Part shown: piece by piece, positions 1 through 51,603 of the stretch
Layout: each line of letters starts with the position of its first letter
How positions within the stretch are numbered: position 1 is the stretch's first letter
From: SAR92 clade bacterium
GTDB taxonomy: Bacteria > Pseudomonadota > Gammaproteobacteria > Pseudomonadales > Porticoccaceae
Assembly (NCBI GenBank): GCA_014381985.1
Contig: JACNKP010000037.1
Span: 1-51,603, forward strand
DNA: 51,603 nucleotides
Reading direction: 5' to 3'
Made by a program: the position numbers and the translations under genes
Notes under the pieces: generated by a model
Database searches by the model: none
What the model saw: the letters and a program-made list of their open reading frames with translations, nothing else
What the model was told of the DNA's origin: nothing

Positions 1-1
1 T

Positions 2-55
2 CGTGAAGGTGGTCGTACAGTTGGTGCAGGTGTTGTTGCCAAGATTATAGAATAA
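2..55 (+). CDS. tuf: Elongation factor Tu, C-terminal end (partial)
   Basis: The window opens inside this gene. The last 17 codons read REGGRTVGAGVVAKIIE before TAA, which is the conserved C-terminus of EF-Tu, the GTPase that delivers aminoacyl-tRNA to the ribosome. Its place just ahead of rpsJ fits the str operon (rpsL-rpsG-fusA-tuf) abutting the S10 operon, as in Pseudomonas. Only the extreme 3' end is visible, so nothing can be said about the rest of the protein. Confidence 0.93.
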   Translation, partial: REGGRTVGAGVVAKIIE

Positions 56-68
56 TATTGACCCAGTT

Positions 69-103
69 AAAAAGGGGCTGAACACGCCCCTTTTTCTATT
101 TTT
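69..103 (+). terminator. Rho-independent terminator after tuf
   Basis: GGGGC at 74-78 pairs with GCCCC at 86-90 across a 7-nt loop. An A-run precedes the stem and TTTTT (91-95) follows it. It lies 13 bp after the tuf stop and should end the upstream transcript before the rpsJ promoter. Confidence 0.9.
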
Positions 104-166
104 AATGATTGCGGCGCATGCTTTCGTTAAACAAAGAAAAAAAACAGGCTACAACTGTTTATTTAC

Positions 167-195
167 TTGACAGTTCCCGGGTGCGGCTCTAAAAT
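167..195 (+). promoter_or_regulatory. Sigma-70 promoter of the S10 operon
   Basis: A consensus -35 TTGACA (167-172), a 17-bp spacer and a -10 TAAAAT (190-195) lie 84 bp upstream of rpsJ. The -10 is followed by a G+C-rich stretch (TCGCGC), the kind of discriminator found at stringently controlled promoters. A start near 202 would give a leader of about 77 nt, shorter than the long E. coli S10 leader to which L4 binds. The promoter call comes from the sequence; stringent control is inference. Confidence 0.8.
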
Positions 196-278
196 TCGCG
201 CTCCTTTTTCGGGGCTAGTGTCAGTGTAATAAAGAGCTGAGCTCGAAAGTATATAAAAGATAGTGGAGTTTCGCTGAC

Positions 279-590
279 ATGCAAAACCAGAATATTAGGA
301 TTCGCCTCAAAGCCTTCGATCATAAATTGATCGACACCTCAACTCAGGAAATTGTTGAGACTGCGAGACGAACAGGTGCGCAAATTCGCGGACCTATACC
401 GTTGCCGACACGTAAGGAGAGATTCACAATTTTGGTTTCTCCTCACGTCAATAAAGATGCGCGGGATCAGTATGAAATTAGAACGCACAAGCGGTTAATT
501 GACATTGTTGAGCCAACAGAGAAGACCGTTGATGCTTTGATGAAGTTAAATCTTGCAGCTGGCGTGGAAGTACAAATCAGCTTGAGCTGA
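279..590 (+). CDS. rpsJ: 30S ribosomal protein S10 (NusE)
   Basis: This 103-residue protein has the usual S10 length and typical segments such as [10 protein letters not shown] near the N-terminus and [20 protein letters not shown] in the second half. S10 sits in the 30S head and, as NusE, takes part in transcription antitermination with NusB. It is the first gene of the merged S10-spc-alpha cluster, 84 bp downstream of a near-consensus promoter. A GGAG ribosome binding site (265-268) precedes the ATG by 10 nt. The 110-bp gap to rplC is unusually long and structured. Confidence 0.98.
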
Positions 591-606
591 TTTTGTTTGA
601 AATGGT

Positions 607-685
607 TTAGCAGATACCTGCTAAGCGTATACCAAAGTGTAACGCCATGAAATAGGCGGCCGTAGCGGGTAAGAGCCCCGTACAC
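607..685 (+). promoter_or_regulatory. Structured intercistronic RNA between rpsJ and rplC
   Basis: The rpsJ-rplC gap can fold. A hairpin pairs TTAGCAG (607-613) with CTGCTAA (618-624) over a 4-nt loop. It is followed by a possible three-way junction. GTGTA (637-641) pairs with TACAC (681-685), enclosing CGCC/GGCG (643-646 with 655-658) and CGGG/CCCG (666-669 with 677-680). The rplC ribosome binding site starts right after it, at 687. It could be a translational control element for the L3/L4 group, but this rests on folding by eye only. Confidence 0.4.
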
Positions 686-700
686 TGAAGAGGTTATAAA

Positions 701-1336
701 ATGAGAATAGGTATTGTCGGCCGCAAGTGTGGCATGACTCGTGTATTTACCGAAGACGGTGTTTCTATCCCTGTAACAGTGGTAGAGGCTTCGCCTAATC
801 ATATTACCCAGATTAAATCCTTGGAGATCGATGGCTATTCAGCTATTCAGGTCACTACAGGATCTCGAAAAGCTTCCAGAGTATCAAAATCTAAAGCAGG
901 GCACTTCGCTAAAGCGGGTGTTGAAGCTGGACGTGGACAGTGGGAATTTCGATCTGAGGGTTCGGACGAGGCTTTCGAGGTCGGCGGTTCGGTTACGGTA
1001 GAGAGATTTCAGGAAGGTCAGAAAGTTGATGTTACTGGTACGTCTAAAGGTAAAGGTTTTCAGGGCGGCATTAAGCGTTGGAACTTCACCATGCAGGATG
1101 CTACGCATGGTAACTCAATTTCTCACCGTTCAAATGGTTCAATTGGCCAAAACCAAACGCCAGGCCGTGTATTTAAAGGCAAGAAAATGAGCGGCCATAT
1201 GGGTGCAGAGCAGGTGACCACACAAAATTTAGAGGTTGTACGCGTTGATGTTGAGCGTAACCTATTATTGATTAAGGGTGCTGTTCCTGGCGCACCTGGC
1301 GGCAACATTATTGTTCGTCCAGCAGTTAAGGCTTAA
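701..1336 (+). CDS. rplC: 50S ribosomal protein L3
   Basis: This 211-residue L3 protein is one of the early assembly proteins of the large subunit and reaches toward the peptidyl-transferase centre. The segment [22 protein letters not shown] around residues 147-168 is diagnostic. It includes the glutamine (about residue 150) that PrmB methylates in E. coli. The ATG at 701 follows GAAGAGG (687-693) at good spacing. The gene is 110 bp after rpsJ and 11 bp before rplD, in canonical S10 order. Confidence 0.98.
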
Positions 1337-1347
1337 GGGGAGTGTCC

Positions 1348-1962
1348 ATGGAATTAGCGATTGCCACACCCAAGGGTAATAAAGGAACCGTCGAGGTTTC
1401 TGAAGCTGCTTTTGGAATTGAATTTAATCAAGATCTTGTGCATCAGGCTGTGGTCGCGTTTTTGGCGGGGGCCCGTCAGGGTACTCGCGCTCAGAAAAAC
1501 CGGTCAGCTGTTTCTGGTGGTGGCCGCAAGCCGTTCGCTCAGAAAGGAACTGGTCGTGCGCGTGCTGGCACTATCCGCGGACCAATCTGGCGCGGTGGTG
1601 GTGTTACATTTGCTGCGCAGCCTCAAGATCATAGTCAAAAGTTAAACCGTAAAATGTATCGTTCAGCGATGCGTTCGATAGTCTCAGAGTTAGCTCGTCA
1701 AGAGCGCTTAGTCATCGTTAAAGACTTTAGTCTTGATGCGCCAAAAACAAAGGGTTTGATTGCTAAACTCGCCGAGTACGGTTTGCAGGAAGCTCTCATT
1801 GTTACAGATGATGTAAGCGAAAACCTGTACCTTTCATCACGCAACTTACACAAAGTTGACGTTCGTGATGCGGATGCGATTGATCCCGTTAGTCTAATTA
1901 ACTCTAGTAAGGTTTTGGTGACTGTCGCGGCGCTTAAGAAAATTGAGGAGAATCTAGCATGA
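1348..1962 (+). CDS. rplD: 50S ribosomal protein L4
   Basis: L4 is an assembly protein lining the exit tunnel. In E. coli it also represses its own operon at the levels of transcription and translation. The 204-residue product shows the basic loop [25 protein letters not shown] that reaches into the tunnel wall. A GTG at 1342 is also in frame, but the ribosome binding site AAGGGGAG (1335-1342) covers it and sits correctly for the ATG at 1348, so the shorter start is chosen. The stop overlaps the rplW start by 4 bp. Confidence 0.97.
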
Positions 1963-2255
1963 ACCAAGAGAGACTCTTCAAGGTGTTGCTGGGACCGCAC
2001 ATTACTGAGAAATCAGCGATGTCAGCCGGAACCGCAACTCAGGTAGTATTTAAAGTGGCGACCGACGCTACCAAACTAGAGGTTCGTAAGGCTGTTGAGC
2101 AGTTGTTCGAGGTGAAGGTTGATGGTGTTCGAGTGGTTAATATGAAGGGCAAGACTCGTCGCACGAAGACTGGATTAGGTCGTCGAAGCGATTGGAAGAA
2201 GGCCTATGTTCGTCTTGCGGAAGGTCAAGACATTGACTTTTCAGTAGCGGAGTAA
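1959..2255 (+). CDS. rplW: 50S ribosomal protein L23
   Basis: L23 sits at the rim of the exit tunnel and is the docking site for trigger factor and the signal recognition particle. The 98-residue product matches the family length and carries typical blocks: [14 protein letters not shown] near the N-terminus and [20 protein letters not shown] in the second half. Its ATG overlaps the rplD stop (ATGA), which suggests translational coupling, and rplB follows 10 bp downstream. Confidence 0.98.
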
Positions 2256-2265
2256 GGGGTTAGTT

Positions 2266-3087
2266 ATGGCAGTTATTAAAAGAAAACCAACCTCTCCAGG
2301 TCGCCGTTTTGTGGTCAGTGTTGTTAATCCTGATCTGCACAAGGGCGCTCCTTATGGACCGTTGTTAGCGCCTAAAAAACGTTCTGGCGGCAGGAACAGT
2401 AGTGGTCGAATCACTGTCCGGCATATTGGTGGTGGTCACAAGCAGCATTATAGGATTATAGACTTTAAGCGAAACAAAGATGGTATTCCGGCTAAGGTTG
2501 AGCGGTTAGAGTATGATCCCAATCGCACGGCGCACATTGCCTTGTTGTGTTATGCAGACGGTGAGCGCAGATATATTATTGCACCAAAGGGTGTTTCTGC
2601 AGGGGACACGTTAGTGTCTGGTGAGGATTCGCCAATTAAGATTGGCAATAGCCTTCCTTTACGCAAAATCCCCGTGGGGTCGGTTGTTCATTGTGTTGAG
2701 ATGAAAGTTGGCAAGGGAGCTCAGATTGCTCGTAGTGCCGCTGCTTCAGTTCAGCTTGTGGCGCGAGAAGGGGCTTATGCAACAGTTCGGTTACGTAGTG
2801 GCGAGATGCGTCGCATACCGATCGATTGCCGTGCGACTCTTGGAGAGGTTTGCAATAGCGAGCATAGCCTGCGCTCCTTAGGTAAGGCCGGTGCATCGCG
2901 CTGGCGTGGTATTCGACCTACCGTTCGTGGTGTTGCCATGAATCCCGTCGATCACCCGCATGGTGGTGGTGAAGGTAAAACTTCTGGAGGTCGTCATCCA
3001 GTGTCGCCTTGGGGTATGCCAACTAAGGGTTATAAGACTCGCAAGAACAAGCGTACTGATAAATATATTATACGTCGTCGCAAATAA
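2266..3087 (+). CDS. rplB: 50S ribosomal protein L2
   Basis: L2 is a large, highly conserved 23S-binding protein needed for subunit association and peptidyl-transferase activity. The product is 273 residues, the normal length. It contains the hallmark C-terminal segment [20 protein letters not shown] with the conserved histidines, followed by a basic tail. The ATG at 2266 is the natural start, after AAGGGG. The gene lies between rplW and rpsS in standard order. Confidence 0.99.
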
Positions 3088-3122
3088 GCGCCGATAAAAC
3101 AGAATAAAAGAGGATAGCAAAC

Positions 3123-3398
3123 GTGCCACGCTCTCTAAAGAAAGGACCATTCATCGACCAGCACCTTGCAAAAAAGGTTGAGTCGGCTGTAGCGAACAAC
3201 GAACGCAGGCCAATTAAAACTTGGTCGCGCAGGTCGATGATATTACCAGACATGGTTGGCCTGACTATTGCTATCCATAATGGACGTCAGCATATTCCGG
3301 TAACGATCAACGAAGAGATGGTTGGTCATAAGTTGGGTGAATTTTCTCCTACGCGTACCTATCGTGGCCACGTAGCGGACAAAAAGACCAAGGGTTAA
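3123..3398 (+). CDS. rpsS: 30S ribosomal protein S19
   Basis: S19 binds the 30S head with S13, near the A-site tRNA. The 91-residue product begins [12 protein letters not shown], the diagnostic S19 N-terminus. It contains [20 protein letters not shown] and ends in a short basic tail. The start codon is GTG, preceded by AAGAGGA at suitable spacing. No in-frame ATG would preserve the conserved N-terminus, so GTG is the supported start. Confidence 0.98.
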
Positions 3399-3429
3399 GC
3401 TTGGTGTTGATTGAAAGAGGTAGTTTATT

Positions 3430-3762
3430 GTGGAAGTAGTATCAAAATTAAAAGGCGCTAAAATGTCGGCCCAAAAGGCGCGGTTAGTGGCTGACCAAGT
3501 TCGAGGAAAGTCGGTTGAGTCTGCTTTGGAAATATTGCAGTTCAGCACGAAGAAAGGCGCAGACATCATTAAAAAGGTGCTTGAGTCAGCTATTGCTAAT
3601 GCAGAGCATAACGATGGCGCGGACGTCGATGAGTTAAAAGTGTCAACGATCTTTGTTGACGAGGGGATGACTATGAAACGCATTAAGCCGCGTGCCAAGG
3701 GTCGTTCAGATAGAATATTAAAACGCAGCTGTCACATCACTGTAAAAGTCGCTGAAAAGTAG
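3430..3762 (+). CDS. rplV: 50S ribosomal protein L22
   Basis: L22 binds 23S rRNA and its long loop lines the exit tunnel, where changes can give macrolide resistance. The 110-residue protein shows [21 protein letters not shown] near the N-terminus and [19 protein letters not shown] at the tunnel loop. Translation starts at GTG 3430 after a GAAAGAGG site. A TTG at 3428 is out of frame. The gene lies 31 bp after rpsS and is followed by rpsC. Confidence 0.97.
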
Positions 3763-3785
3763 AATTAGGTTCGGGAGACCATGTA

Positions 3786-4463
3786 ATGGGTCAAAAAGTA
3801 CATCCAACCGGTATCCGGCTAGGAATAGTTAAAAAGCATAGCTCTACCTGGTATGCCGGTAACAAAGACTATGCCGAGAAGCTCAACCAAGATTTGGCTG
3901 TAAGAGGCTATATTCGGAAAAAGCTCGCGCATGCTTCGGTCAGTCGTATTGATATCGAGCGTCCGTCGGACAGTGCTCGTGTCACTATTCATACGGCGCG
4001 TCCAGGTATTGTGATTGGCAAAAAGGGCGAAGATGTTGAGCGGTTACGCAATGATATCGCCAAGCAGATGGGTTGCACGGTTACGATTAATATTGAAGAG
4101 ATCCGTAAGCCAGATTTAGATGCCTCGTTGGTGGCGCAGAATGTCGCCCAGCAGCTAGAGCGTCGTGTGATGTTCCGTCGGGCTATGAAGCGAGCGGTTC
4201 AGAATGCTATGCGCGGTGGCGCGTTAGGCGTAAAGATTCAAGTTGGTGGTCGTCTCGGCGGAGCGGAAATCGCGCGGTCTGAGTGGTATAGAGAAGGTCG
4301 TGTTCCGTTGCATACATTGCGCGCAGACATTGACTATTCGCCAGCAGAGGCTAATACCACTTACGGTATTATCGGTGTCAAGGTCTGGATCTTCAAGGGT
4401 GAAGTTCTAGGTGGTGAGGAGGCTGTTAAGGCTCCTGTTAAAGAAAAACGCAATAAGAATTAA
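3786..4463 (+). CDS. rpsC: 30S ribosomal protein S3
   Basis: S3 forms part of the mRNA entry channel and its helicase activity. The 225-residue product has the N-terminal [14 protein letters not shown] signature. A KH domain carries the GKKG loop at residues 78-81. The C-terminal domain contains [27 protein letters not shown]. The basic C-terminal tail is short, as is common in this family. The gene lies 23 bp after rplV and 20 bp before rplP. Confidence 0.99.
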
Positions 4464-4483
4464 GCGATAAAGGGTAAAGCGAG

Positions 4484-4897
4484 ATGCTGCAACCAAAACG
4501 TACAAAATTCCGCAAAATGCACAAGGGCCGTAACCGTGGTCTGGCACAGCGCGGCAGCAAAGTCAGCTTTGGTGAGTTTGGCTTGAAGGCTTCAGGCCGT
4601 GGTCGTTTGACCGCTCGTCAGATTGAAGCGGCTCGTCGAGCCATGACTCGGCACATCAAGCGTGGTGGAAAGATCTGGATTAGAGTTTTTCCAGATAAGC
4701 CGATAACCAAAAAGCCCCTTGAAGTGCGAATGGGTAAAGGTAAGGGTAATGTCGAGTATTGGGTAGCATTGATCCAGCCCGGCAAGGTCTTATATGAGAT
4801 GGAAGGTGTTAGTGAAGAGTTGGCTCGTGAGGCGTTTGCACTTGGTGCCGCCAAGCTCCCAATTGCAACTACCTTCGTTAGACGGACGGTGATGTAA
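4484..4897 (+). CDS. rplP: 50S ribosomal protein L16
   Basis: L16 helps organise the A-site side of the large subunit. The 137-residue protein opens [19 protein letters not shown] and carries [19 protein letters not shown]. Arg-82 in that segment corresponds to the residue hydroxylated by the oxygenase YcfD/RoxA in E. coli. The protein is one residue longer than E. coli L16 because of an insertion near residue 23. The gene is followed 2 bp later by rpmC. Confidence 0.99.
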
Positions 4898-4899
4898 CA

Positions 4900-5091
4900 A
4901 TGAAAGCAAATGAATTACGTGATAAGTCTGTTGAAGAACTGCAGGCAGCGCTGGGAGATGAGCTTAAGCAGCAGTTTAAGTTGCGCATGCAGCTATCTAC
5001 TGGACAGCTTAATGAAAGTCACCTGGTGAAGTCCACGCGACGAAATATCGCGCGTATCAAAACCGCGTTGACACAGAAGGCAGGGGAATAA
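4900..5091 (+). CDS. rpmC: 50S ribosomal protein L29
   Basis: L29 is a small helical-hairpin protein next to L23 at the tunnel exit. The 63-residue product has the expected pattern: [15 protein letters not shown] in the first helix and the [20 protein letters not shown] segment before the C-terminus. It starts 2 bp after the rplP stop and ends 2 bp before the rpsQ start, so all three are likely translated in a coupled way. Confidence 0.98.
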
Positions 5092-5093
5092 CA

Positions 5094-5360
5094 ATGTCTG
5101 AATTACGAACAAGTTCTCGTACACTGACTGGACGGATCGTCAGTGACAAAATGAACAAAACGATCACAGTGTTGGTTGAGCGACGGGTAAAGCACCCTGT
5201 TTACGGTAAAATCTTGACCAAGTCGACAAAGATTAAGGCGCATGATGAAACAAATGATGCGCATACAGGCGATTTAGTAACTATCGCAGAGTGCCGCCCA
5301 GTATCGAAAGATAAGGCGTGGAAATTGGTTAATATTGACGAGCGCGCTGCTGCAGAGTAA
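5094..5360 (+). CDS. rpsQ: 30S ribosomal protein S17
   Basis: S17 is a primary 16S rRNA-binding protein with an OB fold. The 88-residue product carries the core pattern [20 protein letters not shown] followed by VKHPVYGKI, and later [20 protein letters not shown]. The length is typical. The gene follows rpmC by 2 bp and precedes rplN by 29 bp. Confidence 0.98.
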
Positions 5361-5389
5361 CGCTGTAACCATCGGTTCGGGGTAAGAAA

Positions 5390-5758
5390 ATGATTCAAAC
5401 AGAAAGTTATCTTGATGTAGCAGACAACAGCGGCGCACGCCGGGTTATGTGCATTAAAGTGTTGGGCGGCTCACACCGTCGGTATGCCCGAGTTGGCGAT
5501 ATTATTAAGGTTACCGTCAAAGAGGCTATACCGCGAGGCAAGGTTAAGAAAGGTCAGGTAATGAGTGCGGTTGTAGTTCGTACTAGAAAAGGTTTGCGAC
5601 GCCAGGATGGTAGTCTGATTAAGTTTGACGATAATGCTGCTGTGTTGCTGAATGCTAATTTGGCGCCGATTGGCACCCGTATTTTTGGGCCGGTAACTCG
5701 CGAGCTACGCAATGAGCGTTTTATGCGAATTATCTCTCTAGCACCCGAAGTGCTGTAA
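5390..5758 (+). CDS. rplN: 50S ribosomal protein L14
   Basis: L14 lies at the subunit interface and contacts 16S helix 14. It is also the docking site of the silencing factor RsfS. The 122-residue protein starts [27 protein letters not shown], the family signature, and ends with [11 protein letters not shown]. The ATG at 5390 is preceded by a GGGGTAAG-like site. This is the first gene of what is the spc operon in E. coli, here continuous with the S10 genes. Confidence 0.99.
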
Positions 5759-5772
5759 GCGAGGATTTGGAA

Positions 5773-6096
5773 ATGGTAATGCTTAAAATTAAGCGAGATG
5801 ACGAAGTCGTTATTATCGCTGGAAAAGATAAAGGTAAGCGGGGCAAGGTCCTTAAGGTTTTGGACAATGGTCGTATGGTGGTATCTGGTGTTCAGATGAT
5901 TAAAAAGCATCAGAAACCGAACCCAAATGCGGGCATTCCCGGTGGCATCATTGAGAAAGAGGCCCCTATACAGGCTTCTAATGTAGCGATCTTTAATGGC
6001 GCAACAAATAAGGCGGATCGAGTTGGTTTTAAGATCCAGGAAGATAACACAAAAATTCGTGTCTTTAAGTCTAGCGGCGAAGCCGTAGACGCTTAA
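5773..6096 (+). CDS. rplX: 50S ribosomal protein L24
   Basis: L24 is an early assembly initiator with a KOW motif. The product of about 107 residues reads [20 protein letters not shown] near its N-terminus and [15 protein letters not shown] further on. In-frame starts exist at TTG 5767, ATG 5773 and ATG 5779. The GAGGA site at 5761-5765 is spaced best for 5773, which is chosen. The start at 5779 would be nearer the usual family N-terminus, so the exact start is uncertain by two codons. Confidence 0.95.
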
Positions 6097-6113
6097 GTTA
6101 ACAGGTAACCCTA

Positions 6114-6653
6114 ATGGCAAGGTTAAGAGAAGTTTATAAAAATGAGTTGGCTGCAAAGCTCCAAAAAGAGCTAGGGCTGGCTAATGTGATGGAAGTTCCG
6201 CGCATTACCAAGATTACCCTTAATATGGGTGTCGGTGAGGCGATTGGAGACAAAAAATCACTGGAAAATGCGGTTGCTGATTTAACGTTGATTTCAGCGC
6301 AGAAGCCTGTCATTAACAATGCTCGCAAATCTATTGCCGGGTTTAAGGTCCGTCAAGGATGGCCAATTGGTACCAAGGTGACGTTACGTGCTGATCGCAT
6401 GTACGAGTTTTTGGAGCGTCTCGTTGGAATTGCTATTCCCCGGATACGAGATTTCCGCGGTATCAATCCTAAGCAGTTTGATGGGAGAGGAAATTTCTCC
6501 ATGGGTGTTACTGAGCAGATCATCTTTCCGGAGATTGATTATGAGAAAATTGATAAGTTGCGTGGTCTGGATATTACGATTACCACTACGGCACGCAACG
6601 ACGATGAAGGCCGCGCACTATTACGTGCCTTTAACTTCCCGTTGAAAAGTTGA
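6114..6653 (+). CDS. rplE: 50S ribosomal protein L5
   Basis: L5 binds 5S rRNA and forms part of the central protuberance. The 179-residue product contains [21 protein letters not shown], then [16 protein letters not shown], and [20 protein letters not shown] with the conserved GRGN segment. It ends in [12 protein letters not shown]. Length and motifs are those of bacterial L5. The gene is 17 bp after rplX and 11 bp before rpsN. Confidence 0.99.
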
Positions 6654-6664
6654 GGGTTAGATAA

Positions 6665-6970
6665 ATGGCTAAGACATCTATGGTTCAGCGCGAGCATAAG
6701 CGCACCAAAACAGTTGCAAAGTTCGCTGTAAAGCGCGCTGAGTTGAAAGCAGTAATAAGTAGTGTTACAGCTAGCGACGAAGAGCGATGGGAAGCGCAAC
6801 AGAAGCTACAAAAATTGCCGCGTGATGCGAGCCCAGTACGTCAGCGTAACCGCTGTCAGATCACGGGACGCCCACATGGGGTTTACAGTAAGTTTGGCCT
6901 GTGCCGAAACAAGCTACGCGAAGCAGCAATGCGTGGTGAAGTTCCGGGGTTGGTTAAAGCCAGTTGGTAA
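6665..6970 (+). CDS. rpsN: 30S ribosomal protein S14, long zinc-free form
   Basis: S14 binds the 3' major domain of 16S rRNA in the head. The 101-residue product is the long form that lacks the paired CxxC zinc motif. Only isolated cysteines are present, in [20 protein letters not shown]. It ends [11 protein letters not shown], as is typical. So S14 here does not depend on zinc, whereas the L36 encoded downstream is the zinc-binding form. Confidence 0.98.
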
Positions 6971-6988
6971 GTTAAGGAGCCAAACACT

Positions 6989-7381
6989 ATGAGTATGCAA
7001 GATCCAATTTCAGACATGTTGACCCGCATTCGCAATGCGCACCATCGCAGTAAGCCAGAGGTTACTATGCCGGCTTCAAAGCTTAAGGCGTCATTGGCCA
7101 AGGTGTTGCAAGACGAAGGTTATATTGGTGGCTTTAGCGTCACAGAAGAAGTGAAGCCGACGTTAACGGTAGAGCTAAAATATTTTGAAGGCAAGCCAGT
7201 GATCGAAGAGATTACTCGTATTAGCAAGCCCAGTCTCCGTTTGTACGTTGGCACTGGTGACTTGCCGAAAGTACGGAGTGGTCTTGGTGTTGCTATCGTT
7301 TCCACTAGTAAAGGCGTGATGACTGATCGTGCCGCCAGAGCAGCCGGTATCGGTGGTGAAGTGCTCTGTACAGTATTCTGA
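6989..7381 (+). CDS. rpsH: 30S ribosomal protein S8
   Basis: S8 is a primary 16S rRNA-binding protein. In E. coli it represses the spc operon by binding near rplE. The 130-residue product begins [19 protein letters not shown] and ends with [20 protein letters not shown] and CTVF, both diagnostic. The ATG at 6989 follows AAGGAG. The gene is 18 bp after rpsN and 12 bp before rplF. Confidence 0.99.
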
Positions 7382-7393
7382 TAGGAAATAATA

Positions 7394-7927
7394 ATGTCTA
7401 GAGTTGCGAATAATCCAGTTGAACTGCCCAAAGGTGTAGAAGTTACCTTCGGCGGGGCAGATATATCGGTTAAAGGTGCCAAGGGTACCCTGGCCATGGC
7501 GATCAACGAACAGGTCGAAGTTAAGCAAATAGATAATGTGCTTACCTTTGCGGCGCGGTCTAGCGACACATTTGCTCGCGCAATGTCCGGTACCACCCGT
7601 TCATTAGTGAACAACATGGTCACTGGTGTTACACAGGGTTTCGAGAAGAAACTGGACCTAGTTGGCGTTGGTTATAGGGCGCAGGTGCAGGGTTCGAAAA
7701 TTAATTTGACACTTGGTTTTTCACATCCAGTTGTTTATGAGTTACCCGATGGCGTAACTGCAGAGACACCAAGTCAGACCGAAGTGCTATTGAAGTCTTC
7801 AGACAAACAGAAATTAGGGCAGGCAGCAGCTGAGATTCGTGCTTTCCGCCCACCTGAGCCATATAAGGGCAAGGGTGTTAGGATTTCTGGAGAGTATGTA
7901 AGACGTAAAGAAGCCAAAAAGAAGTAA
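7394..7927 (+). CDS. rplF: 50S ribosomal protein L6
   Basis: L6 binds 23S rRNA near the GTPase-associated centre through two related domains. The 177-residue protein begins [15 protein letters not shown]. It contains [24 protein letters not shown] in the middle and [19 protein letters not shown] near the end, all standard. The spacing to rpsH and rplR is 12 bp on each side, with no sign of rearrangement. Confidence 0.99.
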
Positions 7928-7939
7928 CAGGGTAAAACG

Positions 7940-8290
7940 ATGAGCGATAAAAAAGTTTCACGTCAGCGCAGAGCTAAGCGAGTACGGATGAAAATCCGTG
8001 AGCAGGGCGTAACTCGGTTGTGTATCAACCGCACTCCACGCCATATATATGCGCAGATCATTGCGGCTGAAGGGGATAGGGTTCTTGCAACTGCTTCGAC
8101 GCTTGAGAAAGAGTTACGTGCTGGCAGCACTGGTAATATTGACGCTGCCTCAGCGGTTGGCAAGTTAGTTGCTGAGCGTGGGGTGGCCGCGGGCGTTACC
8201 TCAGTAGCATTTGACCGTAGTGGGTTTAAATATCATGGCCGTGTTAAAGCACTGGCAGACGCCGCGCGTGAAGCCGGCCTCGAATTTTAA
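7940..8290 (+). CDS. rplR: 50S ribosomal protein L18
   Basis: L18 binds 5S rRNA together with L5 and L25. The 116-residue product has an arginine- and lysine-rich N-terminus ([21 protein letters not shown]). It also carries the conserved [12 protein letters not shown] segment and ends [19 protein letters not shown] before GLEF. Length and motifs match bacterial L18. The gene lies between rplF and rpsE. Confidence 0.98.
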
Positions 8291-8302
8291 TAGGTATAAG
8301 AT

Positions 8303-8812
8303 ATGGCTCGTACAGATCAAAAAGATGCCGCTGCTGAAGGCATGATGGAGAAGTTAGTCCAGGTTAATCGTGTTGCGAAGACGGTTAAGGGTGGGCGGAT
8401 ATTTGCTTTCACTGCGCTCACTGTTGTTGGTGACGGCAATGGTAAGGTAGGCTTTGGTCGCGGTAAGGCGCGTGAAGTTCCGATGGCCATTCAGAAGGCC
8501 ATGGAAGCTGCACGACGCAATATGATCGAGGTTTCCTTAGATGGAACTACGATCCAATACCCTACTAAAGGTATACATGCAGCGTCTAAGATCTATATGC
8601 AGCCTGCGTCTGAAGGTACAGGTGTTATTGCCGGTGGAGCGATGCGGTCTGTATTAGAGTTGGCTGGTGTTCAGAACGTTTTAGCTAAGTGCTATGGCTC
8701 TACGAATCCGGTCAATGTTGTGCGAGCAACGTTTAAGGCATTGGAGGCGATGAGTTCTCCGGACGATGTTGCAGCAAAGCGCGGTAAATCGGTGGAAGAA
8801 ATTCTCAACTAA
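8303..8812 (+). CDS. rpsE: 30S ribosomal protein S5
   Basis: S5 is at the mRNA entry site and affects decoding accuracy. The 169-residue product has the N-terminal double-stranded-RNA-binding-like part with [20 protein letters not shown] and [19 protein letters not shown]. The C-terminal part contains [17 protein letters not shown] and [17 protein letters not shown]. The ATG at 8303 follows a weak AATAGG site. The 40-bp gap to rpmD is longer than its neighbours. Confidence 0.99.
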
Positions 8813-8852
8813 GTGACGGCCTTCTAGGCACGTCGGTTATTGGATGTAGATC

Positions 8853-9047
8853 ATGGCTAAAGCGAAAATGAAAAAAGTTAAAGTGACGCAAACGAAGAGC
8901 TCTATCGGTAGGTTAAAGAACCATAAAGCTTGTTTGATGGGTTTGGGTTTGCGTCGGATAGGGCATACTGTTGAGGTTGAAGATACCCCATCAGTGCGCG
9001 GAATGATTAATAAAGTTAACTATATGTTACAGGTTGAGGAAGCTTAA
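8853..9047 (+). CDS. rpmD: 50S ribosomal protein L30
   Basis: L30 is a small, non-universal large-subunit protein. The 64-residue product carries [20 protein letters not shown], then [20 protein letters not shown] and a short C-terminal helix. This is the bacterial L30 pattern. It is slightly longer than the E. coli protein because of a basic N-terminal extension (MAKAKMKKV). Its stop lies immediately before the rplO ATG. Confidence 0.97.
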
Positions 9048-9048
9048 G

Positions 9049-9483
9049 ATGCGTCTGAATACCCTTAGCCCGGCTCCGGGTCGAATAAAAGAAGCTAAAC
9101 GCGCTGGCCGTGGTATTGGCAGTGGTTTAGGTAAAACAGCTGGTCGTGGCCATAAGGGCCAGGCATCGCGCTCTGGTGGTAGTATTCGCCCAGGGTTTGA
9201 AGGTGGTCAGATGCCTCTTCAAAAACGTCTGCCTAAATATGGCTTTACCTCCAGGTTGGCGGCAGTAACAGCAGAAATTCGTTTGTCTGAACTTGATTTG
9301 GTGGAAGGTGGAGTCATCGATATCGAGGGACTGCGTAAGGCGGGCCTTATTAACACTAATATTCTTCGAGCAAAAGTTTTTTGCTCTGGCGAAGTCACTA
9401 AAGCGGTTACTTTGCAAGGTGTCGGGGCAACTAAAGGTGCCATTGCAGCTATTGAAGCTGCTGGCGGCAAGGTAGAAGAGTAA
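9049..9483 (+). CDS. rplO: 50S ribosomal protein L15
   Basis: L15 is a late-assembly large-subunit protein with a glycine- and arginine-rich N-terminal tail. The 144-residue product starts [11 protein letters not shown] and has [19 protein letters not shown] and [21 protein letters not shown] at 9034 extends the frame upstream, but it lies inside rpmD. The GAGGA at 9036-9040 is spaced correctly for the ATG at 9049, one base after the rpmD stop codon, so that ATG is chosen. Confidence 0.97.
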
Positions 9484-9489
9484 ATAATA

Positions 9490-10809
9490 ATGGCTAAACC
9501 AGGTGGTATGCCCGTGGGCAATCAAAAAGGATTAGGTGAGCTGTGGGCTCGTCTGCGCTTTTTGTTCATGGCTATTATCATCTACCGTATCGGTACACAT
9601 ATTCCGGTACCAGGATTTGATCCAGATCGCTTAGCTGACCTATTTGTTCAGAACCAAGGTACATTTCTTGGGTTGGCAAACATGTTTTCTGGTGGTGCGC
9701 TGGAGAGATTAAGCATTTTGGCATTGGGTGTTATGCCTTATATATCGGCTTCGATTATTATGCAGCTTTTATCGGCTACTGTTCCGTCACTTGAGCAGCT
9801 TAAGAAAGAAGGTGATAGCGGACGTAGAACGATCAACCGATATACCCGATACGGGACGGTTGTATTGGCGACAATCCAGGGTACAGCAATGTCGGTTGGA
9901 TTTGCCTCTCAAGGGCTAGCATATGAAGTAAGTACCATGTTTTATGCGGTTGCTATTTCATCGTTGGTCGCAGGTGCAGTGTTTTTGATGTGGTTAGGTG
10001 AGCAGATCACTGAGCGCGGTATTGGCAACGGCATTTCAATGCTTATATTTGCCGGTATTGTAGCGGGAATTCCCGGTGCAATTGGTCAGGCCTTAGAATC
10101 AGCGAGGCAGGGTGATCTTAATCCTCTGATGCTGGTGGTTATATTGTTGATTGCTGTTGGTGTGGTGTATTTTGTAGTCTTTATAGAGCGTGGGCAGCGT
10201 CGTTTGACAGTTAACTATGCTCAACGGCAAGGTCGCCAAGCCTATAATGCGCAAACATCTCACTTGCCATTAAAGGTTAATATGGCCGGTGTGATACCAG
10301 CAATTTTTGCCAGTAGCTTGCTGCTATTTCCAGCCTCTATAAGTCAGTGGTTTGGGCAGGGCGTTAATGCGCCAGCTTGGTTGCAAGATATCGGCATATT
10401 GATAGGTCCAGGACAGCCTCTTTATATTTTGCTGTTCTCTAGTTTGATTATATTTTTCAGTTTCTTTTACACGGCGTTGATGTACAACCCAAGAGAAGTA
10501 GCTGATAACTTGAAAAAAGGTGGTGCATACCTGCCCGGGATTCGTCCTGGTGAGCACACCGCCAAATATATTGATAGTGTCACCACCAGGTTGACATTGA
10601 TTGGTGGTGTATACATTACCTTGATTTGTCTGATGCCACAGTTTTTGAACGTGTACTTTAATGTACCGTTTTATCTGGGTGGTACGTCGCTGTTAATTGC
10701 GGTTGTTGTAACAATGGATTTTATGGCTCAAGTGCAGTCACATCTAATGTCGCAGCAATATGATTCGCTGATGAAAAAGGCCAACCTTAAAAACGTTGGC
10801 CGTCGATAG
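9490..10809 (+). CDS. secY: Preprotein translocase subunit SecY
   Basis: SecY is the channel-forming subunit of the SecYEG translocon in the inner membrane. The 439-residue product fits the family length and has about ten hydrophobic segments. Recognisable blocks are [13 protein letters not shown] (first segment and plug region), [16 protein letters not shown] and [21 protein letters not shown] late cytoplasmic loop contains [23 protein letters not shown]. It lies between rplO and rpmJ, as in the spc operon. Confidence 0.99.
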
Positions 10810-10821
10810 AGAGGTGATGCT

Positions 10822-10938
10822 GTGAAAGTACGTGCATCGGTTAAAAAGATTTGTCGAAATTGTAAAGTTGTCCGCCGTAAGGGTGTGGTTCGTATTATTT
10901 GTAGTGTTGAACCGCGTCATAAACAGCGTCAAGGATAA
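10822..10938 (+). CDS. rpmJ: 50S ribosomal protein L36, zinc-binding form
   Basis: This small gene encodes 38 residues ([14 protein letters not shown] followed by a basic region, ending HKQRQG). Cys-11, Cys-14, Cys-27 and His-33 form the zinc ribbon of the C+ type of L36. The start is GTG, preceded by GAGAGGTGATGCT, with GAGAGG as the ribosome binding site. It follows secY by 12 bp, its usual place at the end of the spc operon. Confidence 0.95.
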
Positions 10939-10963
10939 TTGGTTGATTTTTGGTTGATCTATC

Positions 10964-11028
10964 GGTATTCTACCGCGCCTTTTTGCAGTCTTGTTGCAAG
11001 GCCGGGATACTGATTAAACCCTTAGTAT
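10964..11028 (+). promoter_or_regulatory. Probable alpha-operon leader with alternative stems ahead of rpsM
   Basis: The 106-bp rpmJ-rpsM gap can fold into a long hairpin. CCG, GCC and TTGCA (10973-10987) pair with TGCAA, GGC and CGG (10995-11005) around a 7-nt loop. GTAT (10965-10968) pairs with ATAC (11007-11010) at its base. ATACT (11007-11011) can instead pair with AGTAT (11024-11028), close to the rpsM ribosome binding site (GTGGAG, 11031-11036). In E. coli this gap carries the S4-binding pseudoknot that represses the alpha operon. The same role here is inference from position and pairing. Confidence 0.5.
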
Positions 11029-11044
11029 AAGTGGAGTAATGTGA

Positions 11045-11401
11045 ATGGCCCGTATTGCCGGTGTCAACATTCCTGATAACAAGCACGCAGTGATCTCACT
11101 GACGTACGTGTTTGGTATCGGACGCCCTACCGCGAGTAAGATTTGTGCGGAAGTGGGCATTGCAGAAGACACTAAAATTTCTGCACTAAACGATGGTCAG
11201 CTTGACCAACTGCGTACTGCCGTAGGGCAAAACGAAGTTGAAGGTGATCTGCGTAGAGAGACGAGTATGAATATTAAGCGTTTGATGGATTTGGGCTGCT
11301 ATCGCGGTCTTCGTCATCGACGTAATTTGCCGGTGCGTGGACAGCGCACCAAAACGAACGCGCGCACCCGTAAAGGTCCCAAGCGTCCCATTAAACGATA
11401 A
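11045..11401 (+). CDS. rpsM: 30S ribosomal protein S13
   Basis: S13 sits in the 30S head and makes bridges to the large subunit. The 118-residue product begins [21 protein letters not shown]. It has the helix-two-turn-helix segment [17 protein letters not shown] and ends with [20 protein letters not shown], the family signature. The ATG at 11045 follows GTGGAG. It is the first gene of the alpha operon, downstream of a structured gap. Confidence 0.99.
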
Positions 11402-11417
11402 TTAGGATCGGTTTGTA

Positions 11418-11810
11418 ATGGCAAAAGCAGCAGCTAAACCAGCCCGTAAAAAGGTAAAGAAGACCGTCATTGACGGGGTGGCGCATATTTATGCGTCGTT
11501 TAATAATACTATTGTGACCATCACCGATCGTCAGGGTAACACCCTGTCATGGGCGACTTCAGGTGGGTCTGGGTTCCGTGGTTCGCGTAAAAGTACGCCT
11601 TTTGCGGCTCAGGTAGCTGCAGAACGTGCTGGCGAAGCAGCCAAGGACTATGGGTTGAAGAACCTTGATGTCCAAGTAAAGGGTCCAGGGCCGGGTAGAG
11701 AGTCAGCAGTTCGTGCGCTCAATAATGCCGGATACAAAATTACTAACATCACGGATGTGACGCCAGTTCCACATAATGGCTGCCGTCCTCCTAAAAAACG
11801 CCGAGTGTAA
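11418..11810 (+). CDS. rpsK: 30S ribosomal protein S11
   Basis: S11 forms part of the 30S platform near the E-site mRNA. The 130-residue product has the core [19 protein letters not shown], then [18 protein letters not shown] and [19 protein letters not shown]. It ends in the basic tail [13 protein letters not shown]. The N-terminus is lysine- and alanine-rich, as in other gammaproteobacteria. The gene is 16 bp after rpsM and 12 bp before rpsD. Confidence 0.99.
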
Positions 11811-11822
11811 GAGAGAACAATA

Positions 11823-12443
11823 ATGGCTAGATATCTTGGACCAACTTGTAAGCTGTCGCGTCGTGAAGGAACAGATCTGTTCCTTAAAAGTGGCGTACGC
11901 CCCCTAGAATCAAAGTGTCGCGCAGATAGTGCACCAGGTCAGCACGGACAGCGCCGTGGGCGTTTGTCAGATTACGGCGTGCAGTTGCGTGAAAAACAAA
12001 AGGTACGTCGTATTTACGGCGTATTGGAAAAGCAATTCAGAGGCTACTATAAGGCTGCGGCTGGAACTAAGGGTAATACCGGTGAAAACCTGTTGACCTT
12101 GTTAGAGTCACGTCTTGATAACGTCGTTTACAGAATGGGTTTCGGTGCTACTCGCGCTGAGTCGCGTCAATTGGTGGCGCACAATTCAATCTTAGTGAAT
12201 GGCGAAAAAGTGAATATTGCTTCGTTCCGCGTCAGCGAGGGAGACATCGTTGGTCTCCGCGAGAAGTCTAAGAAGCAACTCCGTGTGCAAACCGCTATGC
12301 AGCTTGCCGCACAGAGAGGGGAAGTTGAGTGGATTAGTGTAGACAGTAATAAAATGGAAGGCACTTTTACTCGAATCCCCGATCGTTCCGACTTGCCTTC
12401 AGAGATTAATGAGAATCTGATCGTAGAACTTTACTCTAAATAA
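11823..12443 (+). CDS. rpsD: 30S ribosomal protein S4
   Basis: S4 initiates 30S assembly and, in E. coli, represses the alpha operon by binding the leader upstream of rpsM. The 206-residue product begins [20 protein letters not shown] and contains [19 protein letters not shown]. An S4 RNA-binding domain (about residues 96-158) includes [20 protein letters not shown]. It ends [10 protein letters not shown]. The gene precedes rpoA by 27 bp. Confidence 0.99.
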
Positions 12444-12470
12444 TGGCTGTCAGCTCTTACAGGTAATAAT

Positions 12471-13466
12471 ATGGAAAATTCTGCTACTGAAATGCTTACA
12501 CCGCGAAATATCGATGTAACTGCTTATAGTCCTACACATGCTAAGGTTGTTCTTGAGCCGTTAGAGCGTGGGTTTGGTCATACATTGGGAAATGCGCTTC
12601 GTCGTATCCTGCTATCTTCGATGTCTGGATGTGCCATTGTTGACGTTCAGATTGATGGCGTCGAGCATGAATACGGTACAATTGAGGGTATCCAAGAAGA
12701 CGTTATGGAAATACTGCTCAACCTGAAGGGTGTAGCGGTCGTAATGGAAGGGCGAGACGAAACAACAGTGACATTGAAGGCAAAAGGCCCAGGTGTTGTA
12801 ACTGCTGGAGATATTGAGTGTGATAGCCATCTAGAGGTTATTAACCCCGAGCATGTTATTGCTACTATCTCAGGTGAAACAGCGCTAAACATGGAGTTGA
12901 ATATAGTGCGAGGTCGAGGTTATCAGCCTTCTGACGCTCGTGTTAGTGAAGACGAAGGTCTTACAATAGGTCGTCTGCAACTTGATGCTTCTTTTAGTCC
13001 GATATTTAAAGTGTCTTATAGCGTCGAAAACGCGCGCGTTGAGAACCGCACTGACCTTGATAAGTTAGTTTTGGAACTTGAAACTAATGGCACGATTGAC
13101 CCTGAAGAGTCTATTCGCCGGGCTGCTACTATTTTGCAACAGCAAATGGCGGTGTTTGTAGATTTGCAGGGAGAAACAGCTGCGGAGCCTGAAGAGAAGG
13201 AAGAAGAGATTGATCCTATTCTCCTCCGTCCGGTTGATGATCTTGAATTGACTGTGCGATCTGCAAACTGTCTTAAGGCTGAGAGCATTTACTATATTGG
13301 CGATTTAATCCAGCGTACGGAAGTAGAGTTATTGAAGACGCCGAACTTAGGCAAGAAATCGCTGACAGAAATTAAAGATGTTTTAGCCTCACGTGGTTTG
13401 TCATTGGGCATGCGACTCGAAACCTGGCCTCCGGCTAGTCTTAAGAGTGAACGCGAGCTAGGTTAA
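12471..13466 (+). CDS. rpoA: RNA polymerase alpha subunit
   Basis: Alpha nucleates assembly of RNA polymerase, and its C-terminal domain contacts UP elements and activators. The 331-residue product has the N-terminal dimerisation domain ([21 protein letters not shown]) and an acidic linker ([13 protein letters not shown], about residues 240-252). The C-terminal domain reads [20 protein letters not shown] and ends with two helix-hairpin-helix elements around [16 protein letters not shown]. Length and order match the family. Confidence 0.99.
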
Positions 13467-13520
13467 GTTATTTTATTTAGAAAGAATTGCTAAGTAAGCA
13501 ACGAATTAAGGAAATAAATC

Positions 13521-13922
13521 ATGCGTCATCGTTATAGTGGCCGCAAGCTGAACAAATCAGGTACTCATAAAAGGGCAATGTTTCGCAACATGACTGCGTC
13601 ACTGGTTGAGCACGAGCTCATAAAGACGACTTTGCCTAAAGCAAAGGAGCTTCGTCGTTTCGCTGAGCCGTTTATTACGCTAGCGAAGGAAGACAGTGTT
13701 GCCAATCGCCGCTTGGCTTTTGATCGCCTTCGTGACAAGGCGACAGTTGGGAAATTGTTTTCTAATCTTGGGCCCCGTTTTTTGGAGCGTCCGGGTGGGT
13801 ATCTTCGTATATTAAAGTGCGGCAATCGTACCGGTGATAAGGCGCCTATGGCTTATGTTGAGCTTGTGGGTCGTGAAATGGCTGACACGTCTAGTGAAGT
13901 GTTAGAAGTCGCTGCTGAGTAG
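13521..13922 (+). CDS. rplQ: 50S ribosomal protein L17
   Basis: L17 is a large-subunit protein near the tunnel exit. The 133-residue product begins [21 protein letters not shown] and has [23 protein letters not shown]. It ends the conserved part with [18 protein letters not shown], followed by a short acidic tail. It is the last gene of the ribosomal cluster and is followed directly by a strong terminator. Confidence 0.99.
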
Positions 13923-13941
13923 GCTCTTGACATAAATGATT

Positions 13942-13968
13942 AAAGCCGAGCTCTTGCTCGGCTTTTTT
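13942..13968 (+). terminator. Rho-independent terminator after rplQ
   Basis: GCCGAGC (13945-13951) pairs with GCTCGGC (13956-13962) across the 4-nt loop TCTT and is followed by six T residues. AAA before the stem mirrors the T-run, so the element could also stop transcription arriving from apaH on the other strand. Confidence 0.94.
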
Positions 13969-14001
13969 GTGTCCGTTACCGTGAAGTCCATAAACCCTTG
14001 G

Positions 14002-14799
14002 CTAAGGATTTATGTGAATATATTCTTCCGTATCTAGGTTCATGATCCTCATGGGACCACCCCACACATAGCCCGTGTCCAACGGGAAAAGATTGTCCCC
14101 ACAATCACGCCCTTCTAACGCGGCCCAGTGGCCAAAAATAATTTTATTACCCTCTGTTTTTCGGCCAGAGTGGCTGAACCAAGCTTTATGACCCGTAGGC
14201 GGGATGATGGTACTTTTCGTGTCGAGGTCAAGCTCACCGTCCGCGGTACAAAATCTCATACGGGTGAGGTAGTTAGTGATGACCCGTAGTCTCGCCGGTT
14301 CATATAAGTCATCTGACCAAAGTAGTGGGTAGTTACCGTACATGGCGCTGAAGTAAGCGCCGCTATTCTCAGAGGTCAAAGCGCAGTTGACCTCATTAGC
14401 AAGCTTCTCTGCCTTTGCAATAGACCATTGCGGCGGTATTCCTGCGTGCACAATGGTATAACCCTTTACGTTTAGCAGTAGGGGCTGTTGTTGCAACCAG
14501 TCTAGCAATTCATCCTTATCTGAGGCCTCAAGTATAGGATTGAGCGTGTCCTTCGAGGTTGGATTTCTTATTCCATGGGCTATAGCAAGCAGATGTAGAT
14601 CGTGGTTGCCCAATACCGTGGCAAAGGAATCCCCTAAATTTTTACAATAGCGTAAAGTTTCTAGCGACTGAGGCCCTCGATTGACGAGATCACCTACGGA
14701 AATCAGACAATCCTGATCTGGATCAAATTGAATCTTCGCTAAGAGCTTGATCAGCGCCTCAAAACAGCCCTGAATGTCCCCTACAGCGTAATGAGTCAC
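14002..14799 (-). CDS. apaH: Bis(5'-nucleosyl)-tetraphosphatase, symmetrical
   Basis: ApaH hydrolyses Ap4A to two ADP, and in enterics it also removes Np4 caps from RNA. The 265-residue product has the metallophosphoesterase metal-binding motifs GDIQG (residues 7-11), GDLVNRGP (36-43) and GNHD (64-67). The start is GTG, directly after the TAG stop of apaG with no gap, which implies translational coupling. It is the last gene of the lptD-surA-pdxA-rsmA-apaG-apaH series and converges on rplQ. Confidence 0.97.
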   Translation of the reverse strand: MTHYAVGDIQGCFEALIKLLAKIQFDPDQDCLISVGDLVNRGPQSLETLRYCKNLGDSFATVLGNHDLHLLAIAHGIRNPTSKDTLNPILEASDKDELLDWLQQQPLLLNVKGYTIVHAGIPPQWSIAKAEKLANEVNCALTSENSGAYFSAMYGNYPLLWSDDLYEPARLRVITNYLTRMRFCTADGELDLDTKSTIIPPTGHKAWFSHSGRKTEGNKIIFGHWAALEGRDCGDNLFPLDTGYVWGGPMRIMNLDTEEYIHINP

Positions 14800-15180
14800 C
14801 TAATGAACAGCGTGGGGGATTGAGAGGAGGAATGGCTCTATCGGTGCGTTAAAGGTCACACCGCCGTCATCGACAAGCTGGTATGACCCTTCCATAGTGC
14901 CCACAGGGGTGTCCAGCACCACTGCGCTGGTATATTCATACTTATCACCACTTAAAATAATAGGTTGTTTTCCGACAATGCCTTCGCCATGCACTTCCTT
15001 ACGCTCTTGATTTGCATCAACAATAATCCAGTGTCGTGTCAGTATTTTTGCTGACCGGACACTCTGATTTTTAATTGTTATATGGTAGGCAAATGCATAG
15101 CGATTTTCTTCAGGTTGAGATTGTTCGGTTAGATATTCAGTAATGACTGTAATCATAATGGGCTGGGTGCTAGTAGTCAT
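14800..15180 (-). CDS. apaG: ApaG/CorD-family protein
   Basis: ApaG is a small protein with an immunoglobulin/fibronectin-like fold whose biochemical role is still not settled. The 126-residue product shows the family pattern: YAFAYHITIKNQS, then HGEGIVGKQPIILSGDKYEY and TPVGTMEGSYQLV. Its ATG overlaps the rsmA stop by one base (TAATG) and apaH follows immediately. The partnership with apaH and rsmA is conserved across gammaproteobacteria. Confidence 0.96.
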   Translation of the reverse strand: MTTSTQPIMITVITEYLTEQSQPEENRYAFAYHITIKNQSVRSAKILTRHWIIVDANQERKEVHGEGIVGKQPIILSGDKYEYTSAVVLDTPVGTMEGSYQLVDDGGVTFNAPIEPFLLSIPHAVH

Positions 15181-15977
15181 TAGGTCTCACTCATAGTTTG
15201 GTTGACATGGTTTGCGATTGTGACAAAATCACCTACAGACAGCTGCTCTGGACGGGCTGACAGATCGAGCCGCCCCTCTAATCCATCCAAACAATGTGAC
15301 AACGATTTTAAACAATTTCTAAGGGTCTTACGCCGTTGCTGAAAACTCAGATTAACGACCTGACTAAACAATATTTCATTATCAGCGATAAAGGGTTTCT
15401 GTCGGTGAGGTTTTAATCTCACAACGGCAGATTGCACCTTTGGCGCGGGCCTAAAGGATTCGGGAGGAACAGGGATAATAGGCATTACTTGACAGTGGTA
15501 TTGAATCATTACCGATAGTCTTCCATATGTCTTGCTGCCAGGACTCGCGCCTAGACGATCCACTACTTCCCGCTGCAACATAAAATGCATATCTTTAATC
15601 AGATGACCTACTTGCAACAGATGAAAAAGAATTGGAGTAGAAATGTTGTAGGGCAAGTTCCCTACGAGCCGCAAGTCCCGACCATCATAAAATTGAGTGA
15701 AATCCACATCTAGAGCATCGCCACTGTGAATCTTAAAATCAGGATAATCGGCAAATTTAGTCCCTAAAAACTTTACTAAATCACGATCCAGTTCCAAAAC
15801 AGACATGCTGGGACATCTCTTTATTAGGTGCTCAGTGAGCGCTGCAGTGCCAGGCCCGATTTCTATCAGGTTGTCATCTATTTTCGGGCCAATCGCAGAG
15901 ATTATTTGGCTTATTACCTGCTGATCAATAAGAAAATTCTGACCGAATCGTTTACGAGCTTGGTGTTCCTTCTTCAT
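15180..15977 (-). CDS. rsmA: 16S rRNA (adenine1518-N6/adenine1519-N6)-dimethyltransferase
   Basis: RsmA (KsgA) dimethylates two adjacent adenines in 16S helix 45 late in 30S assembly, and its loss gives kasugamycin resistance. The 265-residue product has RKRFGQNFLID at the N-terminus and the SAM-binding loop EIGPGTAALT (residues 39-48). The catalytic motif NLPY lies at 107-110. The start overlaps the pdxA stop by 4 bp, and the stop shares one base with the apaG start. Confidence 0.98.
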   Translation of the reverse strand: MKKEHQARKRFGQNFLIDQQVISQIISAIGPKIDDNLIEIGPGTAALTEHLIKRCPSMSVLELDRDLVKFLGTKFADYPDFKIHSGDALDVDFTQFYDGRDLRLVGNLPYNISTPILFHLLQVGHLIKDMHFMLQREVVDRLGASPGSKTYGRLSVMIQYHCQVMPIIPVPPESFRPAPKVQSAVVRLKPHRQKPFIADNEILFSQVVNLSFQQRRKTLRNCLKSLSHCLDGLEGRLDLSARPEQLSVGDFVTIANHVNQTMSET

Positions 15978-16951
15978 ATTTGAACACTTGCCATTTGTAC
16001 GGCGACCTTTATTGCGGCATGTAAACTGCCAATGTCAGCAAGGCCTGTACCGGCTATATCCAGTGCCGTACCGTGATCCACCGACGTCCTAATAATAGGC
16101 AGGCCAAGGGTTATATTCGCTGCTCTGCCAAAGCCCTGATACTTGAGGACTGGTAAACCTTGGTCGTGGTACATAACTAGAACTGCATCTGCGTCCAAAA
16201 GGTGCTTCTGGGTGAACAGCGTGTCAGCGGGCAGAGGTCCTATTATATTTCTCCCTGCCTCGCGGTAATGTCTAATCACCGGTGCTATAACGTTGATTTC
16301 CTCCTGACCTATATGACCACCTTCTCCTGCATGAGGATTAAGCCCGCTGACTAGTATTGTAGGCTGCTTGATGCCGAATTTATTTTGAAGATCTTGATAC
16401 AACACATCGATGATGGGCATTAGTAGCTCAACCGAAATAGCATCAGGAACATCGCGAAGAGGGAGGTGAGTCGTAGCTAAAGCGACGCGCAATTCTTCAG
16501 TTGCGAGCATCATAACCACCGTATCACTTTTAGTTTTTTCAGCTAAATATTCAGTATGGCCGCTAAATTTAATACCAGCATCATTGATGATCGATTTCTG
16601 CACTGGGCCGGTGACCATCGCCTGACAAAGGCCTTCTTGGCAGGAAGCGATAGCCGCATCTAAACAGTTAAGCACATAGGGCGCATTGGCTTGATTTAGT
16701 ACGCCAGGCTCGACTGGCATAGCTACTTTGGACGTAACAACTGCAAGTTCGCTGGGTGTTGATGAGACAAAGTCGTCTTGCACTTCAACCAGATTAAGCG
16801 GCAGACCCAGCATAGTTGCGCGTGCAGCCAACATATCTGGATCTGCGAACGCGATAATTTGTTGTTGCTGTTTTTGCTGGACTAGTTGAATGAGTAAGTC
16901 CGGACCGACCCCGGAGGGCTCCCCCGGAGTCAATGCCAGATTTAACGTCAT
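15974..16951 (-). CDS. pdxA: 4-hydroxythreonine-4-phosphate dehydrogenase
   Basis: PdxA oxidises 4-phosphohydroxy-L-threonine in the DXP-dependent route to pyridoxal 5'-phosphate. The 325-residue product shows the family blocks GEPSGVGPDL near the N-terminus and SGHTEYLAEKT in the middle. The metal-binding histidine segments are SGLNPHAGEGGHIG and MYHDQGLPVLKYQGF, and it ends near TSVDHGTALDIAGTG. The start overlaps the surA stop by 4 bp and the stop overlaps the rsmA start by 4 bp. Confidence 0.98.
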   Translation of the reverse strand: MTLNLALTPGEPSGVGPDLLIQLVQQKQQQQIIAFADPDMLAARATMLGLPLNLVEVQDDFVSSTPSELAVVTSKVAMPVEPGVLNQANAPYVLNCLDAAIASCQEGLCQAMVTGPVQKSIINDAGIKFSGHTEYLAEKTKSDTVVMMLATEELRVALATTHLPLRDVPDAISVELLMPIIDVLYQDLQNKFGIKQPTILVSGLNPHAGEGGHIGQEEINVIAPVIRHYREAGRNIIGPLPADTLFTQKHLLDADAVLVMYHDQGLPVLKYQGFGRAANITLGLPIIRTSVDHGTALDIAGTGLADIGSLHAAIKVAVQMASVQI

Positions 16952-18279
16952 GACTGAGGGGACTCTTTTATTTCGATAAAGGCCTCGTCACGTATTTCCT
17001 GAAGCCAGACTTGAAGCTCTTCTTCATACTTTCTCTGCTGGAGCATGTTTTGGGCTCTATTTCTCAGAATTTCACCGCTGAAGTCCTGTTGCCGACGCTC
17101 AGTAACTTGCAGAATATGCCATCCAAATTGAGACGAGAAAGGCGCACTGACGTCATTTACTGGAATGGTACTCATGGTTTGTTCAAACTCAGGAACAAAC
17201 ATTCCTGGAGTAGACCAGCCTAATTCGCCTCCATTTAGAGCAGATCCAGGATCTTCTGAGAATTCTTTAGATAGAATAGCAAAGTCTTCCCCTGCAATAA
17301 TACGATCACGCAGGTTGTTGAGTTGACCAATAGTCGTGATTTCATCGCGAATTTGATTGGGTTTAATTAGAATATGTCGTGCGAAGTGCTGTTCTATCAG
17401 CTGCTTACCACCACCACGGCGCTCATAAAGTTTAATTAAATGATAGCCCGCGTCGCTGCGGATAGGGCTGGAGATCTCACCAATGTCTAGCTGTTCAACA
17501 GCATCAATAAATACCCCGGGTAATTGCGCCATTTTCCTCCAGCCAAGGTCGCCGCCTTGAAGGGCCGATTGATCTGCTGAGTTGGCAATGGCTAGCGATC
17601 TAAAATCTTCTCCATTATTAGCTTGATCTAACAATGCTTGAGCTCGATCCAGTATACCGTCGATTCTTTGTTTTTTAGATCCGCTTGATATTGACAGTAA
17701 AATTTGACCAATATTGACCTCAGGGGAGGTGACAAAGCGACCTTCTTCGGAACTCAAAAAATTATCTAATTCTTGCTCACTAATCCTGATGCGTCGCATT
17801 ACCTTACCTTGTTGAACGCGAAGGATCGTCATTTCATTGCGGATCTCTTCTCGAATTATAGAGACGCTGCTACCTTGCAGGGCAAGCTGATCGATATACT
17901 CATCCATAGTTTGTTTGTTGTTTGAAGCAATGCGAACTATAGCCTGATTAAGCTCTTCATCAGTGATACGAATACCCGCGTCATAACCCATTGTAAGTTG
18001 CAAGCGCTCAGAGATTAGTCTTTCGAGGATCTGTTGCCTAAGAATGTCCTGCGGTGGGGCCTTAGTGCCAGAGGCTTGTATCTGGCTTAGTACCGCTATC
18101 ATTCTTTGGTCTAACTCACTCTGTAAGACCACATCATCATCAACGATTGCTGTTATCTTATCCAAAACTTTAATTTGCGCGATAACCATACTTGGCAAAA
18201 GAAGCATGCTAATGACTAAGATTAATCCGCTGAGTTTTTGCTTAGAAGTTTTCTGTCTGTTCATATCCATAAATACCAT
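16948..18279 (-). CDS. surA: Periplasmic chaperone / peptidyl-prolyl isomerase SurA
   Basis: SurA escorts outer-membrane proteins, LptD among them, across the periplasm. The product of about 440 residues has a signal peptide (LSGLILVISMLLLPSMVIAQ), a helical N-terminal chaperone module and two parvulin domains. The parvulins are recognisable by QGGDLGWRKMAQLPGVF and NGGELGWSTPGMFVPEF. In-frame ATGs occur at 18279, 18270 and 18264, all within the 3' end of lptD. None has a clear ribosome binding site, so the start is uncertain and translation is probably coupled to lptD. Confidence 0.95.
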   Translation of the reverse strand: MVFMDMNRQKTSKQKLSGLILVISMLLLPSMVIAQIKVLDKITAIVDDDVVLQSELDQRMIAVLSQIQASGTKAPPQDILRQQILERLISERLQLTMGYDAGIRITDEELNQAIVRIASNNKQTMDEYIDQLALQGSSVSIIREEIRNEMTILRVQQGKVMRRIRISEQELDNFLSSEEGRFVTSPEVNIGQILLSISSGSKKQRIDGILDRAQALLDQANNGEDFRSLAIANSADQSALQGGDLGWRKMAQLPGVFIDAVEQLDIGEISSPIRSDAGYHLIKLYERRGGGKQLIEQHFARHILIKPNQIRDEITTIGQLNNLRDRIIAGEDFAILSKEFSEDPGSALNGGELGWSTPGMFVPEFEQTMSTIPVNDVSAPFSSQFGWHILQVTERRQQDFSGEILRNRAQNMLQQRKYEEELQVWLQEIRDEAFIEIKESPQS

Positions 18280-20680
18280 TACGTAACATTGTATCTACCC
18301 GGCCACTACTACCTGCCAGACCTTTAAATTGTATTTGAAAAAAGAGACCGTTTTTGCCTCTTAAATCTTGCTCGGGAAAAAATACCTCATCGTCTCTATC
18401 TAACCATCTTCGGGCGACAAGGGAGGCCCTCCAACAACAGTTGTTGTATTCGAACCCAGCGAACACTTCAAGTTCCCTGCGATTAGTAAAATCATGACTC
18501 CAGCGCCCTACGAGATTAAAATTACTCGACAAGGGAATAAACGCCGATACATTAGCTTGCTTTATATCTTGGTCGACGGCTTGAATATCATATAATCTAG
18601 ATTCCCTGCTAGTATATCGGTAAGTGAAGTTGAATAATCGTCTTTCTCGATCATTATAACGAAGGCTTAGACTACTTTTTTCTAGATGGTGATCGAAATC
18701 GTTATAGACCAGGTCGCCACTGAAGCGCCATTTTTTATTGATTCGCCCTGCTAGTTCTATTGCGATGAGAGATTTGTCTCGACCCATATCAGACAATTCT
18801 TTCGCTGTGGGAGCTACCGCCAAAGTCACTAAGCGTTCGGTATAATACATAGACTGAGCGATACTAGCTCTGAATCTTTCCTGACCTGTTGTTTGGTCAA
18901 TAAAACGAGTGGTAAAACCTACCGTCAAACGCTTGTCATCAGAAATCCTGTCGCCGCCGACAAAACGCCCATCACGAAACAGCTTTTCATAAGAAGGGGT
19001 GAGCTCTCTTGTATCAAAATCAGGTAGAGATGATTGATCTCTGTAGGTCGATTTTAGATAAAACACTCGAGGTTCAAAAGTTTGCGTGTACCCAGTCATC
19101 AAGTTTGAGTTTCTTTCGAAAAACACGCTAGTATCAAGACTGTATACCGGAATGGTTATCTCGGGAGTTCTGTTAGTTAACTGGGCCGAAAGATTATCTG
19201 GGCTGTCTAGATTATAGGCAAGGTGTTTCATCTGTACTTTAGGTTTGAAGTAGCCCCAATTCCAACGCTGATCCCAGCTGATGCCGTAATCAATTCGACT
19301 GCGACTGCCTTCTACCATGCTTGGATTACTGTGGTTAAATCTGGTGTATTGGTTGTCAAGATCAATCACTATATTATTGGTAAAACGATAGTAGCCGTTG
19401 ATAGAGACATTAGGCACCACAGAATACTGGTCATCTAATCCTTCCGTAATCACTTGATAGTCTCTGCTTCCGATACGGTAGTTCCAATGGTCGGTTTTAT
19501 AGCTAGCATGGGCCCGCTGTTGTAAGTGAGTTCTGCTAGTTTCATCAATCGTCATATTGCCAAGATCGCGCACGTATCGTATGTCGCTGACCTTGTTGTA
19601 ATCTACAAAGGTGGACCAAGGTAGGCCTTTACCGCCAAAATGGTCGAGATTAAACATATAGCGATCTTCACCCTCGTTCGGATAAAGCCCAGTGAGGGGA
19701 TCAATTTTTTCAGCGTCATTTCCACCCTTGTCATTTGCTAAAAAAGCAGCGGCAACTTTATTTTCTGACCAGCTATTCAGATACCGAAAGTCCGTGTCTA
19801 GGACAAAACCACGATGTTGAATATAGCGTGGAGATATAGTGGCGTCGTAATTTTCTGCAATATTCCAATAAATAGGCTGGGTGAAATCTAAACCATTTTT
19901 CTGATTCATGTCGATCGTGGGAAACAGCAGGCCTGATGAGCGACGATCATCAATTGGGAATTTCATGTAGGGTAAGTAGAAAATCGGAACATCTTTGACT
20001 TCTATGCGGGCACTTTTAACCGTGGCGAAACCAGTAGTTTGATTAATTTCAATTTCTTTAGCCACTAGATGCCAGCTTGAATCGCCGGGTTCGCAGGACG
20101 AGTAGGACGCATCATTAATAACGATAATGTCTTCAGCTTTTCGATTCAGATTTTTGGCAGTGCCGCGGACTGAAGCCTCATGAATAACATAGGTGACATT
20201 GTCGACCTGTACATTTCGGGTAGCCATATCAACGGTCGCTCGATCACCAAGCAGTAGTAGGCCTGGTTCGCGAAATTGCACATTGCCTTCTAAGGAAACC
20301 TTGCCTGTCGACTTATCAACTTTAGCATAACGGCTGCGAACCTCACGGTTGCCTTGGGATATCTGGACATCACCTTCTAAGATCGCCACTGAATCAGATG
20401 GAGCTTCAGTAGAGATCGCTTTAATTCTTAGAGGTGCATCTTCCATTTTCAAATTAGCATCTTGACTATCATGCTGAGGTTCAATGTAGGCACCGCAACA
20501 ATTAGCGGCGAGTTTACTGCGTTGCTCGTCCGTCATAGCCTGAGCTTTGACCCAGTCAAGATTATGTGGCCCGGTGTTATTTTCAGTCGCTAGCACTGTA
20601 ATCGGCCATGCGAGGCTAATGGTAACTGCAATTATAAAACGCAGATGAAGGCGGGTAGAAATGTATTGATTTGCTAGCAT
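18242..20680 (-). CDS. lptD: LPS-assembly outer-membrane protein LptD
   Basis: LptD is the outer-membrane beta-barrel that, with LptE, inserts lipopolysaccharide into the outer leaflet. The 812-residue product has a signal peptide, an OstA/LptA-like beta-jellyroll (about residues 85-190) and a large C-terminal barrel. Cysteines lie in pairs at 61-62 and 748-749 with another at 195, matching the disulfide plan known for LptD (one early, one middle, a late CC pair) apart from the doubled early cysteine. The 3' end overlaps surA by 38 bp. The partner gene lptE lies at 25642-26130. Confidence 0.97.
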   Translation of the reverse strand: MLANQYISTRLHLRFIIAVTISLAWPITVLATENNTGPHNLDWVKAQAMTDEQRSKLAANCCGAYIEPQHDSQDANLKMEDAPLRIKAISTEAPSDSVAILEGDVQISQGNREVRSRYAKVDKSTGKVSLEGNVQFREPGLLLLGDRATVDMATRNVQVDNVTYVIHEASVRGTAKNLNRKAEDIIVINDASYSSCEPGDSSWHLVAKEIEINQTTGFATVKSARIEVKDVPIFYLPYMKFPIDDRRSSGLLFPTIDMNQKNGLDFTQPIYWNIAENYDATISPRYIQHRGFVLDTDFRYLNSWSENKVAAAFLANDKGGNDAEKIDPLTGLYPNEGEDRYMFNLDHFGGKGLPWSTFVDYNKVSDIRYVRDLGNMTIDETSRTHLQQRAHASYKTDHWNYRIGSRDYQVITEGLDDQYSVVPNVSINGYYRFTNNIVIDLDNQYTRFNHSNPSMVEGSRSRIDYGISWDQRWNWGYFKPKVQMKHLAYNLDSPDNLSAQLTNRTPEITIPVYSLDTSVFFERNSNLMTGYTQTFEPRVFYLKSTYRDQSSLPDFDTRELTPSYEKLFRDGRFVGGDRISDDKRLTVGFTTRFIDQTTGQERFRASIAQSMYYTERLVTLAVAPTAKELSDMGRDKSLIAIELAGRINKKWRFSGDLVYNDFDHHLEKSSLSLRYNDRERRLFNFTYRYTSRESRLYDIQAVDQDIKQANVSAFIPLSSNFNLVGRWSHDFTNRRELEVFAGFEYNNCCWRASLVARRWLDRDDEVFFPEQDLRGKNGLFFQIQFKGLAGSSGRVDTMLRNGIYGYEQTENF

Positions 20681-20851
20681 CAGAGCCAGAGTCCAACAGT
20701 CATATTAATACCCTAACATTTTACCTGATATATTCGACTATTAGCGCGATCAAATCACTTAAATGAGCTAAAATTAAATTTTATTGCCAAGGGAGAATAG
20801 ATACAGTGGTCTTAGCTGATAAATCAACCTCGTTTGGAGGAACAGAAGCTG

Positions 20852-21889
20852 ATGAATAGCGATCTTAGTCAGGATTTTATAGACTGGATTTTGGCTTATC
20901 TGCCCGTTGACAACAAGCTTATTGAACCGCTACATGTCTCGCCTCTCATTGGTGATGCTGGATTTCGCCGCTACTATCGATTAAATACTCAACCGAGCCT
21001 CATCGCTGTCAATTCGCCGCCAAGTAAGGAAAAGAACCAAGCTTATGTTGACATCTCATTGGTCTTTAAAGCTGCGGGCATAAGGCGGCCTTCACTCAGG
21101 GCGGTTGATTTCAGTCGTGGCTTTTTGTTGCTAGAAGACTTTGGTGAAACATTATTACAAGCGGTCCTTACAGATAAGTCTGTTGATTATCGCTACCAAC
21201 AGGCAGAGTCCATGCTCCTGACAATTCAACAATTACCCGCTAACCCTCAGGTTTTCGCACCATATGATTTAGAGGTTTTATCTAATGAGCTCGGTTTATT
21301 TGAACAATGGTTTGTAAAAGAGCTGCTTGGAGTCGAGATCGATGCTGCGGCACAGATTATGATTAAAAAACTGTACAGCGATTTAACCTGTAATGCTCTA
21401 GAGCAACCCAAGGTGATTGTTCATCGAGATTACCATTCACGCAATTTAATGATTTTGGAGGATGACAGCATTGGAGTGATTGATTTCCAAGATGCTGTTG
21501 AAGGCCCTATTACTTATGACTTAGTCTCTCTTTTAAAGGATTGCTACGTGCGTTGGCCCGTGGAGTTAGTCCAGAAAAGAGCTCTAAATTATAAGCAAAG
21601 GTTAGAAGAGTTGGGGTTAATAAATAACGTTAACGATCAGGTTTTTTTACGTTGGTTCGACCTTATGGGGTTGCAACGACATATAAAAGTGATGGGTATA
21701 TTTTCTCGATTGGCGCTAAGAGATGGCAAAGTTGGTTATTTGAATGACTTATCTCTAGTGGTTGCCTATAGCCTAGAGATAGCCAATCGCTACCCTGAGA
21801 CCCGTGAATTTGGCGATTGGTTTGATCAAAAAATCATGCCATATTTGCTAAAAAAAAATTGGTATAAGGATCAGGGTGGGCCGCTATGA
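20852..21889 (+). CDS. amgK: N-acetylmuramate/N-acetylglucosamine kinase (AmgK)
   Basis: AmgK phosphorylates the anomeric carbon of MurNAc or GlcNAc salvaged from peptidoglycan, feeding MurU. The product of about 345 residues has an aminoglycoside-phosphotransferase fold. Its catalytic loop is HRDYHSRN (residues 191-198) and its metal-binding segment is IDFQDAVEGP (210-219). An in-frame TTG at 20834 lies on the GGAGG ribosome binding site (20836-20840), so the ATG at 20852 is chosen. A run of nine A residues (21850-21858) sits near the 3' end. The stop overlaps the murU start by 4 bp. Confidence 0.92.
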   Translation: MNSDLSQDFIDWILAYLPVDNKLIEPLHVSPLIGDAGFRRYYRLNTQPSLIAVNSPPSKEKNQAYVDISLVFKAAGIRRPSLRAVDFSRGFLLLEDFGETLLQAVLTDKSVDYRYQQAESMLLTIQQLPANPQVFAPYDLEVLSNELGLFEQWFVKELLGVEIDAAAQIMIKKLYSDLTCNALEQPKVIVHRDYHSRNLMILEDDSIGVIDFQDAVEGPITYDLVSLLKDCYVRWPVELVQKRALNYKQRLEELGLINNVNDQVFLRWFDLMGLQRHIKVMGIFSRLALRDGKVGYLNDLSLVVAYSLEIANRYPETREFGDWFDQKIMPYLLKKNWYKDQGGPL

Positions 21890-22560
21890 AGGCAATGATT
21901 TTGGCCGCCGGATTGGGCGCGCGGTTGCGACCACTGACCGATAGAACACCAAAACCTATGCTTAAGATCGCTGGGAAACCTTTGCTTGCTTATCATCTTG
22001 AAAGACTTGCGAGTGCGGGCATAACCGAAATCGTAATTAATATCTCTTGGTTAGCTGACCAAATAGAAGACTATTTTTCTGACGGCAGTCAATTCGGAGT
22101 GACCATTAATTGGTCTCGTGAAGAGTACCCCTTAGAGACTGGGGGTGGCATTTTGAACGCTCTACCCTTTTTAGGGTCAGATCCTTTTTTGTTGGTTAGT
22201 GGCGACATTTGGACTGATTTTCCTATCGAAACTTTGCTAATGAACTCGTTAGAGCTGAATGACCTGGCCCATTTGGTGTTGGTGAATAATCCCAAGCACA
22301 ATCCAATGGGTGATTTTTCGCTTGCGCATCATAGAATAGGCTTTGAGTCGAAACGACATACCTATAGTGGCATTAGTATTTTAAGTCCTGAATTATTTAA
22401 GAATATTGATCAGCAGGACAATATTTTCCCATTGCGTAATGTATTCCGACCAGCAATTCTCTCCCAACAGATAAGCGGCACTCTTTATTCAGGAGAATGG
22501 TGTGATGTGGGGACTTTGGATAGGTATACTAATTTAAATAAGCGGATAACAGAGAACTAA
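21886..22560 (+). CDS. murU: N-acetylmuramate alpha-1-phosphate uridylyltransferase (MurU)
   Basis: MurU converts MurNAc-1-phosphate to UDP-MurNAc, bypassing de novo synthesis through MurA. This bypass gives intrinsic fosfomycin tolerance in Pseudomonas. The 224-residue product starts with the nucleotidyltransferase signature MILAAGLGARLRPLTD (residues 4-19) followed by TPKPM. It has ETGGGILNALPFLG and the metal-binding SGDIWTD segment. It is coupled to amgK by an ATGA overlap. The pair diverges from lptD, an arrangement also known in Pseudomonas. Confidence 0.93.
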   Translation: MKAMILAAGLGARLRPLTDRTPKPMLKIAGKPLLAYHLERLASAGITEIVINISWLADQIEDYFSDGSQFGVTINWSREEYPLETGGGILNALPFLGSDPFLLVSGDIWTDFPIETLLMNSLELNDLAHLVLVNNPKHNPMGDFSLAHHRIGFESKRHTYSGISILSPELFKNIDQQDNIFPLRNVFRPAILSQQISGTLYSGEWCDVGTLDRYTNLNKRITEN

Positions 22561-22561
22561 G

Positions 22562-22906
22562 ATGCCACTACTAAAAAACTTCAAACTATTTTTTTGGTTG
22601 GACATTGTGGCAGTAATCTTATTGTCGCTATTACCTATCAATGTGCCTCAACAACTAGTTAGCTGGGAGGATAAAATACACCACTCTATCGCTTATGGGA
22701 GCCTATATTTCTTGGCTATCTGTGCCTATAGCTATCGATTTTCGATTTGGAGCATTGGCGCCATTTTAGTACTCTTTGGGTTGCTCATGGAAATAGCCCA
22801 GTCCATGACAGCCTATCGTTATGGTGACCCACTAGATTTACTGGCGAATACTTCGGGTATTCTTTTGGTGGGTATTGCTTATAGTATGCGTCGCCGACGA
22901 TTATGA
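22562..22906 (+). CDS. VanZ-like integral membrane protein
   Basis: The 114-residue product is mostly hydrophobic, with about four predicted membrane segments. It has the VanZ-family pattern WEDKIHHSIAYGSLYFLA and later GLLMEIAQSM followed by DPLDLLANTSGILLV. VanZ proteins confer low-level teicoplanin resistance in enterococci. The role of the short proteobacterial members is unknown. The gene starts one base after the murU stop and overlaps the next gene by 4 bp, so it belongs to this operon. Confidence 0.8.
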   Translation: MPLLKNFKLFFWLDIVAVILLSLLPINVPQQLVSWEDKIHHSIAYGSLYFLAICAYSYRFSIWSIGAILVLFGLLMEIAQSMTAYRYGDPLDLLANTSGILLVGIAYSMRRRRL

Positions 22907-23133
22907 TTTCTGTTTATCGCGGTAGTGATTATTTTGAAGCACAATTACTGAGAGACTTGATCGAGCAAGCTGGCTTGCAGGTATTCCTTCATGGGGCTTC
23001 ATTGCAGGGCGGTTTGGGCGAGATCGCGGTCATGGGGCACTTGTCGATCATGGTCAATGAATCAGATCAGGCTAATGCGGCAGATATTGTGGCGGCTTAT
23101 GAACGCGGTGACTTTATGTTAGAAGGCGAATAA
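22903..23133 (+). CDS. DUF2007 family small protein
   Basis: The 76-residue product matches the DUF2007 pattern: a start like VYRGSDYFEAQLLRDLIEQAGLQ, a central glycine-rich turn (GGLGEI), then LSIMVNESDQANAADIVAAY. The family is annotated as putative signal-transducing, but no function has been shown that I can rely on. Its start overlaps the VanZ-like gene (ATGA) and its stop shares a base with the next start (TAATG), so it is cotranscribed with both neighbours. Confidence 0.75.
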   Translation: MISVYRGSDYFEAQLLRDLIEQAGLQVFLHGASLQGGLGEIAVMGHLSIMVNESDQANAADIVAAYERGDFMLEGE

Positions 23134-24527
23134 TGACCAGTCAAATTAAGCAACTCATGCTTTGGATTGCACCTCTGGGAGGTGCTTGTGTCTCGGCTTT
23201 AATGCTGTCTTATGGGTGGGCAATTGAGGGGGCTTTGACAGCTGGTTTGACGCTTCTTTGTGCATTGTGGTGGATATTTGAGCCGATTCCGATTCCGGCG
23301 ACGTCTATGATTCCCTTAGGCGTCATGCCTCTGTTGGGCATACTCGATGGTAAGCAGGTTGCTCAAGCTTATGGTGACCCGCTTATTATTTTATTGATGG
23401 GCGGCGCCATGCTGTCAAAAGCGATGGAAAAAAGTGGCGCTCATCGACGGATTGCTTTGGGGTTGGTGAACCTATTTGGTGGCGAGAACCAGAGCCGATT
23501 AGTGTTTGGCTTTATGGTGGCCTCAGCCGCACTAAGTATGTGGGTGTCAAATACTGCAACCACCCTTATGTTATTGCCTGTTGCCTATGCGGTTATAGAC
23601 AGCGTAGAAAATTCTGCTGAAAGTCAAAAGCTTGCTATAGCGCTTTTTTTGGGTATTGCCTACTCTGCAAGTATTGGAGGTTTGGGTACGCCAATAGGTT
23701 CGCCGCCTAATGTCATTTTTCTTAAAGTGTATGCTGAAACCACGGGTTCCATGCCGAGCTTTAGTCAATGGATGGCTTGGGCGTTACCCGTGGTAGTGAT
23801 TATGATTCCAGTAGCGGGTTTGTGGATGACGCGCCATCTAAAAAATGGCACCCCCCTAGAAATACCTAAAGTTGGCGTCTGGCGTGACGAAGAAATTCGC
23901 GTGTTAATCATATTTGGTTTAACTGCTCTAGCCTGGATCACTCTGCGCGAGCCATTCGGTGGTTGGACTACTTGGTTCGGTGTGCCGTCTGCAAATTATG
24001 CTGCGGTAGCATTGACGGCAGTTGTACTAATGTTTGTGATACCTAATGGTTCTGGCGGTAAATTATTGGATTGGGAGTCGGCCTCCACGATTCACTGGGG
24101 CGTTTTGTTATTATTTGCTGGCGGTATTGCTATTGCAAAAGCCTTTGCGATTACAGGCATAAGTACAGCAATCGGAGATGCGCTTTCTGGTGTGACTCGC
24201 TTATCAATTATTGTGGTGATAGCAGTGGTTGCAATGGCCGTCACCTTCCTTACAGAAATAACCAGCAATACCGCCACCACAGCTTTGCTTATGCCTATTC
24301 TCGCGGCGGCTTCATTAGGCGCTGGTTTTGAACCGGCACTCTTAATGTTACCTGCAGCCCTGTCCGCAAGCTGTGCTTTTATGTTGCCAGTGGCTACTGG
24401 TCCCAACGCGATTGTTTTTGGTACTGGCAAGATAACGGTCGAACAAATGGTCAGAGAAGGGCTAGTGCTCAACTTAATCGGGATTCTGGTTATTACCGCT
24501 GTGGTCTATTTTTGGTTGGGAAACTAG
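23133..24527 (+). CDS. DASS-family (SLC13-like) anion:sodium symporter
   Basis: The 464-residue product has about eleven or more hydrophobic segments. It also has the two SNT motifs that bind sodium and substrate in divalent anion:sodium symporters: SNTATTLMLLP (139-149) and SNTATTALLMP (378-388). The segment GLGTPIGSPPNVIF (183-196) is also typical. Likely substrates are dicarboxylates or sulfate; the sequence does not decide which. It is the last gene of this + strand operon and converges on holA. Confidence 0.85.
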   Translation: MTSQIKQLMLWIAPLGGACVSALMLSYGWAIEGALTAGLTLLCALWWIFEPIPIPATSMIPLGVMPLLGILDGKQVAQAYGDPLIILLMGGAMLSKAMEKSGAHRRIALGLVNLFGGENQSRLVFGFMVASAALSMWVSNTATTLMLLPVAYAVIDSVENSAESQKLAIALFLGIAYSASIGGLGTPIGSPPNVIFLKVYAETTGSMPSFSQWMAWALPVVVIMIPVAGLWMTRHLKNGTPLEIPKVGVWRDEEIRVLIIFGLTALAWITLREPFGGWTTWFGVPSANYAAVALTAVVLMFVIPNGSGGKLLDWESASTIHWGVLLLFAGGIAIAKAFAITGISTAIGDALSGVTRLSIIVVIAVVAMAVTFLTEITSNTATTALLMPILAAASLGAGFEPALLMLPAALSASCAFMLPVATGPNAIVFGTGKITVEQMVREGLVLNLIGILVITAVVYFWLGN

Positions 24528-24563
24528 TAAAATTAAAAATATAATTGAGCTGAAGGATTTATT

Positions 24564-25610
24564 CTAGCTTTCTATTAGTAATTTAACGTTGCTTGGTTTT
24601 AGTATTTGGCTGCCTGCAAAAGATAGAACCAGAGTCGTCATTTCGTCCCAAGTATCTGCTTTTCGGATACCTTTGATAGCTTGATCAATGGCCCCCGCTT
24701 GATACATCAACATTCTAAGATGGGCGCCACTGCATCGTTTAAGTGCGCGACGAAATAGCGGTAAGCGTTTTTCCCAAACGCCAGCATTCTTTAGGGCCCA
24801 GTCACTGTGCTCGCCTCTAGCTACCTGTTCACTAGCCTTAACAAGAATACGTAATTCTCGAGTGATAGCCCACAGCAGTGGAACTGCGTCAGTCCCTTCA
24901 TTTTGCAAACCTCGCAATGATCTCGCGGCAGATTGAGCATCCCCTATTAATATTTTGTCGACAAACTCAAACAGGTTATATCTTGCACTATCAGCAACTA
25001 CCGAGGACATTGTTGTTGCATCGACTTTGCCGTCTACCGCCAACAATTTAAGTTTCTCTATTTCTTGGGTGGCGGCTAAAAGATTACCCTCAACACGCTC
25101 AGCAAGAATTTGAACAGCCTCTTGGTTTGCGTCTATCCCTGAATCATGGAGGCGCTGCTTAATCCAGCGCGGTAATTGTTCACCCGTGATAGGCCACACT
25201 TGGACATGGGCTCCCAAGGATTCAATACTTTTAACCCATTTACTGTTTTGTGCCGCGCGTTCAAGCTTAGGAGCGACTATTAATAATAGATTGTCTGGGT
25301 TTGGGTTAGCGCAGAGTTCACAGATTGCCTTACTGCCCTTATCACCAGGTTTGCCATTACTAATATTAATTTCTATTATTTTCTTTTCAGAAAACAGCGA
25401 TAATGCGTTAGCTTCATTATGTAGTTGGTCCCAGTCAAATTTACCATCGCTATAAAAAACATCCCTTCCCGAGAACCCTTGCTGCCGGGCTGCAAGACGC
25501 AGGGCGTCAGCAGATTCTTGCGCTAGTAAAGGTTCATCTCCGCTAATCATATAGGCAGGCAACAGATCTTTATGGAGGTGGTTTTTGAACTGCTCTGGTC
25601 GTATTTTCAT
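24564..25610 (-). CDS. holA: DNA polymerase III delta subunit
   Basis: HolA is the wrench subunit of the clamp loader and opens the beta clamp. The 348-residue product has a delta-type N-terminus (LLPAYMISGDEPLLAQESAD). It continues with KKIIEINISNGKPGDKGSKA and the domain III region RALKRCSGAHLRMLMYQAG. Delta is poorly conserved, so gene order is strong support: leuS-lptE-holA is a conserved gammaproteobacterial block. It is the last gene of the miaB-to-holA series, 31 bp after lptE. Confidence 0.95.
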   Translation of the reverse strand: MKIRPEQFKNHLHKDLLPAYMISGDEPLLAQESADALRLAARQQGFSGRDVFYSDGKFDWDQLHNEANALSLFSEKKIIEINISNGKPGDKGSKAICELCANPNPDNLLLIVAPKLERAAQNSKWVKSIESLGAHVQVWPITGEQLPRWIKQRLHDSGIDANQEAVQILAERVEGNLLAATQEIEKLKLLAVDGKVDATTMSSVVADSARYNLFEFVDKILIGDAQSAARSLRGLQNEGTDAVPLLWAITRELRILVKASEQVARGEHSDWALKNAGVWEKRLPLFRRALKRCSGAHLRMLMYQAGAIDQAIKGIRKADTWDEMTTLVLSFAGSQILKPSNVKLLIES

Positions 25611-25641
25611 CGCTTACTCTTAGGTTTCTTCAGCACTCTAT

Positions 25642-26130
25642 TTACTGAGGCAAAACGCGCAATCGATTCAATATTTGACGCGCTATATCTTCGCGCATTC
25701 CGTTGCGTATAAATTGCTCCTCATTATCTGAAGCTAGGATGTCGTCCTCACTAAATTCATAAACACGTTCCACAGAGGCTGTGGATAAAGATGTTATTTG
25801 ATTACCTTGAGGGTCGGTGATATAAAAATCAACATCTTCGTTAAGCTGATATTCGGCAACTCGAGCGCTGGCGTTAAGGCTTGCGGTGCGATGATTTTGC
25901 CTAAAGTCGACAATAACGACAGCATAGTCTGCGCTTGAGGAATTAGACGCGACCTTCACGCCATAGGTGTTAAGGGCTCGTCTTAACTCGGTGATCAGGG
26001 CGCTACTAGGATTACTTGAGGAGATGTAAATAGTTCCTATCGATGAAGGAGCAATCTGGGTATCACGTAATTGCCAGCCACAGCTAGTGATTAGGAAAGT
26101 AAGGGCTATTAGCAATATTTTTTGTTTCAT
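25642..26130 (-). CDS. lptE: LPS-assembly lipoprotein LptE
   Basis: LptE plugs the LptD barrel and takes part in lipopolysaccharide delivery. The 162-residue product has a lipoprotein signal peptide with the lipobox ITSC, with the lipidated cysteine at residue 17, followed by GWQLRD. A GTG one codon upstream (26133) is also in frame. The ATG is preferred because AAGAGA lies about 8 nt away. It follows leuS by about 10 bp and precedes holA. The barrel partner lptD is elsewhere in this window. Confidence 0.94.
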   Translation of the reverse strand: MKQKILLIALTFLITSCGWQLRDTQIAPSSIGTIYISSSNPSSALITELRRALNTYGVKVASNSSSADYAVVIVDFRQNHRTASLNASARVAEYQLNEDVDFYITDPQGNQITSLSTASVERVYEFSEDDILASDNEEQFIRNGMREDIARQILNRLRVLPQ

Positions 26131-26140
26131 CACTGGTCTC

Positions 26141-28738
26141 TTAGTTAGCCACGATGTTAATTAATCTACCAGGTACAACAATAATTTTGCGAATGGTAAA
26201 ACCTTCTATAAAGCGTTGAACATTAGCATCTTGGAGGGCAATTTCTTCAATGCCTTGCTTGGAAATATCGGCAGATACTTCAATTTTACCTCGTACCTTG
26301 CCATTCACTTGGAGCACTAAGGTTATCGTCGTGCGAACCAAGGCTGACTCGTCAACAACGGGCCAGCTAGCATCCGCGACTGATTCTGAGTTGCCTAGAG
26401 TCGCCCACAAACTATGACAGATATGCGGCGCTACAGGTGATAAAAGTAAAATAGCACAGGTCAAAGCTTCATGTCTTACCGCGATAGATTGCGCATCTGA
26501 CTCATTTAGCTTAGCAATATCATTTAGCAATTCCATAACTGCAGCAATCGCCGTATTGAAGGTATTACGCCTACCATAGTCATCGTTAACCTTGCCAATG
26601 GTTTCGTGCGTCTTACGTCGCAGATCTTTTTGTGTCTCGTTAAGCTCGTCGACATTTATGGGGTCAGCGATATCGTGGCTTAGGTGATCATGAACCATCT
26701 TCCATAGTTTGCGCAAGAAACGGTAGGCGCCAGAAACGCCCTCATCACTCCATTCTAGAGTTTGCTCTGGAGGCGCAGCAAACATAGTGAACAGCCGTAC
26801 CGTATCAGCACCATATTTATCAATAGTCGTCTGTGGGTCTATGCCGTTATTTTTGGATTTAGACATCTTAGTAATGCCGCCACTGTGGACTGGCAGGCCA
26901 GTTTTAATTTCGATGGCAGTCAGGGCGCGACCCTTAGCGTCGCGCTCAACCTTAACGTCGCGGGGGGATAGCCAGACTTTTCGGCCGGCGCTCTCAGTGT
27001 AAAATGATTCGGCCAGCACCATACCTTGGCATAGTAGGCTCTTGAATGGTTCGCTGCTACTCACTAGTCCTTCATCACGCAATAATTTGTGGTAAAACCG
27101 AGCATAAAGTAAATGCAAAATCGCGTGTTCTATACCACCCACATATTGATCTACCGGAAGCCAGTAATCGGCCCGCGCGGGGTCGAGCATCGCGCTATCT
27201 AGGTCGGAACAGGTAAACCGAGCGTGATACCAAGAGGACTCCATAAAGGTGTCGAAAGTGTCTGTTTCATGCTCAACTGATTTGCCGTTCAAGTCGGCCA
27301 TGCGCCAATTTTTGTCTGCCTTAATTGGTGATTGGATACCATCCATCGTAACATCGGTGGGTAAAATTACTGGCAATTTATCTAGAGGCACTGGAATTTC
27401 ACCGCCCTCCGCCAAATTATACATTGGGATAGGCGTGCCCCAGTAGCGCTGACGACTAACACCCCAGTCACGCAGGCGATAATTGGTGGTTACTGAACCA
27501 TGGTTAGTGGACTCAAGATCAGCTGCCATGGCATCAAAGGCGGCAGCGAAATCAAGTCCGTTGTAGGGGCCTGAATTAACGAGTAGCCCTTTTTCAGTAA
27601 AAGCATCAACAGCAACGTCACAATGTTGATCGTTTTTTGGCGTCACAACCTGCTTTATAGGTAGTTGATATTTCTTAGCAAACTCATGGTCTCGTAGATC
27701 ATGAGCGGGCACAGCCATTACTGCTCCCGAACCATAGTCCATCAACACATAGTTTCCCACCCACACTGGAACAAGTTCTCCAGTCAATGGATGCAGGGCC
27801 GTGATACCAGTATCTATGCCACGCTTTTCCATTGTGGCCATCTCTGCTTCGGATATCTGTTGAGTTTGGCACTGTTCTATAAATTCTGCCAAGGAAGGAT
27901 TAGTTAGAGCAACTTCCAGTGCGATTGGATGCTGGGTTGCTAAGGTTAGATAGGTAACGCCCATCAAAGTGTCAGGACGAGTGGTGTAGACTTCAAAGTC
28001 TTGATACCCAGAAACGCTTTCTGAAAGATCAAAGGTAACGTTGATACCGCGACTCTTACCAATCCAGTTACGTTGCATCGTCTTAACTTGTTCTGGCCAC
28101 TGATCTAAATCATCTAAATCGTCCAACAATTGCTCAGCATAGTCGGTGATACGTATGAACCATTGGGGAATTTCTTTTCGCTCTACTGGGGTGTCACAGC
28201 GCCAACAGCAACCATCGATTACTTGCTCGTTGGCTAGTACGGTGGCGTCTTTAGGGCACCAGTTAACTGCGCTGGTCTTTTTATAAACAAGCCCTTTATC
28301 GTACAGCTTTGTGAAAAACCATTGTTCCCAGCGGTAATAGTCGGGCTCACAGGTAGCTAATTCTCGTGACCAGTCAATACCAAAGCCAAGAGACTTTAAC
28401 TGTGCCTTCATGTAAGCAATATTTTCATGTGTCCATTTAGCTGGTGCGGTTTTATTCTCCACGGCGGCATTTTCAGCAGGCAAACCAAATGCGTCCCAGC
28501 CCATGGGTTGAAGCACATTTTTCCCTTGCATGCGTTGATATCGAGCAATTACATCGGTGATTGTATAGTTGCGTACATGTCCCATATGCAATTTTCCGCT
28601 GGGATAGGGAAACATGGCGAGGCAATAGAATTTTTCTTTGTCAGGATCTTCAGTGACTTCAAAGGTCTTATTGTCTGTCCAGAACTTCTGGGCTTCTCGT
28701 TCTATCTGAGCGGGGTTATATACTACGTCTAAGGTCAT
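26141..28738 (-). CDS. leuS: Leucyl-tRNA synthetase
   Basis: LeuS is a class I synthetase that charges tRNA-Leu and edits misactivated amino acids. The 865-residue product has the HIGH-type motif HMGH (residues 51-54) in [13 protein letters not shown]. The editing domain includes [13 protein letters not shown]. The KMSKS loop (about residue 625) is in [13 protein letters not shown]. The C-terminal part ends in [15 protein letters not shown]. Length matches bacterial LeuRS. A candidate promoter lies just upstream. Confidence 0.99.
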
Positions 28739-28777
28739 TAATATTCACTGCTTATAGGGTTTACGAATTAAGCGTGA

Positions 28778-28805
28778 ATTATAGGCGAATGACGCCCACT
28801 CTAAC
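28778..28805 (-). promoter_or_regulatory. Candidate leuS promoter
   Basis: On the minus strand a consensus -10 TATAAT (28783-28778) lies about 40 bp upstream of leuS. At 16 bp spacing the -35 is only GTTAGA (28805-28800), a weak match. The -10 is good and the position sensible, but the assignment remains tentative. Confidence 0.38.
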
Positions 28806-28814
28806 AGTCACATA

Positions 28815-28842
28815 CGATGAATACCCAGAAGAGTATTCATCG
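28815..28842 (-). repeat. Perfect 10-bp inverted repeat between the peroxiredoxin gene and leuS
   Basis: CGATGAATAC (28815-28824) pairs perfectly with GTATTCATCG (28833-28842) around an 8-nt loop. It lies about 30 bp past the peroxiredoxin stop. No T-run follows on either strand, so it is not a standard intrinsic terminator. It could protect the 3' end of the lnt-peroxiredoxin transcript or act as an operator near the leuS promoter. Confidence 0.5.
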
Positions 28843-28872
28843 CAAGGATTATAAAACAACTAGTGTCGGACT

Positions 28873-29403
28873 TTAGCTGGCTTGACGGGCAGGTATACCA
28901 AGCTCTTTAAGTTTAGACGCCATATCCTCTGCTGAGGTTGCGGCCTCAATATTGCGATCAACAAACAGAACTTTGCCATCTTTACCTATATAGACGGTAT
29001 GGCGCATTGGCATACCGTAAAAGGCCAGAACATCATAGGCCGCGGCGACTTTTTTAGAGGGATCGCTGAGCAAGGGAAAGTCAGCCTCATTTTCGGCGGC
29101 AAATTCTTTATTCGTTTCTAAGGAATCTACGCTCGCCATAAAATAGGTTACATCTAACGCTTTAAGCAGATGACCATTCTTTGCAAGAGACTTGCACTCA
29201 ATAGTACAGCCAGATGTGAATGCTCTTGGGTACCATGCAATCACAATTGCTTGTTTGTTGTGAAATTGCTCTAGGGTGTAGGTTTTGCCATCGGTAGCCT
29301 CAAGGGTGAAATTTGGAGCCTGATCACCTACTTCTAATGCAATGGTTGAGAGTGATATTGATAAGCCGACTAGAACGGTCAGTAATACTTTATTAATTGT
29401 CAT
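28873..29403 (-). CDS. Exported peroxiredoxin (AhpC/TSA, Bcp-like)
   Basis: The 176-residue product has an N-terminal signal peptide (about residues 1-22, INKVLLTVLVGLSISLST) followed by a thioredoxin-fold peroxiredoxin domain. The active site TSGCTIEC gives a peroxidatic Cys-66 and a second Cys-70. It probably reduces peroxides in the periplasm, which is unusual because the Bcp family is mostly cytoplasmic. The frame extends 24 bp upstream, overlapping lnt. The GGAGG site (29413-29417) is 9 nt from the ATG at 29403, which is chosen. Confidence 0.85.
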   Translation of the reverse strand: MTINKVLLTVLVGLSISLSTIALEVGDQAPNFTLEATDGKTYTLEQFHNKQAIVIAWYPRAFTSGCTIECKSLAKNGHLLKALDVTYFMASVDSLETNKEFAAENEADFPLLSDPSKKVAAAYDVLAFYGMPMRHTVYIGKDGKVLFVDRNIEAATSAEDMASKLKELGIPARQAS

Positions 29404-29423
29404 GTCTTGGGACCTCCACGATC

Positions 29424-30911
29424 TCAATATTGTTTTCTTGCCCTAACTAAACTGATACAAATAAGTAAGGCGATTAAAATAAGTGGCCACGATCTAAGTT
29501 TAGTAAATAACGTCGCCCCGACTCTGGGTTGCACCGTGCCAGAGAGCGCTAAGGTCTGGTGCAGCTCAATTGTTTGGTAGATCCGACCTCGGTGATCAAC
29601 TAATGCAGAAATGCCATTATTAGTGCCACGAATCAATGGCTTGGCATTTTCTAGGGCTCTCATTTGCGCCATCTGCATATGCTGTTTGGGGCCAATAGAG
29701 CGCCCAAACCAAGTATCATTACTCACCGTCATAATAACCGATGAATCGATACTATTACGTGCGACTAGGTCTGGATAGACCACTTCATAGCAAATAGCCG
29801 CTGAAATCAAGTGTCCTTGTATCGAAAAAGGTTCTTGATTATCCCCCCCCCTTGCAATTGACGACATAGGCAGGTCAAAGAACTTAATCAGCCCACGCAG
29901 TAATGATTCAAGGGGTACATATTCGCCAAAAGGCACCAGTCGTGTTTTATTGTATTGCCCAACGGATGGGCCCAGAGCGATCATTGAATTAAAATAACGA
30001 CGGGTTTCATTGTCGTAGGTCACTATGCCTGAGAGTAAACTTGTATTCGTCTTTAAGGCTCTTTTTTGAAGGTCCTGTATGAAGACAGGAATGCGTTCTG
30101 GAGTAGTTGGGACAGCCATTTCTGGCCAGACAATCAAGTCTTTATCCCAATGGACCTCACTTTGTGCGCTTAATTGTGTGAGTATGGCAGTCTGTTTTTC
30201 TTTAGACCATTTCTCACCTTGTGGGATGTTAGGCTGGATCAGCGCTACCGATATAGGCTTGCCGCTTTTTTCAGTCCATTCATATTGCTGCAAGATATAA
30301 CCCGCCACCACAATACACAACATAACTACCGCTGATTGACGAACGGCAGATAGCTTAATATGCCCTTGAAAAATCAACGTTAAAAGTATCCCAGAAAAGG
30401 CGCTAAGAAAACTTAGCCATAAAACACCTCCGACAGGAGCCCAGCCACTAAGCCAGGTTTCGGTGTGGCTATAGCCAGCAAATAGCCACGGGAATCCTGT
30501 CAAAAACCAGGTTCTTATCCACTCACTAAGAACCCATATAGAGGGGAGAGCGAGTATCCAGCTAATAGGCGTTTGAGGAATAAACGCACTTAAAGCGAAG
30601 GGCATAGCAAAAATAAAGGCTAAAAAGAGACAAAATAATGTTGTCGCTAATAGGGCGAGGGGTGCGGCAATAAACCCATACTCGTGAATGCTGACATAGA
30701 GCCAACTGGCACCGGCAAAAAACAAACCGAAAGCATAGGCGGTAGTATTTAAAAGCGTTTGCTTAATCGTCTTATGTTGCAGGGTGCGGAACAGCAGCGC
30801 AATGCTAAGGGGCACTGCGGGCCAAAAATTGAATGGTGCTAGGCCAAGGGGGAAAATGGCTCCAGCAAAGAGCAGGCCGCCATAATGTTGAAGTTTTTCG
30901 ATGCCTCTCAT
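29424..30911 (-). CDS. lnt: Apolipoprotein N-acyltransferase
   Basis: Lnt adds the third acyl chain to the N-terminal cysteine of lipoproteins in the inner membrane. The 495-residue product has an N-terminal membrane region (about residues 10-215) and a C-terminal nitrilase domain. The catalytic triad is Glu-264 (WPEMAVP), Lys-322 (YNKTRLVPFGEY) and Cys-374 (AAICYEVVYPD). A run of nine G residues on the coding strand (29843-29851) encodes Arg-Gly-Gly-Asp at 354-357, just before the catalytic cysteine. The start shares a base with the corC stop. Confidence 0.97.
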   Translation of the reverse strand: MRGIEKLQHYGGLLFAGAIFPLGLAPFNFWPAVPLSIALLFRTLQHKTIKQTLLNTTAYAFGLFFAGASWLYVSIHEYGFIAAPLALLATTLFCLFLAFIFAMPFALSAFIPQTPISWILALPSIWVLSEWIRTWFLTGFPWLFAGYSHTETWLSGWAPVGGVLWLSFLSAFSGILLTLIFQGHIKLSAVRQSAVVMLCIVVAGYILQQYEWTEKSGKPISVALIQPNIPQGEKWSKEKQTAILTQLSAQSEVHWDKDLIVWPEMAVPTTPERIPVFIQDLQKRALKTNTSLLSGIVTYDNETRRYFNSMIALGPSVGQYNKTRLVPFGEYVPLESLLRGLIKFFDLPMSSIARGGDNQEPFSIQGHLISAAICYEVVYPDLVARNSIDSSVIMTVSNDTWFGRSIGPKQHMQMAQMRALENAKPLIRGTNNGISALVDHRGRIYQTIELHQTLALSGTVQPRVGATLFTKLRSWPLILIALLICISLVRARKQY

Positions 30912-31750
30912 TAGATTGTTTTAGAGACTTGTAGCAAGGTTACCTTTCGCTTGTCTGCTGCGAGCACCGTGAAATCAAAATTTCCGATACTGGTCTTTTC
31001 AGCCACTTTTGGTAATCGGCCTAGTGCGTGCACAACAATTCCGCCAACGGTGTCAAAGTCGTCATCTGGTAAACCGACATCAAAATATTCGTTAAAGTCG
31101 GCTATTTCAGTGATAGCCTCAACTGAATATAGGTTGTCGCCTAGTTTACGAATTTGCTCTGGTTCATGCTCATCGGTCTCATCTTCAATTTCACCGACTA
31201 TTTCCTCCAAAACATCTTCAATGGTTAGGAGTCCAGATACTCCACCATATTCATCTACCACTATTGCCATATGGTAGCGTTGTTCTCGAAATTCTTGCAA
31301 CAGAATGTTAATTCGCTTGCTTTCTGGAATGATATTGGCTGGACGTAGCAGACTCTTTAGATCAAAAGAGTCTTTGCCTGATAGTACTAAGGGGAGTAAT
31401 TCTTTAGCCAACAGAATACCTTGAATATCATCTGAAGATTCTCCAACCACAGGAAAACGAGAATGCTGTGATTGGATAACGGTATTAAGAATTTCCTCTA
31501 ACGATAAGTCTGCTTCAATGAATTTCATCTGCGATCGTGGGATCATAATCTCCCGAGCCTGCAAGTCGGATACTTTTAGAGCACCTTCCATAATTTGCAG
31601 TGCACCTGCATCAATAATTGATTCATTTTCTGCACTTCGCAGCATATCAGCGACTTCATCGCTGCTGGTCGGATTGGCGGAAAATGCTCGAACTAATCTT
31701 TTAAAAAAAGAGGGTTCGGTGGAATTTTGGTTAGATGATTCGTCGTTCAT
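30911..31750 (-). CDS. corC: CorC/YbeX-family CBS-domain protein
   Basis: This 279-residue protein has a short acidic N-terminus and two CBS domains, around REIMIPRSQMKFIEADLSLEE and MAIVVDEYGGVSGLLTIEDV. A C-terminal CorC/HlyC transporter-associated domain follows. CorC (YbeX) is linked to magnesium/cobalt efflux in Salmonella, and more recently to ribosome metabolism together with ybeY and ybeZ. The frame extends to 31783 inside ybeY. The ATG at 31750 is chosen because it clears that overlap and gives the usual MNDESS-type N-terminus. Confidence 0.93.
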   Translation of the reverse strand: MNDESSNQNSTEPSFFKRLVRAFSANPTSSDEVADMLRSAENESIIDAGALQIMEGALKVSDLQAREIMIPRSQMKFIEADLSLEEILNTVIQSQHSRFPVVGESSDDIQGILLAKELLPLVLSGKDSFDLKSLLRPANIIPESKRINILLQEFREQRYHMAIVVDEYGGVSGLLTIEDVLEEIVGEIEDETDEHEPEQIRKLGDNLYSVEAITEIADFNEYFDVGLPDDDFDTVGGIVVHALGRLPKVAEKTSIGNFDFTVLAADKRKVTLLQVSKTI

Positions 31751-31757
31751 GGTTATC

Positions 31758-32240
31758 TCAGTGATGCTCGCTAGGTTTTTCATTGCCTGCGGGCTCTAGG
31801 TAAGGTTCTGGGAAATCCAGGCCAAGTAAAATTTCAGTTTCCAGACTTTCCATGATCTCCGAATCTTTCTCATTGCTATGATCATACCCTAGCAAATGTA
31901 GAACACCATGAATAATCATATGTGCCCAGTGCGCGTTAATTGATTTATTTTGTTGAGTGGCTTCTTGTACTACGACGGGAGCGCAAATTACGAGGTCACC
32001 CAGTATCGGAAGAGGCTCAGGCACAACAGCATCAAAGGGGAATGAAAGAACATTTGTAGGCCCTAGTTTCTCACGATACTGGCGATTTAGTTGAGCGCTT
32101 TCTTGCTCATCTACAATTCGTATGCTGAGCTCTAAGGCGTCTGTTGTTCTTAGTGCCGCGGTAACCCAATGGCGAATACTCGCTTCGTCCGGAGATTCCT
32201 CGGAGGTGCAAGCCCTTTGAATATGGATGGGAATAGTCAT
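31758..32240 (-). CDS. ybeY: rRNA maturation endoribonuclease YbeY
   Basis: YbeY is a zinc-dependent RNase needed for 16S 3'-end maturation and ribosome quality control. The 160-residue product has the H3 motif HGVLHLLGYDH, with metal ligands His-111, His-115 and His-121. It also carries the preceding NVLSFPFD segment. It is 11 bp after ybeZ and 7 bp before the chosen corC start. The miaB-ybeZ-ybeY-corC-lnt order is conserved in gammaproteobacteria. Confidence 0.97.
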   Translation of the reverse strand: MTIPIHIQRACTSEESPDEASIRHWVTAALRTTDALELSIRIVDEQESAQLNRQYREKLGPTNVLSFPFDAVVPEPLPILGDLVICAPVVVQEATQQNKSINAHWAHMIIHGVLHLLGYDHSNEKDSEIMESLETEILLGLDFPEPYLEPAGNEKPSEHH

Positions 32241-32251
32241 AAATTAGAGCG

Positions 32252-33292
32252 CTAGGACTCTTTTTCATGGGCATCGTAGGCATCTACGATACTTTGAACA
32301 ATCGGGTGACGCACAACATCTCGAGACTCAAAATGAGTGAAGCTAATATCTTCAACAGATTCTAAAACGCTACAAGCATGCACTAACCCTGAGTTAACAC
32401 CACGAGGGAGATCTATCTGCGACATGTCGCCTGTAATGACGGCCGTGGAGCCAAAACCAATCCTTGTGAGAAACATTTTCATTTGTTCGCGAGTCGTGTT
32501 TTGACTTTCATCGAGAATGATATAGGCACCACTTAAAGTGCGGCCACGCATATACGCAAGAGGCGCTATTTCAATAACATTGCGTTCCTGAAGTTTTGCG
32601 ACTGTTTCAAAGCCGAGCATCTCGTGCAAAGCGTCATATAGGGGGCGTAGATAGGGGTCAACTTTTTGTGCCAGATCGCCAGGTAAGAACCCCAATCTCT
32701 CGCCTGCCTCAACGGCAGGTCGAACCAATAGAATACGCTCAACCTCATCTCTTAATAATGCTTCTACTGCGCAGGCGACAGCGAGGTAGGTTTTTCCTGT
32801 CCCAGCAGGGCCTATACCGAAATTAATATCATGAGTTTGCATGGCCCGCACATAGCGCTGTTGATTTAGACCGCGGGGCTTAATGTTGCCTTTTTTAGTG
32901 CGAATAACCGAAAAGTTTTCGATATCACTGGGGGCAGGGATGGTGTTAGCCGATTGATCCATAGGCTTTCTTCTCTCATATTGTCGCAGGTGTAGATGCA
33001 CCTCTTCGGGAGATACATGGTTAGAGTGAGCCGTGTGTTGATAAAGATTATAGATAACATCTGCAGCGTGCTGAGCAGGTTCAGCTTCGCCATAGATAGC
33101 GAAGAAGTTACCACGTGAACGTATTTCTACCTTTAGCCGTTGTTCAATTAGGCGCAAATTATCATCAAATTGTCCGCAGAGTGAGGCAAGGCGGTGAGCT
33201 TCATTTGGCTCAAGGGTGACGTTAAGGGCAGCAGGATGGCTTTCCATTTGTTTCAATGCGTGTTTAAAAACCTCTACAGTTGACTTATACAC
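32252..33292 (-). CDS. ybeZ: PhoH-like ATPase YbeZ
   Basis: YbeZ is a PhoH-family NTPase that works with YbeY in RNA metabolism. The 346-residue product has Walker A GPAGTGKT (residues 161-168), ILDESQNTTREQMKMFLTRIG around the Walker B acidic residues, and the sensor-like ITGDMSQIDLPRG. The longest frame starts at GTG 33292 without a good ribosome binding site. An ATG at 33247 (residue 16) fits the E. coli N-terminus better but also lacks one, so the start is open. Confidence 0.94.
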   Translation of the reverse strand: MYKSTVEVFKHALKQMESHPAALNVTLEPNEAHRLASLCGQFDDNLRLIEQRLKVEIRSRGNFFAIYGEAEPAQHAADVIYNLYQHTAHSNHVSPEEVHLHLRQYERRKPMDQSANTIPAPSDIENFSVIRTKKGNIKPRGLNQQRYVRAMQTHDINFGIGPAGTGKTYLAVACAVEALLRDEVERILLVRPAVEAGERLGFLPGDLAQKVDPYLRPLYDALHEMLGFETVAKLQERNVIEIAPLAYMRGRTLSGAYIILDESQNTTREQMKMFLTRIGFGSTAVITGDMSQIDLPRGVNSGLVHACSVLESVEDISFTHFESRDVVRHPIVQSIVDAYDAHEKES

Positions 33293-33405
33293 CTAGCATA
33301 GCTTGATCTTGAGAGAAGGGTAAACCCTTTTTTGTCACAGAGTTATTACAAAAACCCCCTTTTTTAATACTAAGGCCTAAAAAGAAGTTATTAGTAATGG
33401 AAACT

Positions 33406-34743
33406 TCAGGCTAGCACTCCTCGAAGAGAGTTTGGCAGAGCTTCTGTAATAATAGCCTCGGTAAATTCACCGATAAGGCTATGGTCGCTGGCGCGAAAAT
33501 TAACCACTCGATTATTTTCAGTGCGGCCCTGCAATTCTCCTGGGTCTTTTCGGGAAATGCCAGTGACTAAAAGACGCTGCGTGCTGCCAACCATTCGCCG
33601 GCTGATTTCACTAGCGTTTTGCAGGATACGGGTTTGTAGGATTTTTAGACGCTGTTTTTTTACGTCATCACTCACGTTATCTGCCAAGTCTGCCGCGGGG
33701 GTGCCTGGCCGAGCGCTATAAATAAAGCTAAACGAAGTATCGAAACCAATGTGCTCTATAAGCTTCATGGTGGCGGCAAAATCATCCTCGGTTTCGTTTG
33801 GGAAGCCAATAATGAAATCGGAAGAAATGCTAATGTCGGGCCGTAATTCTCGCAGGCGGCGAATCTTTGATTTGTACTCAATAGCAGTATGCCCGCGCTT
33901 CATTGCCATTAGAATCCGATCGGAACCACTTTGTACAGGCAGGTGCAGATGACTTACTAGCTCTGGAACCCTACTGTAAACATTGATAAGGGCATCAGAA
34001 AATTCTACAGGGTGAGAAGTCGTATAGCGAATACGATCGATACCATTGATGCTGGCCACAAATGGTATCAATTCGGCGAAGTCGCATATTGAGCCGTCAG
34101 GCATGTCGCCACGATAAGAGTTCACATTCTGACCCAGCAGGTTAACTTCGCGAACGCCTTGTTCGGCCAGAGAACTTATCTCAGCGAGGACATCAGCAAT
34201 TGGGCGGCTTACCTCTTCTCCTCGGGTGTAAGGAACCACACAAAAAGTACAATATTTAGAGCAGCCCTCCATGATTGATACAAACGCACTGACGCCGTCT
34301 GCTTCTGGGGTTGGTAGGCGATCGAACTTTTCAATTTCTGGAAAACTTATATCGACAATCACTACACCATCAGCTTTTCTGGACTCCATCATCTCTGGTA
34401 ATCGATGCAGAGTTTGAGGGCCAAAAATCAGATCAACAAATGGGGCCCGCTTGGAAATTGCTTCACCTTCTTGGCTAGCAACACAACCCCCAACACCAAT
34501 AATCAGATCAGGCTTAGCTTCTTTTAGGTGCTTCCAGCGGCCTAGTTGATGAAAGACTTTCTCTTGGGCTTTTTCTCGAATTGAGCATGTGTTGAGCAAT
34601 ATGACATCTGCGTCTTTTGCGTTGTCCGTAGCGACCATCTGATGACTTTCACCGAGTAAATCTCGCATACGAGAGGAGTCATACTCATTCATTTGACAGC
34701 CATGAGTGACGATATGAAGTTTCTTAATGGGCTTTTCCTGCAT
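33406..34743 (-). CDS. miaB: tRNA-2-methylthio-N6-dimethylallyladenosine synthase
   Basis: MiaB adds the methylthio group to i6A37 of tRNAs reading UNN codons. The 445-residue radical-SAM protein has an N-terminal cluster-binding domain (Cys-16, Cys-53, Cys-87). The radical-SAM CxxxCxxC motif (Cys-161, 165, 168) lies in [17 protein letters not shown], and a C-terminal TRAM domain follows. It is the first gene of the - strand block, with a recognisable promoter, and is separated from ybeZ by 113 bp with no clear terminator. Confidence 0.98.
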
Positions 34744-34774
34744 GCTCTACACATTTCTTTTCAAATAGGGGCGC

Positions 34775-34802
34775 ATTATAGCCTTGGTGCCCTAATCCGC
34801 AA
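34775..34802 (-). promoter_or_regulatory. miaB promoter
   Basis: On the minus strand, -35 TTGCGG (34802-34797), a 16-bp spacer and a consensus -10 TATAAT (34780-34775) precede the miaB ATG by about 32 bp. Confidence 0.6.
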
Positions 34803-34830
34803 CATTTTGCAGTGTGATTAAACCGGCTTG

Positions 34831-34839
34831 TGGTATTAT
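34831..34839 (+). promoter_or_regulatory. Extended -10 promoter for the DUF1820 gene
   Basis: TGGTATTAT (34831-34839) fits the TGn-extended -10 pattern, and no strong -35 is visible at 16-18 bp. It would start transcription about 30 bp upstream of the gene at 34878 and diverges from the miaB promoter. Confidence 0.45.
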
Positions 34840-34877
34840 CCTCTTCTTTAATTCTATACCAATCATAGTGGCATCTT

Positions 34878-35213
34878 ATGGCTAGCGAACCCATTTATCG
34901 AATTACTTTTCACAATCAAGGGCATGTGTATGAGATCTATGCACGACACGTTTTTCAAAGTGACCTTTGGGGCTTTCTTGAAGTTGAAGAGTTTATATTT
35001 GGCGAGCGTTCGCAGATGATAGTTGATCCTGCTGAAGAGAAGTTAAAAAATGAATTTTCTGGAATAAAGCGTAGCTTTATTCCTATGCAATCTATTGTTC
35101 GTATCGATGAGGTTGAAAAGGAAGGAACAGGAAAAATTACCGAAGCAAGTGGTGGTAATGTTAGTTCATTTCCATTTCCGCCTATGGCTAAAGCAAAACC
35201 TTCAGCTGATTAG
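34878..35213 (+). CDS. DUF1820 family protein
   Basis: The 111-residue product matches the DUF1820 family, found in gammaproteobacteria beside miaB. It has IYRITFHNQGHVYEIYARHV, then LWGFLEVEEFIFGERSQMIVDP and FIPMQSIVRIDEVEKEG. There is no signal peptide or membrane segment, so it is probably cytoplasmic. Its function is unknown. It has its own promoter region divergent from miaB and is 101 bp from gspE, so it may or may not be read with the secretion genes. Confidence 0.8.
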   Translation: MASEPIYRITFHNQGHVYEIYARHVFQSDLWGFLEVEEFIFGERSQMIVDPAEEKLKNEFSGIKRSFIPMQSIVRIDEVEKEGTGKITEASGGNVSSFPFPPMAKAKPSAD

Positions 35214-35314
35214 AGGCTACGCACTTTAGCGCGTTTGTTCATACTGTTATGATTTTCCATGTAGTATACGATTTGGTTAATGTTGCTATAACAAGACTTT
35301 AGTGAGTATTCACG

Positions 35315-36778
35315 ATGTCAGAATCGACTATTAAATTATTGCCTTTTGAGTTTGCTCGAAGTAACGGTCTGTTACTGCGGGAATCAGAAGGTGACCTAAT
35401 ATTGTCGCCCCAAGCCAATCAGTGGGCTATTTCAGAGGTTATTAGAGCCAACAGCAAATTTTCTGCCGTTACCCATCTTGATGGTGAGTCTTTTGATAAA
35501 ATGTTGGCGTCGATCTATAGTGGCCGGAAAAACTCCTCAGAATCAGTGATGGAAGATATTAGAGATTTTGTCGATATGGAGTCTGCAGCGGCAGAATTGG
35601 AAGATACTGGCGACCTTTTAGATTCTGAAGATGATGCGCCGATTATTCGTCTTCTTAATGCGATTTTGGCGGAATCGTTAAAAGAAAAGGCCTCTGATAT
35701 TCATATTGAGCCCTACGAGAAGGAATCCTTGGTGCGGTTTCGTCTCGATGGCGTGCTCAGCACAGTGCTAAAGCCCTCAGTGCAGATCACACCTCTACTA
35801 ATTTCTCGTATTAAAGTAATGTCGAAACTTGATATTGCAGAGAAAAGGTTACCTCAAGATGGCCGCATGAGCGTCAAACTTGGAGGGCGTAGTATTGATT
35901 TGCGTATTTCAACTATGCCGTCAAGTCATGGTGAAAGAGTGGTAATGCGTCTTTTGGATAAAGATGCAGGTAAGCTGCAGGTGGACGATCTAGGTATGCC
36001 TAAGGACACCTCTGATCAACTTGATGATTTAATTCGACGCCCTCACGGCATTATTTTGGTCACAGGCCCAACAGGGTCAGGTAAAACCACAACCCTCTAT
36101 GCTGCGTTACAGCAAATGGATCGACAAGGCCGCAACATTATGACCGTTGAGGATCCGGTGGAATATGATTTGCCAGGTATTAGTCAAACCCAAATAAATT
36201 TACGCGCTGGAATGACTTTTGCGCGCGGTTTAAAAGCCATTTTACGCCAGGATCCAGATGTCATCTTGATCGGTGAGATTCGTGATGGAGAAACGGCTGA
36301 AATAGCCACGCAATCAAGCTTAACCGGCCACCTAGTATTGTCCACACTACATACTAATACAGCGGCCGGCGCGATTACTCGCCTGCAGGACCTCGGTGTT
36401 GATAGTTTTTTGCTGGCATCTACCATCAGGGGCATTCTTTCCCAACGGCTGCTGCGCAGGCTTTGCCTCAGTTGTCGTAAGCCAGTTGAACCTAATGAAT
36501 TTAATCGAGAGTTATTAGGTTTAGAGGTTGGCAAGGCTATTTATGAAGCTGGCGGTTGCCCTAAATGCAACAGCACCGGTTATGCAGGCCGGCAAGCTTT
36601 GTTTGAATTAGTCACGGTGGACGCGCCGTTGCAGACGTTAATTCATGAAAATGCGGGAGAAATTGAGCTGGAGGTTTCGATTCGCCAGCAAGTGCCTAGT
36701 ATCCGACAAGCGGGACTAAAATTGGTTTGTGACGGAGTCACTACAATCGAAGAAGTTCTTCGCGTAACCAGTGTGTAA
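35315..36778 (+). CDS. gspE: Type II secretion ATPase GspE
   Basis: GspE is the cytoplasmic hexameric ATPase that powers pseudopilus assembly. The 487-residue product has Walker A GPTGSGKT (251-258). The Asp-box/Walker B region is DPDVILIGEIRDGETAEIA (313-331) and the His box is GHLVLSTLHTN. A zinc-binding tetracysteine (384, 387, 415, 418) distinguishes type II and type IV pilus ATPases. It opens the secretion locus, whereas many loci begin with gspC and gspD. The 101-bp upstream gap shows no convincing promoter. Confidence 0.97.
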   Translation: MSESTIKLLPFEFARSNGLLLRESEGDLILSPQANQWAISEVIRANSKFSAVTHLDGESFDKMLASIYSGRKNSSESVMEDIRDFVDMESAAAELEDTGDLLDSEDDAPIIRLLNAILAESLKEKASDIHIEPYEKESLVRFRLDGVLSTVLKPSVQITPLLISRIKVMSKLDIAEKRLPQDGRMSVKLGGRSIDLRISTMPSSHGERVVMRLLDKDAGKLQVDDLGMPKDTSDQLDDLIRRPHGIILVTGPTGSGKTTTLYAALQQMDRQGRNIMTVEDPVEYDLPGISQTQINLRAGMTFARGLKAILRQDPDVILIGEIRDGETAEIATQSSLTGHLVLSTLHTNTAAGAITRLQDLGVDSFLLASTIRGILSQRLLRRLCLSCRKPVEPNEFNRELLGLEVGKAIYEAGGCPKCNSTGYAGRQALFELVTVDAPLQTLIHENAGEIELEVSIRQQVPSIRQAGLKLVCDGVTTIEEVLRVTSV

Positions 36779-36784
36779 CTGACT

Positions 36785-37996
36785 ATGCCTGCTTTTGATT
36801 ATTCGGCTTATAATACAGACGGAAAACTTGTTGATGGTGTTATCGCGGCCGATTCTGAACGTCAAGCGAGACGTCTATTAAAAGACAAAAAACTATTGCC
36901 ATCGACTCTCTCAGAGGTGAATCAGGCTAGCAAGAAAAAAGGTTATCGCATTGGGCGCCAGGCCAAGGTTGATAATTTTGATCTTTCGCTGTTGCTTCAC
37001 CAGCAGGCTATTTTGATTCAGTCTGGATTGCCCCTTGAAGAATCTTTGCGCATGACCATCGAGCAAGCTGAGACAGATAAGCAGCGGCGTATGGTGGAAA
37101 GTTGGCGTAGCGAGATTACTGAAGGTCGTAGTTTTTCTGAAGCCCTGCGACGTTCGCCCTATAAAATTCCTGATAGTGTTATCGCTGGTGTCGGGGTGGG
37201 TGAAGAGAGTGGCCATCTGCACAAGATCTTATTGCGCCTCGCTGAAGAACTTGAAACCAGTGCCGCAAACCGTAAAACCATTACACGTGCACTTGTCTAT
37301 CCCATGACATTGATTAGTGTTTCGATCATTATGATTTCAATGATGATGGTTTGGGTGGTGCCAAAGATTACAGCGGTATTTGCTAGTTCAAATCGTGAGC
37401 TACCGCTGATTACCAAAGTTGTGGTTAGTTTAAGCGACTTTACCCAGGATTATGGCCTTTATGTTTTGGGGTTAATCATTCTTAGTGTTTTAAGTTTCCG
37501 CCAAGCTATGCAGAACACTGCTCGCAAACAGCGGTGGCATGCTTTTATACTGACATTGCCTGGTGTGGGTCGATGGGTTCGCATGGCTGATATTTCAGAT
37601 TGGGCTCGCAGTTTAGGTGTGCTTTTAAATAGCGGGGTTCCCGCATTGGCAGCGCTAAATATATCGTCTGCTGTCGTCAGTAACCTTTCGCTGCAAAGCA
37701 AATTCAAAAAGGTGACTGAGGCCATGCGTCAGGGTACTAGCTTGCATAAGGCTCTGGAAGATAATCTAGACGGTAGTGGGTTTTTGGTTCATATGGTAGG
37801 CAGTGGCGAAGCATCGAGTGAGTTGGATAAAATGCTATTAAGAGTGGCTGAGTATTATTCAGTGAGGTTAAATAACGCAGTTGAAGTATTCTTGAAGTTA
37901 CTTAACCCAATCTTAATCATTCTCATGGGCGCCATGATCTTGGGTATTGTGGCGGCGATTATGTTGCCCATTATGGATATGAACAATGCGATTTAA
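36785..37996 (+). CDS. gspF: Type II secretion inner-membrane platform protein GspF
   Basis: GspF is the polytopic platform protein connecting the GspE ATPase to pseudopilus assembly. The 403-residue product has two T2SF domains. Repeated signatures are LLLHQQAILIQSGLPLEESL and DWARSLGVLLNSGVPALAAL, each followed by membrane segments, the last near MGAMILGIVAAIMLPIMDM. It begins 6 bp after gspE and ends 59 bp before gspG. Confidence 0.97.
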   Translation: MPAFDYSAYNTDGKLVDGVIAADSERQARRLLKDKKLLPSTLSEVNQASKKKGYRIGRQAKVDNFDLSLLLHQQAILIQSGLPLEESLRMTIEQAETDKQRRMVESWRSEITEGRSFSEALRRSPYKIPDSVIAGVGVGEESGHLHKILLRLAEELETSAANRKTITRALVYPMTLISVSIIMISMMMVWVVPKITAVFASSNRELPLITKVVVSLSDFTQDYGLYVLGLIILSVLSFRQAMQNTARKQRWHAFILTLPGVGRWVRMADISDWARSLGVLLNSGVPALAALNISSAVVSNLSLQSKFKKVTEAMRQGTSLHKALEDNLDGSGFLVHMVGSGEASSELDKMLLRVAEYYSVRLNNAVEVFLKLLNPILIILMGAMILGIVAAIMLPIMDMNNAI

Positions 37997-38055
37997 TTAT
38001 TCGCCTAATACCGTTGAATCAAATATCAATAAAGTTAAAGGGGGAGTTAAATAAA

Positions 38056-38487
38056 ATGAAGTCAAATAAAAAACAGCGCGGTTTTACTCTTATTGAAGTA
38101 ATGATCGTTGTAACTATTATGGCGTTGATGATTGCTGCAATTGCACCGAATTTATTTAGAAATGTTGTGAAAGCGGAGGCTATACGGGTCGCTTCAGATA
38201 TTCGCCAAGTTGAGAGTGCTTTAAAGTTCTATCGATTAGATAACTATCGCTATCCTTCACAGTCTCAAGGTTTAGAGGCCTTAGTATCAGCACCTTCAGG
38301 GTCAACAGCAGCTCAGTGGAATGGGCCTTATTTAGACAAGCTACCCTCAGATCCTTATGGCATACAATACCAATACTTAAATCCAGGCACTCATGGTAAG
38401 CAGGTTGAGGTGTACACTTTGGGTTTAGACAACGTTCAAGGTGGAGAGGGTTCAGATAAAGATTGGGGTAATTGGAATCTTGATTGA
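38056..38487 (+). CDS. gspG: Major pseudopilin GspG
   Basis: GspG forms the body of the type II pseudopilus. The 143-residue precursor has a short basic leader and a prepilin-peptidase site after Gly-9, followed by FTLIEVMIVV with the conserved Glu at mature position 5. The C-terminal region GLDNVQGGEGSDKDWGNW resembles the calcium-binding loop of GspG. An in-frame TTG at 38014 is possible, but the GGGGGAG site fits the ATG at 38056. Confidence 0.97.
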   Translation: MKSNKKQRGFTLIEVMIVVTIMALMIAAIAPNLFRNVVKAEAIRVASDIRQVESALKFYRLDNYRYPSQSQGLEALVSAPSGSTAAQWNGPYLDKLPSDPYGIQYQYLNPGTHGKQVEVYTLGLDNVQGGEGSDKDWGNWNLD

Positions 38488-38529
38488 ATCTTTTGTTGAT
38501 CAGATAAATCGAGTGCTTAAGTAGGGTTT

Positions 38530-39111
38530 ATGAGGCGTGCGCAGGGTTTTACCCTCATCGAATTACTAATTGTCGTTGCTATTATTGTGATTTTATCTGC
38601 TATTAGTGGGTTGGCGATCAACCAAGCCTTTGATCGGCGTTATTCAGCCGAGGCAGATAAGTTACTTATTTGGCTGCAACAATTATCAGAGCGCTCCTCA
38701 CTTGAGAGTGCCGCTTACGGCATTGTTACCAACACCAACACCAACACCAACAATGAGAGTCGAGAGGCTACCGAGCTTGTCGCGGTGGTCTACTTTAAAA
38801 ATCGCTGGATCGCAGTGACTTCGCCGCAGCCTTTTGTATTGGGAGCAGAGTCCATTATAGGCTGGGATATGGAGGTGTTGGAGGAAGAGCTATTACCTCA
38901 AAGCCGACCCCAGGCTCTGGGAGTAATTGATAGAGATGAAGTTAAAACAGCAGAGAAAGAATTTCTGTTGCCAGAAATGGCATTCTTGCCCGATGGCTAT
39001 GTCGAGCCTCAAGGGGCCATTCAGTTGTCTTTTGATTCTTCTACATTAATCTATTCTTTTGTTTGGGATGATGAGACCTCAAGGATGATTTTGGAGGCGA
39101 ATGTCTTATGA
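38530..39111 (+). CDS. gspH: Minor pseudopilin GspH
   Basis: The 193-residue product has a prepilin cleavage site after Gly-6 and the N-terminal helix FTLIELLIVVAIIVIL, as in minor pseudopilin GspH. The rest is poorly conserved, and the assignment relies on length and its place between gspG and gspI. Four copies of the hexamer ACCAAC (38728-38751) encode a Thr-Asn repeat at residues 67-74, probably in a loop. It overlaps gspI by 4 bp. Confidence 0.88.
   Translation: MRRAQGFTLIELLIVVAIIVILSAISGLAINQAFDRRYSAEADKLLIWLQQLSERSSLESAAYGIVTNTNTNTNNESREATELVAVVYFKNRWIAVTSPQPFVLGAESIIGWDMEVLEEELLPQSRPQALGVIDRDEVKTAEKEFLLPEMAFLPDGYVEPQGAIQLSFDSSTLIYSFVWDDETSRMILEANVL
38728..38751 (+). repeat. Hexanucleotide tandem repeat ACCAAC x4 inside gspH
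   Basis: Four perfect ACCAAC units in frame encode Thr-Asn repeats. Gain or loss of a unit would keep the frame and change loop length by two residues. Confidence 0.9.
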
Positions 39112-39497
39112 AATATTCGACTAAGAAGAAAGGTTTTACTCTCATTGAGGTGATGGTGGCCCTTTTTATATTGAGCCTAGTGTTAGGGAGTGCCGTCCAA
39201 ATGGTGCATCAGTATAGCGATGAGCGGCTGCGTATTAGAGAGCATTTTTTTGCTAATCAGGTGGCTTGGAATCATCTTCTTGAGCGTTACCAGCATTCTC
39301 AGAAGTGGACAGCCAGTGAAGGCCTTTCAAACTTAAAGACCAAAGGTGTGGATAAGCAAGCTGGCCAAGACTGGCGTTGGGAGATGAAAGTTGAGAAGGC
39401 TATGGGGCAAGACTTGTATCGCTATCAAGCCCAGTCTGGTTCAGTTAATAGTAAAAATTACCAGGCCACCTTGGCTGTTTACCTGGTTGAAAATTAG
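39108..39497 (+). CDS. gspI: Minor pseudopilin GspI
   Basis: The 129-residue product has cleavage after Gly-9 and the helix FTLIEVMVALFILSLVLGSAV, typical of GspI. The short C-terminal domain contains WRWEMKVEKAMGQDLYRYQA, the usual GspI tail. In known systems GspI forms the pseudopilus tip with GspJ and GspK. It overlaps gspH by 4 bp and its stop abuts the gspJ ATG. Confidence 0.93.
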   Translation: MKYSTKKKGFTLIEVMVALFILSLVLGSAVQMVHQYSDERLRIREHFFANQVAWNHLLERYQHSQKWTASEGLSNLKTKGVDKQAGQDWRWEMKVEKAMGQDLYRYQAQSGSVNSKNYQATLAVYLVEN

Positions 39498-40115
39498 ATG
39501 TTGAATCTGTATTCCAGCAATCGTCAAAATGGCTTCACTTTAATTGAAGTACTCGTCTCCTTAGGGATATTGGCGGTAATGTCAGTGATGTCCTATCAGG
39601 CGGTGGAAGTTGTTTTGGGCGCCAATGAGCGTAGCCGCACAGATCTTGCCGAAGACGTTAAGTTACAACGTGCCTGGCAGATTATTGGACGTGATTTACT
39701 GCATATGAGGCCTCGCCGTTTTGCTGATGGATTAGGGCAGGTCGAGGATGCGTACCTGACCAATCCCAGTGAGTTTGGAGTTCGGTTCAGCCGCGGCGGT
39801 GGGCCCATGGTTAGATCTAATCCTAGTGGTGTCCGGCGAGTAGATTATAAAATCAATAGTGACCAACAATTACAGCGCACCTCGTGGGCTATTACTGAGT
39901 CACCTCGGCTTAGTGACGGCAATACCTTTACACTTATTGGTGGTGTTAAAGATGTAGTTTTTGAGCACCTTAGTCGCACTGGCTACTCCAAAGACTGGCC
40001 ACCAATTAACCAGCCTCTAAGTAAATATGCATTGCCAAGGATGATTAGAGTAACGATTACCTTAGAGAACGAGCGCGAGACTTCGCGTTTATTTCCGGGG
40101 GTGGTTCGTGATTAA
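39498..40115 (+). CDS. gspJ: Minor pseudopilin GspJ
   Basis: The 205-residue product has the leader MLNLYSSNRQNG, cleavage after Gly-12 and FTLIEVLVSLGILAVMSVMS. Further on, AWQIIGRDLLHMRPRRFAD and GVRRVDYKIN are typical of GspJ. It forms part of the tip complex with GspI and GspK. The stop overlaps the gspK GTG start by 8 bp. Confidence 0.95.
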   Translation: MLNLYSSNRQNGFTLIEVLVSLGILAVMSVMSYQAVEVVLGANERSRTDLAEDVKLQRAWQIIGRDLLHMRPRRFADGLGQVEDAYLTNPSEFGVRFSRGGGPMVRSNPSGVRRVDYKINSDQQLQRTSWAITESPRLSDGNTFTLIGGVKDVVFEHLSRTGYSKDWPPINQPLSKYALPRMIRVTITLENERETSRLFPGVVRD

Positions 40116-41247
40116 AAGTGGGCCTCAAAAACAGCGTGGTGTGGCTTTGCTTGCTGCTTTGATCCTGATGTTAGCGGTAGTCCTCATTTTGACCAACATT
40201 TTTTATCGCCACCAGATTGATGTTTCTCAGGCTTCCGCTTCTTTGCACGGTGATCAGGCGTTATTGATTGCTATTAGTGGGGAAGGTTGGGCAGGTGAGC
40301 TATTATCTGATAAAAATGATAACCGGGATGTTGATGATTATGGTGAGATATGGGCCCAAGCAATGCCCTTACTTCCCGTGGAAGGGGGCACGCTAAAAGG
40401 CTGTGTCAGTGATTTGCAGGGTAAAATCAATCTTAATAGTTTTGTCACCTATCGCGGTTCGTCTCTCAATAATGAACTTAATAATTTTGGCACTATGGGT
40501 GTGGCTAAAGCTTGGCTAAATCTCATGGACATGCTTCAAATTCCTGCTAGCCCTGATCGAGTAGCCACTATTGTTGATTGGGTAGATTCGGATTCATCTG
40601 TTATTAATAGTTGGGGTGCGGAGCAACCGGATTATGAGGGACTTACATTCCCCAGAATGGTCGCTAATGATTTTATTTCTGATGCGTCTGAGCTCGCTGC
40701 GATTAAGGGATATTCTGTGCAGGAAGTGCAGATGCTATCGCCTTGGATGACCGCGCTACCAGGTTCAACTCCCATCAATATTAATACTGCGTCAGAGCAA
40801 TTAATTCTCGCCTTGGGTGGGGAAAATGGGCAACAGTTTCTAGATCTAGTCAAACAGATGAGGCCGATGAGCGACATAAATACTTTTTACCAAGAACTGG
40901 AGGCCTATTTTTTGATTCCATTGCTGGATGTCAAAAAACGTTGGCCGCCAACACTCGTCTCAGTCAAGTCTGATTATTTTCAACTTTATCTTGAAGTCAC
41001 TTTAGGCGAGGCCCGAATTCAAGTTAAAAGTATAATGGATAGGAAAGGTAGGGCCAAACCAGTTATCATTGCGCGTGAGATTACTGTTGTGCCAGCTAGC
41101 CTACCTGACAAAGAAGAGCTGTCTGCGGCTGAGCAATTATTTGCCAAAAAGAGTGACGATGAAGAGTCAAATGAGCAGTTGATACAACAAGGTAATATAG
41201 TGCAGCCGGCCTGCGTTGCGATGGGTCTAATGGGAGAAATTACGTAG
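40108..41247 (+). CDS. gspK: Minor pseudopilin GspK
   Basis: GspK caps the pseudopilus tip. The 379-residue product starts at GTG 40108 and has cleavage after Gly-11, followed by VALLAALILMLAVVLIL. It lacks the Glu at mature position 5, which is normal for GspK. The large helical insert and the segment LSPWMTALPGSTPININTAS are characteristic. The stop is directly followed by the gspL ATG. Confidence 0.95.
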   Translation: MIKSGPQKQRGVALLAALILMLAVVLILTNIFYRHQIDVSQASASLHGDQALLIAISGEGWAGELLSDKNDNRDVDDYGEIWAQAMPLLPVEGGTLKGCVSDLQGKINLNSFVTYRGSSLNNELNNFGTMGVAKAWLNLMDMLQIPASPDRVATIVDWVDSDSSVINSWGAEQPDYEGLTFPRMVANDFISDASELAAIKGYSVQEVQMLSPWMTALPGSTPININTASEQLILALGGENGQQFLDLVKQMRPMSDINTFYQELEAYFLIPLLDVKKRWPPTLVSVKSDYFQLYLEVTLGEARIQVKSIMDRKGRAKPVIIAREITVVPASLPDKEELSAAEQLFAKKSDDEESNEQLIQQGNIVQPACVAMGLMGEIT

Positions 41248-42384
41248 ATGAGTGTCGAGCATATTTATAACCTCGATCAACGGGTCGATCGTGTAGATGA
41301 TCCGCTACAATCTGTGGCGGGCACTAATGCTTCGGCCATGAGTTTGTGGGTGCCAAGCGAAAGAGTTGGCCTACATTCGGTGGATATTCCATCTGCACCC
41401 CAGCGTAAGTGGGCGGAGCTCATTCCGTGGCTATTAGAAGATAGAATCTTGCAACCCGTCGAAGAGATGCACTTTGTAATAGTGGGACGCAGTGATGACC
41501 AACTGCATATTCTTGCTGTTAGTCGCCAAGATATGCAGGAGTGGAGGCGAATTGCTGACAATGCAGGTGTCACTGCTGTGGCTATGGTCCCTGATTTCAT
41601 GGCACTGCACTGGGAGCCAGGAATAATTAGTGTTGGTTGGCGAGAGGGAATTTTACTGGTCAGACAGTCATTGAACACCGGCTTTGCCGCTGAATGCAAT
41701 ATAGGCTGGAGCATATTAGAGACTCTTATGCAGGACTCTAAGCACGCACCGCGATTGTCTATTTCCGTGCCTGATGTTGATATAGTGCCAAAAAAATTGG
41801 CTCAAGGCGCTGATATCAATACCTCCACAGTTGATTGGCATTTTTCACATATTGACCCCAACTTGAATTTAATGACGGGCGAATTTAAGCCAGCTCCAAA
41901 GCAAACGGTGGCCTCTTTTTGGAGGCCAGCTGCAGCTGCAGCTGGCCTCCTTTTGGCACTATGGGTGGGCTACCTACAGACGGCTAATAATGCTTTGGAA
42001 TCTGAGGTTGAGGGATTACAGAAAAATATATTGGCTAATTACACTCGCTTGTTTAGCAGTTCTAATACCAACATTCAGACCCTCAAAGCGGACGCTGAGA
42101 GCAGGATAAATCAATTATTCAAACAGCAACAAAGCCTGCAAGGCCAACCTATAGCTGGACTCCTAGCTATTGATAATATTATGGCTGGTTGTCAATGTGA
42201 GCTTGAGGGCCTCTCGGCAAGCCAGGACAGTTTAAAGCTGACGCTTCTTGGTGGTGCTGGATTGGCTAAAAGAACGCTGAGAATTCCGGGCTACCAACTT
42301 AGCTTTAATCAGGATAAAGCTGCCGGCCCTGAGATTTTTTTATTATCAGTCACTGAGATAAAAAAGCAGGGGTCTGACCGATGA
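41248..42384 (+). CDS. gspL: Type II secretion inner-membrane protein GspL
   Basis: GspL is a bitopic protein whose cytoplasmic actin-like domain binds GspE. The 378-residue product has that domain at about 1-215 (for example WAELIPWLLEDRIL), one membrane segment at about 226-243 and a periplasmic ferredoxin-like domain. Codons 225-234, at the start of the membrane segment (WRPAAAAAGL), lie in a perfect 30-bp palindrome. It overlaps gspM by 4 bp. Confidence 0.94.
   Translation: MSVEHIYNLDQRVDRVDDPLQSVAGTNASAMSLWVPSERVGLHSVDIPSAPQRKWAELIPWLLEDRILQPVEEMHFVIVGRSDDQLHILAVSRQDMQEWRRIADNAGVTAVAMVPDFMALHWEPGIISVGWREGILLVRQSLNTGFAAECNIGWSILETLMQDSKHAPRLSISVPDVDIVPKKLAQGADINTSTVDWHFSHIDPNLNLMTGEFKPAPKQTVASFWRPAAAAAGLLLALWVGYLQTANNALESEVEGLQKNILANYTRLFSSSNTNIQTLKADAESRINQLFKQQQSLQGQPIAGLLAIDNIMAGCQCELEGLSASQDSLKLTLLGGAGLAKRTLRIPGYQLSFNQDKAAGPEIFLLSVTEIKKQGSDR
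41921..41950 (+). repeat. Perfect 30-bp palindrome inside gspL, followed by TTTT
   Basis: The 30 bases from GGAGGCCAGC to GCTGGCCTCC equal their own reverse complement. The RNA could form a stem of up to 13 bp with a 4-nt loop, followed immediately by TTTT. A second, weaker pairing is possible between GGCCTC (41910-41915) and GAGGCC (41922-41927), which uses the left arm. Confidence 0.97.
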
Positions 42385-42869
42385 AAAAATTCATGGATAG
42401 CTTAAGAAATCGCTTAAGTGGTCTTCAACCTCGAGAGCGACAACTGTTGCTTGCGGGGATAGTGATGCTATTTTTTACCGTTATTTATGTGGCTTTGTCA
42501 CCGATAATGGAGAAACATGATCAATTGGTTGATCAATCAAATCAGCTTAAAACCGATTTGCAGTGGTTGCAGCAACAGAGTGCTGTGGTGTCAAAATTAT
42601 CAAATGGCTGCGGTAATCGCGAGATTCAGCAAGGATCCGGTCGCGACAACCTAACTAAATTAGTCAGGCGTAACCAGTTGCGCTTGGGTCAGATTAGAGA
42701 TCTGAATAATGGCTTTGAGTTAAGGTTTAGTGGTGCTGATGGGAATCGTATACTGCGTTTGAGTCACCAGGTAGCCTGTGCTGGATTTAACGTGCAGTCT
42801 CTCAAGGTTGAGCGATCCTCACTAGAGTTGCTTGAAGGGTCCATGGAGGTAATCTATGTTGAAGATTGA
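42381..42869 (+). CDS. gspM: Type II secretion inner-membrane protein GspM
   Basis: The 162-residue product has the GspM layout: a short cytoplasmic N-terminus with LQPRERQLLLAG, one membrane segment (about 21-41) and a periplasmic coiled-coil and ferredoxin-like domain. GspM pairs with GspL in the inner-membrane platform. It overlaps gspL by 4 bp and the following gspC by 14 bp. Confidence 0.92.
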   Translation: MKKFMDSLRNRLSGLQPRERQLLLAGIVMLFFTVIYVALSPIMEKHDQLVDQSNQLKTDLQWLQQQSAVVSKLSNGCGNREIQQGSGRDNLTKLVRRNQLRLGQIRDLNNGFELRFSGADGNRILRLSHQVACAGFNVQSLKVERSSLELLEGSMEVIYVED

Positions 42870-43653
42870 ACTAAAAAACACCCAACAGTTGTCTCGCTTG
42901 GCGGTAGTTTTAGTGATGGCCTTACTTTCTCTTTACCTTGTTGTCATGATAGGTCTTCAGTTGCAGACGGCTAAGACAGCTTCATCGGTCGTTGATAGAG
43001 TAGCGCCTGGGAAAATGGTAGCTTGGACTTGGTTTGGTCGGCAAAGGGTTATTGCGCCAGTAAAGACACAGACAGATCTGGCCAATGCGCAAATTAATGC
43101 AGAGTTACTTGGCGTTATGTTGTCCGGCGCCTCTTCATCGGCAACGCTTAAATTTAAGGGAAAGCCGGAACAGGTTTACCAAATGGGTGACAAGCTTGAC
43201 GGAAAGTTGGAGCTAGTTGATATTGAGGCTTATCGCATTGTGATCAGTGATAATGGCATCAAAAAGCAATTATTAATGAAAAAGCCAGATGTGATTATGG
43301 AGTCACAAGAAAGCGACGAGGATGTCGATACGCAGACGCAGGGGTTTGCGCTGGCCAACATGTTTGGTGCTGTGCCGGTTAATATAGGCGGTAATACGGG
43401 CTTTAAGATTAACAATCTATCGGCGGATGTTCAGGCTATGGCAGACATACGCGATGGTGATGTGGTGGTCCAGATTGACGGTCTTTCGGTGCAAGATTTA
43501 ATGTCTGATCCCGTTAAGTGGATGAGCTATAGTAGCTCAAGTAGTCTTCCTGTAACTCTGATGCGTGAAGGCCGGGAAGAAATTATTTATGTCAATGCCG
43601 CTAGTCTCTCGGCTAAAATGTTACCAACACTAGGATTAAAGCGCCAAAGATGA
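42856..43653 (+). CDS. gspC: Type II secretion protein GspC with PDZ domain
   Basis: GspC links the inner-membrane platform to the secretin. The 265-residue product has one membrane segment (about 14-35) and a periplasmic homology region (about 75-145, with AELLGVMLSG and YQMGDKLDG). A C-terminal PDZ domain (about 185-255) contains DIRDGDVVVQIDGLSVQDLM. It is out of its common first position: here it follows gspM and precedes gspD, with overlaps of 14 and 4 bp. Confidence 0.93.
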   Translation: MLKIELKNTQQLSRLAVVLVMALLSLYLVVMIGLQLQTAKTASSVVDRVAPGKMVAWTWFGRQRVIAPVKTQTDLANAQINAELLGVMLSGASSSATLKFKGKPEQVYQMGDKLDGKLELVDIEAYRIVISDNGIKKQLLMKKPDVIMESQESDEDVDTQTQGFALANMFGAVPVNIGGNTGFKINNLSADVQAMADIRDGDVVVQIDGLSVQDLMSDPVKWMSYSSSSSLPVTLMREGREEIIYVNAASLSAKMLPTLGLKRQR

Positions 43654-45620
43654 TTACTTCAATAATACAGTGGAAAAAAGCAATGATCGTGACTTTGTAT
43701 CGCCAAGTGAGGAAAATGCATCGCCTCAGTAAATTGGGTGCTGTGTTTTGTTTGAGTTGCTGCCTGGCGACTGAGGTTATGTCATCAGAAACTGTGCAGA
43801 TAAATTTTCGTGATGCAGATATCCGCAGTGTTATTGAAAGTGTTGCCGAAATTACCGGTAAATCCTTTGTACTAGATCCACGGGTTAAGGGCAAGGTGAC
43901 TATTATCTCGCCGCAGCCAATTGATTCCGATTTACTCTACCAAGCAATTTTGTCCGCGATTCAGGTGCAGGGATTTCAAGCCATTGATGATGGTGCTGTG
44001 ACTCGAATTATTCCGTTCTCTCAGGCTTTCAATTTTGCTGGTGGCAATGGTGACAACACCTTGGAGACTGAGATTATCAAGGTTAAATATGTACAGGCAG
44101 AAACTTTGGTGCCTGTGTTAAAACCTCTACTGAGTAATGGAGCAAGATTGCTAGCGTTTGCCCAAAGCAACTATTTGGTTATTTCTGATATTCGCAGTAA
44201 CGTGAATGAAGTAAAACGAATTTTGCGAAAACTGGATGATCCTAATCAAACTGCGGTTGAGGTTATTAATCTTAAGTATATTTCAGCCGGAGAGGCTGTA
44301 CATATTGCTGGGCAACTCAAACAATTACAAAAACAAGAATTATCACTGGTAGAGGACGGACTCAACAATCGTATTATTGTGAGTGGCCCAGGTATTGCCC
44401 GTACATCCTTTAAAAACATGCTCAAGCTGCTTGATCTACCATCGGCCAAAAAAGGTAGTGTTGAAGTTATCTATCTCGATTATTCACGTGCAGCGGAAAT
44501 TAAACCTATTATCGATGGCATGCTTGGCTCAGATGTATTTTTGCGTCTAGCGGGGGAGTCTGTAGGTGACAGAAAATCTAAATCCGCAACTAGCTATAAA
44601 ATTGAAATTGATGAGCTTAACAATGCGTTGGTGATGGCAGCGCCTTCGGCGGTTATTCGTGAGATAAGAAGTGTCGTTGCCAAGCTGGATATCGCTCGCC
44701 CTCAAGTCCTCATCGAGGCGGTCATTGCTGAATTATCTGAGGGTCAGGCAAGAAACCTTAGCTCTCAATTAGTTATTACGGGTAGAGATCGCGGGGGATA
44801 CTTAACAAATTTTGACGGCGTTTTAGCAGGCCTTCTGGGTAGCGCTATAGGGAGTGGCGGCACTGACAATGCAAATTCAACAGCAATTGCATCTGCATTA
44901 CCTAAGTCTGTTATTGGAGTGGTTGGCGATTTTGATAGTGAAAAAAATAGAGGTATAGGTTTATTGGTTCAGGCATTGAAAACCGATGGGCGGACTAAAA
45001 TACTATCAACACCTTCAGTGATTACCCTAGATAATGAGGAGGCTAACCTTTCGGTGGGTGAGCAGGTTCCCTTTCCCTCGGGGAGCTACGCTAGTACCAA
45101 TAATTCTAACAGTGTTAATCCTTTTACGACTGTCAATCGTGAAGACGTCGGTGTGATGCTTAAGGTCAAGCCCCAAATTAGTAAGGGTAACGCAGTAAGG
45201 TTGGAGATAGAGCAGGAATCATCAAAGGTTAAAGCGGGCAGTGCTGACTCTCAGTTTGGCGCTACTACCACCAAAAGTACGATGCAAACTAACGTCATGA
45301 TTCAAGATGGCGAGCTATTGATTCTGGGGGGGCTAATCGAGGGACAAACTGATAGTAGCGCCTCCAAAGTGCCTTTTTTGGGTGATATTCCCATAATCGG
45401 TAATCTGTTTAGATCCTCCAGTAAAGGTAACAGCGAAAAAGTTCTAATGATGTTTATTAGACCGACCATTATTCGCACGCCGGAAGATGCTCGGGCGCTG
45501 TCAAAATCTAAGTTTGAGCATTTAATTACGCGAGATTTTGATGGTGAAAATGAAGGTACTGTAACTAAGCAACTAAAAGAGTTTATAAACCAAGGACAGG
45601 ATTTAGAAATTACAGAGTAA
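43650..45620 (+). CDS. gspD: Type II secretion outer-membrane secretin GspD
   Basis: GspD forms the outer-membrane channel. The product of up to 656 residues has a signal peptide, an N0 domain (VQINFRDADIRSVIESVAEI) and N1-N3 repeats. The secretin domain includes VGVMLKVKPQISKGNAVRLEI and the closing IIRTPEDAR region. The first ATG overlaps the gspC stop by 4 bp. ATGs at 43683 and 43716 would give shorter, more usual signal peptides. No lipobox is seen, so targeting would need a GspS-like or other route. Confidence 0.96.
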   Translation: MITSIIQWKKAMIVTLYRQVRKMHRLSKLGAVFCLSCCLATEVMSSETVQINFRDADIRSVIESVAEITGKSFVLDPRVKGKVTIISPQPIDSDLLYQAILSAIQVQGFQAIDDGAVTRIIPFSQAFNFAGGNGDNTLETEIIKVKYVQAETLVPVLKPLLSNGARLLAFAQSNYLVISDIRSNVNEVKRILRKLDDPNQTAVEVINLKYISAGEAVHIAGQLKQLQKQELSLVEDGLNNRIIVSGPGIARTSFKNMLKLLDLPSAKKGSVEVIYLDYSRAAEIKPIIDGMLGSDVFLRLAGESVGDRKSKSATSYKIEIDELNNALVMAAPSAVIREIRSVVAKLDIARPQVLIEAVIAELSEGQARNLSSQLVITGRDRGGYLTNFDGVLAGLLGSAIGSGGTDNANSTAIASALPKSVIGVVGDFDSEKNRGIGLLVQALKTDGRTKILSTPSVITLDNEEANLSVGEQVPFPSGSYASTNNSNSVNPFTTVNREDVGVMLKVKPQISKGNAVRLEIEQESSKVKAGSADSQFGATTTKSTMQTNVMIQDGELLILGGLIEGQTDSSASKVPFLGDIPIIGNLFRSSSKGNSEKVLMMFIRPTIIRTPEDARALSKSKFEHLITRDFDGENEGTVTKQLKEFINQGQDLEITE

Positions 45621-45629
45621 CGGCAGGCT

Positions 45630-47366
45630 ATGAGTATTTATTTACAGCATTTTGCCCTAAAGCGAGAGCCGTTCTCGATTGTGCCTGATCCTGACTTTTT
45701 ATATCCGAGCCAGCAACATCGTCAAGCAGTTGCCCATCTAAAATACGGCCTCGACCGGGAAGGCGGATTTATACTGCTAACCGGTGAAGTCGGCACCGGA
45801 AAGACCACCCTTACCCGTACTATGCTGCAACGTATTCCTGCCCATGTCCGGGTGGCTTATGTGTTAAATAGTAAGCTCAATGAGACTGATCTCTTAGCCA
45901 GCATATGCGATGAGCTGGCCATTAAACTGCAAAAAAGTAAAAATCTATCATTTTCTAAAATTTGCATCGATGCCTTAAACCAAGATTTGCTTGCCAGTCA
46001 TGCTAAAGGGCAAAAGACCTTAATTGTTATTGAGGAGGCTCAGAACCTGAGTGCGGATGTTCTGGAAACACTCCGGTTACTCAGTAATCTTGAGACTAAC
46101 ACCCATAAATTATTACATATTCTTCTTGTGGGTCAGCCAGAATTGCTGGAGATACTCGGACAAAAGCAGCTACGCCAACTCAATCAACGAGTGGTGTCGC
46201 GTTTTCATCTTTTACCGCTAGATCAGTCTGAGTTGTCCAACTACATTAATCACCGGTTACATCATGCGGGTGCGGCGGGTCCGATCTTTGATCAAGGCTG
46301 TATTAAGGTGTTATTCAGACTGACTAAAGGCGTACCTCGGCTGATTAATCTCATTTGCCACCAATCATTGTTAGCGGCTTACTCTCTAGGGGCCAAGAGT
46401 GTCTCGCCAGCCTTAGTGAAAGATGCGTCAGTAGAAATTTTAAGCGGTCTTGATAATGGTAAGCCAAACACCTCAAATAAACCCCTGATAGTGGTACTTT
46501 TGTTAGTTTTAATGATGGTTTCAGTTTTTATGCTCCTACCGCGAAGTACTCTAGATTCATTGGGATTTTTAGTCGCTATCGATAAACCGAACGCGGAGAT
46601 AGTGACGTCCAAAGCGGAAAATATTATATCGAAGGGAACCGGTCCGACTGCAGAAGATGTGATGGAAAAGGATAATGAATTATTAGTGGTTGATGATCTA
46701 GTTGCTGACTCGGTTGAACAGAGCGCCACACTATCGTTTATCGTTGAAGAGAGCATAATTGACTCAGGCTTCACTGAGACATCTAACCCTTTGGTTAATT
46801 TACTGGCTGTTTGGTCTATAGCAAGTTCTGAGGTGTACTCTCCTGAAGCCTTTGCTGGAATTGCAACAACATTTGGTTTGCAGTCAGAAAAGGTAACCCC
46901 AGCAACTCCGTGGATGTTAAGCGCTATAGATAGGCCAGGAATCGTGGTGTTAAATGAGAATGGTGGATTATTGAAAAGCTACTTGTTAACGTACATTGAT
47001 GAAGATTCAGTGACCCTCAGAATAAAGGATGGTGAGATAGATCTTGACCTCGATCAGTTTAAAGATCGCTGGACTGGTAGCTTTCTGTATCTGTGGCGGC
47101 CCCATAAAGAGTTTGACCTTCTTATGCAGGGCGATACTGATAAGTTAGCCATGAGTTGGCTACAAGAGAAACTTAGCATGGATGATGAGGGTATTGAGAA
47201 AGTTATTACCGGTGGCCGCTATACCGAAGCGGTGAAAGATCAAGTAGTGGGATTTCAGCGCCGGCATGGCCTCAAAGCCGATGGTATTGTTGGTAGACAA
47301 ACCCTGATGCGACTAAATGAACTTTTCGATGATGAAATACCCAGATTAACAGGTAGTACTCACTAA
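45630..47366 (+). CDS. gspA: GspA/ExeA-type ATPase with peptidoglycan-binding domain
   Basis: The 578-residue product has an AAA ATPase domain with Walker A GEVGTGKT (52-59) and Walker B LIVIEEAQ (131-138). One membrane segment lies at about 284-304. A periplasmic region like the C39-peptidase-like part of ExeA follows, and then a C-terminal peptidoglycan-binding domain (YTEAVKDQVVGFQRRHGLKA). In Aeromonas, ExeA with ExeB lets the secretin pass through and assemble across the cell wall. It follows gspD by 9 bp. Confidence 0.92.
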   Translation: MSIYLQHFALKREPFSIVPDPDFLYPSQQHRQAVAHLKYGLDREGGFILLTGEVGTGKTTLTRTMLQRIPAHVRVAYVLNSKLNETDLLASICDELAIKLQKSKNLSFSKICIDALNQDLLASHAKGQKTLIVIEEAQNLSADVLETLRLLSNLETNTHKLLHILLVGQPELLEILGQKQLRQLNQRVVSRFHLLPLDQSELSNYINHRLHHAGAAGPIFDQGCIKVLFRLTKGVPRLINLICHQSLLAAYSLGAKSVSPALVKDASVEILSGLDNGKPNTSNKPLIVVLLLVLMMVSVFMLLPRSTLDSLGFLVAIDKPNAEIVTSKAENIISKGTGPTAEDVMEKDNELLVVDDLVADSVEQSATLSFIVEESIIDSGFTETSNPLVNLLAVWSIASSEVYSPEAFAGIATTFGLQSEKVTPATPWMLSAIDRPGIVVLNENGGLLKSYLLTYIDEDSVTLRIKDGEIDLDLDQFKDRWTGSFLYLWRPHKEFDLLMQGDTDKLAMSWLQEKLSMDDEGIEKVITGGRYTEAVKDQVVGFQRRHGLKADGIVGRQTLMRLNELFDDEIPRLTGSTH

Positions 47367-47911
47367 TGTCCTTCATTCTTGATGCCCTAAAAAAAGCGGA
47401 ACGAGATCGGTTGCGAGAAGACCCCAAAAATTTGGATGATTTTGCTAGTGCGCATTGGGATCCATATGAAAAAACGTCTTCAACCTTAGCCCCGCGGAAT
47501 TGGCTGCTGGGTTTTCTGGTGATAATCATTGTTTTCGGGCTGGTGCTGTATATCCAGGGCTGGAAGATTAACCCCACAACTGATATTACTTCAGTTGCGA
47601 CTCTACAGCCGGCGCAAATCGAGGGTTCATTACCTTCCGCAGTCGATATTAAACCTGAGTTGGATGCTGAGCTGTCTCTGTCGTCAGCGGCAGAACAACC
47701 CATTACTGCGGCTACCTCATCGCTGCCAGAACTTATCGTTGCTGGACATATGTTTATTGCAGAGGGCTCAAGTTCCAATAGGTTGTTTATTGGGCAGAGC
47801 AGTTATCGAGAGGGGGATAAAATAAGTCAGGAATGGACGTTAGTGTCTATTCAGCCAGACTATTACATTATCAGCGCTGGTGAAAGCACAGAAATATTAC
47901 CTTATCGTTAG
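47366..47911 (+). CDS. gspB: GspB/ExeB-type secretin assembly protein
   Basis: The 181-residue product starts MSFILDALKKAERDRLRE, the common cytoplasmic signature of GspB/ExeB proteins. It has one membrane segment (46-65), a variable periplasmic linker, and a C-terminal GspB domain with PELIVAGHMFIAEGSSSNRLFI and SYREGDKISQEWTLVSIQ. It partners with GspA. The ATG overlaps the gspA stop by one base, and its own stop overlaps the convergent aceK stop by 4 bp. Confidence 0.9.
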   Translation: MSFILDALKKAERDRLREDPKNLDDFASAHWDPYEKTSSTLAPRNWLLGFLVIIIVFGLVLYIQGWKINPTTDITSVATLQPAQIEGSLPSAVDIKPELDAELSLSSAAEQPITAATSSLPELIVAGHMFIAEGSSSNRLFIGQSSYREGDKISQEWTLVSIQPDYYIISAGESTEILPYR

Positions 47912-49677
47912 TCAGAAAAGACTTCTAGTAATGAACCCTTGCCGCGATCAAATCGTTTGGCGCGCCTATAGGGGAATACGTCAACGACATACCCATCACG
48001 TATCTGAGCTTGTAAATTTTGCCAGAAGCTCATGTCATAGAGATCGCTGTGCATCCCCTCAAATATTTTTCTAGCCTTCATATTGCCAGAGAAAAAGAGT
48101 CTAAATTCTTCTGGAAAAATATCATCAGGGCCCACGGTATACCAGGTACCCGACTGCATTTCTTCTTGCTCGGTTCTGGGTTCGGGGATTTTGCGAAAGT
48201 TACATTTTGTGAGTGTGGCAATTTCGTCATAATCGTAGAACACCACTCTACCATGACGAGTAACGCCAAAGTTTTTAAGTGGCATGTCGCCGGGGAAAAT
48301 ATTTGCCGCCGCGAGTTGTTTAATACAGTTGCCATATTCTTCCATAGCACTTTGCATTTCTTCTTGATTGGCAGTTTCCAAGTAGATGTTAAGTGGCGTC
48401 ATGTAACGCTCTGTATACAGATGCCTAATCAATAATTTATCACCGCGTATTTCTATTTGGGACCCTGCAACGGCTTGTAGTTCCTTTACCAGAGCATCTG
48501 AAAAACGATTTAAGGGAAAAATCAGGTCGTCAAATTCCTGGGTGTCTGCCATTCGGCCGATGCGATCGCTGCGAGATACTAAACGATATTTTTCTCTCAC
48601 GATTTGATGAGTTACTTCCTTAGGTGGAGCAAACTTATCTTTTATAATTTTAAATACAATATTGTAGGACGGAAGGGTGAACACAGTCATAACCATGCCT
48701 TTAATGCCTGGCGCGATAATAAATTGGTCTTCAGAGGTATTTAGGTGACCGACCAACTGACGATAAAATTCTGTTTTAGCGTGTTTAGGAAACCCCATGG
48801 CATTATAGATTTCATAATCTAGCTTATTTGGCATTAAGCTTTTTAGAAAGTGAGCGTATTGGTATGGCAGTGGCGCATCGACCATAAAATGATTATGTGT
48901 AAAACTAAATACCACGCTGAGTTCGTCTACAGTGAATAAGGCAGTATCGACATATAAGCCGCCTTCTTCATTGTTTAGAATAACGAGTACCATAGGGAAA
49001 GTATTATCACCGTCGACCACTCGTCCGACCATATAGGCGGCTTTACCCCGATAGAATGTTGATTCTAAAAGATCAAATTTTACAGCGCTGTGAGGCCCTT
49101 GGATGTATGGGGCCACTTCTTGGTTAAAGACACCCATAATGCAATCAAGATCTAGAGTTAAGTCCTCTTTGGGTAGCGAGAATTCAGATTCTTCAATAAT
49201 TCGCTGAAAGGTTTCTCGAAAGGCTTCTCCTTCATAGCGCACAAAAATACTGTACTCCGCTTCAGGTGCTTCGAGCAACTGCGAAGATAGAACATAGATA
49301 ATATCGTCGCTAATTTTATCGTGATCGTGAATATCACTAAACACAGAATTAAAAAACGTCTCTGCGATCTCAAAGTTAGGAAAATTGAAGACGAGTTGGG
49401 TGTAGGCTGTCTTTGCTTCACTCCAAAGAGAGAGATTGGCGATATCTTTATTAGTCACCATCTCTAAATATTGTACAGTTTGTGTGATTTTATCTTTGTA
49501 CAGTTCTAGCCGTTCAACGTTGGCTTGGCGTACGCCATGCCAGTCGGCTTTCTCATAACGTGCTTTGGCGCTCAATGTTGAATTCAGGTAGTCCGCAAAA
49601 TAGCTACGAAAGCCATTCAAAATGGTTTTCGCCATTCGCCGAGCAGTAGAATTGTGAATTAAAGGTTGAAGTGCCAT
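47908..49677 (-). CDS. aceK: Isocitrate dehydrogenase kinase/phosphatase
   Basis: AceK phosphorylates and dephosphorylates isocitrate dehydrogenase, switching carbon between the TCA cycle and the glyoxylate shunt. The 589-residue product has the family length and blocks such as AVKFDLLESTFYRGKAAYMV, HTEFYRQL-like FYRQLVGHL, and the kinase segment GDMPLKNFGVTRHGRVVFYD. No aceA or aceB lies nearby. Instead it follows a replication-type gene by 20 bp on the same strand, and its stop overlaps gspB on the other strand. Confidence 0.97.
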   Translation of the reverse strand: MALQPLIHNSTARRMAKTILNGFRSYFADYLNSTLSAKARYEKADWHGVRQANVERLELYKDKITQTVQYLEMVTNKDIANLSLWSEAKTAYTQLVFNFPNFEIAETFFNSVFSDIHDHDKISDDIIYVLSSQLLEAPEAEYSIFVRYEGEAFRETFQRIIEESEFSLPKEDLTLDLDCIMGVFNQEVAPYIQGPHSAVKFDLLESTFYRGKAAYMVGRVVDGDNTFPMVLVILNNEEGGLYVDTALFTVDELSVVFSFTHNHFMVDAPLPYQYAHFLKSLMPNKLDYEIYNAMGFPKHAKTEFYRQLVGHLNTSEDQFIIAPGIKGMVMTVFTLPSYNIVFKIIKDKFAPPKEVTHQIVREKYRLVSRSDRIGRMADTQEFDDLIFPLNRFSDALVKELQAVAGSQIEIRGDKLLIRHLYTERYMTPLNIYLETANQEEMQSAMEEYGNCIKQLAAANIFPGDMPLKNFGVTRHGRVVFYDYDEIATLTKCNFRKIPEPRTEQEEMQSGTWYTVGPDDIFPEEFRLFFSGNMKARKIFEGMHSDLYDMSFWQNLQAQIRDGYVVDVFPYRRAKRFDRGKGSLLEVFSD

Positions 49678-49697
49678 AAAACGGTTCTCGCTGACCC

Positions 49698-50363
49698 TTA
49701 GTCGAGCAATTTTTTTAAGTTTTTTAATTGCTGTTGATTGTGTTTTTTAGTGGCCGGCACCTGCGAGACTTCGGGCAATGCTGGGGGTAGGTCAACTGCT
49801 AGCTTTTCACCCGCTATTATACGGTCACAATACTGTTGGTAGATTTCACTATATGCCGGCAGTGCTTTGGTTTCGATAGCATTAGCTAACATATGCCAAC
49901 CGGCATCCCGGCCTGCCAGATAAACGGCTGGATGAGACCAAGATTGCTCGGCTTTTGGGCTACGTTTATTGCACGCTTCTTGATAAGCCTTTCTGGGAGT
50001 CGGCAGTCCCGCTGGCATACCTACATAACGACAGGCGTTGAGCATTTTATGTAAAGTTGGCAGGTATTCACTGTCTGCGATAATTTTTTCTGCCGCCGCG
50101 CAAATGACGTTAGGAGCAAAGTCATTGAGCTTACTCAACCATAATTTTTTAGCGAGTCCAACAGATTCATTTTTATCACCAAAAGCGCTGTAATATTGAT
50201 TGTGGTAATTAGCTCTAAAAAGGGCAAACACCTGATTAATGGCATCAATTAGTTCGGCGCTAGCAGCAGGTGTTGATTTAGGACGCCCAGCTGCGGTCGG
50301 TGAGATCTTCGACGAAGCTGCGATCCCGGATGCGACCTTTTGAATATCCTTGCTGTTTGCCAT
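49698..50363 (-). CDS. Lambda-P-like replication protein (putative helicase loader)
   Basis: The 221-residue product has a low-complexity N-terminus (1-35) and then a core resembling phage lambda P. The pattern is IDAINQVFALFRANYHNQYY (39-58), AKKLWLSKLNDFAPNVICAA (71-90) and SEYLPTLHKMLNACR (98-112). After these come HPAVYLAGRDAGW (144-156) and a basic C-terminal tail. Lambda P delivers DnaB helicase to DNA. The family call is by eye. The gene overlaps the DnaT-repeat gene by 86 bp, so the two are surely cotranscribed. No phage structural genes are nearby. Confidence 0.68.
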   Translation of the reverse strand: MANSKDIQKVASGIAASSKISPTAAGRPKSTPAASAELIDAINQVFALFRANYHNQYYSAFGDKNESVGLAKKLWLSKLNDFAPNVICAAAEKIIADSEYLPTLHKMLNACRYVGMPAGLPTPRKAYQEACNKRSPKAEQSWSHPAVYLAGRDAGWHMLANAIETKALPAYSEIYQQYCDRIIAGEKLAVDLPPALPEVSQVPATKKHNQQQLKNLKKLLD

Positions 50364-51387
50364 TTGAAGTTTCCGTTAACAATTTACTTTGATGCGCCCA
50401 TTGACGCTTCACATATTGTAAGAATTTAGTGCTCCAGGAGCATTGAGGTGTTCCATTTTCTTGCCAGTATAAAACAAACTCGGGGATTATTTTTTCGGCA
50501 AATGGGCGCTCTATATTTGCCATTCTCAAGACATCATACACTGCTTCTTTAGGTTTCCATTGCGCTGTGATTAGTCGGGGCATTGAGTCTTGTTCCATCA
50601 TGCCGTTAAAAAATTGCCATTGTCGTCTTATATGCTGGATAAATTTTGAATCCCAAGTGCTTGATAGATCACCTCGATCTCGCCAATAGAGAATAAATTC
50701 TGGGATGGCGTCATCAATAAAGTTAGTATTAATACCGCCTTTAGTCACCAAGATATCTAGGGCATCTGCCGAAGGTCGCCACTCTCCAGTCACTGAGATT
50801 TCTTTCCGCCTCCGATTTTGAGTGGTTTCAGCTTGCTGCCATTGGCGCCAAACTTCTTTAATATATTTTGATTCCCAGCTGTGTCGGGGCACATTTCGTT
50901 CGCGCCAGTAAGCGACAAATTGTGGTATTTGCTGCTGAGCAAACTCTCGAGTCACACCGAGTTGCGCAAGTTGACGCAGCGCATCCTCGCTCGGCTGCCA
51001 ACTGCCACCAATCGTTTTTGCTGAATGAGGATTACTTGTTGCTGGCGGGGGTGCAAGCCTAGTAGACCCTGGCGATACGGAAATGGAATTTTCGTTAAAG
51101 GCGAAACGAAAATCATGGTGGGCGGTAAAAGGACCTCCACCAATTAATAATAACCCTTTCTCATGCAGGCTTGCCGACAATCGACGAAAGTCATCGTGAC
51201 CCCAAAAGGGTGCCAGCTCGAGAAGTTTATCGGAGGGCAATGTGATCCAGTCAAAACCGCTGCTGCTGACAGGGCTACCATGGCTGATGCATTCCTGCAG
51301 AAGTTGCAGCAATACGGTCTCCTCTAGGCCAATGGTTGCGGCCAAGGTTGGAGAAATAACAATAGGTTTTTCAGGAATTAACGACAT
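50278..51387 (-). CDS. DnaT-like protein with three tandem DnaT-type DNA-binding domains
   Basis: The 369-residue product has an N-terminal domain (about 1-100, winged-helix-like around DWITLPSDKLLELAPFWGHD). Three repeats spaced 73-74 residues follow, starting at Trp-130, Trp-203 and Trp-277. Each reads W-x-P, then IP-x-F-x-x-YW, then W-x-SK and ends RQW, the pattern of the DnaT DNA-binding domain. E. coli DnaT has a single copy and acts in primosome assembly at restart. A basic tail overlaps the next gene by 86 bp. The ATG at 51387 follows GAGTAATATC. Confidence 0.78.
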   Translation of the reverse strand: MSLIPEKPIVISPTLAATIGLEETVLLQLLQECISHGSPVSSSGFDWITLPSDKLLELAPFWGHDDFRRLSASLHEKGLLLIGGGPFTAHHDFRFAFNENSISVSPGSTRLAPPPATSNPHSAKTIGGSWQPSEDALRQLAQLGVTREFAQQQIPQFVAYWRERNVPRHSWESKYIKEVWRQWQQAETTQNRRRKEISVTGEWRPSADALDILVTKGGINTNFIDDAIPEFILYWRDRGDLSSTWDSKFIQHIRRQWQFFNGMMEQDSMPRLITAQWKPKEAVYDVLRMANIERPFAEKIIPEFVLYWQENGTPQCSWSTKFLQYVKRQWAHQSKLLTETSNGKQQGYSKGRIRDRSFVEDLTDRSWAS

Positions 51388-51438
51388 GATATTACTCTAT
51401 CAGAAAGCTACTGCTTGGACGAGATAAACATGGCGTCA

Positions 51439-51466
51439 GTTACGCTGTATTTTTAATGTTCGTAAC
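51439..51466. repeat. Inverted repeat GTTACG-N16-CGTAAC between the DnaT-like gene and radA
   Basis: GTTACG (51439-51444) and CGTAAC (51461-51466) are perfect inverted copies 16 bp apart, in the 187-bp divergent intergenic region. It could be an operator for the DnaT-like gene or a weak hairpin. Six-base arms alone are only modest evidence. Confidence 0.4.
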
Positions 51467-51499
51467 CTTGGGCAACTATCGCTCACGTGGGGGTGTTAT

Positions 51500-51534
51500 T
51501 TCGAATGGCATTAGTACTGTACATAATACCAGTA
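51500..51534 (+). promoter_or_regulatory. LexA-box-like operator overlapping a candidate radA promoter
   Basis: At 51515-51534 the sequence reads TA-CTGT-N8-CCAG-TA, one base from the symmetric gammaproteobacterial LexA consensus CTGT-N8-ACAG, and it keeps the flanking TA bases. A possible promoter, -35 TTCGAA (51500-51505), 16 bp, -10 CATAAT (51522-51527), would have its -10 inside the box, as expected for repression. The site is 40 bp before the radA start. Confidence 0.6.
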
Positions 51535-51574
51535 ATAAGATTAAATAACCCTTAGTAGATGCAGGAGGTGTTCA

Positions 51575-51603
51575 GTGGTCAGCAAAACCAAAACAGCATA
51601 TGT
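51575..51603 (+). CDS. radA: Probable DNA repair protein RadA, N-terminal codons (partial)
   Basis: A GTG at 51575, 6 nt after a perfect AGGAGG (51563-51568), opens a frame reading MVSKTKTAYV before the window ends. That matches the usual RadA N-terminus, a lysine-rich start followed by KTAYV or KTAFV just before the zinc-finger cysteines. RadA is a RecA-like branch-migration ATPase in recombinational repair. Only nine codons are visible, so the call rests on a short match plus an upstream SOS-like site. Confidence 0.65.

Follow-up and report, generated by a model that had tools for sequence, protein, structure and literature searches.

Several described systems resemble the locus reported here. 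A pair of chromosomal proteins, DopC and DopE, was reportedly found in the Cellvibrionales in a study of 2017, to which the names and the derivation of both proteins from O and P of phage lambda are also said to go back. According to a 2016 paper, Cellvibrionales possess neither dna[CI] nor dciA; its authors raise the question of a different operator having taken over. In a 2026 paper DopE is named as a family of loaders. For the lambda proteins, one paper cites suggestions that the C-terminal region of O binds P, that the N-terminal part of P binds O and that the C-terminal part of P binds DnaB. The core of the present finding, a viral loader replacing DciA in this order, is already known. 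The pair of genes described below is very probably the chromosomal loader of the replicative helicase in its lineage, of the DopC-DopE kind and acting by the mechanism proposed below, which has taken the place of DciA.

The window, meaning the whole stretch of 51,603 nucleotides that was analysed, comes from a SAR92 clade bacterium. It carries on its reverse strand a gene for a lambda-P-type helicase loader of 221 amino acids (49698..50363; DopE-type, assigned by Pfam, PHROG and fold), preceded by a gene for a DnaT-repeat initiator-type protein of 369 amino acids with three DnaT domains (50278..51387; DopC-type). Both open reading frames and their overlap of 86 bp (50278..50363, reverse strand), as given in a sequence-only reading of this DNA, were confirmed, and since both proteins and the overlap were found again in relatives, the pair is not a chance occurrence. 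Judging by the overlap, the two genes would be cotranscribed. The housekeeping setting proposed in that reading also held, with aceK (47908..49677, reverse strand) directly downstream of the loader gene and radA (TIGR00416) divergent from the pair, just past the end of the window.

A named collection yielded 491 relatives, the best 80 of which were used. Among these best 80 of 491, radA is divergent at a distance of up to 1.5 kb in 66 loci; of the remainder, seven have no RadA match despite enough upstream sequence, two have radA farther away and three stretches are too short to judge. In the same 80 of 491, the DnaT-repeat protein is matched in 78 loci and aceK lies downstream at up to 1.5 kb in 50. 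By title most of them are Porticoccaceae, SAR92 or HTCC2207, and Cellvibrionales; Halieaceae, Gilvimarinus and Simiduia are among the others, some read just Gammaproteobacteria or Pseudomonadales, and one contig Flavobacteriaceae. The closest loci (96% identity) bear the title Porticoccaceae, a family of the Cellvibrionales. Because of this position of radA in 66 of the best 80 of 491, the pair is considered a fixed chromosomal locus.

The likeness of the small protein to lambda P stood up to profile searches, with hmmscan giving a match to PF06992 (Phage_lambda_P; E-value 2.8e-7) of 30.9 bits against a curated cut-off of 26 and a match to PHROG 109, "P-like helicase loader" (E-value 7.9e-16). 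The gene escaped a scan of the genome that used PF06992 only but is detected by hmmscan of the protein and by a protein query. The protein also has the fold of lambda P, with an N-terminal domain (residues 37-109; 50037..50255, reverse strand) folding like SPP1 G39P and a C-terminal part (residues 119-221; 49701..50009, reverse strand) matching that of lambda P, where residues 103-233 bind DnaB.

The large protein had been likened to DnaT, and three PF17948 domains were indeed found in it (E-value 6.4e-65), at 50818..51012 (E-value 9.7e-20), 50614..50790 (E-value 7.4e-24) and 50386..50571 (E-value 7.4e-22) of the reverse strand. In a predicted model they are preceded by a winged-helix-like N-terminal domain at about residues 12-98 (51094..51354, reverse strand), which has a weak DnaD-like PHROG match (E-value 0.0015). 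Foldseek with this protein returned weak matches, none under an E-value of 0.001, and a profile comparison with lambda O found no similarity. With the DnaT equivalog PRK02854 the DnaT domain is shared and the whole-protein cut-off was not reached (10.4 bits vs 201). Across 126 chromosomal loci, a set that includes the window's own and counts at least one genome twice, three DnaT repeats were counted in 111, against 12 with a single repeat, 2 with two and 1 with four. In the side branches L035-L045 and L052 the protein has just one DnaT domain and a length of about 150-180 or 280-340 amino acids; its tail is of the same kind (DYQW in L052), and no RadA match lies within these stretches.

The C-terminus of the large protein carries a conserved tail, LTDRSWAS (50281..50304, reverse strand), of the motif class of the lambda O tail LTNTDW; according to its record, lambda O terminates in LTNTDWIYGVDL. 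Scored over the final 30 residues, the pattern [DN]x[STD]W, set after tails had been viewed, occurs in 124 of the 126 chromosomal loci, the two misses being DRGW and DYQW. ORFs upstream of P were collected from 85 phage, plasmid and viral loci, giving 52 distinct ORFs of at least 110 amino acids and, after removal of those at least 40% identical at the end, 38 dereplicated ones. The pattern is present in 16 of these 38, as compared to control values of 1/323 for other ORFs of the same loci and 3/303 for internal windows of the same proteins, and to 1.3 predicted by shuffles. The strict motif is absent from the other 22 ORFs, some of which were probably mis-picked. Annotated O-like proteins beside P match strictly in four of six cases, those of a Spartinivicinus plasmid (TQTNW) and Marinomonas P12026 being the exceptions. 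The tail of the DnaT-repeat protein is read here as a putative docking peptide for the P-type loader. Its likeness to the tails of lambda O and of phage proteins is possibly new; a limited literature collection yielded no mention of the tail strings.

The bases of the overlap encode both the tail motif of the large protein and, in a shifted frame, an SPTAAG motif of the loader. The DNA of the tail is the start of the loader gene in another frame, with an equal frame offset in 124 of the 126 loci. It is worth mentioning that two conserved motifs, LTDxSWA and SxTxAG, share out-of-frame bases in this way (50278-50363 of the window; 126 loci).

Among 115 genomes of the order, P-type genes were detected in 71, DnaT in 70 (all of which have P) and DciA in 35, with 33 above the cut-off. 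P and DciA occur together in one genome only (G060), where P adjoins a different kind of initiator (Fisher p 4e-19, kinship ignored). From this mutual exclusion we infer that the pair has the same role as DciA. The genome of the window has DnaB and PriA, and queries with DciA (PF05258), E. coli DnaC and PriC found no gene for any of them there; DnaC matches were obtained in 12 of the 115 genomes at an E-value of 1e-5. Consecutive genes of this genome are secA, one for an M23 peptidase and lpxC; the gap before lpxC is less than 50 bp, and two relatives carry a DciA-like ORF between the M23-peptidase gene and lpxC; the dciA place is empty. Neither P nor DciA was detected in 10 of the 115 genomes, five of which are 75-89% complete. 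Two genomes (G035 and G109) have an ORF of 150-156 amino acids between the M23-peptidase gene and lpxC whose sole Pfam match is DciA below cut-off (E-values 0.005 and 0.03), and these ORFs look like diverged DciA. Three genomes that are 96-100% complete (G043, G080 and G088) yielded neither a P-type gene nor a DnaC match nor any DciA over the cut-off; their DciA may have diverged or fallen into an assembly gap, or they may use another loader. Stops reported within the P match of G096 were discounted, a 206-amino-acid open frame being present there.

Between radA and the pair lies a LexA-box-like palindrome (51517..51532), a putative regulatory site with a score of 5, separated by about 43 bp from the start of radA and by about 130 bp from the pair. 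In the window, no full SOS consensus was found with up to three mismatches allowed. CTG-N10-CAG occurs within 400 bp upstream in 44 of the 126 loci, and 24 of the 126 have a site scoring at least 6, vs 0.005 per 400 bp elsewhere in these loci. The 24 loci with a strong box are mostly of Porticoccaceae type. The SOS link suggested as an option by the sequence-only reading was upheld in part: a palindrome is present, but only these 24 loci reach a score of 6, and the site of the window scores lower and is nearer to radA than to the pair. The palindrome may serve radA alone.

With regard to its history, a quick tree of 116 P sequences placed 37 chromosomal rows and one phage contig (L060) in one branch (SH-aLRT 91), outside of which are the 76 remaining rows from phages, plasmids and viruses and two mobile-type P copies from genomes. 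Two loci from bacterial genomes, L053 and L054, were placed among the viral rows. Left out of the tree were identical rows, alternate loci of the radA-type main group of 36 rows, and three of the 86 viral, phage or plasmid rows, whose coverage was below 120 profile positions. A clade of the 37 chromosomal rows without L060 is weakly rejected (p 0.03), and one of the 25 main-group rows without it is not rejected (p 0.57). L060 has Mu-type portal and head genes, and its P may represent a return from host to phage or a relative of the donor. On this contig (L060:3513-4549) the P of the chromosomal branch stands behind a short ORF like the C-terminal part of lambda O with the sequence LTDCSWA. Among 85 loci from phages, plasmids or viruses, 7 have a single-DnaT-domain protein in front of P, and therefore the DnaT-P pair itself may be of phage origin. 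The chromosomal pair appears to go back to an old uptake from lambda-like phages. One acquisition followed by a gain of repeats is the simplest reading, though not proven. Scans with lambda O and P22 gp12 gave near-copies, which were left out of the counts, and DnaC relatives in viral contigs, sought as a contrast set, amounted to one locus.

In the mechanism proposed for the pair, DopE would bind DnaB via its C-terminal part and open the ring, by analogy with lambda P. The winged-helix-like N-terminal domain and three tandem DnaT repeats of DopC may form a pre-joined short filament, which would mark single-stranded DNA at oriC and perhaps also at restarting forks, and docking of DopE-DnaB would fall to the LTDxSWA tail, much as P may be docked by the tail of lambda O. 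A different role, in replication restart only, with a PriA-DnaT-like primosome and with loading at the origin left to DnaA-DnaB themselves or to some unknown loader, would agree with the DnaT repeats of the large protein (E. coli DnaT being a restart protein), with the presence of PriA where PriC was not found and with the LexA-like box near radA in some loci. However, the pair stands in for DciA in the phylogenetic pattern and the genome of the window yielded neither DciA nor an E. coli-type DnaC, making a restart-only role improbable. Much less probable again, to the point of being negligible, is the idea of a recent prophage remnant or of a mobile segment confined to one strain. The phage relatives of the loader, the phage-type loci with a single-DnaT protein upstream of P and the chromosomal-type P of L060 could be taken in its favour, but the pair is distributed over the order, radA lies beside it in most of the best 80 of 491 relatives, its DNA has no match in E. 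coli genomes and tblastn of the three-repeat protein against 50,697 phage records gave no match at an E-value of 0.01; a prophage remnant is ruled out by the synteny. The domestication of a viral loader, as first suggested from the sequence, is instead borne out by the conserved synteny, the near-exclusivity with DciA, the empty dciA place and the failure of E. coli DnaC to find a match in this genome.

As to the tail, it could contact DnaB or another replication protein and not the P-type loader. This is suggested by P22 gp18 and three relatives, which have an internal W segment at least 20 residues from the end and a DnaB-type helicase as neighbour. Against it, the terminal form is absent from the last 20 residues of all 13 O-like proteins without a detected P, as compared to its presence in 15 of the 38 upstream ORFs (p 0.006; the 20-residue limit was chosen after P22 had been viewed), and the C-terminal region of lambda O has, as noted, been suggested to bind P. 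Over the last 30 residues the figures are 16/38 and 1/13, the one being P22 gp18 (p 0.04). A looser pattern gives 22/38 vs 3/13 within 20 residues (p 0.05) and 23/38 vs 6/13 within 30 (p 0.52), and the contrast is weak under that pattern. Contact with DnaB or another protein is overall rather unlikely, and docking of the P-type loader is preferred here.

A second type of tail is found in E. coli DnaT, which ends QIPPGFRG (dnaT, L220:979-1518). A DNA pattern for QIPxGFRG followed by a stop gave at least 120 stretches, 80 of which were taken as loci (L406-L485). Comparison of the final 60 residues divided these into six groups of 42, 31, 3, 2, 1 and 1. In these 80 of at least 120, the upstream protein matches lambda O in 42 and DnaT in 3; the next gene matches DnaC in 2, and in no case was there a match to lambda P, the P profile or P22 gp12. 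The end of E. coli DnaT is seen to recur on O-like phage initiators with no P or DnaB gene detected adjacent. An occurrence of QIPxGFRG across several unrelated bodies was considered and rejected, four of five full-length group representatives being partly alike and just the DnaT-like one standing apart. QIPxGFRG is a possible docking tail for the host DnaC/DnaB system and is regarded as a lead; a structure paper of 2026 favours the N-terminal domain of DnaT for recruitment. We tentatively suggest, at somewhat less than even probability, that initiators with dissimilar bodies recruit loaders via short partner-specific C-terminal peptides, the LTDxSW type serving P-type loaders (lambda O, many phage initiators and DopC) and QIPxGFRG serving host DnaC/DnaB (E. 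coli DnaT and a group of O-like phage initiators without P), with the docking tail carried along when a phage loader is domesticated. If true, this would point to the way in which P is recruited by lambda O, and DnaB/DnaC by DnaT.

The locus is well supported as an example of a viral protein having replaced a core replication factor, the former dciA place being left empty; that empty place, the tail motif and the repeat-number series are results of the present analysis. The pair fits the published DopC-DopE by its description. Shared with that system are a chromosomal lambda-P-type gene and a partner gene in an order described as lacking DnaC/I and DciA; the locus here is conserved outside prophages, has an initiator-type gene directly upstream of the loader gene, lacks DciA and belongs to the Cellvibrionales. 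DciA itself is alike in role, to judge from the mutual exclusion, but the pair is of another family and at another locus. E. coli DnaT-DnaC has likewise a DnaT-domain protein followed by a loader gene, differing in having one DnaT domain where there are three repeats here, DnaC in place of a P-type loader and the tail QIPPGFRG in place of LTDRSWA. Phage lambda O-P shares with the pair the P fold, the order of initiator then loader and the C-terminal tail motif. However, the initiator here consists of a winged-helix-like domain and DnaT repeats with no profile similarity to lambda O, and the pair is chromosomal, at a fixed locus.
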